From the NCBI GenBank assembly GCA_963556145.1, contig OY744462.1:6076001-6140000 (forward strand): DNA of 64,000 bases, given 5' to 3'. This document shows positions 1-64,000 of the stretch, in pieces (position 1 is the stretch's first letter; each line of letters starts with the position of its first letter). The position numbers and the translations under genes are program-made. Below the pieces are notes generated by a model. That model ran no database searches. It had not been told where the DNA came from and saw nothing but the letters and a program-made list of their open reading frames with translations. This DNA comes from Hygrocybe punicea. Taxonomy: Eukaryota > Basidiomycota > Agaricomycetes > Agaricales > Hygrophoraceae.

Positions 1-2151
1 CCGTTTCTTCAAGGATCGGCGAGGAGAGGTCGGAGGGAATTGAGAGTAGTGTGGGGTAATGCGTAATAGGTACAATGAGAACATGACCACCTCCAGGAAT
101 GTCCACATGGTCGGCAGATGACTGGGTAGGAATTATTTGACCCTTTGGCAATGTTAGGTAAGACTCTTCTCCAATAGCTACGATGAGATGTTTCCTGGCA
201 GGACACAATCAATTTGGACGATTTTGGGCATGTCAGTTAATAACCGTACGCAAGACTCGGATTCGATAAACAGAACCAGCATTCGTCCGCTGTATCAGAA
301 TCATTTATTTTTGTTCTTCCATGATGTAAACCCTCGCAAGTAGGACTTACGTCCGATTTCTTTCAGAGGCCCCCGTCTTCCGCCACGTCGATCGCTGCCA
401 GACTGTCTTTGATTCGCAACGGGACAGTCGTCAATATAGTGAGCCTCACTCCCGCAAGCACGACAAACGTATCCTTCTCGGGGCTTGCGGCCACCAGTAT
501 CTCCGACAGCATACTTTGTAGGACAATCGCGAACGAGGTGACCAGGCTATAAAAAAAGAAAAAGAGGGGATGAAGGGGATGAAGGCCATGGCTATGTGAG
601 GGAAAGAATGATACATACTACATTGCAGAACCTGCAAATATAGCCTTCCGGAGGTTCGATCCTTTCTGGACAATCGTCGATGAAATGCTGAAAAGTCATT
701 GTTGAGAAACAACGGTGGTATGCCAGATCAATCCCTCAACCTCAGCTGAATCGCACCGGCGGCATCTATAGTTTGGTGGTGGTTTTCCCGGGTTTCCCGA
801 AACTAGTCTCAATAATGAGAGCAACAATACGACACAGGAACGGAGAAACTGACCGACTCGATTTCTTTTCAGTGGTTGGCGAACATCTCCAAAGATGTAG
901 TTCTCGGGTGCACTAGTTTCGAGCGGACGCTTCAGAGGACGACGAGCTGCTTCTGTAAAAGGATTCTTCGTCGCATTTGAAGGTTTGGGAGTAGAAGCCA
1001 CAGGTTGTGCATCTGGTATGATGGAAAAGGCATAAAACCACTTCCGTAAGAAGGAAATTGAGTGGGGGAACAAGAATACAACCAGTGTCGAAAGCTCATA
1101 CCCTTTGTTTCTTTCCGCCAGAAGGTTCGACCCCAAACGCGCCGAGACTCACGAACCGCGAGACACGACCCTCCTCGTCGTCCCAAACAAATGGTTCCCT
1201 CTCCCAGAACTTGGGCGGTCGGCCAGCACCTGTTGATAAATGATACCGCGGTTTCGTCCGCCGGACGATGTCATCCAGAGGAGGGACACCTATTGAAGCG
1301 AGTTCAGGAGCAGGCAATGGGGCAGATGAGAAGTGGGTGATGGAGGAAGGCCAGACATTGCTGATGAGGACGTCGATGAGTTGTGATGGAGCAGCAGCGG
1401 ATTTTATGGCGGCCAAAGATGAATAGCTCCCTTTTATTGCCGTGGACTTTGTGGATGTATTTGAGAGGAACCTTTCCACGGTTTGAGGAGAAAAAAATGG
1501 GGACGTAAAGCCCTAAAAGCAGAGATCATGAATGGTGTGCCGAAACTGGGAAGAACGACATACTGGGGCGGTCTCCGCAGACAAATATATATCATGGTCG
1601 TAGACGCCACCCAAGCAAGCAATACGAAGACCGTGCGCAGTTGTGATGATTCCAGATTTGCCTAACAAAGGGTCAAGGCGAACGATTTGCTTCAGGCAGG
1701 TTTGGCAGACTCACTTAGAAGAAATACACGTTTGCACAGTTCCCCTCCAGTCTTTGCAAACTTGTCAATTACTAACTCTGGTAGAGGATGTTCACCCTGC
1801 ATGATATAACAGTCGAGTGGGGCTACAATGTGAATAATGATTGACTTGGTTAAGAAGACCAAGAACGAGGGAGTAGGCGAGAACCTTGAAGTTTTCCATC
1901 CAAAAGTTGGCGCACTTGGTCCGGCTCTCCTTGTCCTCGACCATCGGAATCCAATGGGCCGAAAAAGTCCCCAGTGCAGAGAACGAAATCGAACTTGCCG
2001 TGTTTGGCATCAATGGCCTTGATTTTGAGAAATAATTCGCTGATTGCGCCAACAGTTGGACCAACAGTGAGGCTGCAAGTGGAGAAGGTCAGAAAGGCTC
2101 GCTCTCGTGCATGTTGGCATTGGCATTTGTTTACATTTTCACTGGCGCCAT
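1..2151 (-). CDS. DRN1: CWF19-like protein / lariat-debranching cofactor Drn1, cut by the window edge
   Basis: Homologue of yeast Drn1 and human CWF19L1, which associate with the lariat-debranching enzyme Dbr1 and late spliceosomes in the nucleus. Spliced translation starts MAPVKILTVGPTVGAI; the ATG at 2151 is followed by a 17-nt first exon and a short intron, which fixes the start. Next come the metallophosphatase-like N-terminal part (CTGDFFGPL, YIMQGEHPLPE, then HGLRIACLGGVYD), a WPSSI segment, and a zinc-knuckle region with three Cys-rich units near 430-780 (CRRCDSAE, CRFCN, CRACGSEAHYIDDCP). At 1-300 the HIT-like CwfJ C-terminal domain begins (ECWFCLSNP, then HVDIPGGGHVLIVP). About seven introns of 50-60 nt are evident. 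The 3' end, including the second CwfJ domain, lies outside the window. Identity is confident; individual splice sites less so. Confidence 0.9.
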
Positions 2152-2862
2152 TGTCGAACTCGGGTTGCAATTGCCAAACTGCTACAAATTCACGACAGCT
2201 ATGTACCCGGTAACAAGCCTGCCTGAGCTTCGCAACCTGGACGAAAGCCCTTGTAAGCTTAATTTCGCATATCATAACTTGCTGGAACGCAAATAAGCTC
2301 AAGCTTAAGGTTCACTGCAAGTCCTCGTACTTGTATACCTTCTGAATCCTTGTACACATGATCCTCTTCTGATCGTTCTTGTGCGATTTGTTTCCCGGTT
2401 GGCATCGTTGGCTCTTGTGGCGTAATCAATTATTCTATGGCGACCAGGTCTCGTACGCGTGTTACAATAGACGCACAAGAATCTATTGCGAAGCAGTAGT
2501 TGAGGTGATGTCGCCGCTGTGGGGCATTGGTGAGGTAAATTGTACCTGGGGTGGACCTTGGTTCCGTACTGATGGCTGGTAATCTTGCTACGAACTACGA
2601 ACTACGCCGAGTTAGCAGTTGTCTCTAGCGACGGTAGCGCTGAGCAGCCTGGGCCTGGGGTAAAACTTACCCCCTCTTCGCCTACTTATTTCCAAAAAAG
2701 GCAATATTATGATCTCGATCTGGTATGTGTTGTGTGCAAGCTACCTGATCTTACGTTGTGACCCCGCATATAATATAAAAGCAAACATTAATGTGTCGTT
2801 GTCGTTGTCATTCTTTCAAACGCCCTCCTCTTCCCCCTTCGCTTTCCCGTATTCTCGGCGCA
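2152..2862. promoter_or_regulatory. Intergenic region with TATA-like element upstream of carboxylesterase
   Basis: About 0.7 kb between the divergent DRN1 and carboxylesterase starts. Only short uninterpretable ORFs are present. An A/T-rich TATAATATAAAAG run at about 2769-2781 lies some 85 bp before the esterase ATG and is a plausible core promoter. Nothing else recognised. Confidence 0.45.
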
Positions 2863-4707
2863 ATGGTTGCACTCGCTGCCGTCCTCTCATTTTCTCTCCT
2901 CTTCTCATCCTCTTGGCCTTTGCTTTTCCCAAGAAAGCCCTCCTGCACAACCTTCACCCCAATTGGCTTCGCCAATGGCGTCCTCGACGGGCCTGCAGTC
3001 AGATACTCCGTCAAGTATGGCTCTGCCAACAGATGGTCCCCGTCCTCCGTCGCCACAACTTGGTCATACCCGTAATTATCAATGCAAACAACAAGTCCCC
3101 TTTTCACCCTCTTCATAACATTTCTTCTTCTTAGCAATGCCGCCACAAATCCCGAAGCCTTACCTCTCGCTTGCCCACAAACAATTCTCGACCCATCAGG
3201 CTACTCAGAGGACTGCCTCTCCATGATTCTTTACGTTCCAGCAACTGTCTCTTTACATAGCGACGTTCCAACGTTGATGTGGTTCGTGCAGTTCTTTTTC
3301 TTCCACACCCATCCTCTGATCAATTCTTATAGGATTCATGGCGGTTCCTTCCTCGTTGGCTCAGCCACAGCCCCTGGCCTTGACGGTTCTAACTTGGCTG
3401 CAGCGACAGGTTCTATCGTTGCCGTGATCCAGTATAGGTTGGGAGTCGTATGTAACACCTCACATCTTTCTAATCATCCGTGCTGACCGAAAACTCCCAG
3501 CTTGGCTTCATGCCACCTGACGGATCGACGAATCTTGCCGTTAAAGATGTAGTCACCGCAATGTCTTTTCTTCACAAAGTCATCTGGTCTTTCGGAGGCT
3601 CTTCTTCCAAGATCACCCTCGCTGGCCAGAGCAGTGGTGCCAACATGATTAGGGCCCTACTGGCAGTCCCATCCGCATCGTCCTTGTTTCAATCTGCCAT
3701 CATTGAGTCTGACCCGATGGTGTGTTGATTTCGTCATCGCCTCCAGAGACCATTCACTCATGATTTCGCCTCTTCAGAATTTTGGTTTTCTGAAATCGTC
3801 CACTCAACAGCTCCTGCTCAACAACTTTACATCTTCGCTGGGATGTAACAACAATACTTGCCCCAGCACGCTGACGCTTGATGCTATTTTGAAAGCCCAA
3901 ACAAATATCGTAAACAATGCTGTCACTATCGATCCTTCTACTGGTCAAAACGAACCAATACGGCCTGTGGACGACGGCTCCTTCATCACATCCACGTTGG
4001 ACTCCACATCTCCCTTTCCCCATGTCTCTAAGCCAGTCCTGATCTCAACGGTATTGTCTGAGGCTGGACCTCCAATATTCTCTGCATTCCCAGACCCACT
4101 CCCTTCAACTGAGTTTGCTCACATTACGCAAATCTTCTTGGGCACCACTCGCACGAACACCATCTTGGCGTCCAGTTTTTATCAAGTCTCTGCTGGCTCT
4201 GATGCCCGGTTGCAGTTACAAACGTTGGGAACTGACTACATCTACAAATGCCCGAGTTGGACTTTTGCTAGGAATTGGGTTCAGAATGGCGGACAGGCTT
4301 TCGTTGGTGTATATACGGTCGGCGCTACCTACCCAGACAATGCGCAGTTTCCATTTTGCAAACTGACCAGTTCTGTCTGTCACGAAGATGACATCGAGAT
4401 AGTGGTCCGTCTACTTGATCTTCCAAATCGACTAACCATTGCTTACATATTCCTTCCTCAGTTTGGAACAGCCCCGAATCCTAATCCTGCCCAATCTGCA
4501 CTCATCAGTCAAGTGCAAAAGCGATATAGAGCCTTCCTGCACAGCGGAAACCCCAACACCGATGGTCTTCCGACGTGGCACCAAGCTACTACCACTGACG
4601 TGCACGCACTCAACCTCGGTGGGTCTGGCGAAGTAGCTGCCGGCGCGTGCGACCCAAGCTTCTGGGGTTCAGCCGTGCAATATGACTACCAAGTCTTTGG
4701 CATTTAG
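2863..4707 (+). CDS. Secreted type-B carboxylesterase/lipase
   Basis: Alpha/beta-hydrolase of the cholinesterase-like (type B) carboxylesterase/lipase family, predicted to hydrolyse ester bonds of lipids or related substrates outside the cell. The ATG at 2863 opens a hydrophobic signal peptide (MVALAAVLSFSLLF). After it come the substrate-entry Cys region (EDCLS), the oxyanion loop WIHGGSFLVG, the nucleophile elbow GQSSGANM (Ser), a LSEAG segment that probably supplies the acidic residue, and VCHEDDIEIVFG carrying the catalytic His. Five introns are inferred near 3059-3135, 3284-3333, 3449-3500, 3719-3777 and 4405-4461. Each restores the frame across family-conserved motifs, for example MW joined to IHGGS. 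The protein is about 510-530 aa, normal for the family. All triad positions look intact. The exact substrate cannot be read from the sequence. Confidence 0.88.
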
Positions 4708-4856
4708 ACCAATAAAAACGCTCACAACTTGTATTATAATCGAGGGCACTCTTGCAGCGTTTCGTATTACAGGTACATACTGGCGTTCAGTTTAGTGTAT
4801 TATATTATAATACATGGTTTGTTTACCGGTGTGACCGTCGATGGAATATTCCCTGT

Positions 4857-6020
4857 TCAAAGCTTGACCTGCGTCGAAGGTTCAAACAATCCTTGCTCGA
4901 CTTCCGAGAAGATGTCAAAGTTTCGGAGCACGGCGATTTCGGTAACAACCTGTCGGATGATACGTATTCAGAATCGTCCGTTTGTAAAAAAATAAACAGA
5001 AAACCCCACCTCTCCTTTGCCGAACCTGATCAACGTGCGATGTAGTCGTCCCTTTGATCCACCACGGGTCTCGTCACCTTCTAGAGTCAGGACACTGCGC
5101 CCTTCCTCATCGCGCTCACGCATCATCTGGGGATTAATGACCATGCGACCGAATGAACCCCGAGAGAGTAAGCCAACTTGTTCCCGCTGTTCAGCCGTAC
5201 TCTCGCGCGTCTGGAGTATCCCAGCGAGGGTGGATAATATGTAGTATTGTGGTGGCATAAATGTCAATCGGCCTTGCCGGAACTCGGTGATCGCGTCATC
5301 GGGATGAACGAAGCGAGCTGCTATGACTTCTTGACCGCCGTCAGCAGTCGGAATGCGTTCCTCCTTGTCACCTATAGAGAATCCTGATGACCGAGCGTCA
5401 GGAAGGAAGACGACGAAAAATTGGGTGCGGAACCGTCTATGAAGTTTCAAAGGGTTTTTCAACAACAAAAAAATGTTATGTTATGTTGCTGATCCTGAGG
5501 GAGCTTTGGCTTGGGCCTCTCACCGGGGTGCCGTACGTGGCGTTACCCACTGAGTAAACGGCAGAAGAGCAGACAAATCGGCCTTCAGGTTGTGTTCTGT
5601 GAGGAAGGTGTTGAACACCATTTTTTGCGTATGGATCGCCGAGCGCGCCTCGTTCAGAGTAGCGTCGTCCAAATGAGACTCGGATGATGATGATGATGAT
5701 GATGATGAATCAGAGGAAGCTAGTAAAACACCAGACTCCTCAAATGTTTCACGAATCGCAGTCATTTGCATCGTATCATCTTGTTTCTCGTCAAAGTTGC
5801 CTCCCGGGAAGACCTTCAAGTGCAAAAATCGCCCATCCCAAATTCCCCAATTAGCGGCCGTTTGCTATCTTTTTTTGTCACTTACATGAAAACCTCCAAA
5901 AGACCGAGCATGAGGATTCCTATGTACCAGAAGAATCTCATTCCGCCTGTTTACGATTACCAAACTTGCTGAGGGACGAGGACGAGGATCCGTTGTCGGT
6001 TTCGGCCTTGCATGCGACAT
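4857..6020 (-). CDS. Nudix hydrolase (NUDT19-like)
   Basis: Nudix-family pyrophosphatase, similar in layout to NUDT19-type nucleoside-diphosphate-linked or acyl-CoA hydrolases. The chosen ATG at 6020 gives MSHARPKPTTDPRPRPSAS followed by LVIVNRRNEILLVHRNP. After an intron the Nudix box reads VFPGGNFDEKQDD then AIRETFEESGVLL; the REtFEESG core is clear, though the spacing before it is longer than the textbook box. A Ser run (about nine Ser, from a GAT/ATC-type microsatellite at 5687-5708) sits just after the box. The C-terminal exons (RRFRTQFFVVFLP, FMPPQYYILSTL, then VTEIAVLRNFDIF) end at a TGA at 4857. Four exons are inferred. The substrate is unknown. Confidence 0.82.
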
Positions 6021-6335
6021 GAGCAATAATGTTTTAGCGACGCCCAGGGGTGAGGACCATCCAGAGATTCTTGAATGCGACAGCTGCAAGCGAGGGTACA
6101 TACATAGATCACAATATCAATGTTATCATCGGGACCGTAATCAGAGTGAATCAAGGAACGACGGCGCGTTAGAATTCTAGGGCTCGAACATTATACAAGA
6201 GATTGGAATATATGCCGGGACAGGGAACTCCACACGAGATTCCGCTTGTGCGCACCCATGACGAACGGATTCAATATCAAGAATCTGAAGCAGGAATCTG
6301 GTCTCCATAGTGCAGCGTTTTCAGCGCTCCCCAGT
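6021..6335. other. Intergenic, nothing recognised
   Basis: About 315 bp between the Nudix gene start and the UBLCP1 stop, both on the minus strand. It must hold the UBLCP1 3' UTR and the Nudix promoter. No distinct motif or ORF with supportable coding value was seen. Confidence 0.5.
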
Positions 6336-8071
6336 CTACGCAGGTGGTAAACCACGAACAACATTCTTCCAATCCTGTAATGATAATAATCAAATGCGTG
6401 AATCTGATTTCAAATAGAAACACACAACCAACCTTGTGCTCAAGAGTCCTGAAATCGGCCACAGTCGCAATGTGAACCATGTATCTAGCCAGCTTGTCCA
6501 GCTCGCGATCCGCCAAGGCTTCTGCAGTGTGAGCATTCTTGAAAGCGTGGATTCTGAGTCCCTCTTTGGGATTGAGCGCAAAATTGCGGCTCTGCCTCAA
6601 AGCTAAGGAGCACCAAGACTTGCAATGGACATAACATACTCACCAGGTCGTCCACGTGAATGGTATTCTTCGCATCACTGTTCGACAACTATAAGTGGTC
6701 GACAGATGTTGAAAGCCAAAGCGAATACATTACAATTGAGGGAAGTGATTCCAAATAATCTGAAGTGCCTTGACTGAGTGCATGTGCGATTTGTTATTAC
6801 GTTCTGTAAAAACGGTGAACATGCTCGTTTTGTCGAGCACTTTCCAGCAGTCCAGTTTGTTTTAGAATTCAAAGCATACGGCCACCGTTATATCTCACCG
6901 AATGATATCTGCGCGCACAATTATCTGTGAGACCAAAGCAGCAACAACCGACCTATTTTTTAAGGCGAACCTTGTAGCTGCGATCCGATCCTAACATCCC
7001 CAGTTCGACAAGTTTTGTTTCTAGCCAAATCCAACTGGTCTGGGACCTGCATGACAGTCAATATCAAGGAGGGCATGCTGGAGGGACAAATGTTGCCATA
7101 TGCAAATATCATAATAAGGGTATATTGCTTCCAAAAATTCATGCAGGTGGGGCCTCGCACATTCAGCGGGAGGTAACGAGCCCGAGGTCAATGGTTTCGT
7201 GTCTAGGATTGCTACAAGAAGATTTAGAGACGCTGTCGTTCGGAAATGAACCAACTCACTGTAGTCTATATCGAGAACTAGTAATCGCATGCCTTGCCGT
7301 AGGGGATGGATGATATTGACCTGCAGCCTTTGAGTGGCATCCTTGACCGCTCGAACATTCCGTTGGTCATTCTTATACTTTTCGGCGGCCACAGGATCCT
7401 CAGTAAAATCGACATCCAAGTCGTTGATCACATCGGGTAAAAATTCTAGTTCTACAGGGGAAAATCAGAATATTCAATATAAAAAAGAAGGGCAACATTT
7501 AACAAACTTGACGGGTCATCTATCTCTTCGCCTTCTGGGGTACCGATTAGGGTGAACTGTTTTCCTGTCACCAGGCCAAGGTCCGCGCTGGTATTGCAAA
7601 AAAAAAACTGTAAACACGTCTGACCGAAACCAGACAAAAGGCGTACATCCGAGCTTGATCAGGAGGCAACTTTCCCTTTACTAGACCAAGAATCTTTTGT
7701 CGTCCTGGAGGGACTTTGGTCAACTTTTGGAGAGCAACTTTGAGATCGAACACTCTGTATAAATCCTGAGCAACGATTAGCAACTCAAGTGTTGAATGGT
7801 AAATCAAACCTGTCAGAGTCAGCCATGTCCAGCGTGAAAGAATTCTTTGACCAAGTAAACTGCAGCTGAACCCAGCGCTCGGACTCGGAGGAGCTACCAC
7901 TACTGTCATCGAGAATGACCTGGTCATGAATTGTCAGATCGCCGCACGACGAACCTGGCTTGGCAAATGAATACTCACTCCGGTATTCGTTGTGAAAACG
8001 GTCGTATCCAAGTCACTGGCGGTACCGCTCGAGCCTTCTGCGTCGATCGCCGTAATATTTTCTGTGGACAT
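6336..8071 (-). CDS. UBLCP1: Ubiquitin-like domain CTD phosphatase (UBLCP1), proteasome phosphatase
   Basis: Homologue of UBLCP1, an HAD-family phosphatase that binds the 26S proteasome through its ubiquitin-like domain and dephosphorylates it in the nucleus. The N-terminus starts at the ATG at 8071 (MSTENITAIDAEGSSG). The ubiquitin-like domain follows (VFDLKVALQKLTKVPPGRQK, KGKLPPDQ, FTLIGTPEGEEI). The HAD domain begins MRLLVLDIDYTILDTKP, with the DxDxT nucleophile motif intact, and continues with YYDICIWSQTSW, VLDKTSMFTVF, KALQIIWNHFPQF and NTIHVDDLGRNFALNP. It ends ..VRGLPPA at a TAG at 6336. At least eight introns are needed. The order and motifs match the whole family length, so the gene looks intact. 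It faces NAA20 across a 130-bp divergent gap. Confidence 0.92.
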
Positions 8072-8201
8072 CTAATCAACAATATTAATCGAACACCACA
8101 ACTGAAGTTGGAGTCGGACTCATGCACGTGACTCCAGACGGCTCGCACCGGCGCGGAGGCTTGACAGAAACTGACAGAAACTTGGAACTCAGGACGCTAC
8201 T
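8072..8201. promoter_or_regulatory. Divergent promoter between UBLCP1 and NAA20
   Basis: 130 bp separate the two start codons, which point away from each other, so both genes must be promoted from here or from overlapping DNA. A short GACAGAAACTGACAGAAACT direct repeat occurs at about 8163-8182. No TATA box is evident. Confidence 0.5.
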
Positions 8202-8961
8202 ATGAGCATCCTACGACCTTTCAAAGCCTCCGATATGTTCAAGTTTAATAATATGTGAGTTCTTCTTACATCCTGTACGGCGTATTTTCACTTTACACTT
8301 CTGACGTAGTAATCTTGATATATGGACCGAAACTGTGAGGACCTGCTACTTTCAATAATTTGGATCTCACTAATGGTTGTAGTACGGCATCGGTTTCTAC
8401 TTGAGCTATCTCGCCCGATGGCCAGACCTCTGCTGTGTACAGGAGGCACCAAACGGACGTCTAATGGGTTACAGTGCGTACCTCGACCTGCCTTACATTA
8501 CTTTTCTCGACATTTTTCCAGTCCTCGGGAAAGCTGAGGGTACCAATACCGAATGGCATGGACATATCACCGCACTCACAGTTGCGCCTGAATACCGTCG
8601 TCTTTCCCTTGCCCGCAGAATGGTGTCTCTGCTAGAACTCGTATCGGATGAAACATACAAAGGCTTCTTTGTCGATTTATATGTCCGATGTGCAAACACC
8701 GTGGCGATAGAAATGTACGAGGGACTAGGGTACAGCGTATACAGACGTGTGAGAGAATACTATGGCAATTTGGGTGTTGGAAAGGGAGGTAGAGACGAGG
8801 AGGATGCTTTTGGTGCGTGGCCCGCCTTAGGGTATAAATGTCTCCTCTTTTGATGTCCTCGATATCTAGACATGCGCAAGCCTCTGTCGCGAGATCCACT
8901 GCGGCGTTCAGTGCGACTGAATGGGCGAGACATGGTTGTTAGTGCAGATGCGGTGGTATAA
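8202..8961 (+). CDS. NAA20: N-terminal acetyltransferase B catalytic subunit NAA20
   Basis: GNAT-fold catalytic subunit of NatB, which acetylates nascent proteins starting Met-Asp, Met-Glu, Met-Asn or Met-Gln on the ribosome together with NAA25. Spliced protein: MSILRPFKASDMFKFNNINL, then DIWTETYGIGFYLSYLARWP, GYILGKAEG, WHGHITALTVAPEYRRL (acetyl-CoA-binding loop, V-A-P-E-Y-R-R-L), the FVDLYVRCANTVAIEMYEG segment and GLGYSVYRRVREYY. The C-terminus DAFDMRKPLSRD...ADAVV is typical, with the DMRK motif conserved in the family. Introns are inferred at about 8255-8310, 8335-8382, 8474-8515 and 8811-8869; the third places GY next to ILGKAEG. The length, about 180 aa, is normal. Confidence 0.93.
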
Positions 8962-9269
8962 TACTTCACCAGTGGTCGACCTTACTCAGTATCCATACAA
9001 AAAGGTTGTGGCTTCCGAAGGTCTCCTGCTGGATGCAACATATCTATATGTGAGATCGAGAAAACATTGAAGTTTAACGACTAGGAGTCTGCAACTTGAA
9101 ACAAAAATCGCTCAGCGCCGGTGTCACGGAGAATGGCATGAATGCGCTATGATGAACCCTAATTTAGGTGTTCTCAGATCTCTAGTTTCGCCACGCTGCC
9201 TGCGACCAATTGGAATGTGGCCAAAGAAGAAGGAGCTGATATGAAACATCAGTGTCGATTCCATCCCAC
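8962..9269. other. Convergent 3' region between NAA20 and CSN8
   Basis: About 310 bp between two stop codons on opposite strands; expected to hold both 3' UTRs and polyadenylation signals. Nothing else recognised. A longer CSN8 tail reading into this region cannot be ruled out. Confidence 0.4.
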
Positions 9270-10215
9270 CTAGCAATAATACGAACCTTGTGTCTCGCTG
9301 TTTACACGAGAACTTGTAATCGAGGTAGGGGTCAAAACGTGTGTCGAGGCATCGTAAGACCACTGATATTTTTTGACGACTTCATAACAGTAAGTACACA
9401 ATAGACCAGAAGACTGCCACTTCGGTTACATACTGGCGAGCAACTGGTCAGCAGGAAGACCTAAATAGGTTTGGGCCAAAGAGAACGGAATTGAAACATA
9501 TGCTTTTGAAAGAAGGCCAAATGTTCTGTGACGGAAGGATTCTACGCTTTGAGCGATTAGACTCAATTTACGCAGTGAAAAGTTTTTACGAACCGAGAAA
9601 TTCCGCTAACATGTTTGCAATCACCAAACCAAGTTTAGCGTCCAAGAAATTTGACTGGTCTATGATGTGGAATAAATCATCTGCACGAGAATAAACTGTT
9701 GCATGATTTCTTTCCCAAGTAGAGGCCAGGAGATTCAGGAGTGCTTGGGCTAATGGAAGCATAAACAGACTTTCGGGCAGTCGCGTCAGTGCATATCGAG
9801 CAGGAGATCTGGGTCTGATATCAGAGCTAAAAGAGTTCTCCGAGGAATGTAAACGCACAGATTATCCATGATAAGATAAGCAAGGATTAGGGGCGCTGTG
9901 AGGAGTAGGCGAGTCTGGTGGCGATCAGCGTCGCTCTGACAGACAGCCTTATTCAATCAAATCTCGCCCAGAAGTAAAAGAGACACGAACATTAATCTCG
10001 GTTCGTTCAGCAAATTGAACAAGTTCATGAAATTTGCCTTCAGCAGCCAGACTCGCAATCGCAGGGAATGCAAGCTGATAAGAGTCCTGCTTCGATGGTG
10101 TCTGTGGAGGGACAGGCACGGAAACAGTCGGAACCGCGACCGTTGCCTTTTCTTTCTCCTCGTCCTGAATTTCTGTTGCAGTTGTAGGAGGGGGGGTTGG
10201 TGGACCGTTGGCCAT
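9270..10215 (-). CDS. CSN8: COP9 signalosome subunit 8 (CSN8)
   Basis: Small PCI-domain subunit of the COP9 signalosome, the complex that removes Nedd8 from cullin ubiquitin ligases. The start at 10215 gives MANGPPTPPPTTATEIQDEE, a low-complexity head. It is followed by LAFPAIASLAAEGKFHELVQ, then TRLLLTAPLILAYLIMDNL, the PCI-like core LPLAQALLNLLASTWERNH and FLDAKLGLVIANMLAEFL. The last exons read TFGLLSKAYVSIPFSLAQTY and LGLPADQLLA, then VKKYQWSYDASTHVLTP. The stop is placed at 9270 (..TQGSYYC). Five exons are proposed. The last splice is the least certain. It could also be a related CSN8/PSMD8/eIF3k-family member, but length and the LGLPAD motif favour CSN8. Confidence 0.78.
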
Positions 10216-10270
10216 GGTAGTTCAAGACAGCTGATTCAAATTACCTAAATCGGGCTTATCGCGGAATATC
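10216..10270. promoter_or_regulatory. 55-bp divergent promoter between CSN8 and NECAP gene
   Basis: Only 55 bp separate the start codons of two divergently transcribed genes. The two 5' UTRs therefore have to be very short or the transcripts must overlap at their 5' ends. No TATA box is seen. Confidence 0.55.
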
Positions 10271-11162
10271 ATGGATATCCTCGACGATGAAATCGAATCC
10301 ATCCTGTATATTGCTCGGGAAATATCAGGTGGTTCAGTAGTGCCCCGACCCACAATGTCATCTAATGCAACTCAACAGTCTACAAGATCCCACCTCTCCG
10401 AGCGAATGAGGGTCACCGAGCAAATGATTGGGGTGATCTGGCAAATCCGCTTTGGAAAGGAAGGCTACGAATAATAGAAAAGTCGAAGGGAACGGCTTTG
10501 TATTTTGAGGATGCTCAGACCGGTAAGGAGCGCGACTATCATCACATTTACTCATGTAGTTTCTATCTGCTTCCAACAGGTGACTGTAAGAGCTTTCGTT
10601 CATGCAGTGAGCTTGTCCCCGCTAACTGGTAGAATCATCAGTGTTCGCGAAAGCGGACTACGATCCACTCAAACCCTCCGTTGAGGCTGTTCTTGACTCT
10701 TCCCGATATTTCGTAGTGCGAGTAGAAGACGCAGGGAAAAAGGCATACATTGGGATGGGTTTCGCCGAGCGTACAGACAGTTTTGATTTTAGCAAGTGGC
10801 ATTATTACTTTGTGAAATTCCCGTCATCTCATGCTGAAAGTTACTAGACGTGGCCCTCCAAGATTACACCAAGTAATGTGTTGAACTCTCCATTTGCATG
10901 ATACTGACACCGTCGTCACAGACGTTCTAAGGCCAAGCTCAATCCTCCTTCTCCAACGTCTGAATCGACGTCTCCGCACCTTCCTGCCGGGCCAAAGAAA
11001 GATTATACTCTCAAGGAAGGGGAGACTTTTTCCATTTCGATTCCAGGTCGCAAGAAACCGGGTACTGGGGGAAATTTACTAGGTTCCGGAAGCGGAGAGA
11101 GCTCTTCGAGTAGTGTGCCTTTGTTGCCCCCTCCCCCAAGTGCACCGAGAAGAATAGCTTGA
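10271..11162 (+). CDS. NECAP-like adaptin-ear-binding protein (DUF1681 family)
   Basis: Homologue of NECAP proteins, which bind AP-2/AP-1 adaptor ears during clathrin-coated vesicle formation. It starts [18 protein letters not shown]. The PH-like NECAP domain follows: [20 protein letters not shown], then [78 protein letters not shown] proline-rich tail ([13 protein letters not shown]) ends at a TGA at 11162. Two splice features are unusual: an inferred 6-nt exon at 10580-10585, which supplies the conserved G-D/E-L before FAKA, and a GC-AG intron at 10792-10848. The domain is intact. The tail may be truncated relative to the ancestral gene (see findings). Confidence 0.88.
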
Positions 11163-14100
11163 TTAAAGAAACCTGACTCTTCAGACGTATGTTTTACATT
11201 GATATTTTCTTTCAATTCAAATTACAACTGGTCAACTGTCTGAAACTGCCCCCATCCCCCACCCCTTTACCCACAATTCCCAGCAACTCCAGAATGGCAA
11301 GATCAACCCAACTTTTCTGGAACATTCTTCTAGGTGAATCCAGGTGGATTGTCGCAGTCCAGTCATGGCATCCCCGAACGCCGGAAGTCTGTAGGTGCGG
11401 ATGACGCGCCGGGGAGGGCATCGTGACGCATCTTTCGACCGTGAGTTCAATTCCCCGTCGGTTACAGTACCTATGTCGATTTTCTAATCCTCTCCACTCT
11501 TTCTGGCCTATTCTGCGGGCTTTCGAAGCAGAAACGTTGTCTCCGTCGGCTAACGTTGAGTAAGTGATATTTATGCGTGAGGGTGGTGCCAGTTGCGTCT
11601 TCGTGCCGAAAACTCAGACCGACAATGAAATCCCTGACTGGTTCGGAACAAATAGTACTCAAAGAGACCAGATTTATGTCGCAGTCAGTTCCTGCCTCGG
11701 AAAAGGAATGTACTTATTCTTGACTTAGGGATCCGTTTCGTTGTTGAACGGGATGGCTCGCGTGAATTATGATGAGTTGTGGCTGTATCTATTGCAAGGC
11801 ATGTGCTACTTTATTTGATACTGATGTCCGGAGTTTGACCGTGAGGAAAGGAATATTATTACAGACCTTCCTGTTTTGATAGGCTGCAAAAAAATTCACA
11901 CGTAGGCAAAGTGACCGCGACAGCATGTCATTGTATCATCGTGGCGGTTGGGCTAACGTCAGTTTGATTTGCATCTGTCACCTCACTTTTGTCACAGCCC
12001 ATACCTCTGACGGCACTGCGATTATCAAGGCACCACTAATTCCACCACCTACATTTGGTAACCATTTTAAAGACAGATCCGTTCAGCGTCGCTCAATTCA
12101 TGCTTCTGAAACCGTTCAAGTTGCTTGGGTTAATATCTCGGATGGAGTTGTCTTGTCGCAATCCTCGACACCGGTGATTCTGTACCCACATTTCTCTGTG
12201 AGTACCTGAGGAGTGGTTTGCTCTATATGGCCTCGGTGTTCACCGAGCAATTCAGAAATTACCGGAAGCTATCTCGATTCCATCGATCAAATCGTTCCGC
12301 AGATCCAGGATGAATCTGGACCCTTTTTTAAAGTAAGTTCTTCGGTGAGTTATGTGGTTTAATAACCGAGCCCGCCAAGCGTCCTCACGCAGAATAGAGG
12401 TTTTCGTAACACGTCCTCGGTCCATGAATATATATAATCCATTGTATCTTCTACATTCCTGAGAGACTCACTATCAGGTGGGAGTCATGCATATGGACAC
12501 CGGGAGTTTGGTTGATCAATCTTCGTTTAGGGCTGCCAATATTCTCCTGAGTTCGTGGTCGTGCCATTATACGACCACAGTGCAATATCCTGCTGAAGAT
12601 TGCGTCGTTGATGTGGTGCAGCGTTCATCACGACGGTTCATTGCCGAACTGATTCGCCTTCTCTGGGGTAAAATCTGAGATTTGCGATTGGATCCGCGAC
12701 CACAATGATCCTTGAATGCCCGACAAATAATAATCTTCACTATCAAATACTTGACAGACTGTCTGATGACTCCGTTCATCTGTCCTGCCCGCCATACCTG
12801 TTGCGGACAGTCGACCCCAGCTTCCGCTATGGCAAGAACGATTTGATAGACGTGGCCGCTCGATTTGTTCATGGTCGCGTCAAACTATTCTCTATGAGAT
12901 TGCACGGTGGATCTTTCGAAGCGAAATAGGTTGTGACCGAAATGGATATTATGAACCCCGAACAGTTATTAATCTCCGGTCTTCTAACTGCCCCTTCAAG
13001 TATTCGCCCGAAGGGTACGTTTTATGAGTGCGCGAAACCTGCGATTGGTTTAAAAGTGACCAACGCCAATCCTAGTTTCTACAGTTTCTTTCTACTTCAA
13101 TTCCCACCTCTCTCCGAAAGGGGGATTCTTCACGCTGCCAATCTCATCAGGTGGAGTCTTTCTTTGTCACTTGACTCCATTCGTACCTGAAGTAATTGAA
13201 TCGACGCAGGGTCCAGAAGACGTATTACACAACAATCGTCAACCCTTCTGCGACATTTTCATCAAGCTGTCCAATCGCTCCATTCTTTCCCCTCCGATCA
13301 ATATCTTCATCGGCTGAAATTCCATGTAACAAGTTCGTTCGTCTTGGGTGTCACCGCATAGTCCCCCAGCTCTCTCCACGGTGGGTCTCCTTGCCACAAG
13401 AATAGGATTCAGCTGCTCCCTCACCCTCATTCTCACAGAGAGATAATACAGTATAGCCTGCTGCAATAAACCTCGACCGAAGCAGATACGAAATGGTTGA
13501 CAGTGTGCGGATTCTCGGGCGCCCGCACATAGAAGAACGTGACCCTACCCAGAATTCTTGATCGTTTTGAGATCGAGGATATTGAGAGCTGGGAGGACCG
13601 GCCAGCGTCTCGAATCAACGCGGACACCTTACGAGGAGACATTTCCAACAAGCTTTGAGAGTGCAATTGTTAGCGGTACAAGGATCTATCAAACTTCTGT
13701 AGGTAACCGGCAGTCTGAGTGACCACATCTGCGGTTGCGGGGAGCATAAACAAGAAACATCATCTGCTGTGAAGCGATCAAGCACTCCTTCGGTTTCCTT
13801 TCTCTTCCTTCGGCGTGGTGCTTTAGAATGACCTCGATCCGCAAGTCATTCACTGATACATCGATGATAAGTAATGCCGCAAGTGACATGTATACCCCTT
13901 GTGCAATACTTGAGTGACTCAGGCGCCAGATCTTCGTGTTTCTCTTGCTCAAGAGTGCACTGCTTACAACCAGGCTCGGTTTGCGGTGCATTTGTTTTCG
14001 AACTTGAAAGAATTTGACAGCTATCGGCCTTCCGCAACCATTTCCGTCGTGCATTCGGATGTGAAATTTACAGAGAGTATCGGAGAAACGAATACAGGGA

Positions 14101-14196
14101 GCCTGAGGCCAACTGAAATGATTTATTTATTTCTGTGTTGTTTGTGAAATCCGAGTTATCTGATAACTTTTTTTCCTTTGGCACTGGTTGACCACC
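11163..14196. other. 3 kb without an assignable gene; coding-like fragments on + strand
   Basis: No family could be recognised. The plus strand carries fragments that look protein-coding and could be exons of one or two intron-rich genes or of a decayed gene. They include 11572-11700 (IPDWFGTNSTQRDQIYVAVS), 11925-12209 (a possible signal-peptide start MSLYHRGGW..VTAHTSDGT, then VQVAWVNISDGVVL), 12480-12676, 12933-13190 (MNPEQLLISGLLTAPSS, ANPSFYSFFLLQFPPL) and about 13205-13315 (QGPEDVLHNNRQPFCDIFIK). I could not join them into a continuous frame with confidence, so no CDS is claimed. Confidence 0.4.
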
Positions 14197-16118
14197 ATGC
14201 TGCAGAGGCTTTCACACAACGCTTTTCGTCGAACGCCATCGGTCAAAAGCATTTCACGGTCTTCGACCGCTCGCAGAGGCTTTGTCCAACCTTCAGGTGC
14301 TGACAGAGCCATTGTCGTCAACGTTCCGTCATCATACCAAGAAGATGGGTTCAATAAGCTCACAATGCCCCGTCCCGAGATTGCGCTGAAAGGAGGAGTT
14401 CGTCCTATATACCTCGACATGCAAGTCAGTGACATCGGGTTTCCTCATTACCACTAGTCTTTACTGGTTTCTAGGCGACAACACCGGTGGATCCTCGGGT
14501 GCTGGATGCAATGCTTCCTTACTATACTGATATGTTCGGCAACCCTCATAGTCGGACTCATGCCTATGGATGGGAGAGTGAACAGGCCGTGGAAGATGCT
14601 CGAAAGGTGCACTATAACCACACTTCATTTTGCTTATTGTCAAGTTTACCGCATCTCATCAGCACGTCGCCGATCTCATCGGTGCTGAACCAAAGGATAT
14701 CGTTTTCACATCCGGGGCAACAGAAACCAACAATATGGCTTTGAAGGGTGTTGCTCGGTTTCATAAAGATAAAAAGCGACACATCATCACAACACAGACG
14801 GCATGTAGTTTATACTGCACGGTTTGACCGTATCACTTACATTGGTCACAAATTACAGGAACACAAATGTGTCCTTGACTCCTGTCGAAAGCTCGGAGAG
14901 GAAGGATTCGATGTGACATATTTGCCCGTCCAACAAAATGGCTTGGTTTCCTTGGAAACTCTGGAGGGTGCTATCCGGCCAGATACCTCATTGGTTTCAA
15001 TCATGTCTGTCAACAATGAAACGGGAGTCATCCAGCCCATGAAAGAAATTGGTGCTCTGTTGCGCAAACATCGTGGTATTTACTTCCACACAGACGCTGC
15101 CCAGGCTGCCGGCAAAATCCCCCTCGACGTGAACGAAATGAATATTGATCTCATGAGTATTTCTGGGCATAAACTATATGGACCAAAAGGCATCGGGGCA
15201 GCCTACGTTCGGCGAAGACCCAGAGTCAGACTGGAGCCGATATTGAGCGGTGGTGGACAGGAACGTGGGTTGAGGAGTGGGACACTTCCCCCTGCTCTTG
15301 TCGTTGGCTTGGGCGAGGCCGCACGCTTGGCCAAAAGGGAGATGAAGGTGGGTTCCAATGGATTTCAGAAATATGATGAAACTCGCACGCATGGAGTCGA
15401 GAAGCATTAGGCTCATTCAGGTGCTGTCTTGGAGCTGTTTGCTTGACCGTGACATTCGTGCAGGGGTACTGATTACATCAAAGCTCTTTATTACCTGTCT
15501 CGATATTCTGTTTCGTGCTTACCCACCTTGTTTCAGAGAGATCATGCTCGCGTTCAAGAACTCTCGAACCGGCTCATACAGGGAATCAACTCACATGTGG
15601 AACATGTGGTGAGAAACGGGGATGTCAATGGTTATGTCGGCTGCGTGAATCTTAGCTTCGCGTATGTGGAGGGCGAAAGTCTTTTGATGGCCCTGAAGGT
15701 GATGGCTAGCTGAAATTCCTTCATTGTCGCTCATGCTGTCCACTTGCATCAGAACATTGCTCTCTCATCGGGTAGCGCTTGCACATCAGCCTCACTAGAG
15801 CCATCATACGTCCTACGTGCTCTTGGTACGGTTTTGTGGGTATTTTTATCGCAACAAGCTGACCTCTGAGCTTCAGGTGCCGCCGAGGACATGGCCCATT
15901 CCTCGCTTCGCTTTGGAATCGGTCGTTTTACCACTGAAGCCGAGATTGATTACGTTGTGCGGCACATTGTAGGGACAGTAAAACGGCTCCGTGACATGAG
16001 GCATGTTCTCAAAATTATCTTGACATTTTTGCATACTAAGTGTGCCTTGCCCAGTCCGTTGTGGGAGATGGTACAAGAAGGAATTGACATCAATTCGATT
16101 GACTGGTCACAACATTAG
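14197..16118 (+). CDS. NFS1: Mitochondrial cysteine desulfurase NFS1
   Basis: Pyridoxal-phosphate enzyme that removes sulfur from cysteine for Fe-S cluster assembly in mitochondria, working with Isd11 and the scaffold Isu1. The start at 14197 lies in an ACCACCATG context and opens an Arg/Ser-rich mitochondrial presequence ([20 protein letters not shown]). Family landmarks follow: [40 protein letters not shown], the [11 protein letters not shown] segment, [25 protein letters not shown] (PLP lysine), [12 protein letters not shown] and the Cys loop [17 protein letters not shown]. It ends [10 protein letters not shown], as in eukaryotic NFS1. At 15349-15537 a roughly 190-nt intron with GT..AG ends is proposed, joining KREMK to [13 protein letters not shown]; smaller introns interrupt elsewhere. 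The gene appears complete. Confidence 0.95.
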
Positions 16119-16367
16119 GTCAACCCCGATGTTACCGGCTCGTGTACTTACCTGGTTTTCCGTTACTACTTGCTACTTGTATTTCAACTACATGCAATAT
16201 TGTTCCATTCCAACACTTACAATCCCACAGTAAGTTGTACGAAAGGCTCAGCGAAGCACAATGAAAAAGTTAATAGTTGCGTAAGTGTGCACGGACCATC
16301 GAGCATGGTTTGAAACTCAGCCCTCAAATTTCAACCTTATTTTTTTTCTTGCCCTCATACTACCACC
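16119..16367. other. Intergenic, NFS1 3' end and SR-protein promoter
   Basis: About 250 bp with no ORF of value. A pyrimidine-rich run (TTATTTTTTTTCTTGCCCTC) lies some 15-30 bp upstream of the SR-protein start codon; such CT-rich tracts are common before fungal transcription starts. Confidence 0.4.
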
Positions 16368-17864
16368 ATGGCAAGGCGTCTTTATCTCGGCAGTAAGAAG
16401 ATATTGTTCCCCTGAGATCTTTGCAATTAATCTCCCGCTTGTCTAGGACTGCCTCCTGATGCACGTTCAGATGACGTTGCAAAACTTTTTGACGGCTACG
16501 GTCGTATCATTGACTGCCGAGTCATGACCGGTTTGTATGAATGAATTGTACCCATCCAGATTCAATAAATCTTTTCAGGCTTTGGTTTTGTCGAGTTTGA
16601 AAATCCGAAGGCAAGTGGCTTCGGTGGTCGAAGTAAAGATATGCTTTGACGGAATATACAGGATGCCGAAGATGCAGTTCACAGTTTCAACGGGAAACCT
16701 TTCATGGGTGTCAAGTATGCTGCATCGATCTTCAGTTGTTCTGCAACCAATTCTCTACTAGCATTGTCGTAGAATTCGCGAAAGAGAGTCGTCCTCGTCG
16801 CGATGTCTATGAGGGAGAACGGAGCTATGGGTATGGTGCGGAGCTCCTAGTGGTTGATTACTGAGTCACTCTTCTTTTCTCAGTGCTCCTCGCTCCCGCA
16901 GACCCCCTGGAATCCGTCTCATTGTTTCGGGTGTTTCTCGTGATACAAGCTGGCAGGTATGACGTTTTCCGGTTCCGTTGTCCTGGCTTTTTCACTGCTG
17001 GTTGGAATTCATTATTCGTTCCACACTCCGGGTCTTCTCCATTTTAACTCGGATTGGTCGTTTACTGCACGCATCTGGCGTACTCCGGAACCTTTTTGAC
17101 ATGGACTTCGTGTCGTGGTGCTGGATCGTGGACCATTCACCCGAAAAAATTTACCTTATGGAAGGATGGACCCTGATCTGTCATCTTAGGACTTGAAAGA
17201 TTTTGGTCGGGATGCCGGAAGTGTATCTTTTGCAGACATCGACCGTGACAACCCAGGCCAAGGGTGAGCGAACCTTCGTCTGATACGACGTGTGTTATTC
17301 GGAATAATCCTTTTTTTGCAGCATTCTTGAATATCTATCTCGCGAAGATGCTGAGCGCGCTGTCAAGGAACTGGACGGCAAGGACCTGCGTGGAAGACCT
17401 GTGCGTGTGGCACTTGATGATTTGGTGTGTTCCATTGGATGGTTGGCTGTGGTCCGATGCCTGATTTTCCTATCAAGCGTGGCGGCCCCGACAATTACCG
17501 TCGTGATGACCGTCGCGAAGAACGCCCTCTCCGTGAGGAACGATACAGGGATGACCGCCACAGGGAAGAACGGCCAGCTTACCGACGGGATCGCTCTCGG
17601 TCGCCTCCTCGCCGGGCTGAATATGAAGATCGTCGCCCCAGGTCTCCGCCCCCCAGGAGGGAGGTTGATGATAGAAGGCCTGCAGGGTACGATGATTACC
17701 GGCGAGGAGGCTTTGATGACCGCAGAGGGTCTGATTATTATCTTGACCGACGTAGGGACGATTATGAACGACGCAGAGACGACAGAAGACGCGACGAGAA
17801 GGAGGAACGTTTCGAGGAGAGGCCTCCAAGGCACGCAAACGGGGATGGCGGTTGGACCCGTTGA
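16368..17864 (+). CDS. SR-type RNA-binding protein with two RRMs
   Basis: Serine/arginine-rich-like splicing or mRNP factor. The start at 16368 (ACCACCATGG) gives MARRLYLGRLPPDARSDDVA, the first RRM with RNP2 (LYLGRL) and, after introns, RNP1 (GFGFVEFENPKDAEDAV). The second RRM reads RLIVSGVSRDTSWQDLKDF, then DAGSVSFADIDRD and GILEYLSREDAERAVKELDG. The tail (about 17480-17864) is rich in Arg with Asp/Glu and RS/SPPRR motifs (RDRSRSPPRR, RRPRSPPPRR) and ends NGDGGWTR. About seven short introns are needed; the joins restore family motifs such as GVNIVVEFAKESRPRRD. The layout resembles fission-yeast Srp2 and animal SRSF4/5/6, but orthology is not assigned. Confidence 0.88.
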
Positions 17865-18240
17865 GTGGTTCGTGGTTCTTGGTTTCCGGACGCTGGCCAA
17901 ACAAAAAAAGAGGACTTGTGTCCATAATGGTTTTTCCCGATGCTTTGTTGGTCTTCTCTTCCCGAATTTGGCGTTTTCTTATATGCGAGCGGTGTACATT
18001 CTTGTCAATTCCTTGGTCCGCAGGCCTTAGGCATGAGGAACCTTACGCCCCTGGCGATTCGATATTTGGACTATCCTCCTCGTGAAGGTACCTAATGAGA
18101 CGACTGCGGTTTGTCAAGGTTCAAATCGTGACTGAGGACCACCGCATGAGACAACCGTGCTAGAATCATTCATGTCAGGTAATCGACTGATTCATAACAG
18201 GCATTTTTTTTTCGAGGGCGGCTAAAGTTACTGCACATGA
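17865..18240. other. Convergent 3' region, nothing recognised
   Basis: About 375 bp between the SR-protein stop and the tubulin cofactor E stop on the opposite strand. Open frames here are short run-ons from the Arg-rich tail of the SR gene. No separate feature supported. Confidence 0.45.
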
Positions 18241-20269
18241 CTAGCTTGTGATGTGATCCATGTTTACGTAGAATAAAACATCCGAATTGTTTTCTACCCC
18301 CCACCAAGCGAGATCTTGATTGTCGTGGCTGCTGTCCATCTTCACCAGGGTTCCATCTCCCATTTTGAGCCAAAGCTCGATTGGAAACTTGGATTGAATA
18401 ACCTTCTGAACCTTGAGACGAAACATGCGAAGAGACATTGATGGCAAGACTCTGAGGATGGAGGTTACGGGGTAATTGCTGGCTGTGCAGATCGGTTGGT
18501 TTCGAGCTTGAGAGATATTCACGTCTAAATATGCCAAATCCAGTAATCACAGCATTTCAGGGAAAGGGGTGCTGCTTACCGATGAGGCGATTACTGAGCT
18601 TATCTTGAGACAGCTTACCCTTCGTAGACGCCTCCGGTATTCCATATTCTACAGAAAAAACTTCAACAAACAAGCAAAACATAGCAATCGGACACGCACG
18701 TGAGGATAAATCCTTCCACCTCGGATGCTCTTGATTTCGGTCCTCCTCCCGGAAGGGACCATGCCGAACGATATATGATATGTAAAAGAGTTCACAATCT
18801 GTGCGTTCTTTCCGGGATATCTGAACCAGGCGAATTTACAACAGGGACGGTAGAAGATGCAAAAACGGTTTGCACTCACACCTGCCGAATCAAGGGTGAC
18901 CAGTGAGGGTAGTCGGGCAACGGTAAATTGGCGTGAGTACCGTCCAAGATCATGATCTGTAAATTCTTCTTTTGTTCGCGATTGATCAAGCAGGCAAGTG
19001 TTCCCTCACTTTCTACTAATGGATTACCCATAAGGCTCAGAGTTTCCAGCGCTGGACACCAGCCGGATAACGCATCAATATCCGACCACGACGTTAGCTG
19101 ATTGAAGGATAAAGAGAGGTGCCTTAGGGTATGTAGCGGCTGGTTCTGATCGAGTAATGGGGTGATTTTTTCGATCTGGTTCGCGGTTAATATAAGACGC
19201 TGTAGACTTCGAAAAAAAATGAACATCGGTGAACTTGAAAATAAATAGAAACCTCACGCGCTATATGGCCTTAAAGCTTGACAGATATGAAACCAGTCAC
19301 GACACTGGTTACTGTCGAGGTTAAGGACCTGGACAGTGGATCGGACAACCGTTGAGACATGCAGCGTTGTGAGAAGATTATATCCAAATTCGATGTGGCG
19401 CAAATTCGGCATGGAAACGGTGACCTCTTGCATTTCTCGCCATGTCATCATGGTACGGTTGAGTTGCAAATCTGTGAGTTTGGTAAAGGCCGTGCGCGCA
19501 AAATCAAGATCTTGTGGGAGCTCAAGCCGATTTCGACTAGACGGAAGAAAAGGATAAATAAAAATGCGGGAAACACGGAAGTAAAGTTAACGACTTCAAG
19601 GCTAGTCTCTCTAACAAGGGTAGTTCAGCAGCTATGAGAGCCACAATGTCCCAGCTGGGAAGTAAACTCAAGGAGAGATCAACTCCTCGTAAATCTATAA
19701 AAGGGTAGAACGTGAACACGCAGAGATGACATCCGCCCACTACTTACTGGGACATGTCTTGCGCGTTTCACCTGCGGGATCGTGGGTTGCCACATGGTGA
19801 CCATCTAGGCTAGCTTCTCGCAATATTTGCAAGTTTGCAAGTTTTCCCCTGACTTTATCCAAACCTACCACCTCGACTTCGATGGTGCCTTTGGAGGATC
19901 CCAGCACAACTTTTTCTTGAGACGCCGACCCTTGTGGAAGCTCGATGTATTTCGCCATCAAGGCACGCAGAAATGAAGTTCCAAAGTGAATAGACGCTGA
20001 GGGACGGATGAAAGATCCAGCGTTGGCGATGCTATCCGAGCGAATGTCACACAGGACGACGGCGAACTCGTAGTGAAATATTACCGGCAATTGAAGTAAC
20101 GTTTCCCGTCCTTGACCCCGTCGTGTTTTCCTCGTTGCGGATCATCCCATTCAACTCCTAACCATATACCTTTGGTCCCATCGACCTTTCCGACAAATCT
20201 GACGGTTCCAAGATATCCTGAAAGACTAAACCTGGCGCCTTCTGAAGGCAGTTCCTTGCCAAGGACCAT
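18241..20269 (-). CDS. TBCE: Tubulin-folding cofactor E (TBCE)
   Basis: Chaperone that, with cofactors C and D, assembles and releases alpha/beta-tubulin dimers in the cytosol. The start at 20269 gives MVLGKELPSEGARFSLSGYL, followed by a CAP-Gly domain (GTVRFVGKVDGTKGIWLGVE, then WDDPQRGKHDGVKDGKRYF). After GSFIRPSASIHFGTSFLRAL there is a leucine-rich-repeat region (LESLDLSLSLLPSW, LPLLERLALN, KLTDLQLNRTMMTW, LRHIEFGYNLL, LQRLILTANQIEKI, LRHLSLSFNQLTSW, LETLSLMGNPL). The C-terminus is a ubiquitin-like domain (SMSLRMFRLKVQKVIQ, ELWLKMGDGTLV, VLFYVNMDHITS). This domain order is diagnostic. Roughly eight introns. The gene diverges from the HIBCH gene with 93 bp between starts. Confidence 0.92.
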
Positions 20270-20362
20270 GATAAGGAATAATCAAATTTAACGGATGCAG
20301 CAATCGTTTACGTAACGGTCATCTGCGCAGCTGTTTTGGCCAGAGAAAATGCTTTTCTCACC
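20270..20362. promoter_or_regulatory. 93-bp divergent promoter, TBCE and HIBCH
   Basis: The two start codons face away from each other across 93 bp. An ATG at 20349 lies upstream of and out of frame with the chosen HIBCH ATG at 20363 and could act as a short upstream ORF. No TATA box seen. Confidence 0.45.
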
Positions 20363-22243
20363 ATGTTGGCTCGACTGACTGGTAGTGGGAGAATGGCTCG
20401 CTGTGGGAACTCAGCGGTGAACAGAGCACAAGCAATTACCCAGCATATGATGTCTACAACTTCTGGCGAGGAAATCCCGACTTCGGAAGTGCGCAACTTT
20501 ATTTTCTTTTGATTACGCGTCCCAAGGTTGAATAATCACGCAGCCTTCAGTGATTTTTGAATCGAACGTGGCACTTCGTACATTCATCCTTAACCGTCCG
20601 AAGAAGCTCAATGCTCTTGATCAGACTATGCTTGGTCTTCTCCGACCAAAGATAGAGGTCATTCATACGTTGTTTCGACAAATGACAGTCTAATTCCGTT
20701 CTAGGAATGGGGTCGGTCAGAGCTGTGTGGAACAATAGTAGGAACCGGCTCAGGGCGAGGGTTTTGTGCCGGTGGTGATGTCGCGAGTGAGACTTATCCT
20801 TGCTGTTCATTGAGCTACTTTGGTTGATACCCCAATCACTGTAGGTGTAATGACATACGCGTCTAGCGATGAGACCCGTCCAAAAGCGCTCGAATTTTTC
20901 AAGAAAGAGTGAGTTCTACGGTTTCCGTGCGACACGTCTTGAATATCCATAGGTTTGAGATGGACTACATCTTGGCCACGTTACCCAAACCATATGTAGC
21001 AATTTTGGACGGTGTGACAAGTACGTTGGCGTGTCCCATTCCACAAACTCTCGCTTTGACGTTTAAAGTGGGTGGTGGTGTTGGACTTGCGGCCCACGCT
21101 CCTTTCAGAATTGCGACGGAGAATACAATCTTTTCCATGCCCGAGACCAAGATTGGTTATTGTCCTGACGTCGGGGCCAGCTTTTTCATGTCAAGGCTCG
21201 ACGGAGAATTAGGCACTTATCTCGCGTTGACTTCTGGCCGATTGAAAGGACGTGAGGTATTGTGAGTTTGGAACCGCCGACCAGAAGGCACCGATCGTTA
21301 GCTAATCGTACCGATGAACACAAATTTTAGCGAACATGGCTTTGCCACACATTTTGTCCCATCAAGACGGATACCCCTTCTTCTTGCTCGATTAGCCGCC
21401 CTGGAGAATTGTTACCAAGACATGATTGATCGTACAATCGAAGAGCTTTCCTCTGAACGACAACCGGACGAGCCCCCTGCACCATTCATCGGAGTTAAGC
21501 GCACCGCTCTTGACACAGCATTCCGATATGATTCCGTGGAAAAGATTATTGAAGAACTCAAATTATTCTCTATTTCCACCGACGATGCCGTAAGTGGATG
21601 GGCCAAGGAAACATTAAACTCCCTACAGCTTAGAAGCCCCACTAGCTTGAAAGTAGCCCTTCAAGCTATCAGGAGGGGGAGGAAGATGAATCTGCTGGAA
21701 GCGTTGCAGATGGAATTGGAAATTGCAACGGCTTATTGCGTGAGTAAACTTGTAGTGTTTCCTAAAATTGTTCAACATGAAAGAACACTGCTGTATTTTT
21801 TTTAGAGCGGCGCAAGTCCTGATTTTCGCACCGGTGTGACAGCTGTGTTGGTGGACAAGATCCGTGAAAGACCTGCGTGGTTGCCCAATACTTTGGAAGA
21901 GGTTTCTGACGCCGACATCGTATCAAAATTCTTCTTGAAGGATTCACCGTATCTTTCCTCGGCGCCAAAAATCACAGTTCCAGACTACCTGTCGATGGCC
22001 AAAGAAAGGGACCCCATGAGATATGCTCTACCAACAGAAAAGGAAATCGGAACGATGGTACGAGGCAGCCACCATGCCAGCGGTAGAGCTGGCCTCAAAA
22101 TGGTGGAACTCATATCCAAATTTGAGGATCTTCGTCAAGGAAAACACGGTGTCAAGGAAAAAATCTTAGAGGTCGCTCAGCGCAAATGCGAAATTGTCGA
22201 TAACGCCGATGGTAATTTCCAATGGCTCAAATGGAAGCACTGA
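20363..22243 (+). CDS. HIBCH: 3-hydroxyisobutyryl-CoA hydrolase, mitochondrial
   Basis: Enoyl-CoA hydratase/isomerase-fold enzyme of mitochondrial valine catabolism (EHD3-like), releasing 3-hydroxyisobutyrate from its CoA ester. The start at 20363 opens an Arg-containing presequence (MLARLTGSGRMARCGNS). Conserved blocks follow: LRTFILNRPKKLNALDQTM, GTGSGRGFCAGGDVA (oxyanion region), KPYVAILDGVTMGGGVGLAA, FSMPETKIGYCPDVGASFF (catalytic Glu/Asp region), and the long C-terminal HIBCH-specific part with DYLSMAKERDPMRYALP and FQWLKWKH. Introns restore MGGG at 21020-21069. It could instead be called a mitochondrial ribosomal protein of the same fold, as in yeast Ehd3, but the catalytic motifs are intact. 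Confidence 0.9.
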
Positions 22244-23282
22244 GAGGGCCAGGATGACGCATTGGTTGCAAAGTCTCTTGTAATAAATTAGAATCATACA
22301 AGCAAAAGCGTTCCGAATGCCGGCCAAAAGATCTTAGATTAGAGTTTTTTTTGTCTTTTCAACTTCGATTCAAATAATATTTTGGAACGACGGACACAAT
22401 TGAGCTGGATGGGGTTCCTGTACGATTGGAAATTTTTGATCGAGCTGAAGAAAAACAAGTATCGAAAAACTGACTCATTAATATTATAAATGAAACGGCT
22501 ACGAGGGGTTATGAACATTGATGGCAACATCCCGAAGATACCAGCTGAGACGAAGATAGGCAGTTGGGCTCTGATTCGAAGAACATGATGATGTAGGTCA
22601 TGCCCATGACCATGACATCCCAGTCACAAGACACCGAGGTGTTCCCTTAAGGCACGCATTGGTTAAACTTTAGATAGCATTCGCGTTGCGAAGTTGACCG
22701 TTGATGGCACACGTACGGTTGCGTTTATTTCAGTCGCGTATCCATGTCACTAGTGCGACAAGAACCAGGGAAATGGCTAGTACATGATGTGGAATGGTGT
22801 TTCCCAAGACGGTATACTGGGAGCGTAAATTGGAGCGAGCTACGTCGAGACCGGCAGTTGATCGCATCGAGATTAGTTGAACGATGAGGACGGAAGCAGA
22901 CAATATACAAAGGACCGGCTTACGTGGGCCATCTATTTGTGGCGGAAAGTTAGGTATAGACAATCTCAGTATAGCAGTGATATATTGGAGTTTGAGCCGC
23001 TCCGGTAGCAAAGTCTCGGAGTGGGGATACTTCGTGCTCCTGAATAGTCCCAATGTGGCGCCAACTCTGTGTGCGTTCTGTGAGTATAAGAAGGGCACAA
23101 GTTCAGGGTCATTTCATTTCACCTTCACAAACCAGACAAATTTATCCGCTACAATCTCACTTCAACTCGCGAAACCAATGTATATGCTTAACCTTCTTCC
23201 CTCGTTACCCCAAATTTTCCGATATGTGCTGTCTGCATTTAATTCAACGGTTAATCGACGAATATTACGCGGAAATCTCACC
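22244..23282. other. Intergenic, possible small membrane-protein gene on minus strand
   Basis: Mostly non-coding. On the minus strand 22730-22866 reads MRSTAGLDVARSNLRSQ, then YTVLGNTIPHHVLAISLVLV and ALVTWIRD, with a single hydrophobic segment. YTVLGNTIPHHVLAI recalls the start of fungal F1F0-ATP synthase subunit k (Atp19), but the expected tail was not found and an exon boundary may lie inside, so no CDS is called. The plus strand is open in frame with the IDO gene from 22884, which is probably chance. Confidence 0.3.
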
Positions 23283-24659
23283 ATGGCTGATTTTGACGTC
23301 GATGTTGAAACCGGCTTTTTCCCTCGGCAGCCACTTCCGCGACTTGAGAAGCCGTTCGAATTTTGGGAAATGGCCCTTGCAGAGGCGCAGGAGACGCTAA
23401 GTCTGGGTGAGGATAATTCAGAAGTGGCGAGAGAAATGCGAAGCGGAGGGGAAGTATGGAGAAACACGGTGAAATCGGTGGGGCACCATATCAAAATTAC
23501 AACGATATTGAAGCTCACCTTACCCACGGAACAGTGGCCGGTTATCGACATAGAACCGTTACGAGAAGATCGCCGTCGTCTTCAACGAGCTCACATGGTG
23601 CTCGCGTGGCTGGTCAATTTCTTTGTGCATTCAATGCCGCCACGTGAAGAATCGCTTTACGTTCCGAAATCGCTGGCGGTGCCTTTGGTACAGGTGTCTC
23701 GTGCGCTCGGAATCGCTCCAGTTTTGACATTCGCCGACACGATCCTGTGGAATTGGGAGGCCATTGATCCATCGCTTCCAACTAGATTCGACAACTTGCG
23801 CATCACGAACCTTTTCACCGGCGGTGAGGACGAGAGAAACTTTTATGCTGTTTCTGCGAGAGTCGAGTTGGAGGGTGTTGAGGTTCTGCGGATCCTCGAA
23901 CATTACTACAGCTTGCCAAATACGACCGACTTCGCGTCGATCTCCAGAATTTCGAAGGACCTCGTTCGACTCGCAGACCTAATCGAATATATCAGCGAAA
24001 TCATTCAATCCGTCCGAGAAACATGTAGTCCTCAAATTTTCTATCGAGACATTCGACCGTGGCTTGAGGGAAGCAGCGCCAAAGGTCATTCCGGCCCCGG
24101 TTGGATATATGAAGGGGTAGATGATTCTGCGGCGCTTGATCTCAGCGGGCCGTCCGGGGGGCAGAGCAGCCTGATGCACGCTCTCGATATTTTTCTGGAT
24201 GTCGACCACAAGCTTCAGGAAAAGCGCACTCCGGCCCCGTCGGAGAACAATAAGAGAGCAGATAAAGGGTTCATGGAGAGGATGACTCGGTACATGCCGG
24301 GCAAACATCGAGAATATCTGTCCCGTCTAGCCGCCACGCCGCGGCCGATACGAGATTTGGTGGTGAGAACACCGAGTCTTCGGGCACCTTACAACTTAGC
24401 GGTAATGGCACTGAAGCGTCTTCGTGAGAAGCACATGCAGATCGCTTGCTTTTATATTTTGACGATGTCGAGATCGGCCTCTGCGCAACCGCTAGGTTGT
24501 CCGGATCCTGTCGGTAAAGATTTAGGACGGTCGGCAGTAACGGGAGAAATAACGACTTTAGAGCGTGGCGTTGTGCGAGGTACGGGAGGCAACGACATTT
24601 CCATGTTGCTGAAGGCATGCAGGGACGCGACAAGGCGGACATTGTTGGCAGAACATTGA
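23283..24659 (+). CDS. Indoleamine 2,3-dioxygenase family protein
   Basis: Heme enzyme that opens the indole ring of tryptophan to N-formylkynurenine, first step of the kynurenine/NAD pathway. The chosen ATG at 23283 (ACCATGG) gives MADFDVDVETGFFPRQPLPR, a start usual for basidiomycete copies; an in-frame upstream ATG near 23178 exists. Family motifs: FVHSMPP, VPLVQVSRALGIAPVLTFAD, FYRDIRPWLEG, GPGWIYEGV, SGPSGGQSSLMHALDIFLDV, RYMPGKHREYLSRL, and REKHMQIACFYIL, whose His corresponds to the proximal heme ligand of human IDO1. The 458-aa reading frame contains no intron, unusual beside its intron-rich neighbours. Sequence and length look intact. Fungi often have several IDO paralogues; which class this is was not determined. 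Confidence 0.93.
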   Translation: MADFDVDVETGFFPRQPLPRLEKPFEFWEMALAEAQETLSLGEDNSEVAREMRSGGEVWRNTVKSVGHHIKITTILKLTLPTEQWPVIDIEPLREDRRRLQRAHMVLAWLVNFFVHSMPPREESLYVPKSLAVPLVQVSRALGIAPVLTFADTILWNWEAIDPSLPTRFDNLRITNLFTGGEDERNFYAVSARVELEGVEVLRILEHYYSLPNTTDFASISRISKDLVRLADLIEYISEIIQSVRETCSPQIFYRDIRPWLEGSSAKGHSGPGWIYEGVDDSAALDLSGPSGGQSSLMHALDIFLDVDHKLQEKRTPAPSENNKRADKGFMERMTRYMPGKHREYLSRLAATPRPIRDLVVRTPSLRAPYNLAVMALKRLREKHMQIACFYILTMSRSASAQPLGCPDPVGKDLGRSAVTGEITTLERGVVRGTGGNDISMLLKACRDATRRTLLAEH

Positions 24660-25532
24660 GCGTTATAACAAAGGGAGCAGGTTTGGAAGTTGTAGGATAT
24701 GACCTGTTCCATTTTGGGACTTATCGGGGGCTTTAGCTTATGCACTTATCATCTTTCTTTGATGTACTCGCTTGCCAGTGTAGAAAGACCACGGATACCA
24801 GCGTTACTGGGATTCAACGTTCATTTTCTGTGACATCCAAATTAGCACACACACACACTCTCGAACATTATTACACGAAAAAACAACGTACAAAATCTAG
24901 CTCACCAGCAACAGTGAAATACCATGAACTTGCCAAAGTTCTTAACCCAGGTTTGAGTCGTTAGCCGAAGATAAGGCCTCGATAAGGGCTTGCTCTGGGA
25001 TAACCGGCAACACAAACAGCGGGTGCTGGAGGTCGGTGCTTGAGCTGTGCATGGAAACATTGGAAAGTGCAGCTAGCGCTGTTACGAGTCTGCGAGGACA
25101 GTCGTACACTTGGCACGCACATTCACGACGACCCTAGAATAATTGATTAAGCTACAGGTACATGTGCTGATGCGCCAACTGCCTGTATCCAAGGACGTAG
25201 TCAGAGCGGTGTTTTGGTTCCTTGTACCCGTGGGTGATCGTGCATGACCTTGTGTGCTCTTGGCGAATTGGATATTCTTCACCATGGCGGTTTGTACCGC
25301 ATCATCCTGTCAGTGGCCCTACACCAACCATCTGAAGGTCACAGCTGATCTCTAAACAGCTCCTGACGATGCGGACTAGTTACATAATTATCGGGGGTAA
25401 AAAGCCCTGTCAGGGATGAATACGAGTTTCGGTGATAACAGATTCCAAGTCCAACAGTAATTGGACCGGTGTTCGCGTTTTATGGCGGTCATGGTTGCGC
25501 TAAAAAAGATTGCGGCGTTGGGAATTACTACG
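24660..25532. other. Gene-free stretch before inverted-repeat element
   Basis: About 870 bp. Only short ORFs without recognisable content. A short CA repeat (CACACACACAC) lies at about 24846-24858. Nothing else supported. Confidence 0.5.
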
Positions 25533-26905
25533 GCACAAATGTCCAAATTAGTATATGCAAAGTGGCTGCAATGAACTCTTGAATTTTATCTCAACAAAGA
25601 GTGATCAGATGGCTTCACATGTATAGGAAAGTCAATCAGAAAAATATTCCCTAGGTGCCTGTGAAAAAATTGGAAGGATTCGTCCAAAGTATGATATGTT
25701 AGTACAATATACCCTATTTATCTCTTTTGATTTCTTTAGCACAATTCTGAGTGCAACTCCACAGTCAATTATTGTTTCAGTGATCTTGGTACACTATTTC
25801 TGATGTTTTCAGCAACATTTGGTGTCATCATTGTCCTCCCATAAGATGTCTTTACAGTGGGTGACTTCCTGTAGCATTTAAATAATAGATTATCACCATA
25901 TGCAGTACTCTGATCGACAAAGCCGAACGGCCACTAAGACCCCGGAAAAAACTTCAAGCTCCGTCGTCCTGAAACGGCGGAATAAACCCAAAATCTAGAA
26001 GGGGGGGGTACCCCCCCTTCTAGATTAAATTTATTTCTGCATTAATTTTGGAGATCTGCCCCACTCAGAACAACCCAATTGTGCCTTTGCCAAGTCTCTG
26101 CATGTCAAATTCTAACTTCTCCACCAGATTCAACTGACACTGAACAAATTAGGCAGCGAGAAGCTGACTCAGCTAGGGGTTCCAGCCCTGTTTATGTTGA
26201 AAACATATTTAATTGCTGTGGGAAGTCACCCAATATGTTTATATCATATTATGAATTTTGTGAAGACATTTGTGATATTAAAATATTGCTGGCACATTGG
26301 GAGTAGTATACTAAGATCACTCAAACAATAATTGACAGTGGAGTTACACTCAGAATTGTGCTAAAAGAAATCAAATAGGGTGTATTTGCTAACATATCAT
26401 TTTTTGGACAAATATATTTCACAGGTGGATAGGGAATAATTTCTGATCAACTTTCACCATCTGATCACTCTCAGATGATGATGTCTGTGTTGATGACATA
26501 TCGAGGGGCAATGTCTTGTCCTATGTATGAAACAACCTGATGTCAGCATTAATCCAATAAAGGAAATCATTGTAAACAAGTGTGGGAGTTCAGACAGTGA
26601 GCCATGTTGTAGGTGTGACAGGTCATGAGAATGCGTAATTGGGTACTGCATGAGGCACGTGTGCAGGTGAGAGATGTCATCAAGGTTATGGATAAAAAAG
26701 GACAAATGAATATGGGTCCAGGTTTTGAGTCATGGCACAGGTGACAAGCTGTGGGAACAAGTCGACAGGTACTGCATTGAAGTGATGACATGTGAACGAT
26801 AAATAATAGGGATTGGTTCACTGTATTGGGAAGGGGGCCTTTGTTGAGATAAAATTCACAACTTATTGCAGCCACTTTGCATATACCAATTTGGAAATTT
26901 GTTCC
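25533..26905. repeat. Long imperfect inverted repeat (foldback/MITE-like element), non-coding
   Basis: The outer arms match in reverse complement: 25544-25573 with 26865-26894 (core TATATGCAAAGTGGCTGCAA). The match runs inwards through TTTTATCTCAACAAAG, then GAGTGATCAGATGG, then 25691-25800 against 26290-26401, and to about 25890 against 26195 (GGGTGACTTCC). The right arm carries an extra 360 bp or so at about 26477-26838 that has no partner in the left arm. The centre holds a separate 35-bp palindrome. No ORF of note is present, so any transposition would have needed proteins encoded elsewhere. Boundaries are set where similarity fades; a target-site duplication was not identified. Confidence 0.8.
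25992..26026. repeat. 35-bp near-perfect palindrome with G8/C7 tracts
   Basis: AATCTAGAA plus eight G, then TA, then seven C plus TTCTAGATT. The two halves are reverse complements except for one extra G. It lies in the spacer between the arms of the larger inverted repeat. Confidence 0.9.
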
Positions 26906-27001
26906 AACAAACAGCAATAAACTCACGTGACTTCAAGCCATTCAATATCCCACGCCACTTTGCGTGACAATAAACACGTCCTGTCACGCGAAACCCTCAC
27001 C

Positions 27002-29240
27002 ATGTCTCAACTATCAGCTGGAATATGCGCGCGTCTGCACAATGCTCACCAGGGCGACGACGAGCTCTTCAACTCTCAGCATACCGTTCAATTTGTCTCC
27101 ATCAAGAAAGTTGCTCCGGTCTCAACGACCCTCAATCCGACCGTGGACCGCTACCGCATTATCATCTCTGATGGCGAACATTACCTTCAGGCGATGCTGG
27201 CTACACAGTTGAATCACCTCGTTCATGACAACTCGATTGCACGAAACTCTATTGCTGTTATTGAGAAACTAACGTGTAACTACGTCCAGGACAAACGGTA
27301 AGAATCACAACATTCGCTAGTTTTATCTCTTTGTCTCATTCACCCTTGCAAGTTTGTTCATAATCCTTGCCCTTCGCGTTATTGGCTCGAGCGACGAGAA
27401 AATAGGCAACCCCGTGGCCGTACCCACCCAACAAGGCACGACCGAGGAACAGAGCAATTCTTTACCTACTACTTCTTCTACCATGTCTTCGACCAACACT
27501 CCTGTGGTCCAGCAAAGGCCACCTCCGCAACGCCAGCAAGTACCTACTGTCAGAAGTGGACGACCTAACTCTGTTTTCCCCATCGAAGGCCTCAGCCCTT
27601 ACCAAAACAATTGGACCATCAAAGCAAGAGTCACGCAAAAATCTGACATTAAAACCTGGTCCAATCAGCGGGGTGAAGGAAAATTATTCAACGTGAACCT
27701 CATGGACGAATCAGGAGAAATCAAAGCAACAGGCTTCAATACCGTTGTTGACGAGCTTTACCATAAATTGGAAGAAGGAAAAGTTTATTTCATTTCTAAA
27801 GCTCGCGTCAATCTGGCCAAGAAGAAGTTCTCAAACCTCCCGAATGATTATGAGCTCAGTTTGGAGCGAAACACCGAAATCGAAGAAGTATTTTTGCAAC
27901 GGTTGCTCCTTACCTTGTTCCTCATGTCATTCCTTTCAGTGTCATGACACGACGAATGTTCCTACTATCAAGTTTAATTTTGTCCCCCTTTCTGGCTTGG
28001 AGGATCTGGTCAAGGATTCGACATGTGGTATGCTCGATAGCTTTCCAAGATAACTGGCCTCTAACTTTGCTTCCTTAGACGTCATCAGTGTAGTGAAGGA
28101 AACAGGACCGACTAGCGAAATCATTTCGAAAGCAAGCAGAGCCGTAAGTTTCCTTCCATTGGTCAATCTGTTCGCTCATTTTCCTTAGATCTCAAAACGA
28201 GACTTGACCCTGGTTGATAAGTCCGGATTTTCAGTTCGGCTCACCTTGTGGGGAAAACAAGCAGAGCAATTCAAAGGCGAGGACAATCCAGTTATCGCTT
28301 TCAAGGGCGTAAAAGTGGGTGATTATGGAGGTGAACACGCATCCTTGGATGTGAATTAGTCAATTTAACATTCCCATATCTAGGACGTTCACTGTCGATG
28401 ATCAATTCGAGCACTATGACTATTAATCCTGAGATGGAGGAAGCGTTCGCCTTGAGGGGTTGGTATGATGCTATCGGTACTGAACATACCTTTCAGTCTC
28501 ATTCGAATGCCCTTTCGTCCGGATTCTCGAGTGCCTTTAACCGTGCTGAAATCCGTCACCTGAAGGATGTGAAAGATTCCCAACTCGGCATGTCCGACAA
28601 AGCGGAGTTCTTTTCGGCCCGTGCGACAATTATGCATATCAAGAGTGACAATATTTCCTATCCTGCTTGTCCCACTCAAGGATGTAACAAGAAGGTTGTT
28701 CAACTCCCAGATGGGTGGAGATGCGAAAAATGTGAAAGGAGTTTTGAAAGTCCCGAACACCGGTCTGTCTAGTCATGAACTTTTCATCTATTTACCAAAT
28801 GTTGAGATATCTCCCCTAGGTATATTGTTTCCTTGGCTGTGGCAGACTGGTCTGGTCAGGCTTGGCTGCAGGGTTTCAACGACGCCGGCTTAGCTGTATT
28901 CGGTATGCCCGCAAATGATCTTATTGGTATCAAGGTTTGTGTGCGGCCCTTTTAAGCTTGACAATCCTAAATGGTGTACACAGGAACGCGATGAGGCTCA
29001 ATACAACGTTCTCATGCACAAGGCGAACTGTGCGACGTTTAATTTCGCTTGCCGTGCTAAGCAAGACACGTATAATGTAATATTCTCCTTTTGCGTTCAA
29101 AGGAAGTTCTACCTGCTGATTTTCCTTGAGTATAGGATCAAACTCGTGTCCGATATGGTATCTCACGGATCATGCCACTTGAGTACCGAGAGGAAGCGTG
29201 TGCCTTGCGTGATTTGCTACAGTCTCCTTGGGGCCGCTGA
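27002..29240 (+). CDS. RPA1: Replication protein A large subunit (RPA1/Rfa1)
   Basis: Largest subunit of the heterotrimeric single-strand-DNA-binding complex used in replication, repair and recombination. It starts [20 protein letters not shown]. The N-terminal OB fold ([20 protein letters not shown]) is followed by a Gln/Pro/Ser linker. DNA-binding OB folds A and B follow ([39 protein letters not shown]; then [35 protein letters not shown]). Fold C has its zinc ribbon, [20 protein letters not shown] then KC, with all four Cys present. The end is [19 protein letters not shown] at a TGA at 29238-29240. Eight or so introns of about 50-60 nt. All folds expected for a full-length RPA1 are seen. 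Confidence 0.95.
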
Positions 29241-29400
29241 CTGTCGCCTTGAATTCAATTCCGCTCCCTTTGTCGTCCTATTTAGTATGCTGTGAATTTC
29301 ATGTCAGCCAATGACAATTGATATTCGAACTCATCCGTAAATCATCAGTGGATACATGATCAATGTAAATATAGCATTGTGACAGATCGTATGATATCCT

Positions 29401-32400
29401 TCAAGAGGGAGGATCCAACGGATAGTGATACACCCTTCTGAATACCAGCCAAACGATGCCCAATCCTTCTAGAAGCTTGTCGACAGCGGCCTGAGCGGGG
29501 GGTGGTATCTCGAAAGGGATGAGCCATGGAAAAGGAATTACATCAAACAGCACCAGAGAATCGTTTTCTCCACCGATGGTTGACGTTATTTCGGCGCTGA
29601 TGCTTGTCTGAGCCGAGACGCTTGCTGTAGCGTCTGATTGGGAAGTTGATGACGATCGTGGTGACAAAAATTCGGCCGACATTGTGGGAGTGGCCGATGA
29701 TGACGATGATGATGTGATGAACGTAACAGAATCAATCGAAGAAGTTTCCCCGAACCACCAATTGCTGTGGATTGACGGGTGACGAAGCGCGGTTGTTGTT
29801 ACGGTGACAATTTTTGGAGCTTCATCCCAAACAGATCCGACAACAGTGGAACATGTTTCCAGGGTGCGCTTCATTTCGCGGATTTCCGTCCCAAGTCCGA
29901 TGAGACAAAATAATAACACAAGAGATAGAAGCGCTGGCGCTGTCCTCGTGACGAACCAGAGCGAGTTCGATATTGAGAGTGGCAACGAGTAATAGTACAC
30001 TTTCTGCGAACGAGATGGATGGAGGGACAGAGACAGCCAAGGATGAAATAGTTCCTCCGTACAGAACTGCAGCAATCTTCGGCCCTCGTGCTGGTGCGTT
30101 AGATTAGACTGCAACGACGAGATTTCCATGTCTAAAGGTGTCTCGTTAGCGCGAGGGCATGAATTAAAACAATATGTCAAGACTGACCAGAGCTTATTTC
30201 GAGGTTTACTTCCAGACGGCCAACGGGCAGCGAAAACGTAGGCAACAGAATATTGAGAAAAGTTTCATCTCGAGCTCTTCCCTTTCCCTTGCGTGAGTTG
30301 CTCTGGGGAATGTCCCCCCCTCGATCTGTCACCACATAATCAACCAAGACGTTTCCGCCGCCTCTTCCTGCTACATTTACTTTCACCCAGCTGACCCATT
30401 GTGTCCGTCTCACTTCCTCAAACGGCAGCCCCGGCACTGTCAAGCCGTCAAGTTCCTGCTTTGCAGTGGCGTTGGTTTCGAATCGCACGGGTACACCGTC
30501 GATGCTGGCGCTGGCAATGTGCAACCGAGGGGGATTGACTTTGCAGTCCCCTGTCGCTGTGTCCACTGAATCGAAGGAAGGACTGGAGATTCTCTGCGCA
30601 AAGCCAAACTCCAACCACTCCGAACCCGCATCGCATGGTGCTGGGAGACACAACCGCACAGCGTATGAGTGATGTGGAATTCCACTGCCGTTAAGCCACG
30701 GCGTGACGGCAGCCACAGCGGATGGGATCATCAAGCGTCCGTCTCTTCGAGGTTTCAAGGGCGTCGAATACGCCGGCCTCAAAGACGACGGCGATGGAAC
30801 GCGATTGGGTGTAAGGGGCCGACTTGGCGACCGTCTCCCGCTTTCCGCGACGTTGTCCTTGGGAGAATGTCTGTGGCTTCCCAAGGCTGGTCGAAACGAG
30901 CGCAGAGCAATCCGCCCGCCGTCTGAACCGCATCGAGTGAAGCCCCCTTTCTGCAAGACAGTTTTGCGCGTTTGCGCGTCCCGGATGTCGCCTGAGGAAT
31001 TATACACTTCCACAGCGGCCTGGGCGACCTCGTTTCGAATGAGGAAAGACGTCGTTTCTGCGTCCGCTGCGAGAACGCTGAATCGAGGCAGGACGATTGG
31101 TTCAGGGTCCGTCTCGCCGTCCGATTGGGCTGGTAACGAACTCTGGGAGTTGATGCTGTAAGACCGTGGCCGTGGTGTTACGAGGACAGTTCCGGAAATG
31201 GTGAAAATAAATAAATTTTTTGACGGTGGAAGGAGATCATTCATATTGATGTGAATGGTGATAGGCACTCCTGGTGGCCTGTCTTGTGGATCGAGGTGGA
31301 CGCCATTTATTGAGGCAGAGCTGCTTTTTCGTTCAATATTAGGTGTGGAAGAAGGGGTAAGTGAGCCAATGGAAGAGATTGTCCCAGAGGGGGCCGAGGA
31401 GGTGGCGGAACCTTCAAACGAGAAGTCTGGCACATTTGGGGCGGGCAGGGGTGCGCGTAGCAGGGAAGAAGTGGAGGATGTTGAGTTTTGCCGGGAGCCA
31501 AGCCCAGGGGCCGCGGGGGAAGAGGGTAAAATAAAAATCTGAGGGCCGGAATCTGCTGAGGATTGTTTAGAAATGGGGTGTGAAGAGGCGCCCATGTCAA
31601 ATCCGGTGTAACCAAGGCCCCCACCAACAGACCACTTTGGTTCTGATTCGGAGATCCATGTCACATCAGACCCTTTGGCTTCCAGTCCAACGTCCATTCC
31701 GAGCAAGGTCGCCACGCCTGGGAACCAAACTCCCTTGCAAGTCCCTTTGTATTCGATATTCATCATGACGCCTTCGGTGCCATTATTTTTATTCTTTCCT
31801 TTACCGAGAACCACGCAAGTCATTTCGGCTTTGGCCTCCCTGACGCCAACCCTCCTACGGCCATCCCCCCCGCTGGGGACATCAACCATTTTTAGGGGGG
31901 GAGCCCAACGGAGGCGTAATCGCTCCGCGCTCGGAAAAGTCCCCTGAATCCCACAGCCATCAGAAAACCCAGCGGTGGACGATTCCGAAGATTCATCATC
32001 CGCAAAGTGGGAGTACGAATTTGTACGTGAGAGCCGAGTGGAGGCACTCCGCGTGACGTGCGGATCGGAGGTCAAGTCCCAGGTGCCACCGTCTTCCTCT
32101 GCGGACGAGAGGGAGGCGAATGAAGCAGAAGTTGGGGTTGGGGGGAAAATACGCAACTTGACGTGGTTTGACAGGCAACGAGGCGTTGGGATGGAGAGCT
32201 AACGCGTCTTTGTCAGGGAACTAACCGCGTTTGAATTGAAAGAAAGATTGTGGATGAGACCTACCAAATATGGTGCTCTCGGAGGCCGGGACAGGTAAGG
32301 AACCCACATGTCGATTGCGGCCATGAATTGAATTGCATTTTTCTCTCCAACGGAGGCTCGTTTCCCTCTGAATGGCGTCATTTGAGCAGCACGACTTAAA

Positions 32401-33160
32401 CTCTCCTCCTCATTGTCTGTTAGTGAATTGCCTTTGAACCGCGGGAATTCTTTCGGGAGGACATATGACACATTATAGCCGCTGACTAGGATGTGACCGG
32501 TGTATTTATCGTCCAAGGGCGGAGGATTGATCCCGTTTGATAAACTTGAACGACTTGATGATCCGGCAGACGAGGGAGACGGGTGTGATAAACCGAAATT
32601 GGACAAGTACGATATTGACGAACGAGCGGGAAGGTTTAGCGCTCTTGCGGCGTTATGGAGGAGAGGGCAAGTTGTAGATGAGAAATTGTATGGGACCGAG
32701 TTCCCGTCGATGGGGTGAACCTGGGATGTCAGAATTTTGATATTTTCCTCTGTGTGAACAAAGAATAAGCGATCTCTCGGATGGAATATGATTATTCAAA
32801 AAAAGGGGGGGAGATGGATGACTTTTCGATATCATGACAGAACCCCAAAAATTGCTTACCGGGAAATAAAGGAAGAGTCGTTCCTGGATTGACAGCCTCT
32901 AATGGCAATGAGATCTGGATTCACCATGAATGCACTCTATCAGGAAACGCACGAGGAGATACGGGAATGAGATTGTAGACGCTCACTTTGAGATACATCT
33001 TTATGGAAGCGCCGTCCTGGCCCTGTTTTGCCTTTCCTTCGATTGCGAGCCGAGTCACGACATTTATCTTGTGTGGTTGGCTGACGGTGAATGCCTGAGA
33101 AGAGGTTGATGGGGGTGGACTCATCGGGCCAGGGTGACGCGAAATTGATGGGGTCGGCAT
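29401..33160 (-). CDS. Large conserved-looking membrane protein of unknown function
   Basis: Not recognised by family. The chosen start at 33160 gives MPTPSISRHPGPMSPPPSTS. A long first part follows with beta-rich and low-complexity Ser/Pro segments (SLPLEAVNPGTTLPLFP; GHILVSGYNVSYVLPKEFPR; MNIEYKGTCKGVWFPGVATL; VPITIHINMNDLLPPSKNLF). Near the C-terminus one clear hydrophobic segment (APALLSLVLLFCLIGLG) is flanked by a heptad-like stretch (EIREMKRTLETC) and a Ser-rich tail, ending RRVYHYPLDPPS. The two largest exons, 30177-32156 and 29401-30180, cover most of it; total length is about 1100 aa. The layout suggests a single-pass membrane protein with a large N-terminal domain. No catalytic motif was found. 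Confidence 0.72.
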
Positions 33161-33892
33161 GCTTGTGACGTGGATCGCCTTGAACAAGGGTTTTCTAGAC
33201 TACGCTAGTGGCGTTTGGAATGAAAAGATCGCGTTCAGAGCGAGCGAGTGACTCTGTCGGGAGTGAGAGTTCCGATCAAAGGATTTACGCTCGCCAGAGT
33301 GGACAAATAACCTGTGGACCTGAGCCGGTGAGCTGTGCAGCAGAGAACTGCGCAGGAGACAAACCAACCCAATCGTCTTCTCCCGTCGCTGTGGGTGCTG
33401 GTGACAGAACCGGTCAAACACAAAGCGGTCACGGTTCCTTGACGCGACGCGTCCACAAAGGGCAATAACAGCATGCCAAAACAACTGCAAAAGTCATCCC
33501 GAGTCAGCGATAGCGAAGGACTCTGCCTCTGAACCCGTTCTCTGCCCCCCCTTTTCAACCCTTTTCGAGGCGATCTACGGCCGCAATACCGTGACAGACG
33601 TCGTGATATCGCCCGTCAAAAATTTCCCGTTTATCAACAACTTTACTCGTACAAATGGTGTCTCCGGTGTCCAATAAATCCACCAACACAGGTCCTATCC
33701 ATCTCGCCGTTGGTCAGCGATCAGCCTCGTGCAGACAGCGAGGACGTCGACGCTGTTCTCCTCGGCCTCGGCACCACAACGCCACACTGACAATACAAAT
33801 AACAACAATTATTAATAAACAAGCCCTCGTGACGCGTGACGTGACGTGACGTGACCCTAAACACCGCTCACTAGCCTGAGTATACCACAAAA
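33161..33892. promoter_or_regulatory. Divergent intergenic region with TGACG tandem repeats
   Basis: About 730 bp between divergent genes. At 33830-33855 the motif GTGAC(G) repeats five times (GTGACGCGTGACGTGACGTG continuing ACGTGACC), giving several overlapping TGACGT sites, the core bound by ATF/CREB-type bZIP factors. It lies about 40-60 bp before the PRP45 start codon. No coding sequence is supported in the rest. Confidence 0.6.
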
Positions 33893-35892
33893 ATGGCGGC
33901 TCTTGCAGCGTATGTTCAGCTTCTACTCCTTAGCTTGTCTCTCACGTTATAACCAGGATTCTACCACTACCCGTACATATTCCATCCATACCCGATGATG
34001 ACGAGGACTTCAACCTCCCCGAACCATCAACATCCACCGCCCTCATCACTCGTGCTTCTGCACCCCCATACGGCCAACGCCCAGGCTGGAAACCGTCAAC
34101 CCTAGATGACTTTGGTGAGTCTACACATTCGCGCCACCATTTGAATAATACGTGGACTTACCATGCTCTAGGCGACGGCGGTGCATATCCCGAATGTCAT
34201 GTTGCCCAGTATCCATTAGAGATGGGCCGGAAAAAGGTGCGCATAACCACCTCCAAATGCCGAACTCATTCCAACTCTTAATGCTACGCAGGCTTCATCC
34301 GGAAACACTCTCGCCCTCCAAGTCGACAGCGAAGGCAACGTGCGTTACGATGCCATTGCTCACCAGGGACAGCGTCACGGCAAAATCGTCCAATCCCAAT
34401 TCAAAGACCTCGTTCCTCTCACACACAGAAAAGACCTCGACGACTCCCAACGCACCATGGACAGACCTTCCGAAGAAGTGGTTCAAGCAACCGCCGACAA
34501 AACCCGCGCAGCCCTCGAAAAGCTTGTCAACGGCAAAATCAAGGCTGCCCAGCCAAAAAATGTACCAGACGGACAAGGAAAGACATCCTTTATTCGGTAC
34601 ACACCTGGTCAGCAGAATGGCGAAAGCGGCCTGAAGCAGCGCATCATCAAGATGTCAGAAGTCGTCGAAGATCCCCTCGAACCTCCCCGCTTCAAGCACA
34701 AAAAGATTCCAAAAGGCCCACCAAGTCCCCCTCCGCCCGTACTCCGTAGTCCTCCCCGAAAGGCGACAGCTGCAGAACAAAAGGAGTGGATGATTCCCCC
34801 TTGTATATCTAACTGGAAAAACAACAAAGGTTTCACAATTCCACTCGACAAACGCCTCGCTGCAGACGGCCGTGGGCTCCAGGACGTAAGTATCTCAATG
34901 CTTGCTTTGACGGCGCTGATCCTCGTTCCCATAGGTCCACATCAACGACAACTTTGCCAAATTTTCTGAGGCATTGTTCGTTGCTGACCGACACGCACGT
35001 GAGGAGGTAAGGCAGCGAGCGTTAATGCAGCAAAAACTGGCCCAAAAAGAAAAGGCGTCGAAAGAGGAAAACCTGCGCATGCTCGCACAGCGAGCACGCG
35101 AGGAGCGCGGTGGCTTCGTGCCAAAACCTACAACAGAAAGCCGTGCTGCCTTGAAGTCGTCACTAGCCGATTACGGCAGCGACGACGGGTCAAGGTCTGA
35201 GTCTGAGGGAAGCGAGGAGGACGAAGAGGCGCGCAAGATCCGTGACGAAATGCGGCAGGAGAAGCGACGCGAGCGTGAGCGCGAGATGCGGATGAGCAAC
35301 ATGGGCACGGAGCAACGTACCAAGATGCTTGCGCGGCAGCAGAATAGGGATATCTCGGAGAAGATCGCTCTAGGTCTCGCCAAGCCAACACTCTCGAAGG
35401 AGTCCATGCTTGACTCGCGTTTATTCAACCAGGAGTCGCTGTCGGGTAACTTTGCAGACGATGAGTCGTACAATCTGTACGACAGACCGCTGTTCCACGG
35501 ATCATCGGCTGCCGCTGCGATATACAAGGCGCGGGGGAATATTACCGAGGGTAATGACGCCATGTTTGGCGGTGGTACCGATGAAGGGATCGGAAAGGCT
35601 CTGGAAAATGATCGCTTTGGGTTGGGTCAGGCGCGGGTCGGGTTTGAGGGTGCTGCAGAGCAGGAGGTCAAGGAGGGTCCGGTGCAGTTCGAGAAAGACA
35701 CTAGTGATGTTTTTGGTCTTGATCAGTTCTTTGACGAAGCCAAGACAGGGAAGAAGAGGGGCTTGGATGTGTCGGCGTGAGTGTTCTCACTTTTGTTGGT
35801 TCTTTTTTACCCGGGTTTCTAACATCCTTGTAATACTCAGAGGAGGCGCACGGAAGCGTCAGCAACTGGAGAAGGCGACGGAGCGAGAATGA
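33893..35892 (+). CDS. PRP45: SKIP/SNW domain splicing factor (Prp45/SNW1)
   Basis: Core spliceosome component of the NineTeen-related complex, also a transcription co-regulator in animals. It starts MAALAAILPLPVHIPSIPDD after a tiny first exon. Family blocks: ASAPPYGQRPGWKPSTLDDF, GDGGAYPECHVAQYPLEMGR, and in the SKIP/SNW domain IPPCISNWKNNKGFTIPLDK, including the name-giving S-N-W-K-N, and RLAADGRGLQDVHINDNFAK. The acidic/basic helical tail follows (EEVRQRALMQQKLAQKEKAS, RREREREMRMSNMGTEQRTK, DISEKIALGLAKP). Near the end comes the typical LYDRPLFHGSSAAAAIYKAR block, then DVFGLDQFFDEAK and RGGARKRQQLEKATERE. Five or six introns. Complete. Confidence 0.95.
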
Positions 35893-36015
35893 CGATAGAT
35901 TATTATTGGCGTATTTGTTTGCTAATCCATGTACAATGAGCTTAGCTGGATGTGAAATTGTGAATTCTATTTGGGGCACTGCAAAATTTTCTTTTCAAGA
36001 GTGAAAAAAGCGCGT

Positions 36016-37537
36016 ATGAACGTCAGCAATGGGGCCGGGGAATCGTCTACGGGAACCCTGGAACCTCTCCGCAAATCAGGTATTAGAACGGCTCTAGAAT
36101 TCACTGGTATTCCCACATCCTGGTTCAGCAAACGCCCCAAACTTCCATCCCGGAACTGGCTCATCTTCCTCACCGTCACCTCATCCATAACAGGTTTGTA
36201 TTTTTATGACAGACGGCAGTGTCGAAACATCCGCAGCGAGTACGTAGACCGGGTGAAACACCTCGCCGACGATCCCATGGATAGCATGGATTGGCCCCGA
36301 AAGGTCACGATCTACGGGTGCAAATGGCCTGGGGATGAGGAGCACGACCGGAGTATCAAGTATTTTCGCAAGTACGTCAAGGTTTGTCTGTCCATGTCAT
36401 GTTTTCTACCCCTCCAGTGCTTTTTTGACAGCAGCTTGTTTTCAGCCGATATTCGTTGCCGCTGCCGTGGACTATGAGATGATCAATGGGAAGAAGCATG
36501 GCGATCTCGCCCATCGCATCGCCGACGAAATCAAATCTCGTCGGCGGATAGCCCTGGGTCTGGACGTGCCGCGCGTGCCACCCATGTCGCTTCCAACACA
36601 CAAGTCGTCCGAGGAAACGCGCCAACACGAGCTTGGTGGAGGTATCGTTATCGTGGGCCGGCACACGTTCAAGGAGTTCATGACGGGCCTGAAATGGGGA
36701 TGGACGGATGGCCTAGAAAAAGTCGACAGAGACGAGTTGTTGGCCCGCGAGCTGGTGTCTGATGGCCATTTCGACGAGCCAGACGAGCTTCCAATGCACC
36801 CTCAACATCTAGACGACACCTCTCCGTCTCGCACTCCCTCCCCGAAAAATTCACCTGTGTATGCTCCTCTTAAAACAATCGGTCGACCATTTGTCCCAGT
36901 CGCCCGTCCAACCCAGCAATCGCCACTGCCACCCTCAGTTAATGGCTCACCGCCTTCCGTTATCCCACCACTTCCACCCATACTTTTCGTCCCTTTTACG
37001 AACTACATCGGTTTCACGCAAATACCACTTATGATCTGGGACTTCTTCAACCAGCGACATAAAGTTCGTTCCGGTGCCGAGGCGGCTTATCGCCTCATTA
37101 TGAAGGATATCCGTCCATTCGAGCCACCACCAGCTTCATCCGATGAAGAGTTGTCCGACGGCATACTGCCCACCCAAAATCCGCACAGTGATCTCCAGTT
37201 CGACAGGGACGCAGAGACCTATTACAAAACATCCCTCTCTTCTATTCCTGCTGACATCGAAAAGGCACGCAAGAAATACTATGATGCCCTCCCCACTCAA
37301 CTTGAAACGGCTCGCGCGATTTCACGTGGTACACGAGAGATGACAAAAGATGAGAAGGAGAACCCTCCGCCAACCGAGGTTGAGCTACGCGCAGAAAGGA
37401 TGAAAAAAGAAAAGAGATGGCGCGGTGATTTGGAGGGCTGGGAGATCGTCAAACCTGAGCAGGACGTCGCTTGGGACGAGAGATTTACGCATGCCTTGCG
37501 TGTTTTTGTCGACTCACAACCCGGCGATCAGTCATAG
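36016..37537 (+). CDS. TIM54: Mitochondrial inner-membrane translocase subunit Tim54
   Basis: Subunit of the TIM22 carrier translocase that inserts multispanning proteins into the inner mitochondrial membrane. The ATG at 36016 gives MNVSNGAGESSTGTLEPLRK. The conserved N-terminal signature follows (GIRTALEFTGIPTSWFSKRP, KLPSRNWLIFLTVTSSITGL), containing one membrane segment, then YDRRQCRNIRSEYVDRVKHL and WPRKVTIYGCKWPGDEEHDR. One intron at about 36380-36445 joins KYVK to PIFVAAAVDYEMINGKKHGD. The intermembrane-space part has Pro-rich inserts and IGFTQIPLMIWDFFNQRHKV. The end is VFVDSQPGDQS at 37537. Only two exons, so the model is firm. Confidence 0.94.
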
Positions 37538-37611
37538 TAGGCCGTACACTTCAGAATTGGTTTATTTTGTTAACCTAGTTCACAACAATTGGAAAAACAT
37601 TGGAAACACCG

Positions 37612-40600
37612 TTACGACAATTCGGAAACAATGTCAACCTCGCCACTTAGCAACCAGGCTTCCATTTCAGCAAGGTCATCATCAAAGCTCACCACCTGGC
37701 CTATGTCTTGGTCTTGCTTCGTGAATTGAAGTTGATTGCTATTGCTTTTCGTCCAGTTAGGAGTGGGTGACCTTTCAATAACGTCGGCTTGTGCAGAAAT
37801 CGATGTCGTCAGCGCAGGAGTCGCCAGGCAATAAAAAGTCTCAAAGTCCAGAGAAGAGTCTGCGCTCTTTGCTTGCTTGTTGTGTGTCCCATCCAGATCG
37901 CTCGAGTTTTGTTGCTGATTCGGTTTGCTTTCATCATCGTCATCGTAATGTTTCGGGGATTCGGCAAAAAAGAGGGCTATTGAATCGTTGTTCCTTCGAG
38001 GTTCTCTGCTAAATTTCTTTGAAAGGCCAGACGTTATTTTATTAAATCAGGGATGGAGAGCAAACAGACTCGTTTGATAGGTGATGAAGGGGTTGCATTG
38101 GACCCATTAGGATCGTGAGGTTTCGATCGTTTGTTGGTATAGCTTGAATCAGGCGATCCTCTACCACGCTTTAAGTGTGGGGGCGGGGTCGAGGGCAACG
38201 GCGGCCCGTCTTCCAAATCGGTAGTGTAAACATCCAACGACACTTCTTGTGCACTTTGAGGGACAAGAGGACCCTTACATCCCTCCATGGGTATGTCGCG
38301 AATAAGAATATCTATATCGGAGTGCGGGTAGCTAGTTTCGGAAGACGTCGTCCATTTGGATGGCTTCAACATTTCGGACGGCTCTGGCAGGTTGTCGTTA
38401 TCGCTATAGTGATCGTGGAGGTCTACAGTCGGCCCAGCATCGTCATCGATGTTTGCGAGCTCAATGTCAAAATTAGGGGCCGGTTTGGATTTGGGCTTGA
38501 TATTGCTTTCGAGCTTCAATCGACCACCATCCGGAAGTTTCAGGTTACTTTGAACGTTCGTGCGCTTGTGTAAAGACTCTAGTTCCCGAAATCTGCGGTC
38601 AACCTGGCTAGCGTTCGTTTTCGCCGCTGCTTGAGCAATGTCACGCTCAGTATGATCAACTACCTTGCCAGTGGAGGCTGGATGCCGCTTTTTCGTATCC
38701 GGGGCAGGCGTGCCGTCTCGACAACTAAGAGGTGCGTCAGATGAGAGTGATGCTCGTAATTATCTCTCACCAGAGGTGCCGGCACTTCATCTTGTCTTTG
38801 CAACGGTGGTTGCACCTAGGATATTGTCAATGACATGTCTCGTGATAACGCCGTGAACCGACTGGTAGTTGCCGTTCGGAAGCTTTGTCGGAAGAACGGT
38901 ATGACTTGAGGACATTGAGGTTGGAGGTACTGCAGAGTTTGAAGATTTAATCGGCAGTGGTGTTGCTTTCGCTGTTGGTTGATCATCAGTGCCTCCGTAT
39001 CTCGACATGACCGATGAAGTTACACTTTCGCTCAGGCTTCGTCAGATCCTTTATGACGACAATTTTCTCATCTTCAGTGTCATCGATATCCATATTCCAA
39101 AAATCGGGATTATTCTCAAGCCCTTGGATATCCATATCCTAGGTGGTTGGATAGAGGATTAGGTATGGGCATGGATATGGTAAAAAATTGTTACGATTGA
39201 GTTGCCCGGGCGGGTATCCATTGTCGGGTACTCCTTTGGGTCGAGGTTGGGTTTGTGTAGGCTAGTGACCGTCACACCAGCAACTGATTCCTGTAAGTTT
39301 AATTGATTTCGGAGCAAACGAGGCAAAAGCAAATAACTTACAGATGCAATACAAACAAGAATCGATTGACTAGGCTTCGTTAACTGAGCGGCCACCTCGA
39401 AAATTTTCGGCACTGCAAGGGCTTTTGTTCTGCGGGGAACGATAGAAACCGGAAAGATAAGTTACAAAACACCTCACATACGGTATCCGGCGAAAATCAA
39501 TAAAGTCCATATCCGATGTTAAAATCAAGACTGCAGTCATGTTCAGGGTACGGCTCCTTTGTTTCTTCGCCTTGGAGGTAATTGATGGCTCTGCCAGCCC
39601 ACATTCAATGGATAGGACCACCTCGACAGGATTTTTGCCTCCGCTGGATATGATTTCCGTTTCCGTTACCTTCAGGAAATAGTTTGGAAGTTCACGTGCC
39701 GAGGCTATGACCTCCAAGCCAAAAGGAGGTCGACGGTTCAGGAGCTATGGGAGTAGGAGCGTTGGTATTCTTATCAACATGCTAGCACTGTTCGCTCACA
39801 GTTTCGATCCTCATTGGATCCTGTTTGCGCAATAAATCTATGGAAGTTACCCCGCTTCCGGCAAGAATCTGATGACGATTTAACACTTGATTTATGACGA
39901 CTAAATGGTCCGACCTTGAGTCTACGAAGGGAAGAATTAGTCGATCAACAAGAATTCTGTTCATTGAAAGCATACGATTTTTCTCCAATTTGTTCAATCT
40001 GACGCAAGACGACCGGTCGGTCTTCCCAGGCCTTCGCCGTGAAACATCGGAGCCTTACCTCACCATCAGACAGGCAAATGGAATAAAAAATCCACAGGAC
40101 TCACAGTTCCATACTATACTTCAATTGAGATCCCAGTTTTTTGACGACCGCGACTTCTACCATGGCTGTAAGACCTAAGGTCAGCAGGTGGTAGTGTGTC
40201 ATGAGTTAATATCACGACCTCTTGCGATTCTGGGGAGATGGCGGAAAATATTGAAGACGTCTAGTTGAGGTTGGCTATCTGCACTCTGATACTCTGGTGC
40301 GTTTAGGGATATGCCTCCAAGAACGGCCTGGGCCCAAAATTTCAGTAAATTTGTTGTGTCGCAATAAGTCATACCTGGATTAAGAGAAATATTTTGTCCG
40401 CGGTCTTTTCCACCTTTTTCAGTTCAAACCGAATGTCGATATGTTTCCGAAGGGTATTGTAAATCTGGGTTCGCTTTAGATACTATTCGAAGATGAGAGG
40501 GATTCCTTTACCCGCTTCTCAGAACTCCGAAGCTTTGTATCGGCAAGTCTGTAATATTTGTAGGCAGTCAGGCAAAAAGAAAGTTTGATAGATCAACGAA

Positions 40601-43600
40601 CTCCTCAGAAGCTGCAATCATTTCCAGCTAAGATTAGAAGAGTGTAAGCGTTCTCAGCATAAAATGATTCAAATTAAGCTTCTGACCATTTCTCGCATGT
40701 TGGCGCGTGCGGGTAGAGCAAGAATTAAGCCCATCTTAAACCCAACAATTCAGAGGATTTTTGAAGCAGTTGAAGGCACAAACCGTCGACAGGCGGATAT
40801 AAAACTAGAAAAGTCAGGATTCAGAAAACAGAAAGCCACGATTCATGGGCCTACTTTGCTCATGATGTCGCCATATTCAGTTGACCGCAACCCAGCATCA
40901 CCGACAGCAGTGTGAATCACCAATTCTGTCTTTTGCAGCTTTGCAACACTTTGCATTACCAATTCATCAATCCTTTCTTCCCAAGATTGGTTGTCCTCCT
41001 TGCCAAGAGCGTAATGATTTGGATTCTTCTGGATCCTCCGAAATAGGAAAGAGTTGTGCAACCACTCCTTCGCGGAGTCAATATGGGTGATCGTCCCAAG
41101 GCCAATCTCGGAGTTGAGATGCTCGGAAAGATTGCGGTGGAGACTGCTCTCAAGGATGGTCTTTCCTTGGACGAGCGATTTATATTTGTGCTCAAGCTCG
41201 TTTTCACAAAGAATGATAGCAATGCCATCATTGTCTAGTTTTTAACAATGAATTGAGGAAATATTTCAGGTGAAATGCGCTTACCAAACTGTGGGCGGCC
41301 CTGAAGAAAAATGACCATCATTTAGATGCACATTTCGCCAAACGAGGCTCACTCACAGCCCGACCCAACATCTGCACTACATCAAGATCGGAATATTCTA
41401 CCGAGACGTTATTTTGGAAGGTGTGAACGCCTTTTATCACGACAGTATGCGCGGCTAAATATTAATATGTTACGAACGATTCTAGACCAGGATATTCTCG
41501 TAAAAGACACCACGTACGCAGATTAACGCCGACAGCTAAAGTCTTATTATAATAAATGGTTTCAGAAACATAACGTCGAGAAATGGCAACAGAGAAAACA
41601 TACGGATGTGGCAACAACTACCTTGAGGATCCCCTTGAGATAAAGGTCTTCTACTGCGCGTCTATCATCCATGCTTAAGCCTGCGTGATGTACCCCTATT
41701 CCACAGCTCGCAAGGTCTGTCCGTGTCCATAACGAGAGCGTAAGAAACATCGGGTGGAAGTGCACTGCTCACCATTCAATCGTTTTTCATTGAAGATGCG
41801 ATCAATACTATGGCACAATGTCAGAGAGATTCCGCACCAAGAAAACAAAGGTAAAACCTCGTTGGCCGAGACCAGGGCAGCGATTGCTTCTTATCTGATG
41901 CTTCCTGGTATTCCTTTGCTAGTTGCTCAGCAGAAATAAATGTTCCTGAACGATGAATTGGTATGGAACAACACAAGAATGGAATTCGGAATCCTTGCCT
42001 TTTCTCGTTGACACAAAAATGAGCACAGGTTTTTTGGCCGAATGTTGAACCAGTGACGAAAAAAGATGGTAATCTAAGCTGCGCGCAAAAACGAAGTCAT
42101 TCTGATTCTTCGGTCGGTGAATTCCGTAAACAAAGCGAGTCAGCTTGCAAGGCCGGAATTCCTCCCCAAACTAAAGAGGTCGAAAAACAATCAAAACAAG
42201 CCTTGTGCTTTATCAATGTAAGTCCAAACCTGAAAAACAGCTGCAGGGCCATCCGAGTCGACACAACCAATCCAACTAGCAATATCTTCAATGTTGGGAA
42301 CCGTTGCCGACACTAACGCGAATCGGATGCTTGAGCCCCGAAACTTCATGCGCGATATGACGACCTCCAGGGTACTACCACGAGATTCATTTAAAATGTG
42401 AACCTAATAATCCGTCAAATTTATACACGCAGTAAAAGACCGAGCGCACCTCATCGACAAGGAAGAGTTGGATTTGGGAGAGGATTCGGTGGTGTTCACC
42501 CCTGTCCGCGAGAATAAAGACCTTCAATAATTTCCAACTATGAATCACGAACTCACCAGTTTCTTGTAAGGCTATCCCATTTCTCTCCCTTTGCACACGA
42601 CATCCAATTAGTCAAATAGCGAATCATCAGTGAAAAGTTCGTACCGTGGTAATGCTGTACTCTGGTGGTCAGTGAAGGCGATTTATAAAACAATGAAATT
42701 TACAAACATGATGGATGCATTCTTCGCATCGCCCCAGGCGCCCCTACCAAATTGCACAGTATCACCAGTCAATTCACAGCCTATCAAAAAGCGCACGTGA
42801 GGCGATAAGAACATATACAATAGTATTCCCTTACATTTCACACCCAAAGCATCAAACTTAGCCATCCAATCTCTGTATCTTTCGGAGCACAGCGCCTGGG
42901 CAGTGAGTCATTTGAATTTACGGTATTCATATCTCGACGGAGAAGCTAAAAACCTTCGTCGGCGCCATGTAAACACATTTCGCCAAGTTTTTCGGCGCAT
43001 TGGTAAGCATACGAATAATAGCGAGTTCAAATAGAACTGTCTTGCCACTACCCGTGGGAGCTGTGACATGTCAGAACGTCCTGGATACCACGTCATACAT
43101 AACAAACCACTGATAACCTAACTGGAGAATCAGCAGCTAAAAGAAGAAATGCCAGTGACAGTTGTACCAGATTCTCATCAGAATGTAAAACCTGGTAAAG
43201 GAACAATCATGAGGATGCGAGAGGATGGGTGGGGTGCAATTGACCTTATCGAAGCACATGGATTGAACGGCATTGAAGACTCCGAATTTGAATATGCCAC
43301 GATACATGTCGGCTACGACAACATTCCATTGTCATGTCCGAAACTGGGGAATATGCACGCACGAAGTTCAGAAACAGGCCGTAAACGTGTTCTATTGGAA
43401 TTGCGAGGGTTCGACCCGCGGACATATCCTGGATGAAGTTCGGGGGTTTGATGCGCGTTCGTGGAATTATACGGTGTAGAGTTATTTTGAATTTGATGTG
43501 AAGAGGCTTGTACAAAGTTGTGTTGTGTCTCATAGGGATGGGGGCCGCCAACAAGAGTTGGCAACGAGGAGGGTAGTTCTACATGACTATGTGAAAAAAA

Positions 43601-44081
43601 CTAGTTCCGTTTGTATTCCACAGACACGGACCATGATTGTCCTCATATCGATGACGGCTATCTCCAAACTGGGCTGTTCTTCTTGAGATATAGGAGTTCG
43701 TCAAAGGCACACTCCTCAGGATTGGAGAGGAATAAGTCATTGAGTCTTCGTATTGCGGGTTCCTCTGATATCTGAATTGCATTGCGTCGTCGTCTAGTTC
43801 GGATTGGAACATATGAGACTCTATCGGTGGGGGGACACGACGCTCCGAAGGCGACGGAGAAGAATATCCTGTGGTTTCAGACCTGTTATTCTTGGACAAA
43901 ACGCGAGGAATGAACGCATGTATTCACCCATGTCTTCTGCGAACTCCTCAATTTGGTCGTGGAAAATGTGTTGTCCATAACTCGAATGCACGGGAGAGTA
44001 ATGATAACTGTGGTCATCACCAAAGTATTCGGCACCAAGACCACATTCGCGAGCGACTTCAGCAAATACCTCGTCGTGCAT
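37612..44081 (-). CDS. HFM1: Meiotic DNA helicase HFM1/Mer3
   Basis: Ski2-like DNA helicase that promotes meiotic crossing-over. N-terminal low-complexity exons lead into LPDMYRGIFKFGVFNAVQSM and CFDKVLHSDENLVITPTGSG then KT (Walker A), built across two 50-nt introns around a 7-nt exon. Further motifs: LFLVDEVHILNESRG (DEVH box, near 42370-42460), FALVSATVPNIEDIASWIG, GIGVHHAGLSMDDRRAVEDL with LKGILKVVVATSTLAVGVN, and the motif VI region around 41290-41450. The Sec63 domain spans about 40900-39380. The C-terminal zinc-binding-like motif CNHRCKDKMKCRHLW joins CRDG at about 38720-38820, typical of HFM1. A phase-0 intron near 37990-38060 adds a last exon ending SFDDDLAEMEAWLL..SELS. More than 20 introns. 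The start could also be the upstream ATG pair at 44162. Family identity is strong; the full splice chain is not proven. Confidence 0.87.
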
Positions 44082-44245
44082 GGCTAAAGAAGTAAAATTG
44101 GACCTGCCGTCACCCGTCACGAATAACGTGACCAGTTGGCGGCCACACTCGTCACACATCATTACTTAAAGTGACAATCGCGTTTGTCCAAGCCACCTGT
44201 CCCGTCCACCCACCCGTCCATCGCCATCGCCAACATCTCCTCGAC
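44082..44245. promoter_or_regulatory. Divergent promoter between HFM1 and CKS1
   Basis: At most 164 bp separate the HFM1 and CKS1 starts; only 83 bp if HFM1 begins at 44162. A CCACCTGTCCCGTCCACCCA pyrimidine/CCACC-rich run lies at about 44193-44212. No TATA box. Confidence 0.45.
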
Positions 44246-44769
44246 ATGGAAGAAAAACCGAAAGCAGGGGAAAAACCAAGAGCAGAGGGAAAACCGAAAG
44301 TAGCCGAAAAACCTACCGCAGTCAAGATCGAAGAATACATTGCAAAGTGGTGTCTCGTTCCTATCCTCTACTGCGCCAACGCTAATCGAGGTACTTCAGC
44401 ATTCATTACTCTGATACATATACAGACGATGAATATGAATATCGCCACGTCATTCTCCCTAAACCCTTTCTGAAACTCTTCCCTAAACAACTTTTCAATC
44501 CCGACAAGTCGGGTACTCTTCGCATTTTGGCTGAACGAGAATGGAGAGCCATTGGTATTTCGCAGAGTCTCGGCTGGGAACATTACGAAGTGCATGGTAA
44601 GTCTCTGAGTTTTACCTTGATCGTTGGCCGAATGGTGCTGAACTATCCTTGCGATACGGTAGCGCCCGAACCTCATGTTTTGCTATTTCGTCGCCCGAAG
44701 GACTTCGTTCCGCCACCTAAACAGGTTCCCCAAAACGGTAGAATCCAAAAGGGAGGGAGGAGGAAGTGA
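44246..44769 (+). CDS. CKS1: Cyclin-dependent kinase regulatory subunit Cks1/Suc1
   Basis: Small adaptor that binds CDK1 and phosphorylated substrates to drive cell-cycle transitions. The start at 44246 gives a Lys/Pro/Glu repeat head ([34 protein letters not shown]). After the first intron it reads [20 protein letters not shown], then [45 protein letters not shown], and after the second intron [15 protein letters not shown]. The anion-binding Arg/Ser/Trp residues and the HxPEPH hinge motif are intact. The tail [19 protein letters not shown] is basic. The first splice acceptor was placed to start C-I-H-Y-S; one residue there is uncertain. Confidence 0.94.
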
Positions 44770-46079
44770 CGAGTCATCGTCATGTATTATTTGTTGTTCG
44801 TCTCTGTTATACCATATCCCGTCTATTTTGTTCCTGTGTTTTCTGTTCCCATTCAAGGTTCAACTGGCTCGTATTCTTGTGTCTTGTGTCTTGTCCTTCG
44901 TTCACCGTCACGCTACGCTTTGCAGTCGCATCATGCTCATCATCGGCAAACTTGTAATTTCCAAAATTCAGAATCAAATTATACTCAATCGCTGAACTGG
45001 ACAAAAGCAGAACGACATTAGTCCCTTCTGCGATTATGAGGGGTACAAAGTCAAACTAGCCTCGGGCATATTCCACTGTCTTCGCAAAGGAATTGGAAAA
45101 GCATTCGATGAGCATCCTTGGAGAGCAGGAAGGACGGAGCGCTAGCGTTGCTTCAGAAAATCCCTCAGTGCGACGAGAAATACCGGTTGGAGACTGATGC
45201 CACCATCCAAGGACGGCGTGACAAATGTTGACGATGTGAAGGCATTCAAGACGTCGTTGACGATTTCGGAGCACATTGCAGTACGATCACCATCAAGTTC
45301 GTCTCTCCACGACCATGCCCCCATATGACGACTAGGTAATTCTTTTGAAACTGCAACAGTGATCGTTTGGGGGCATTGTATTTTGTGAACACATGTACAC
45401 GGAAAATTTAGCCCGAAGGATGAAGACAGTATTCACGGTTGGAACACTGTTGCCATCGATCTGGACGACCATACCAGACATACCATCCTGAGCAAATATA
45501 CCGGATTGTTACTCATTGGATCTGCTAGTAAGTGGCCAACAGCGACTTTAACACCGGCAGTGGCTTGATTGACATTGGCGTCATGGATGAGTGTGGCATG
45601 AAGACCAGTTTCAGCCTGGGCTTTGATAAAGCGAAATTTGGCCTTGGAGGACTTCGTACGAGTCGAAGACTCAGGACGAACGATCTGGTAACCAAGATCA
45701 AGGCAGAACCGGAGGAAGTGAGAAACGGGAGTCCCGTGCCCAAGTTTGAATCATCATGCTAGCCCGATTGGAAGATAACGTGGGGTCTCTACAGGATGGG
45801 TTTCACAACAGCGAAAACGCATTATCACTTGCGCCATCTTGGATTGCAATTGTCACCCCAAGCGTCCAACGTTAACGTTCAAAGTTTAACCTGTTTGTCG
45901 AAAGGGCTCGCGACTGTCAAGACTCAAGAAAGTAAGTAAACTGATTCGCCTGAAGGTCCTACATCACTGAAGGGGCGGGAACATTCGCGACCACATCGAA
46001 CTGGTATCCCACAGATTCCCAGTCCAGTTGACTTCGAAAAGTAAACATGTCTATAATTCTGAACGAAGTAGTAAGTATT
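44770..46079. other. Unresolved 1.3 kb with coding-like reading on both strands
   Basis: No gene is called because the evidence conflicts. On the minus strand a frame running from about 45420 to 45145 reads CPQTITVAVSKELPSRHMGA, then WSWRDELDGDRTAMCSEIVN and DVLNAF, and another near 45725-45500 reads KFRFIKAQAETGLHATLIHD then ANVNQATAGVKVAVGHLLAD. On the plus strand 45412-45530 reads EDSIHGWNTVAIDLDDHTRH then TILSKYTGLLLIGSA before a GTAAGT donor, and 45535-45762 is open. One small intron-rich gene probably lies here. I do not recognise it on either strand. Confidence 0.35.
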
Positions 46080-47411
46080 TCAAGGAATCTTAGTACTCAA
46101 AAGTTCGCCAGTAATTTCCATTACCACAGGGCAATGATCGGAAGCTCCATAAATCTCGCTGCGAATCTCACACATCTTCACATGGTCTACTATTCTTTCA
46201 CTAAGCACAACTTGACGAAGAAAACACATCGATAAGCGCGGCCGTGAGGGTAGAATCTGGACTTACACATATCCAGTCTCCAGCCAATTCCTTTCATCCT
46301 ACAATTGAACCGGTACGAGAAATAAGTGAAATGCTTATCAGTTGGATGAAGTCGTCTCCAGATGTCAACAAATTTATTGGCATTGTGTGAAGAAGATTCC
46401 GGAGGCGTAAGAATGTCGTTAAAGGCCGTCGTCTCGGCTTCAGTGTATCCTGCCGTTTTGTTCCAGTTCTTTTTGGCGTTTGTGAGATCTAGTAATCCAG
46501 GGTGCACATGAGATAAAGCGTGTTTTCCGATAAGAAAGCCAAACCAAGAGCTGTTGGTGCTACGTTCAAGTCTCCGGTCCATATGACAGGTTTGGTTTGG
46601 TCTAAATCCCGGATATAGTTCTGGAAATGGACATTCCATTCCTTTTTTTCGTCCAGGGTCTACCAAATAACTGGAATAAGAAACGACCAATCGTGTCAGG
46701 GCTGATACGCTACCTTCAATCCCGTCCCGGCATTCACAACATACGTCGCAACAATGAAACACCCTTCAAACTCGAGTGTAATGATGCGACCTTTGACGGA
46801 AGTCGGTCTCGGATGACCTGGAAGAGCCATGTTGACTGAGAGCGGTTTGTGTTTCGAAAGCACGGCGGTTCCAGCTGTGATACGCGTGAGAAAACAGCGA
46901 TGACGCGTCGAATATCTCTCTAGGGGCGTACAATACGTTTTTTTGTCAGATATTGACCAATAAGAGTGCGGAAAACGCGCTGTCAATGCCGGGTCGACAG
47001 GGGCATTGTTGACCTGAAGTGGAATAGAATGAGCAGCTGCAACCAAAGGTAAGGTTGAACGGCCCAAATAAACCTTTGTCTCGGTCAAAACAAGAATATC
47101 AGGATCTTCTGCATCCAGGTAGGATTTGAAACCCTGAAGATCGTGGTCGCATTCAGACTTCCATGCTCTTCAACAAGGGAAGGGCGAACCTTTTTTTGAC
47201 TTGCGGCAAGCCCACAAACATTCCACGCCGCGATACGCATCGTATTTGGTAGACGTAACGGAAATTGAATGATTGGTGGCAACACTGTGTTCATTGGCTG
47301 ACTGGATTCCCCGGAAGGCGGTGATGATGATTTGGCTCGCTTGTTGGACTGGGAACTATCATAAGAGACTGATAACTTGCGTTTTGACGAGCCCGACCGC
47401 TGTAAAGGCAT
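46080..47411 (-). CDS. Class II AP endonuclease (exonuclease III family)
   Basis: Mg-dependent endonuclease that cuts DNA beside abasic sites in base-excision repair. The start at 47411 gives a basic head (MPLQRSGSSKRKLSVSYDSS, with a KRAK nuclear-localisation-like motif). The catalytic domain reads MRIAAWNVCGLAAS, EDPDILVLTETKVYLG (metal-binding Glu), GTAVLSKHKPL, IITLEFEGCFIVATYVVNAG, VIWTGDLNVAP (catalytic Asp and Asn), FTYFSYRFNCRMKGIGWRLD and IYGASDHCPVVMEI (Asp-His). All ExoIII/APE1 signature residues are present. It ends ITGELLSTKIP at 46080. About five introns. It resembles APE1 more than the longer Apn2 because no zinc-finger tail is seen. Confidence 0.9.
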
Positions 47412-47700
47412 AGCGTTTAGGAAGGAATAAGTTGCAAAGTCGTTAGTTGTCGATTGTTGTCCCTTCCTTTGTGGGATTTCACTAGCAGTGGGATTTCACT
47501 AGCAGACGATTTCACCCATACCACAACACGTGATTCACGAACAAGTTGAACCATTGAACATCACGGATAAAGAAATATCGGTAGGTGATTTCCTGGAACA
47601 CAAAGTAACAAGGCCTACAAATCATCTTGCTCTGCAAGACCACCATATCGCTTGAACTGCTGCATTCTTCCCAAACATCCAATAGGATCAACTTTTCTCG
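47412..47700. promoter_or_regulatory. Divergent intergenic region, AP endonuclease and DUF7918-like gene
   Basis: 289 bp between divergent start codons. It contains an imperfect tandem GTGGGATTTCACTAGCAG repeat (two copies, about 47471-47506). No ORF supported. Confidence 0.5.
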
Positions 47701-48899
47701 ATGCTCACTCACCGTGGATTTTCCGCTTGGATCGTCTCCGGCGAAAGCACACTGGAGGAATATTTAATTGCCGTAGATGAAAATGCCCATCGGGTGTCAT
47801 GTTGGATTCCGGGTGAGGAGGGTCAAGTGGGTGGTTATCCGTTACTCCACTTGCACAGTATGACCGGTAATAATTGTAGACGTTTACTGTGTATTGGAAA
47901 GACCACGGTGGCGGAGTGGACACTTGTGCCTTCATTACCCTGGATGGGTTTGTGGTTCCAGGTAGGTTTCTCTTTGGCACAGGTATGGCATGGAGGGAAG
48001 GCGTCCGAACGGGTCATGTCACGGAAAGACCGTTTGTATTCTCCAAGGTCGACAAAATAAGTACTTACCAATTTGACCTGTCCCCGAGGCTAGCTCACGA
48101 AATATTGTATTAGGTAAGGAATGTCCCGCCAAAGGCTCTACAAAGGATCTTGGCATGATAGTGCTGCGCATCAAACGAGTCGAACGTTCAGGTAGCAGGC
48201 CCGCGAACACGACCCAGACCATCCCACAATCGAGAGTCGGAAATCGTCAGCCGGGAGACCTTCGTATAGAGTACGTTGTGAAGGAACCCTTTCGACCATA
48301 ACTGATCGGTGAACAGATTTGGCCAAGAGAAGCAGGCGTACGCCCAATATTCAACCACTTGGGCAGTAAAACCCTACCGCGAGGACAAAGTAGAAATGGA
48401 TAAACCAAGCACCTATGTCACGTTCGTGTTTCGATATAGGTCTCGCGGTGCGTCAGTGGACGGTTTCCGTTTGTGTGCAATGTTTATTTGTGAAAATTCC
48501 AGAGTTCCTAGAAGCTCAAGGCATCGCTCCTGAAGTAAAGCCAAAGAAGGCGCCTATCCGTCGTGCTTCAAGCGCCCCAGCACAGCCTGCGATGTCCGCA
48601 GCCCCCGCAACACCGAGTCCAAGTCCTAGCCCGAAGAGAAAGGCACCAAATTTTGTACGCATGGTAAACTTCTCCGATCGTTATCGCGTATTCCATGCTC
48701 AGAATGCGGAAATTTTTAGGGCTCAGCGGTTGTACAAGCTCTGTCCAAAGGACAAAAACGGCCCCGAAAGGCCCGAGATACCCGTAGGGTGGTCAGCATG
48801 TGGGGGGCGACCAAAAATGAGACCTTTCCAGGTGAAGGGCTTATGCGATTTGACCCTGCTTCTGTAAAGGAAGATGATGAAGACGGAGGCGTAACGTGA
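47701..48899 (+). CDS. DUF7918-like basidiomycete protein of unknown function
   Basis: Resembles a family, frequent in mushrooms, annotated DUF7918; its role is not known. The start at 47701 gives MLTHRGFSAWIVSGESTLEE YLIAVDENAHRVSCWIP; after an intron the signature FTVYWKDHGGGVDTCAFITL then DGFVVPGRFLFGTG and REGVRTGHVTERPFVFSKVD follows. Further exons give LGMIVLRIKRVERSG, the FGQEKQAYAQYSTTWAVKPY region, KPSTYVTFVFRYRS and a Pro/Ala/Ser-rich linker. The C-terminus was read as SAVVQALSKGQKRPRKARD, then WGATKNETFPGEGLMRFDPA and VKEDDEDGGVT, using an acceptor at about 48718. Ending in another frame is possible. Five introns proposed. The KRPRKAR patch could be a nuclear signal. The family name is from memory and should be tested. 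Confidence 0.75.
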
Positions 48900-49315
48900 A
48901 TGGTGACGATGAAGGTAAAACGGAATGACATGACATGAACTCTGCTTCGCTGTATCAGGATTTTTGAACGGAATACAAGAATTGATTTACTTACCGGCTC
49001 TTTGGGGCCTTTGTTCAATTGCAAGTTGCTCAGCCTTGGACCATGCATAGAAGAGGCGTTGTGACAAAGAAGAAGCGAAGCCGAGGTTAAGGTACATCCA
49101 ACCCAGAAAAATTATACGAACACCAAGACTCAGCAGTTCTCGACAGACTGGTCAACATATGGAGGAGAATCTGTAAGGGGCACCGCCAAAGGAGTAACAA
49201 ATGGCGTAGGAGTAACAAGTGGCGTAGGGCGGCGTTGTTTGGAACTGTATTATCTGGACGCTGCTGCCAAATATCGTATTTTTCAGCTGTAGGGCAGTGA
49301 AGGCCTACGATTGCC
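48900..49315. other. Intergenic, nothing recognised
   Basis: About 415 bp between two plus-strand genes. Near 49186-49232 a short imperfect tandem repeat (GGAGTAACAAATGGCGTA, GGAGTAACAAGTGGCGTA) is present. No gene supported. Confidence 0.5.
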
Positions 49316-50642
49316 ATGGAGCCATCGGTACAATCTCCTCAGGTCATTCTACACGTCTGGCCTGGAAGATGGAATCTGGCTTCGGTTGACCCCTTATGCC
49401 TTGCTGCAGTACTTTACCTCCAGTTAACAATTCCGGGACAATTTGCCATCGCAGAATGTATTAACCCTGATCTATCCCCAAGTGGTGGGTACGTGTCTCC
49501 TCGTGCTTGAATCCCATCATCTCAAGAACCTGCAGGGCGTCTGCCTTTCTTAACTCGCGAACACCATATCGTATCAACTCTTTCATCAATCATCACGTTT
49601 GTCTCAGCGCTCCAGCCTGCTACGACAAGTCATAGAGCTCGACAAAATTCGAACGTAGAAGTCCGCCGTCAACTTGGGGCAGCAGAAACAGTAGCGTGGT
49701 GCGCTCATGTAGAGTCAAATCTGGGAGATTTAGTGGCAAGTGCTCCTCTTCAACTACATCCAATATTATTTCACCAAGTCTCAGGCGCATATGTTCTACT
49801 CCATGGACGCGAATTGGTCGAAACTCACTCATCCAGTATTGGCGTCCATGCTTCCTATTCCACAGCGATACTACGTACCCGAACGATTGCGAGAGTCATA
49901 CAAGCCCCGTTTAGAAATGGCTGGATTATGGCAGGCACCCGGTGCCGAGGAAGCAGAAAAAAAATCCCCCAAGGATTTCAAAAAGAAAGAGGGCCTCGAG
50001 AAGGAAAAATATTCGCGTATCTTTGAACGTGAGAAGGTCAGGTTCAGACGCTTTGGATTATATGCAACCCCCGTGTTCACGATATTTCAGGTACTGGAAA
50101 AAGCTCGATCGTTATTTGACATCTATACGAGATTGCTTGCAAGGAACTCTTTTGACCACTCTAGGTGCGTTCCCTCTTCGTGGACCGTTATATTAAATAG
50201 TTAATCGTCACGCAGGCCAACTAAACTGGACATCCTCCTCGCGGCTCACCTCCTTTTATTCCTGGACCCGCCGTTTCCTGACCCATTACTTCATACCCTG
50301 CTCACCGAGTCGCATCCCACTCTTGTGTCATTCGCTCGCCGCGTTCAAGCGAAAGCGGCTGAGTCTCCGGCGCAAATGCTTCCCTCTCAGAGCCACGCAT
50401 CGAAGTCTTTGATTCCCTGGCCTCGCCCTGAACGCAACTTGAAGCCAAAGACCAGAACTAAAGAAGACATTCGGTTTGATAGAATGCGTTGGGGTTGGAT
50501 AGCCCTTGCAGTCAGTGGGGTGTTTGTTTATCTGTGGGCTACTGGAATCACTTTTGTACTGGCTATTCCTACAAACGACAGTGAGGACCTTCCGGAAGAG
50601 CTTGTGGAAGTAGATGAGCATGAAGGGGATACAATAGATTGA
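49316..50642 (+). CDS. SAM37: Sorting and assembly machinery subunit Sam37/metaxin-like
   Basis: Outer-mitochondrial-membrane SAM complex subunit that helps fold beta-barrel proteins. The start at 49316 gives MEPSVQSPQVILHVWPGRWN then LASVDPLCLAAVLYLQLTIP, the thioredoxin-like N-terminal domain of metaxins (HVWPGRW and DPLCLAA are typical). LPFLTREHHIVSTLSSIITF follows after an intron. The C-terminal glutathione-transferase-like half includes FTKSQAHMFYSMDANWSKLT, VLASMLPIPQRYYVPERLRE, then EKARSLFDIYTRLLARNSFD and PTKLDILLAAHLLLFLDPPF. A membrane anchor near the end (MRWGWIALAVSGVFVYLWAT) is as in fungal Sam37. Four or five introns. The stop is at 50642. Confidence 0.85.
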
Positions 50643-50975
50643 TTTTGATGCATTTTCCACACGCACATGTCAACTTCAAGTGACTCACATCGAAGAACTT
50701 ATGTCTGGTTGCTGCTCCGTATTTCTCAAGTCTTATGCCTGCTTTGCACATTCAAGGTGAAATATGATATTGACCCTCCGGCGGTCATACAGTTCGCGAT
50801 GGGTACATTTCAGACGTGGGTTATCACATCGTGGAAGCCGTACTAGTAACATGCATTACGAGTGATTCTGCCTTGTCCGACCGAGGGGATATCGTACATT
50901 TGAAATCCTTTGGTTTACTGAGAGAAAAAAGGCAATGGGATCAGACTCCGAGAAATCTAAATAACCGAGGAAAGA
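50643..50975. other. Convergent 3' region, nothing recognised
   Basis: About 330 bp between the Sam37 stop and the P450 stop on the other strand. No coding or repeat feature supported. Confidence 0.45.
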
Positions 50976-53080
50976 TTACGTAGTTAAACCCGTTTCAAAG
51001 ACCAACTCTGGTGTGATTTCCTTCCCATCGATGCCTCTCGCTTTGGCGATGTCGATGGTGGCTAAGATAGTCGCCAAGACGATCCAGACACTGGCGTCTG
51101 CGAGGTGGCGTCCTGGGCAGATCCTGCCAGGGGGGATAAAAAAGGGTCCGAGAGATCGCATTAATTAGGCCCTCACCGTCGCCCAAATCCAAATGCGCCA
51201 AGCGGATAGGGTTCTGCGCGACCAGCTGGTTTAGGAAGGAATCGCTCAGGGTTGAACTGGCGAGGATCCTCATAGACGTTTTCATCCAACGACATGCCCC
51301 TTTAGTCGGAAAGGTGTGTGTCTCAAAGGTCAGCAAGTTGCGCCACACTGAAGGACTAGGGGGGACAACGTACAGCGCGTTTGCAATGATGATTGAGCCC
51401 TTCGGGATGAACATGCCTCTATAGGTGTCGTTTTGCATGACACGATGTGGGATACCTGATGGTGGTTGAGAAAATGAGGATTTGATCCTGAACGTGGCAT
51501 AAAATGGTAGCTCTACCGAGAGGGGCAATAGGATACCATCTTGGAAAGGACATGAGCGTACATCCGATGAGAGCTAGGAATGTGCATTACCTCAGAACTT
51601 CCTGTATTAAGCACTCCAGATAAGGAAGAGAGCTGCGGTCACTGAACTCGGGAAGCCGATCTGGGCCGACGACGGAGTCGATTTCACTTTGGGCCATTCG
51701 CTGCTTCTCAGGGAAAAGGGTCATGGCAAAGATAAAAATCATGATAGTTGACCACGTCTGAGATCGCAAATGTCACTGGAGGACAGAAGATAGACAATGA
51801 TGCGAACCTACAGTCTCCATGCCCCCTGGTGTGTTGTTATTAGCGGGAAGAAAAGAAACCCAGTTTCGTTGAGACTAACCTGCATAGATTGTACCGGCGG
51901 CACCTTTGATATCTTCAATGTCATCTTCAGTTTGCACCGATTCGCTTGCGAGCTCCTCGAGGTGGGTAGTCACAAACGAGGGCTGTGAATTGCCCTCGGC
52001 CTGCAAGTACACTTATTGAGGATAGAGATATTATGTTTCAGAGATAGAGAGCACCATTTGTCTCTGGACATCCGCGAAAGGGATGTCGAGTATATTTCTC
52101 ACGAACTGCCGACAATCTCGTCCGTGTCGCGACCACCAAGCACCGGGAAACCATGGCGGGAGGTGCCTCACTATGAAACGTCGGGGTTGAAAAAAATGAA
52201 GGTTATACGAGTGATTGGACCTACAAATTGGGAAAAAATCGGGCGGTGTCCCACCTGGACTTCCTGCGTTGGCAAAGGCGTATGAGAACCCTTCTCCAAT
52301 CTTGATATACTTGTCGTCTTCAGACAGCATCTCATGACCGTAGGCGACCTTCATGACAAGAGTGGTGGCGTACCTATAGAGAAGACGTCATTGAAAAAAC
52401 ATGAATGTGGAAAGGTAGACAAACCGTCGGGCGAGCACATCGAAGGATTCGGGTTTGCCGATGAGATTTTTCGCAAGAAGGCGCGCTTGCTTCACCTGAG
52501 TCTCTTGAAAGGTGTGGCAGCGTGATCGGGAGAAGACAGAGTGGAACATCTTGCGGTGCTTATGAAATCGTTGGCCGTACCCCAAGAAACTAAGGGCGGG
52601 GAACCCGCCCAATCTGCACATAAGTATTAGTATTTGTGGGATTGTATATATCCGGCATGGGGTAGTGCCAGCGCCCGGGTGAACTCACATTTCGACATAC
52701 ATAACAAATCTGGGTCTGTCGCTGTAAATCGAGCTTCGTTTATCCAGCAGGTCAACCGCGGCTCGAACGCTGTTCAGCACCACGAGGGGTTTCCCAAGAA
52801 CATCCAGGTATATGACATCGCCTGATAGTATAGTTAATCAGGCGATCAATGTTGGGATTTAGTCAGTTGGGTACGTACCGTATTTCTTGGCCCATTCGTG
52901 GAAGAGCTCTGGTTGACGCTGGCGGGGTATCATCCTCGCATGCCCGATCAATGGGTCTGGAGGAGGACCGGGGGGTAACGCGAGATCCTTCGTAGCACCC
53001 AATCTCAAATAAACGAGACCAAGGATGAACACGACGAACACGGGGCTCATGACATAGAGAAGTGAGAAGAAGGGGGGCAT
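50976..53080 (-). CDS. Cytochrome P450 monooxygenase
   Basis: Membrane-bound heme-thiolate oxidase of the basidiomycete secondary-metabolism/xenobiotic type; subfamily not assigned. It starts MPPFFSLLYVMSPVFVVFIL, a membrane anchor, then LALPPGPPPDPLIGHARMIP (proline hinge). Other landmarks: LGYGQRFHKHRKMFHSVFSR (C-helix), AGTIYAGGMETTWSTIMIFI (I-helix; acceptor at about 51752 joins GGMET to TWST), LPYLECLIQEVLR (K-helix ExxR), PKGSIIIANAL, DPRQFNPERFL and the heme loop FGFGRRICPGRHLAD with the Cys ligand. It ends VFETGLTT at 50976. More than ten introns. All P450 signatures are intact, so it is probably functional. It is the last intact host gene before the transposon island. Confidence 0.92.
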
Positions 53081-53263
53081 TGTGCAGATGTAGCAATGGA
53101 CAAGAGAAGTGAACTTTTTATCCTCACCACGTCCGACTAAGGCGGGATTCCTTGAGCTTGATCATGGTTTACAGCTGATTTCATAAACATGCGCATCGGG
53201 AAATGGGGAGGCGTATGGCGCCGGCGTGACGAAAGCACTTTGCGTGCGGCTGGATGTGGTGAG

Positions 53264-54319
53264 CTATGCTGTATAAACTGTACATTTATTTGCCGCGGCC
53301 GCGGCCGCATTTTGGAGTGACCGCGACTTAAAAGATTTTGAGTAGATGAAGCTATATACATGAACTATATCCATGTCATTACTGGCGCATAATATTCCAT
53401 TTTTGTTTGCGAGGCAAGGCGTTTTGCACACAGGGCTCCAACTGTAAGAATGATTCGGCCTGCACAATGTTGCCGACGCTCTCCCACTGCCCATTCAATG
53501 ACCTCGCAAAGCCAGGAACATGTCAATAGACATGGCTACTGCACTTTCGAGGTGGATTGCGGGGTGTGGGAGGTGTCGGTAGGGCGGCCATCCTCGTTGT
53601 TGGCACTGTCGCACTGTCCTTTTTTCCTTGTCGATATTGTCTTCAACCGTGTGACCCGCATCTTCGTGAGTCATCTACATCTTCGTCCGTCTGCATCTTC
53701 GTGAGCCATCCACGTCTCCCTGTTATCCAGGTTGTCGTTAATGGTGTCATTGCTGTTTGAAAATCGTGTGAGTTTCACGTAAAACTCCGACTTTCCTAAA
53801 TTGGTACGGTAGAAGCCGGCTGCAAATTGCAAAGTACAACCAACGAAGCGAGGACAACAAGTACGACAAACGAGGACATGAGAACGAAGGCGAGGACGGT
53901 CTGAACAACAGCATTAACGATAAGGTGGAGAATGGCAAGGACCATGACATAGGCAGAGGCAGCAGCAGTGCGACAGTGCCAACAACGAGGATGGCCACCC
54001 TCCCGACACCTCCGATACCCCGCAATCCACCTCGAAAATGCAGTAGCCATGTCTATTGACATGTGCCTGGCTTTGCGAGGTCATTGAATGGGCAGTGGGA
54101 GAGCGTTGGCAACATTGCGCAGGCCAATTCTTACAGTTGGAGCCCTGTGTGCAAAACGCCTCGCCTCGCAAACAAAAAATGTAATACGAAGATGCGCCAG
54201 TAATGACATGGATGTATAGTTCATGTATATAGGTTCATCTACGCAAAATATTCAAGTCGCGGTCACTCCAAAATGCGGCTGTGGCCGCGGCAAATAAATG
54301 TACAATTTATACAGCATAG
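53264..54319. mobile_element. Non-autonomous DNA transposon with about 350-bp terminal inverted repeats
   Basis: Left terminus CTATGCTGTATAAACTGTAC and right terminus (reverse complement) CTATGCTGTATAAATTGTAC match, followed by ATTTATTTGCCGCGG and CATTTTGGAGTGACCGCGAC in both arms. Similarity continues about 350 bp inwards (CCATGTCATTACTGGCGCAT; TTTTGCACACAGGGCTCCAA; GGCCATCCTCGTTGTTGGCA) and weakly beyond. The element is 1056 bp. TGAG flanks both ends and could be the target duplication; alternatively the terminal TA could be a Tc1/mariner-type TA duplication. No transposase is encoded; short hydrophobic ORFs in both arms are mirror copies. Confidence 0.85.
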
Positions 54320-54452
54320 TGAGCTCGCGAAATACTAATCGATTGTAAGCGAGTTGGAGTGAGATCGTATCAAGATATCGATAGGCCTCATTCAAATACG
54401 ACTAAGATAATATTGCCTCATCCATAACCCCACCTGACCTTCCCACAATAAG

Positions 54453-54505
54453 AGCCTAACGATAGTGGCTGATCATGAGTCTTAGCCACTATCGTTAGGC
54501 TCTAC
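54453..54505. repeat. Perfect 20-bp inverted repeat (hairpin), 13-nt loop
   Basis: AGAGCCTAACGATAGTGGCT at 54453-54472 and its exact reverse complement at 54486-54505. It lies in gene-free DNA between two transposons. There is no T-tract or gene end nearby to suggest a terminator; it may be a solo foldback or transposon terminus. Confidence 0.9.
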
Positions 54506-54828
54506 TTCGCTACAATCCCTTCCCTGCCTTAAATCATGTACCAAACCGTGATTTACAGCCAATTCGGAAATGGAAGAATATCCACAGCACAGATATTAAA
54601 TCCTATCGTAAATATGACCCTGTAGGACTTTCAAAAAAACATCTGGGTTAGAGTTAATGTCGCTGTCTAGACCGTAGACCCATTATTTCTAGACAAAAAT
54701 CATAACCCTTTTCAGTATCATGTACGACGACGGCTCCACGCTTCTCATGACGATGAGAGTGATAGCCTCTTCTATCGTCAGTGGGTGTTAGCCTGCGTAG
54801 CTCTCGTTGGCTATGGCATACAGTTGAA

Positions 54829-54975
54829 TATCTCATAATGCATATGGTCATACTGCATAAATCTCATAATGCATGGGTTTCAGCAGGGAACCACATTGGG
54901 AGGCAGGTAATATACATGTACTGTGCATAATGCATAATGCATAGGGTGGCGAGTGGGGTTATGCATTATGAAAAT
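54829..54975. repeat. Cluster of ATAATGCAT repeats next to pogo element
   Basis: The motif CATAATGCAT or its reverse ATGCATTATG occurs at about 54835, 54868, 54926 (twice in tandem) and 54960. The inward-facing pair at 54926-54970 may belong to the left terminus of the pogo-type element that follows. No right-hand counterpart is visible because the retrotransposon interrupts that side. Confidence 0.65.
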
Positions 54976-55033
54976 GTAACAAGTCAACGTCCAAATGTGT
55001 ATCTCTCCCCAAAATGCCTAGCGCCATCAATCA

Positions 55034-56722
55034 ATGGAGCTTGCAACAGTTTTCTGTGAGGCACTAGGGATAACCATGCCTCCTGAGCACACCCGCAAAC
55101 CTCATGACAAGCCTGCACCTTACAGATGCAAGCCTGGACCGAAGACCAAACGAGCCAAAGACAATCCAGCAACATCAGCAAAGGCTTCGACGAGCAACAA
55201 ACATGACAACCTCACCCTTTATGACTGGATAACTGTCTTCACGTACATTGATGCACATCCAACCCTGGGCCAGACAGCCATTGTCGAGCATTTCAAATCC
55301 AAAACTGTTGGGGCTCTAGTTTTTACGCAGTCAACATTATCTTGAAAGCTCAAGAACCGTGAAAAACTCGAGGTCCGAGTGCAAGCAAACCCAAATGCAC
55401 TGTCATCCAAACGACCTCGTGTTGTGGCACAACCTGATGTCGAGCGTGCGCTGGTGCTTTGGATGAGATCTATGGAAGAGAAGAGAGAGACCATGAATGG
55501 TCCCATGTTGGTGGAGAAAAGAAAGCGTTTCGAGAAGCACTTCAATGTCCCAGAAAACGATTGACTCATTGGTGATGATTGGGTTGGATCATTCTGTAAA
55601 ACGTAAGTCTTCCGCTCTGATGCATTCCAATGGTGAACAGATACTCTAGACAGGTACAAAATCAAAGAATACCAGAGGCATGGAGAAGCAGGTTCAGTGG
55701 ATCTTGCAGCCGTCGATGCTGAGCAAATGCGAATGTGAGAGGTCCTGGCACGATTTGCGAAGAGAGACAGATGGAACTTTGATGAATCAGCATTGTTTGC
55801 ATTTGCACTGCCAGATCGTGGGCTTGCAACAAAGCAGATGAGTGGCAAGAAGAAGAGCAAATTTTGGGTTACTCTTGGCTTTGCTTGCAATTCAGACAGT
55901 ACAGAGAAATTGCCCTTGTTCTTCATGGGGAAGTCGAAGCAACCACGGTGCTTCAAGAAGTGTTTACCAACATCGCGTGGCTTCTACTACCGCAACAACA
56001 CCAAGGCTTGGATGACATCAGTGCTTTTTGAGGAGTACGTCTGTGTTACTCACATCCCAGTTAGCATGCCTAATGTGATGGATACAGATGGGTCAAGAAG
56101 TTTGATTTAAAGATGCATGAGGAAAAACGCCATGTCTGCTTGACTGTCAATAATTTCTCAGGCCACCAAATTGCGTACCAGCCAACAAATGTACAGATCG
56201 AGTTCTTCGAGCCGAACCTAACACCATTTGTCCGACCCCTGGATGCTGGCATCATCCGATGCTTCAAAGCACATTATCGCCATGCTTTTTGTCACCGTGC
56301 CCTGGATCTTGATGACACATGGGAGCAAGAAATCTACAAAGTCAACTTACTCAAGGCCATGCTTATGGCAAAGGAGGCATGGGACAGCATTACTACGACA
56401 ACCATCGTAAACTGTTGGGATCACACCAGCATACAGCGGGCGCCAATTATACTTTGTGTGCCCACTGTTTCTCCATTTACTCAGCCACCGTCAGACGTAA
56501 AGGATGTGGGTGGTTGGAATATCATGCAAAATTTTGCTATGACCGACATGGGATTACCTGAGGCTGAGCAAGCCTTGAAGGATCAGTTCGGGGATAACTA
56601 CGCCGATGAAAAGTGGAGACCTGCACTGTGTGTGGTCATGGCAGCAGAGAATAATGTCGCCATCGCTCTCGAGGCTATGAACAAGATTCAACTTGCCTCA
56701 AGTCCAAATGTGGCCGCCTCGC
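55034..56722 (+). pseudogene. Decayed pogo-type (Tc1/mariner superfamily) transposase
   Basis: The frame begins MELATVFCEALGITMPPEHT. A CENP-B-like helix-turn-helix region follows (LTLYDWITVFTYIDAHPTLG, QTAIVEHFKSK). The DDE domain has RWNFDESALFAFALPDRGLA (first Asp), ATKQMSGKKKSKFWVTLGFA, PRCFKKCLPTSRGFYYRNNT, LTVNNFSGHQ (where pogo enzymes have VDNFSGH) and FVRPLDAGIIRCFKAHYRHA (third acidic residue). Two introns, 55603-55653 and 56035-56087, still splice in frame. TGA stops interrupt at 55343, 55562 and 55736 without frame changes. The frame runs to the presumed retrotransposon junction at 56723, so the C-terminus is probably truncated. Confidence 0.85.
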
Positions 56723-57505
56723 TGTAGAGGGTCCTCGACCCTCTGAGGCCGTAACATCGATATCTAGCGAATCCACTTGAACCCGACGTCTCTAACAATC
56801 TACACTTGAACCCGACACAACCCGATGCATACCGACTAGCACGGCCGCTCACGTACCTGGTCGGTCTATCTCCTAAACTCACGGAACTTCAAATATCAAA
56901 GATAGATCTCATTGGACTGGGATCCCGACATCGGACTTGCCTTATTCACGCCTAGCGTCTCCCTTATGGGGATATAGTAAAGTATATTGCATCTTTTACG
57001 GTTTTTATATCTTCCACCCATTTTCCCTGTCATCGTCGCCTCGCAACGCTCTTCCTACTTCCCCATTTTTATTCTCCTTTGTTTCCTCTCATTGGCCGAG
57101 GACTCTCGTCCGAATCTAGGTACAGAAATTTGTAGTATAAAAACGGTGCCCAAGCGCCGTCTCAAAATAAGAAACCAGTTCCCCCATTTCCTCTCTCTGA
57201 GAATTAGTCTCTCAGTAAAATCCATCGCACACATTGCTCGTCGGATTCCTCGACGCCCTCCCCGTCGTTCTACCGCCTTTATCTCTACGTCCCTCGTCAC
57301 CCGACACCCGACCCGCCGTACCCGACATCGTCGGCTTCGTCGGCTTCGATCGGTCTCGATAGATTTCAGTAGTTTACTCGGCGGCTTCTTACCTTTTATA
57401 TCCTATTATCTTACTGAAGCTTGTTAGACTATTCCTAGTCACTTCTACGCTGACCCCACAGGCCTAGGATTATTATTCCGCAGCCACCCCGACCTCGCCT
57501 TTACA
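56723..57505 (+). repeat. Presumed 5' LTR of the Gypsy element
   Basis: Starts TGTAGAGGGTCC and ends ..CCTTTACA, giving TG..CA ends, 783 bp, with a primer-binding-like site two bases after it. An inverted repeat AGAGGGTC..GACCCTCT lies at the left end. A TATAAAAA box at 57136-57143 would promote the element. Without the 3' LTR the exact borders are inference. Confidence 0.6.
57136..57143 (+). promoter_or_regulatory. TATA box in LTR
   Basis: TATAAAAA in a GTAG/CGG context within the presumed LTR, about 370 bp before its end; a plausible U3 core promoter. Confidence 0.5.
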
Positions 57506-57507
57506 TC

Positions 57508-57525
57508 TGGAGCCCACCGCGAGGA
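57508..57525 (+). other. Candidate primer-binding site
   Basis: TGGAGCCCACCGCGAGGA begins with TGG, two bases (TC) after the LTR-ending CA, as expected for pairing to a tRNA 3'-CCA end. The tRNA could not be identified from the sequence alone. Confidence 0.55.
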
Positions 57526-57541
57526 ATAGTATAGCACCACC

Positions 57542-60310
57542 ATAGCTTCCTCTTCCCGTATCCCTCCCTCTGACCATCGTCTTCGAGATCTTCCTCGAAG
57601 AACTCTTCAACAAGAACTCTCTTTAGCCGCCTTCGACCCGACAATCGACGATGACTTCTTCCAGCTAGTACCCGACCACCTCGCTCGACATAACAATCTC
57701 CCGCTCGTCTCAGGGTCAAACACCCCCCTATATCTTTCATCCGACAGTCTCGAATCGGTCGATATACCGATAATCACCATTACACCCGACTCATCCGATC
57801 TCAGTTCGACACCCGCATCGCCTACGTCCCCGACTTCGACCTCGTTAGAACCCCCGTCCATGTCTTCGCTCTCGACATCGAAAACTCCGTCATCATCATT
57901 GTCTCCGTCTTCGCTCTCAACATCGAAAACTCCGTCATCGTCATCGTCCCCGTCTTCGTCTTCGTCCACGCCGTCATCGTCCACGTTACCCGACCCGCTC
58001 ATCGTACACCCGACAACCGCTTCATCAACATCTCAGCTCCTTCCACCCACAATGACTTCGACCTCTGGATCTTCAACCGCTCCCCACGTTACCGCTCCCC
58101 ATGTTACTCCACGACAAATGCCCGCTCGTGGTCACTCCACGGCCCCGACCTTCGATGGGAACCCGCTCAATTTAAACCGCTTCTTCGAAGAAGTCGAGAT
58201 ACTTGCTGCCGATGCCACTCTCGACGACGCAGGACGCATCAAGCATAGTCTGCGCTACGCATCGCTTAGCGACTACGAGCTTTGGGCAAGCTTACCTAGC
58301 GCGACCGGCGTCGATTATGCCGCATTCAAAAGGAGTGTACTCGTGCTATACCCAGGCACGGAAGACGACCACCGGTACACTATGGCGGATCTCGACCGTC
58401 TTACGCACACCCAAACCGCTTACGGTATCCGTACCCGTGCTGAACTTGGCGAATATTACCGCGAGTTCATCCGAATCTCAGGGTTTCTTCTAGACAAGGG
58501 TCGGATCTCTCCCCGAGAACGCAACATTGCGTACGAGAACGGCTTCCATGTCGAGCTTAAAAAGGACATCAAAACCGGTCTGCAGTACCAAAAACCGAAC
58601 CATTTCCATAGCGACCCTTACGACTTCCAGGACTTCCACAATTGCGCCCACTTCCTACTGGCCGGAACCGTGGCCGAACCATCCACCGTCTCTCGTCTAT
58701 CGTCAACATCGCCTGCCACCATCCGGTACTTGACTCCAATAGAACCCGCCACCCGCTACCCGCCACCCGCTCGCTACGACCCGGTCATTCCTAAAGCAGA
58801 ACCGATCGAGCCTAACGTATCCGACCTCTTTCGTCTCGTTTCGCAACAACTCGCCGTCCTCACGCAAGCCCTCACCGAACGTAACAACCCCCCAAAGCCA
58901 TGTGCAAATAGGGCTGAGCCGACCACCGCAGGACAGGGTTTCACCAATTTCAACTGCCTCTTTTGTGACGACCCGTTCCATCGTATACGCGATTGTCCCA
59001 TCTGCGAGCAGTACACTCGAGACGGGATATGCTGCAAGAACGAGCACGGCCGCATCGTGTTGCCTAACGGAATGTATCTTCCAAAGGCTATCGTCGGCAA
59101 AAATATGAGGGAACGCTTCGACGCGTGGCACACACAGAACCCCGGCAACCGCGCTCCCCCTGCCCGCAACCCCACAGAACCGTTCCAACGTGACCCGCCG
59201 CCTCATGTCAAAGCTAACTTCATCTCCGCCGTCGAAGTACCCACCTACGAACCAGAGGTCACCACCGAGTACGCCGACATCTTTCAGTCCACGACGTCCG
59301 ACATCGACGACGACAACGAACAAATCAAGGTTCTGGAAGCCGAAGTGCAGCGGCTTCATAAATGGGTTAGATTTGACGGCGTAGAGATCCCCTCTAAAGT
59401 GAAAGGCAAGTCTAGAGAGACGTATCCCAATCCGCCCACCACTTCCACGTCCGTCCCCGCCTTGAAACCCGCCGAGAAAACGTCTACCAGACCTGTCAAC
59501 GAGCACCCGATCACCATCGTTCCACCTTCGAACACGCGGCCGACCGAGCCAACCGCCTTCGTGCCGCGCACTCCCCAGAACCTTCCCGCGTCGCACCCCC
59601 AGTACTGCTACCAGGCCCCCATCGAAGATCCCGGTATCGCCAAATCCGTCATCGACCGCGCGCTCGATTCTCAAGTCTGCATTTCGCAACGAGAACTTTT
59701 AGCCATGTTGTCCGACGCCCGCCGTCACATGAAGGACCTCACTACGTCGAAAAAGGTCACCGCCGAGAGTAACAACGTCGAGGTCTTCCATTTTCACGCA
59801 CCCGAAATCCCCACTCGCGCCTGTCAACACTGTCAGGAAAACGTCCCGCTTGTCGTCGGCCGCGACTCAGTCCCTCTCCGTGCGGTCTACCCGCTCATCA
59901 ACGGCAAATTCGTATTCGAGTGCGTCCTCGACAGCGGTTCCATGATCATCGGCATGCGACGCGATATTTGGGAGTAACTCGGTTACGGCCTCCAAAACAT
60001 GAAGATGTGAATGCAGTCAGCAAACAAGAGCGACAACGATACCCTCGGCCGGATCGCGAATCTTAAATTCACCTTCGGCGACGTCGATCTTTTCCTCCAA
60101 GTCCAAGTCGTCGACAACGCCCCCTACGAGATCCTCATCGGCCGCCCGTTCTTCACGCTTTCCGAAGCCCTTACGAAGGATTATAAAAACGGAGAACAAC
60201 AAGTCACGATTACGGACCCAAACACCGGCGCCGTCGTCACCTTGCCCACCATCGAGCACAACCAAAAGAACCGACGAGAGCGGTCCGACACCGGAAAACC
60301 GGATTTTTAG
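57542..60310 (+). pseudogene. Gypsy gag-protease frame with internal stops
   Basis: A single frame is open from 57542, where ACCACCATAGCT replaces an expected ATG, through the first ATG at 57860 to 59977. The N-terminus has Ser/Thr-rich 45-bp tandem repeats (57868-57955). The gag core includes APTFDGNPLNLNRFFEEVEI and ELGEYYREFIRISGFLL. A zinc knuckle CLFCDDPFHRIRDC (CX2CX4HX4C) lies near 58951-58992. The aspartic protease begins FECVLDSGSMIIGM (DSG active site). A TAA at 59975 and a TGA at 60008 then interrupt, and the frame resumes (DTLGRIANLKFTFGDVDLFL, APYEILIGRPFF, flap/ILIG motif) to a TAG at 60308. The reading frame does not shift until there. Confidence 0.85.
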
Positions 60311-63300
60311 AAGTCGAGGACCCGGAGATACCTCTCGGGAAGGACGCACCGGGAGATGAGAAGCCGCCACTCGAAAGTGACCACACCTATACCACGAACT
60401 ATGCTTCCCTTTTGCCGTTTCCCCTAGAAGAGGACTTATGTTTTTCTATCGATTTAGATTTCTCTTCGTCTCAGCCTCAGACTGCGGCCCAGTACATTTC
60501 ATTGTTGACCGATGTACAAAAACAGCTACGTACTACCGATACCCTTCCTTCGTCTTCTTCCGTCTCCGCTCCTGCGTCACATATTTCTTCTTCGAATATT
60601 TGTAACAAGGCCTCTACTGAACACGCTACTTATATCTCGTATACCACCCCCCCTACCAGGGACCTAAAAGGAGTCGTTACCAAGAAAAAGTATAAGAAGG
60701 TAGCCGATCGTATCCGCCCAATTTCTACCACTCTCCCCGATGAATACCGTATCATAAGCGAGATCACCGGCGACCCGCTAGCCGATTTACCCACGCTCCC
60801 GACTCACCCGCCCGACTTTACACCCGGCACCCGCTATACCCAGGAACGACACGATGCGATGCCGATGAACCCGGATGGATTCCTTTGGCCTGAGGAAGAA
60901 AAACTCGGCCACCATATCATCAAAACGCAAGAAGCCGCCTTCGCCTGGAACGAATCCGAGAAAGGCCAGTTCAATACGGACTACTTCCCGCCGATCCACA
61001 TTCCCACCATACCACACGACCCGTGGGTCCATCGCAATATCCCAATCCCACCCGGCATCCTTAACGAAGTCATCGGCATCATCAAAGACAAAATTAACGC
61101 CGGTACCTATGAACCCTCGAATTCGTCATACCGCTCCCGCTGGTTCTGCGTTTTGAAAAAGGACGGGAAGTCTCTTCGAATCATCCACGATCTACAGCCG
61201 CTTAACGCCGTCACTATCCGCGATCCCGCCGTACCGCCCATGACCGAGCACTTGGCCGAGGCCTTTGGCGGCCACTCTTGCTACGCTTCCTTCGACCTCT
61301 TCGTCTCTTTCGACCAACGTCTCGTCCACCCCTCGTCTCGGGACTATATGACCTTTCAGTCTCCACTCGGAACACTTCGACTTATGCGGATTGCTATGGG
61401 ATACACAAATTCCCCGCAGATCCTACACGGTGACTCCACGTACATCCTCCGTGACGAAATCCCTCATCTTGCCGTTCCGCATATGGACGATATTCCCGTC
61501 AAAGGGCCTCCAACCCGTTACGAACAACCCGACGGTACCTACAAGACTATACCCGAGAACCCGGCAATCCGACGTTTCATTTGGGAGCACTTCCAAGGTG
61601 TCAACCGCGTCATCCAGCATTTCCGCTATGTCGGCGGTACCTTCAACGGCAAAAAACTCGAGTTGTGTCGACCCTCAGTCATCGTTGTCGGCCACCGATG
61701 CACATACGAAGGAAGAGTAGCCGACGACTCCAAAGTACAGAAGATTCGCGATTGGCCACTGCCGACCAACCTCACCGAAGTTCGCACCTTTCTCGGTATC
61801 TGCGGCGTCTTGCGTATTTTTATCAAGGACTTCTCGCTCCACTCCCGACCCCTCGTCCGTCTTACCTGCAAAGGTATACCCTTCGAATTTGGTGAAGAAG
61901 AAGAGACCACCGTCGACTACCTCAAAAACGCCGTCATTTCATCGCCAGTGCTGCGCGCTATCGACTACACGCGTGAATGGGAAGTGATTCTCGCCGTCGA
62001 TTCATCCGTTCTTGGAGTTGGCTTCGTTCTTATGCAAATCCGCGCCGACGGAAAGCGCTATCTGAATCGTTTTGGTTCAATATCGTGGAACGAACGCGAA
62101 GCCCGATACTCCCAGTCCAAGCTCGAACTCTACGGCCTCTTCAGGGCCCTCCGCGCCTATCGGATTTTCATTATCGGCGTCCGCAACCTCACCGTTGAAG
62201 TCGACGCGAAGTACATAAAAGGGATGCTCAACAACCCCGACATTCAGCCCAATGCAACGATCAACCGATGGATAGCCGGCGTGCTCTTATTTGACTTTAG
62301 ACTCGTTCACGTACCCGCTTCCGCACACGGTGCACCCGACGGACTCTCCCGATGCCCCCGCGCTGCAGAAGACCCCGAGGAGATCAACGACTCCGACGAT
62401 TGGCTCGACTACTCCTACGGTTTCTTTATGGAAGTCGTCAACTACCGACCCGTCCCCACACCGTCTAAGCCGATTGCCATATGCGGCCGCTGCCGTGCCA
62501 CAGCCGACCGACTCCAAGAATTACCGGCCGTCCTCGTCTACACAAATCAGGAAGCCGTTTCTGACATACCGCGATCCGATAAAGCCCGCGCGGCCGACGC
62601 TCGTCTTGCCCTCGTCGAGATCTGGTTACGAGATCTAACCCGACCCGCGAACTTCACGGACGAAGAATACCGTCTGTTCTTACGATACGCCCTTGAATTC
62701 TTCGTCACTGATAACAAGCTTTGGCGCAAAGACCGTCACGGAAAACACAAACTCGTCATACCGCCCGACCGCCGGCTTCAGTTACTCAAAGACGCTCACG
62801 ACTCTCTCGGCCACAAAGGTATATTCTCCGTCCGCGCTCGGCTACTCGATCGTTTCTGGTGGCCGCACCTTGACCACGACGTTAAGTGGTACGTCCAGTC
62901 TTGCCATCAGTGCCAAGTACGGCAAATGCGTTATCATCACATTCCGCCCACCGTCGCTACACCGGCCTCACTATTTCGTAAAGCGTATGTCGACACAATG
63001 TTTATGCCACGATCCGGCGGCTATCGATACATCGTCCAAGCCCGTTGCTCCCTGTCCGCTTACCCTGAGTTCCACATGTTACGCCGCGAGACCGGCTCCA
63101 CCATCGGCACGTTCTTGTTCGAAGACATCTTATGCTGTTGGGGCGCTCTCGAAGAAATCGTTACCGACAATGGCAAGCCGTTCGTAGAGGCACTCAACTA
63201 TCTCGCCTCCCGCTACGGTATCCGGCACATCCGCATTTCGCCCTATAACTCACAAGCGAACGGACCCGTTGAGCGTCGCCACCTAGATGTCCGGGAGGCC

Positions 63301-63960
63301 ATTATGAAAAGTTGTGACGGAGATGAAAAGAAATGGCACACCGTAACCCACTCCGTATTTTGGGCCGAACGGGTCACGACACACAAAAGCCTCGGATACT
63401 CGTCCTACTACATCGCACACGGAGTAGAACCGCTTTTTCCATTCGATTTTGCCGAAGCTACGTACATGGTTCCGACGCAAGATACGATGTCTACGACTGA
63501 CCTCATAGTCATCCGCGCCCGACAACTTCGTAAACGAGAAGCTGACCTCGATCGGGTCAAAGAAAAGCTTACCAAATCTCGGCTCGCGTCCGCCCGGCAA
63601 TTCGAGCAGAAATACGCCAACACGATCAAAGTTTATGACTTCGAACCTGGTAACCTCGTTCTCGTCTGAAATTCACGTATCGAAATGTCTCTCGATCGTA
63701 AAGCAAAACCGCGGTACTTTGGACCCATGGTTGTCGTCAGGAAAACAGAAGGCGGATCCTACATACTCGCCGAACTCGACGGTGCGGTTTCTAAATCTCG
63801 ATTTGCCGCTTTCCGAGTCGTACCCTACCACGCCCGCTCAAAAATATCGATACCGTTGGACGACTTCTTACAATACCCCGATGCCGACGATACCGATTCA
63901 AACGATCTTGATGATCCGACGTACCCGCCCTCTATAAACTCCTCACCCGACGGCGATTAA
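60301..63960 (+). pseudogene. Gypsy pol: reverse transcriptase, RNase H, integrase
   Basis: Frame -1 relative to gag, open from about 60301; first ATG 60412; uninterrupted 1085 codons to a TGA at 63667. Reverse transcriptase: WFCVLKKDGKSLRIIHDLQP, LNAVTIRDPA, GTLRLMRIAMGYTNSPQI and the catalytic HMDDIPVKGP (the two Asp retained). RNase H: WEVILAVDSSVLGVGFVL, SQSKLELYGLFRALRAYR, TVEVDAKYIKGML. Integrase: zinc domain HDSLGHKGIFSVRARLL with SCHQCQVRQ (HHCC), core YVDTMFMPRSGGYRYI, EIVTDNGKPF and GPVERRHLDVREA (D, D, E). After the TGA the same frame continues (RKAKPRYFGPMVVVRKTEGG, SYILAELDGA) to 63960, so the integrase tail is cut by one stop. Confidence 0.9.
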
Positions 63961-64000
63961 GCATTTCATTTATATTCTGTCCACGTTATACCCCCACTTT

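What the first reader, a model, noticed from the sequence alone, without database searches (positions are those of the whole stretch)
43111..43117. Inferred 7-nt microexon immediately before the Walker A motif of HFM1
On the minus strand GTTATCA lies between two introns of exactly 50 nt each (GTACAACTG..GTTAG and GTGGTTTG..CACAG). Only with this exon does HSDENL join to VITPTGSGKT in frame. Skipping would shift the frame before the ATPase core and destroy the helicase, so inclusion could be an on/off switch, perhaps meiosis-specific.
Basis: partly seen in the sequence, partly recalled or inferred. Interest (0 to 1): 0.75.

Follow-up and report, generated by a model that had tools for sequence, protein, structure and literature searches.

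The report
Ten-base microexon in mushroom meiosis helicase
A mushroom-type meiotic DNA helicase gene has a tiny exon, ten bases rather than the seven first proposed, that supplies the residues leading into its ATP-binding site; it looks like a normal, conserved part of an intron-crowded gene that gene finders often get wrong, and nothing found shows it to be an on/off switch.

Summary
GTTATCA is at 43117-43111 (minus strand) as stated, and a microexon does join HSDENL to the helicase motif I. But the exon is best read as 10 nt, GTTATCAGTG (43117-43108), followed by a 47-nt intron with donor GTTTGT. It gives VISA-PTGSGKT; 70 of the 120 listed relatives have a VISA-like tetrapeptide there. The 7-nt form gives VIT-PTGSGKT and loses the alanine that begins Walker A; its donor GTGGTT scores below all 28 other donors of the gene.

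The gene is intact and intron-dense: 30 introns of 46-63 nt in the modelled part, with further microexons of 10, 16 and a true 7 nt. Public models of relatives break at junctions touching exons of 10 nt or less in 158 of 579 cases, elsewhere in 176 of 2344. So the exon looks conserved and constitutive in Agaricomycetes, and often mis-annotated. Skipping shifts the frame, but 22 of 29 exon skips and 28 of 30 intron retentions in this gene give a stop, so that is no sign of a switch. Yeast MER3 splicing is meiosis-regulated, so the idea is testable but unsupported. No cDNA or relatives' genomic DNA was available.

The parts
43108..43117 (-). 10-nt microexon GTTATCAGTG: codons for V, I, S and the first base of the Ala that starts Walker A (APTGSGKT)
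   Evidence: Best of 41 open GT-AG splice paths, family profile, donor score, shuffles
43118..43167 (-). Upstream intron, 50 nt, GTACAA..GTTAG, phase 0; weak donor (2.0 bits; 1 of 28 other donors scores lower); CTGAT branch-like site with 12 nt after its A
43061..43107 (-). Downstream intron, 47 nt, GTTTGT..CACAG, phase 1; ordinary donor (6.31 bits), low-scoring acceptor (3.16 bits); CTGAC branch-like site with 10 nt after its A
43168..43191 (-). Preceding exon, 24 nt (VLHSDENL)
42954..43060 (-). Following exon, 107 nt, holds the rest of motif I and beyond (PTGSGKTVLFELAI..)
42645..42654 (-). Second 10-nt microexon CATTACCACG (within IITTGEKWD)
   Evidence: similar mis-annotation in relatives
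41285..41300 (-). 16-nt microexon (GRPQF and the first base of the next codon); its junctions are rarely disrupted in relatives
39915..39921 (-). True 7-nt microexon ACTCAAG (completes S, then L, K of GEKSLK)
   Evidence: similar mis-annotation in relatives
39192..43307 (-). Modelled part of the HFM1/MER3 helicase gene, 31 exon pieces and 30 introns; the gene continues upstream (an intron 43362-43313 joins further coding sequence) and probably downstream

Best explanation
It is a constitutive, conserved 10-nt coding microexon (43117-43108, minus strand) of an ordinary Agaricomycete HFM1/MER3 gene. Introns of 50 and 47 nt flank it. Shown by sequence: the exon restores the family sequence ENL-VISA-PTGSGKT and is followed by a good donor. 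Inferred: each short intron is recognised as a unit (intron definition), and the two are removed one after the other, since ten bases leave little room for splicing factors at both exon edges at once; the downstream intron, with the better donor, may go first. The exon is kept in productive mRNA because skipping it, or keeping either neighbouring intron, ends the protein early. On/off control of the helicase is most likely transcriptional, as reported for Coprinopsis.
For: Splice-path enumeration and family profile: 97.9 bits against 81.9 for the 7-nt form; only paths with this exon give VISAPTGSGKT (2 of 41 GT-AG paths, 4 of 73 with GC donors allowed; all use it). Donor scores 6.31 against -0.16. 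70 of 120 listed relatives have a VISA-like tetrapeptide before PTG[SG]GKT: V in 65, S in 68, A in 69 of the 70. Public models break at junctions touching the exons of 10 nt or less: 158 of 579 locatable cases against 176 of 2344 at the other 24 junctions. Of 6 aberrant models that keep VIS or IIS and then diverge (P0013, P0050, P0066, P0082, P0084, P0105), 5 go on with G, as a retained intron G|GT would read; G is 5.4% of all residues in the set (a seventh row of that list, P0114, is left out because its VVS fits the upstream-intron reading). Of 9 that keep ENxV and then run into other sequence, 7 have S, R or G next, as GTNNGT would read; S, R, G and C make up 21.5% of residues (related species, not independent). 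Microexons are known in basidiomycetes: in Phanerochaete P450 genes the shortest exon is 6 bp, and nearly one third of the P450ome shows microexons (there 2-10 aa) (PMC1184071, passages).
Against: No cDNA or RNA-seq was consulted, and no relative's genomic DNA; conservation of the intron positions is inferred from faulty protein models. The upstream donor GTACAA is weak (2.0). In the upstream intron two other AGs score above the chosen acceptor (4.04): 43137 with 7.64, which would leave a 31-nt intron, and 43122 with 4.83; the downstream acceptor (3.16) is near the bottom of the 28. Three of 120 models (P0102, P0112, P0116; Boletales for Leucogyrophana and for Boletus) read VVT/VIT-PTGSGKT as the 7-nt form would. 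One VIS-keeping model (P0105) goes on with P, and two ENxV models (P0033, P0047) with K, not as expected. The splice-site matrix was trained on introns that I placed by hand. 46 of 120 models are aberrant at this point, some through a late start, and 4 lack PTG[SG]GKT, so those 50 do not speak for the tetrapeptide directly.
Confidence: 0.87

Rival explanations
1. One reading: a 7-nt exon GTTATCA, donor GTGGTT, 50-nt second intron, product VIT-PTGSGKT, either the main form or a minor tandem-donor form (the two donors lie 3 nt apart and both keep the frame).
For: It keeps the frame; three Boletales models read VIT/VVT-PTGSGKT.
Against: Donor scores -0.16, below all 28 other donors; family score 16 bits lower; it replaces the Ala present in 69 of 70 intact relatives that opens the Walker A pattern [AG]xxxxGK[ST] (pattern recalled).
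Confidence: 0.05
2. Meiosis-specific splicing switch: exon skipping or intron retention here gives a dead helicase in vegetative cells, and splicing is completed only in basidia.
For: Skipping, or retaining either or both introns, ends the protein early. The upstream donor is weak. In yeast the orthologue MER3 depends on meiotic Mer1 for splicing, and Mer1-dependent introns have non-consensus donors (PMC6380292, passages). A switch-like microexon is reported in Trichoderma Xlr2 (PMC11121469, start of abstract and passages).
Against: A stop after mis-splicing is the rule in this gene (22 of 29 skips, 28 of 30 retentions). 7 of 9 relatives' models with upstream-intron sequence fit an ordinary GTNNGT donor there, so the weakness is probably not conserved (inference; 2 of 9 do not fit). 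Fungi show comparatively low exon skipping. Coprinopsis mer3 is reported in meiotic gill tissue only. No ATACCC element lies in either flanking intron.
Confidence: 0.06
3. There is no microexon: the region is read through or spliced by another path, or holds a sequence error.
For: 41 open GT-AG paths exist, one with a single 99-nt intron; many public models lack the tetrapeptide.
Against: No open path without exon 43117-43108 gives VISAPTGSGKT; 0 of 20000 shuffles match it; the rest of the modelled gene is intact.
Confidence: 0.02

Closest known systems
Microexons of basidiomycete intron-dense genes (Phanerochaete chrysosporium P450ome, PMC1184071, passages seen)
   Same: Exons down to 6 bp, frequent short introns of 45-55 bp
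   Different: Different gene family, microexon there means 2-10 aa; alternative splicing was seen there for CYP63, here nothing is tested
Conserved, often mis-annotated plant microexons (PMC8831610, abstract and passages seen)
   Same: Conserved coding microexons of 15 nt or less, about half not multiples of three, missed by annotation
   Different: Plants, shown with RNA-seq; here a fungus, inferred from protein families
Trichoderma virens Xlr2 microexon switch (PMC11121469, start of abstract and passages seen)
   Same: A microexon in a filamentous fungus
   Different: There inclusion depends on glucose and both isoforms are used; here no sign of regulation
Mer1-dependent splicing of S. cerevisiae MER3/HFM1 (PMC6380292, passages seen)
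   Same: Same gene family; splicing can limit expression to meiosis
   Different: An enhancer-bearing intron in yeast; here some 30 short introns and no ATACCC element in the two flanking ones

Membership tests
HFM1/MER3 meiotic Ski2-like helicase | DEAD helicase core, Helicase_C, winged helix and Sec63 domains in order | tested here: met
   (query held three extra residues, later corrected)
HFM1/MER3 meiotic Ski2-like helicase | Best relatives are MER3/HFM1, not BRR2 or SLH1/ASCC3 | tested here: met
   the 120 listed of 3332 hits have 72-55% identity over 82-100% of the query, several named MER3 or HFM1; in the solved-structure search, which showed no MER3/HFM1 entry, the best hit was ASCC3
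HFM1/MER3 meiotic Ski2-like helicase | Meiotic role | not testable with these tools
   known for relatives only
Coding microexon (15 nt or less) | Internal exon of 15 nt or less between AG and GT | tested here: met
   10 nt
Coding microexon (15 nt or less) | Presence in mature mRNA | not testable with these tools
   no transcripts held
Coding microexon (15 nt or less) | Conserved in relatives | tested here: inconclusive
   Encoded peptide conserved; exon boundaries inferred from faulty models
Regulated switch microexon | Condition-dependent inclusion | not testable with these tools
   needs RNA from two tissues
Mer1-type regulated intron | AUACCCUU enhancer in the intron | tested here: not met
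   ATACCC on the gene strand between 43923 and 38600 only at 40457 and 39217, not in the flanking introns

The most novel reading that the evidence does not exclude
The set of frame-breaking microexons in Agaricomycete HFM1 (10, 10 and 7 nt) acts as a splicing gate: slow, ordered removal of their introns, limited here by the weak donor GTACAA, keeps stray vegetative transcripts unproductive until a meiotic splicing factor is present, a parallel to Mer1 control of yeast MER3 reached by other means.
Probability: 0.06. Interest if true: 0.65.

Novelty: new member of a known kind. Interest (0 to 1): 0.25.

Why it matters
The practical value is in annotation: of the 120 listed HFM1/MER3 models, 46 are aberrant just before the ATP-binding site and 4 lack the motif, many in a way that points to this microexon. 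Comparative studies of meiosis genes that use such models could call working genes broken. It also offers a compact test of how fungi splice exons of 10 nt or less.

Tried and rejected
A first MAFFT-based conservation profile showed only weak contrast at the microexons, probably blurred by inserted intron sequence, and was replaced by an anchor-spacing test. A slow version of that test timed out with no output. A first family regex was off by one residue and gave a useless one-sequence profile; it was corrected. My own gene model had one wrong acceptor, adding three residues (IARGLTAM); the relatives exposed it (0 of 111 locatable intact) and it was corrected to 40218-40166. The junctions around the 26-nt exon 40627-40602 are also often disrupted in relatives (0.34 and 0.35) while those of the 16-nt exon are not (0.02 and 0.03), so exon size alone does not explain the pattern. 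Paper searches showed no title or abstract start on an HFM1/MER3 microexon: 20 of 61 listed; 6 of 6; 5 of 5; 9 of 9; 9 of 9; 10 of 14; 10 of 20; that is no proof of absence.

Full report
What is there. The minus strand of the window carries an intact HFM1/MER3-type helicase. The spliced model from 43307 to 39192 has 30 introns of 46-63 nt (median 53) and no stop in 843 codons. An intron at 43362-43313 joins more coding sequence upstream, so the ATG at 43307 is internal. Pfam finds DEAD, Helicase_C, the SNRNP200 winged helix, Sec63 and ResIII. One search found 3332 proteins at E <= 1e-30 among 7990 scored and listed the best 120; all my counts on relatives use these 120. The closest is a Mycena protein (72% identity, 100% of the query); all names that I recognise are Agaricomycetes (recalled), several named MER3 or HFM1. 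Searches were run with a model that held three extra residues. The window lies in a genome of 92,203,976 bases in 42 contigs; outside this gene the matches have at most 43% identity (best E 2.6e-62 at 36%).

The microexon. Between the exon ending HSDENL and the one beginning CTCCCACGGGTAGTGGCAAGACA, residues are missing that the family spells VISA. GTTATCAGTG supplies GTT ATC AGT G, and the G joins CT to make the alanine of APTGSGKT. Among 41 open GT-AG splice paths the 10-nt path scores 97.9 bits against a profile of 60 uninterrupted relatives, a path with a 2-nt exon 85.4, the 7-nt path 81.9; with GC donors allowed there are 73 open paths and the same leader. VISAPTGSGKT appears in 2 of the 41 and 4 of the 73, always through exon 43117-43108. 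A donor matrix from the 28 other introns, all placed by hand by me, gives 6.31 to GTG|GTTTGT and -0.16 to TCA|GTGGTT; the 28 range from 1.9 to 8.4. The acceptors are less clean: in the upstream intron AGs at 43137 (7.64; it would leave only 31 nt) and 43122 (4.83) outscore the chosen one at 43118 (4.04), and the downstream acceptor scores 3.16, near the lowest of the 28. None of 20000 dinucleotide shuffles of the stretch held an equally good 10-nt exon; 138 held one with any positive score.

Relatives. Of the 120, 70 have a VISA-like tetrapeptide before PTG[SG]GKT, 46 have something else, 4 have no such motif. Many of the 46 look like gene-prediction failures at a microexon. In 18 of them ENxV is kept and the sequence then diverges: 4 after VIS (P0013, P0066, P0082, P0105), 3 jump straight to PTG (P0060, P0083, P0099), 2 go on with I (P0112, P0116), and 9 run into other sequence, 7 of them with S, R or G next (P0027, P0037, P0043, P0055, P0102, P0113, P0114), as a retained GTNNGT donor would read, and 2 with K (P0033, P0047). 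Of 6 models that keep VIS or IIS and then diverge, 5 go on with G (P0013, P0050, P0066, P0082, P0084), as a phase-1 intron G|GT would read, and 1 with P (P0105). G is 5.4% and S, R, G, C together 21.5% of residues in the set. The reading back into bases is my inference, and species of one genus are not independent. Over the gene, junctions touching the exons of 10, 10 and 7 nt are disrupted in 158 of 579 locatable cases, the other 24 junctions in 176 of 2344 (cases where a flank could not be located were set aside; the cases are not independent, so the Fisher p-value of 3.7e-34 overstates the certainty; a rank test over the 30 junctions gives p = 0.002). Exceptions are told under Tried and rejected.

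Is it a switch? But 22 of 29 single exon skips and 28 of 30 single intron retentions in the modelled gene also give a stop, so this does not single the exon out. Against regulation: fungi have comparatively low exon skipping (PMC6142364, passages seen); [quoted passage not shown] For it: the upstream donor GTACAA is weak, 2.0 bits, with 1 of 28 other donors lower, and yeast MER3 needs the meiotic factor Mer1 for splicing, Mer1-dependent introns having non-consensus donors (PMC6380292, passages). The upstream-intron readings of relatives mostly suggest normal donors there, so the weakness looks local (inference). I put a regulated switch at about 6%.

How it is probably spliced. Both introns carry a branch-like CTGAY, with 12 and 10 nt after the A. 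With introns this short, recognition across the intron is the expected mode (established knowledge), and a 10-nt exon is then no obstacle provided the introns go one after the other. The order, downstream first, is a guess from donor strength.

Known kind. Basidiomycete microexons are described: Phanerochaete P450 genes have exons down to 6 bp, and nearly one third of the P450ome shows microexons of 2-10 aa (PMC1184071, passages). Pervasive mis-annotation of conserved microexons is described in plants (PMC8831610, abstract and passages). A switch-like microexon in a fungus is described in Trichoderma (PMC11121469, start of abstract and passages). I saw no paper on an HFM1 microexon in the listings, of which only titles and abstract starts were seen. 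The finding is a new, useful but ordinary member of a known kind.

Noticed in passing
41998-41946 (minus): A GC-AG intron (GCAAGG..TTCAG, 53 nt) in the helicase gene, the only non-GT donor of the 30 modelled.
   Followed up: no
39921-39915 (minus): A true 7-nt microexon (ACTCAAG) in the same gene; relatives' models often distort it (KSYVLAE, KSTVLAE).
   Followed up: partly
42654-42645 (minus): A second 10-nt microexon before GEKWD, with a similar mis-annotation rate in relatives.
   Followed up: partly
57530-63669 (plus): An open frame that looks gag-like to me (57530-59977, not scanned) and a pol-like frame (RNase H, integrase zinc binding; rve below its cut-off) of an LTR-type retroelement.
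   Followed up: no
34247-34966 (plus): SKIP/SNW domain (a spliceosome-associated family, recalled), about 4 kb from the modelled end of this intron-rich gene; probably coincidence.
   Followed up: no
36257-37534 (plus): Tim54 mitochondrial import subunit.
   Followed up: no
14745-15407 (plus): Class-V aminotransferase frame, cysteine desulfurase-like by my reading.
   Followed up: no
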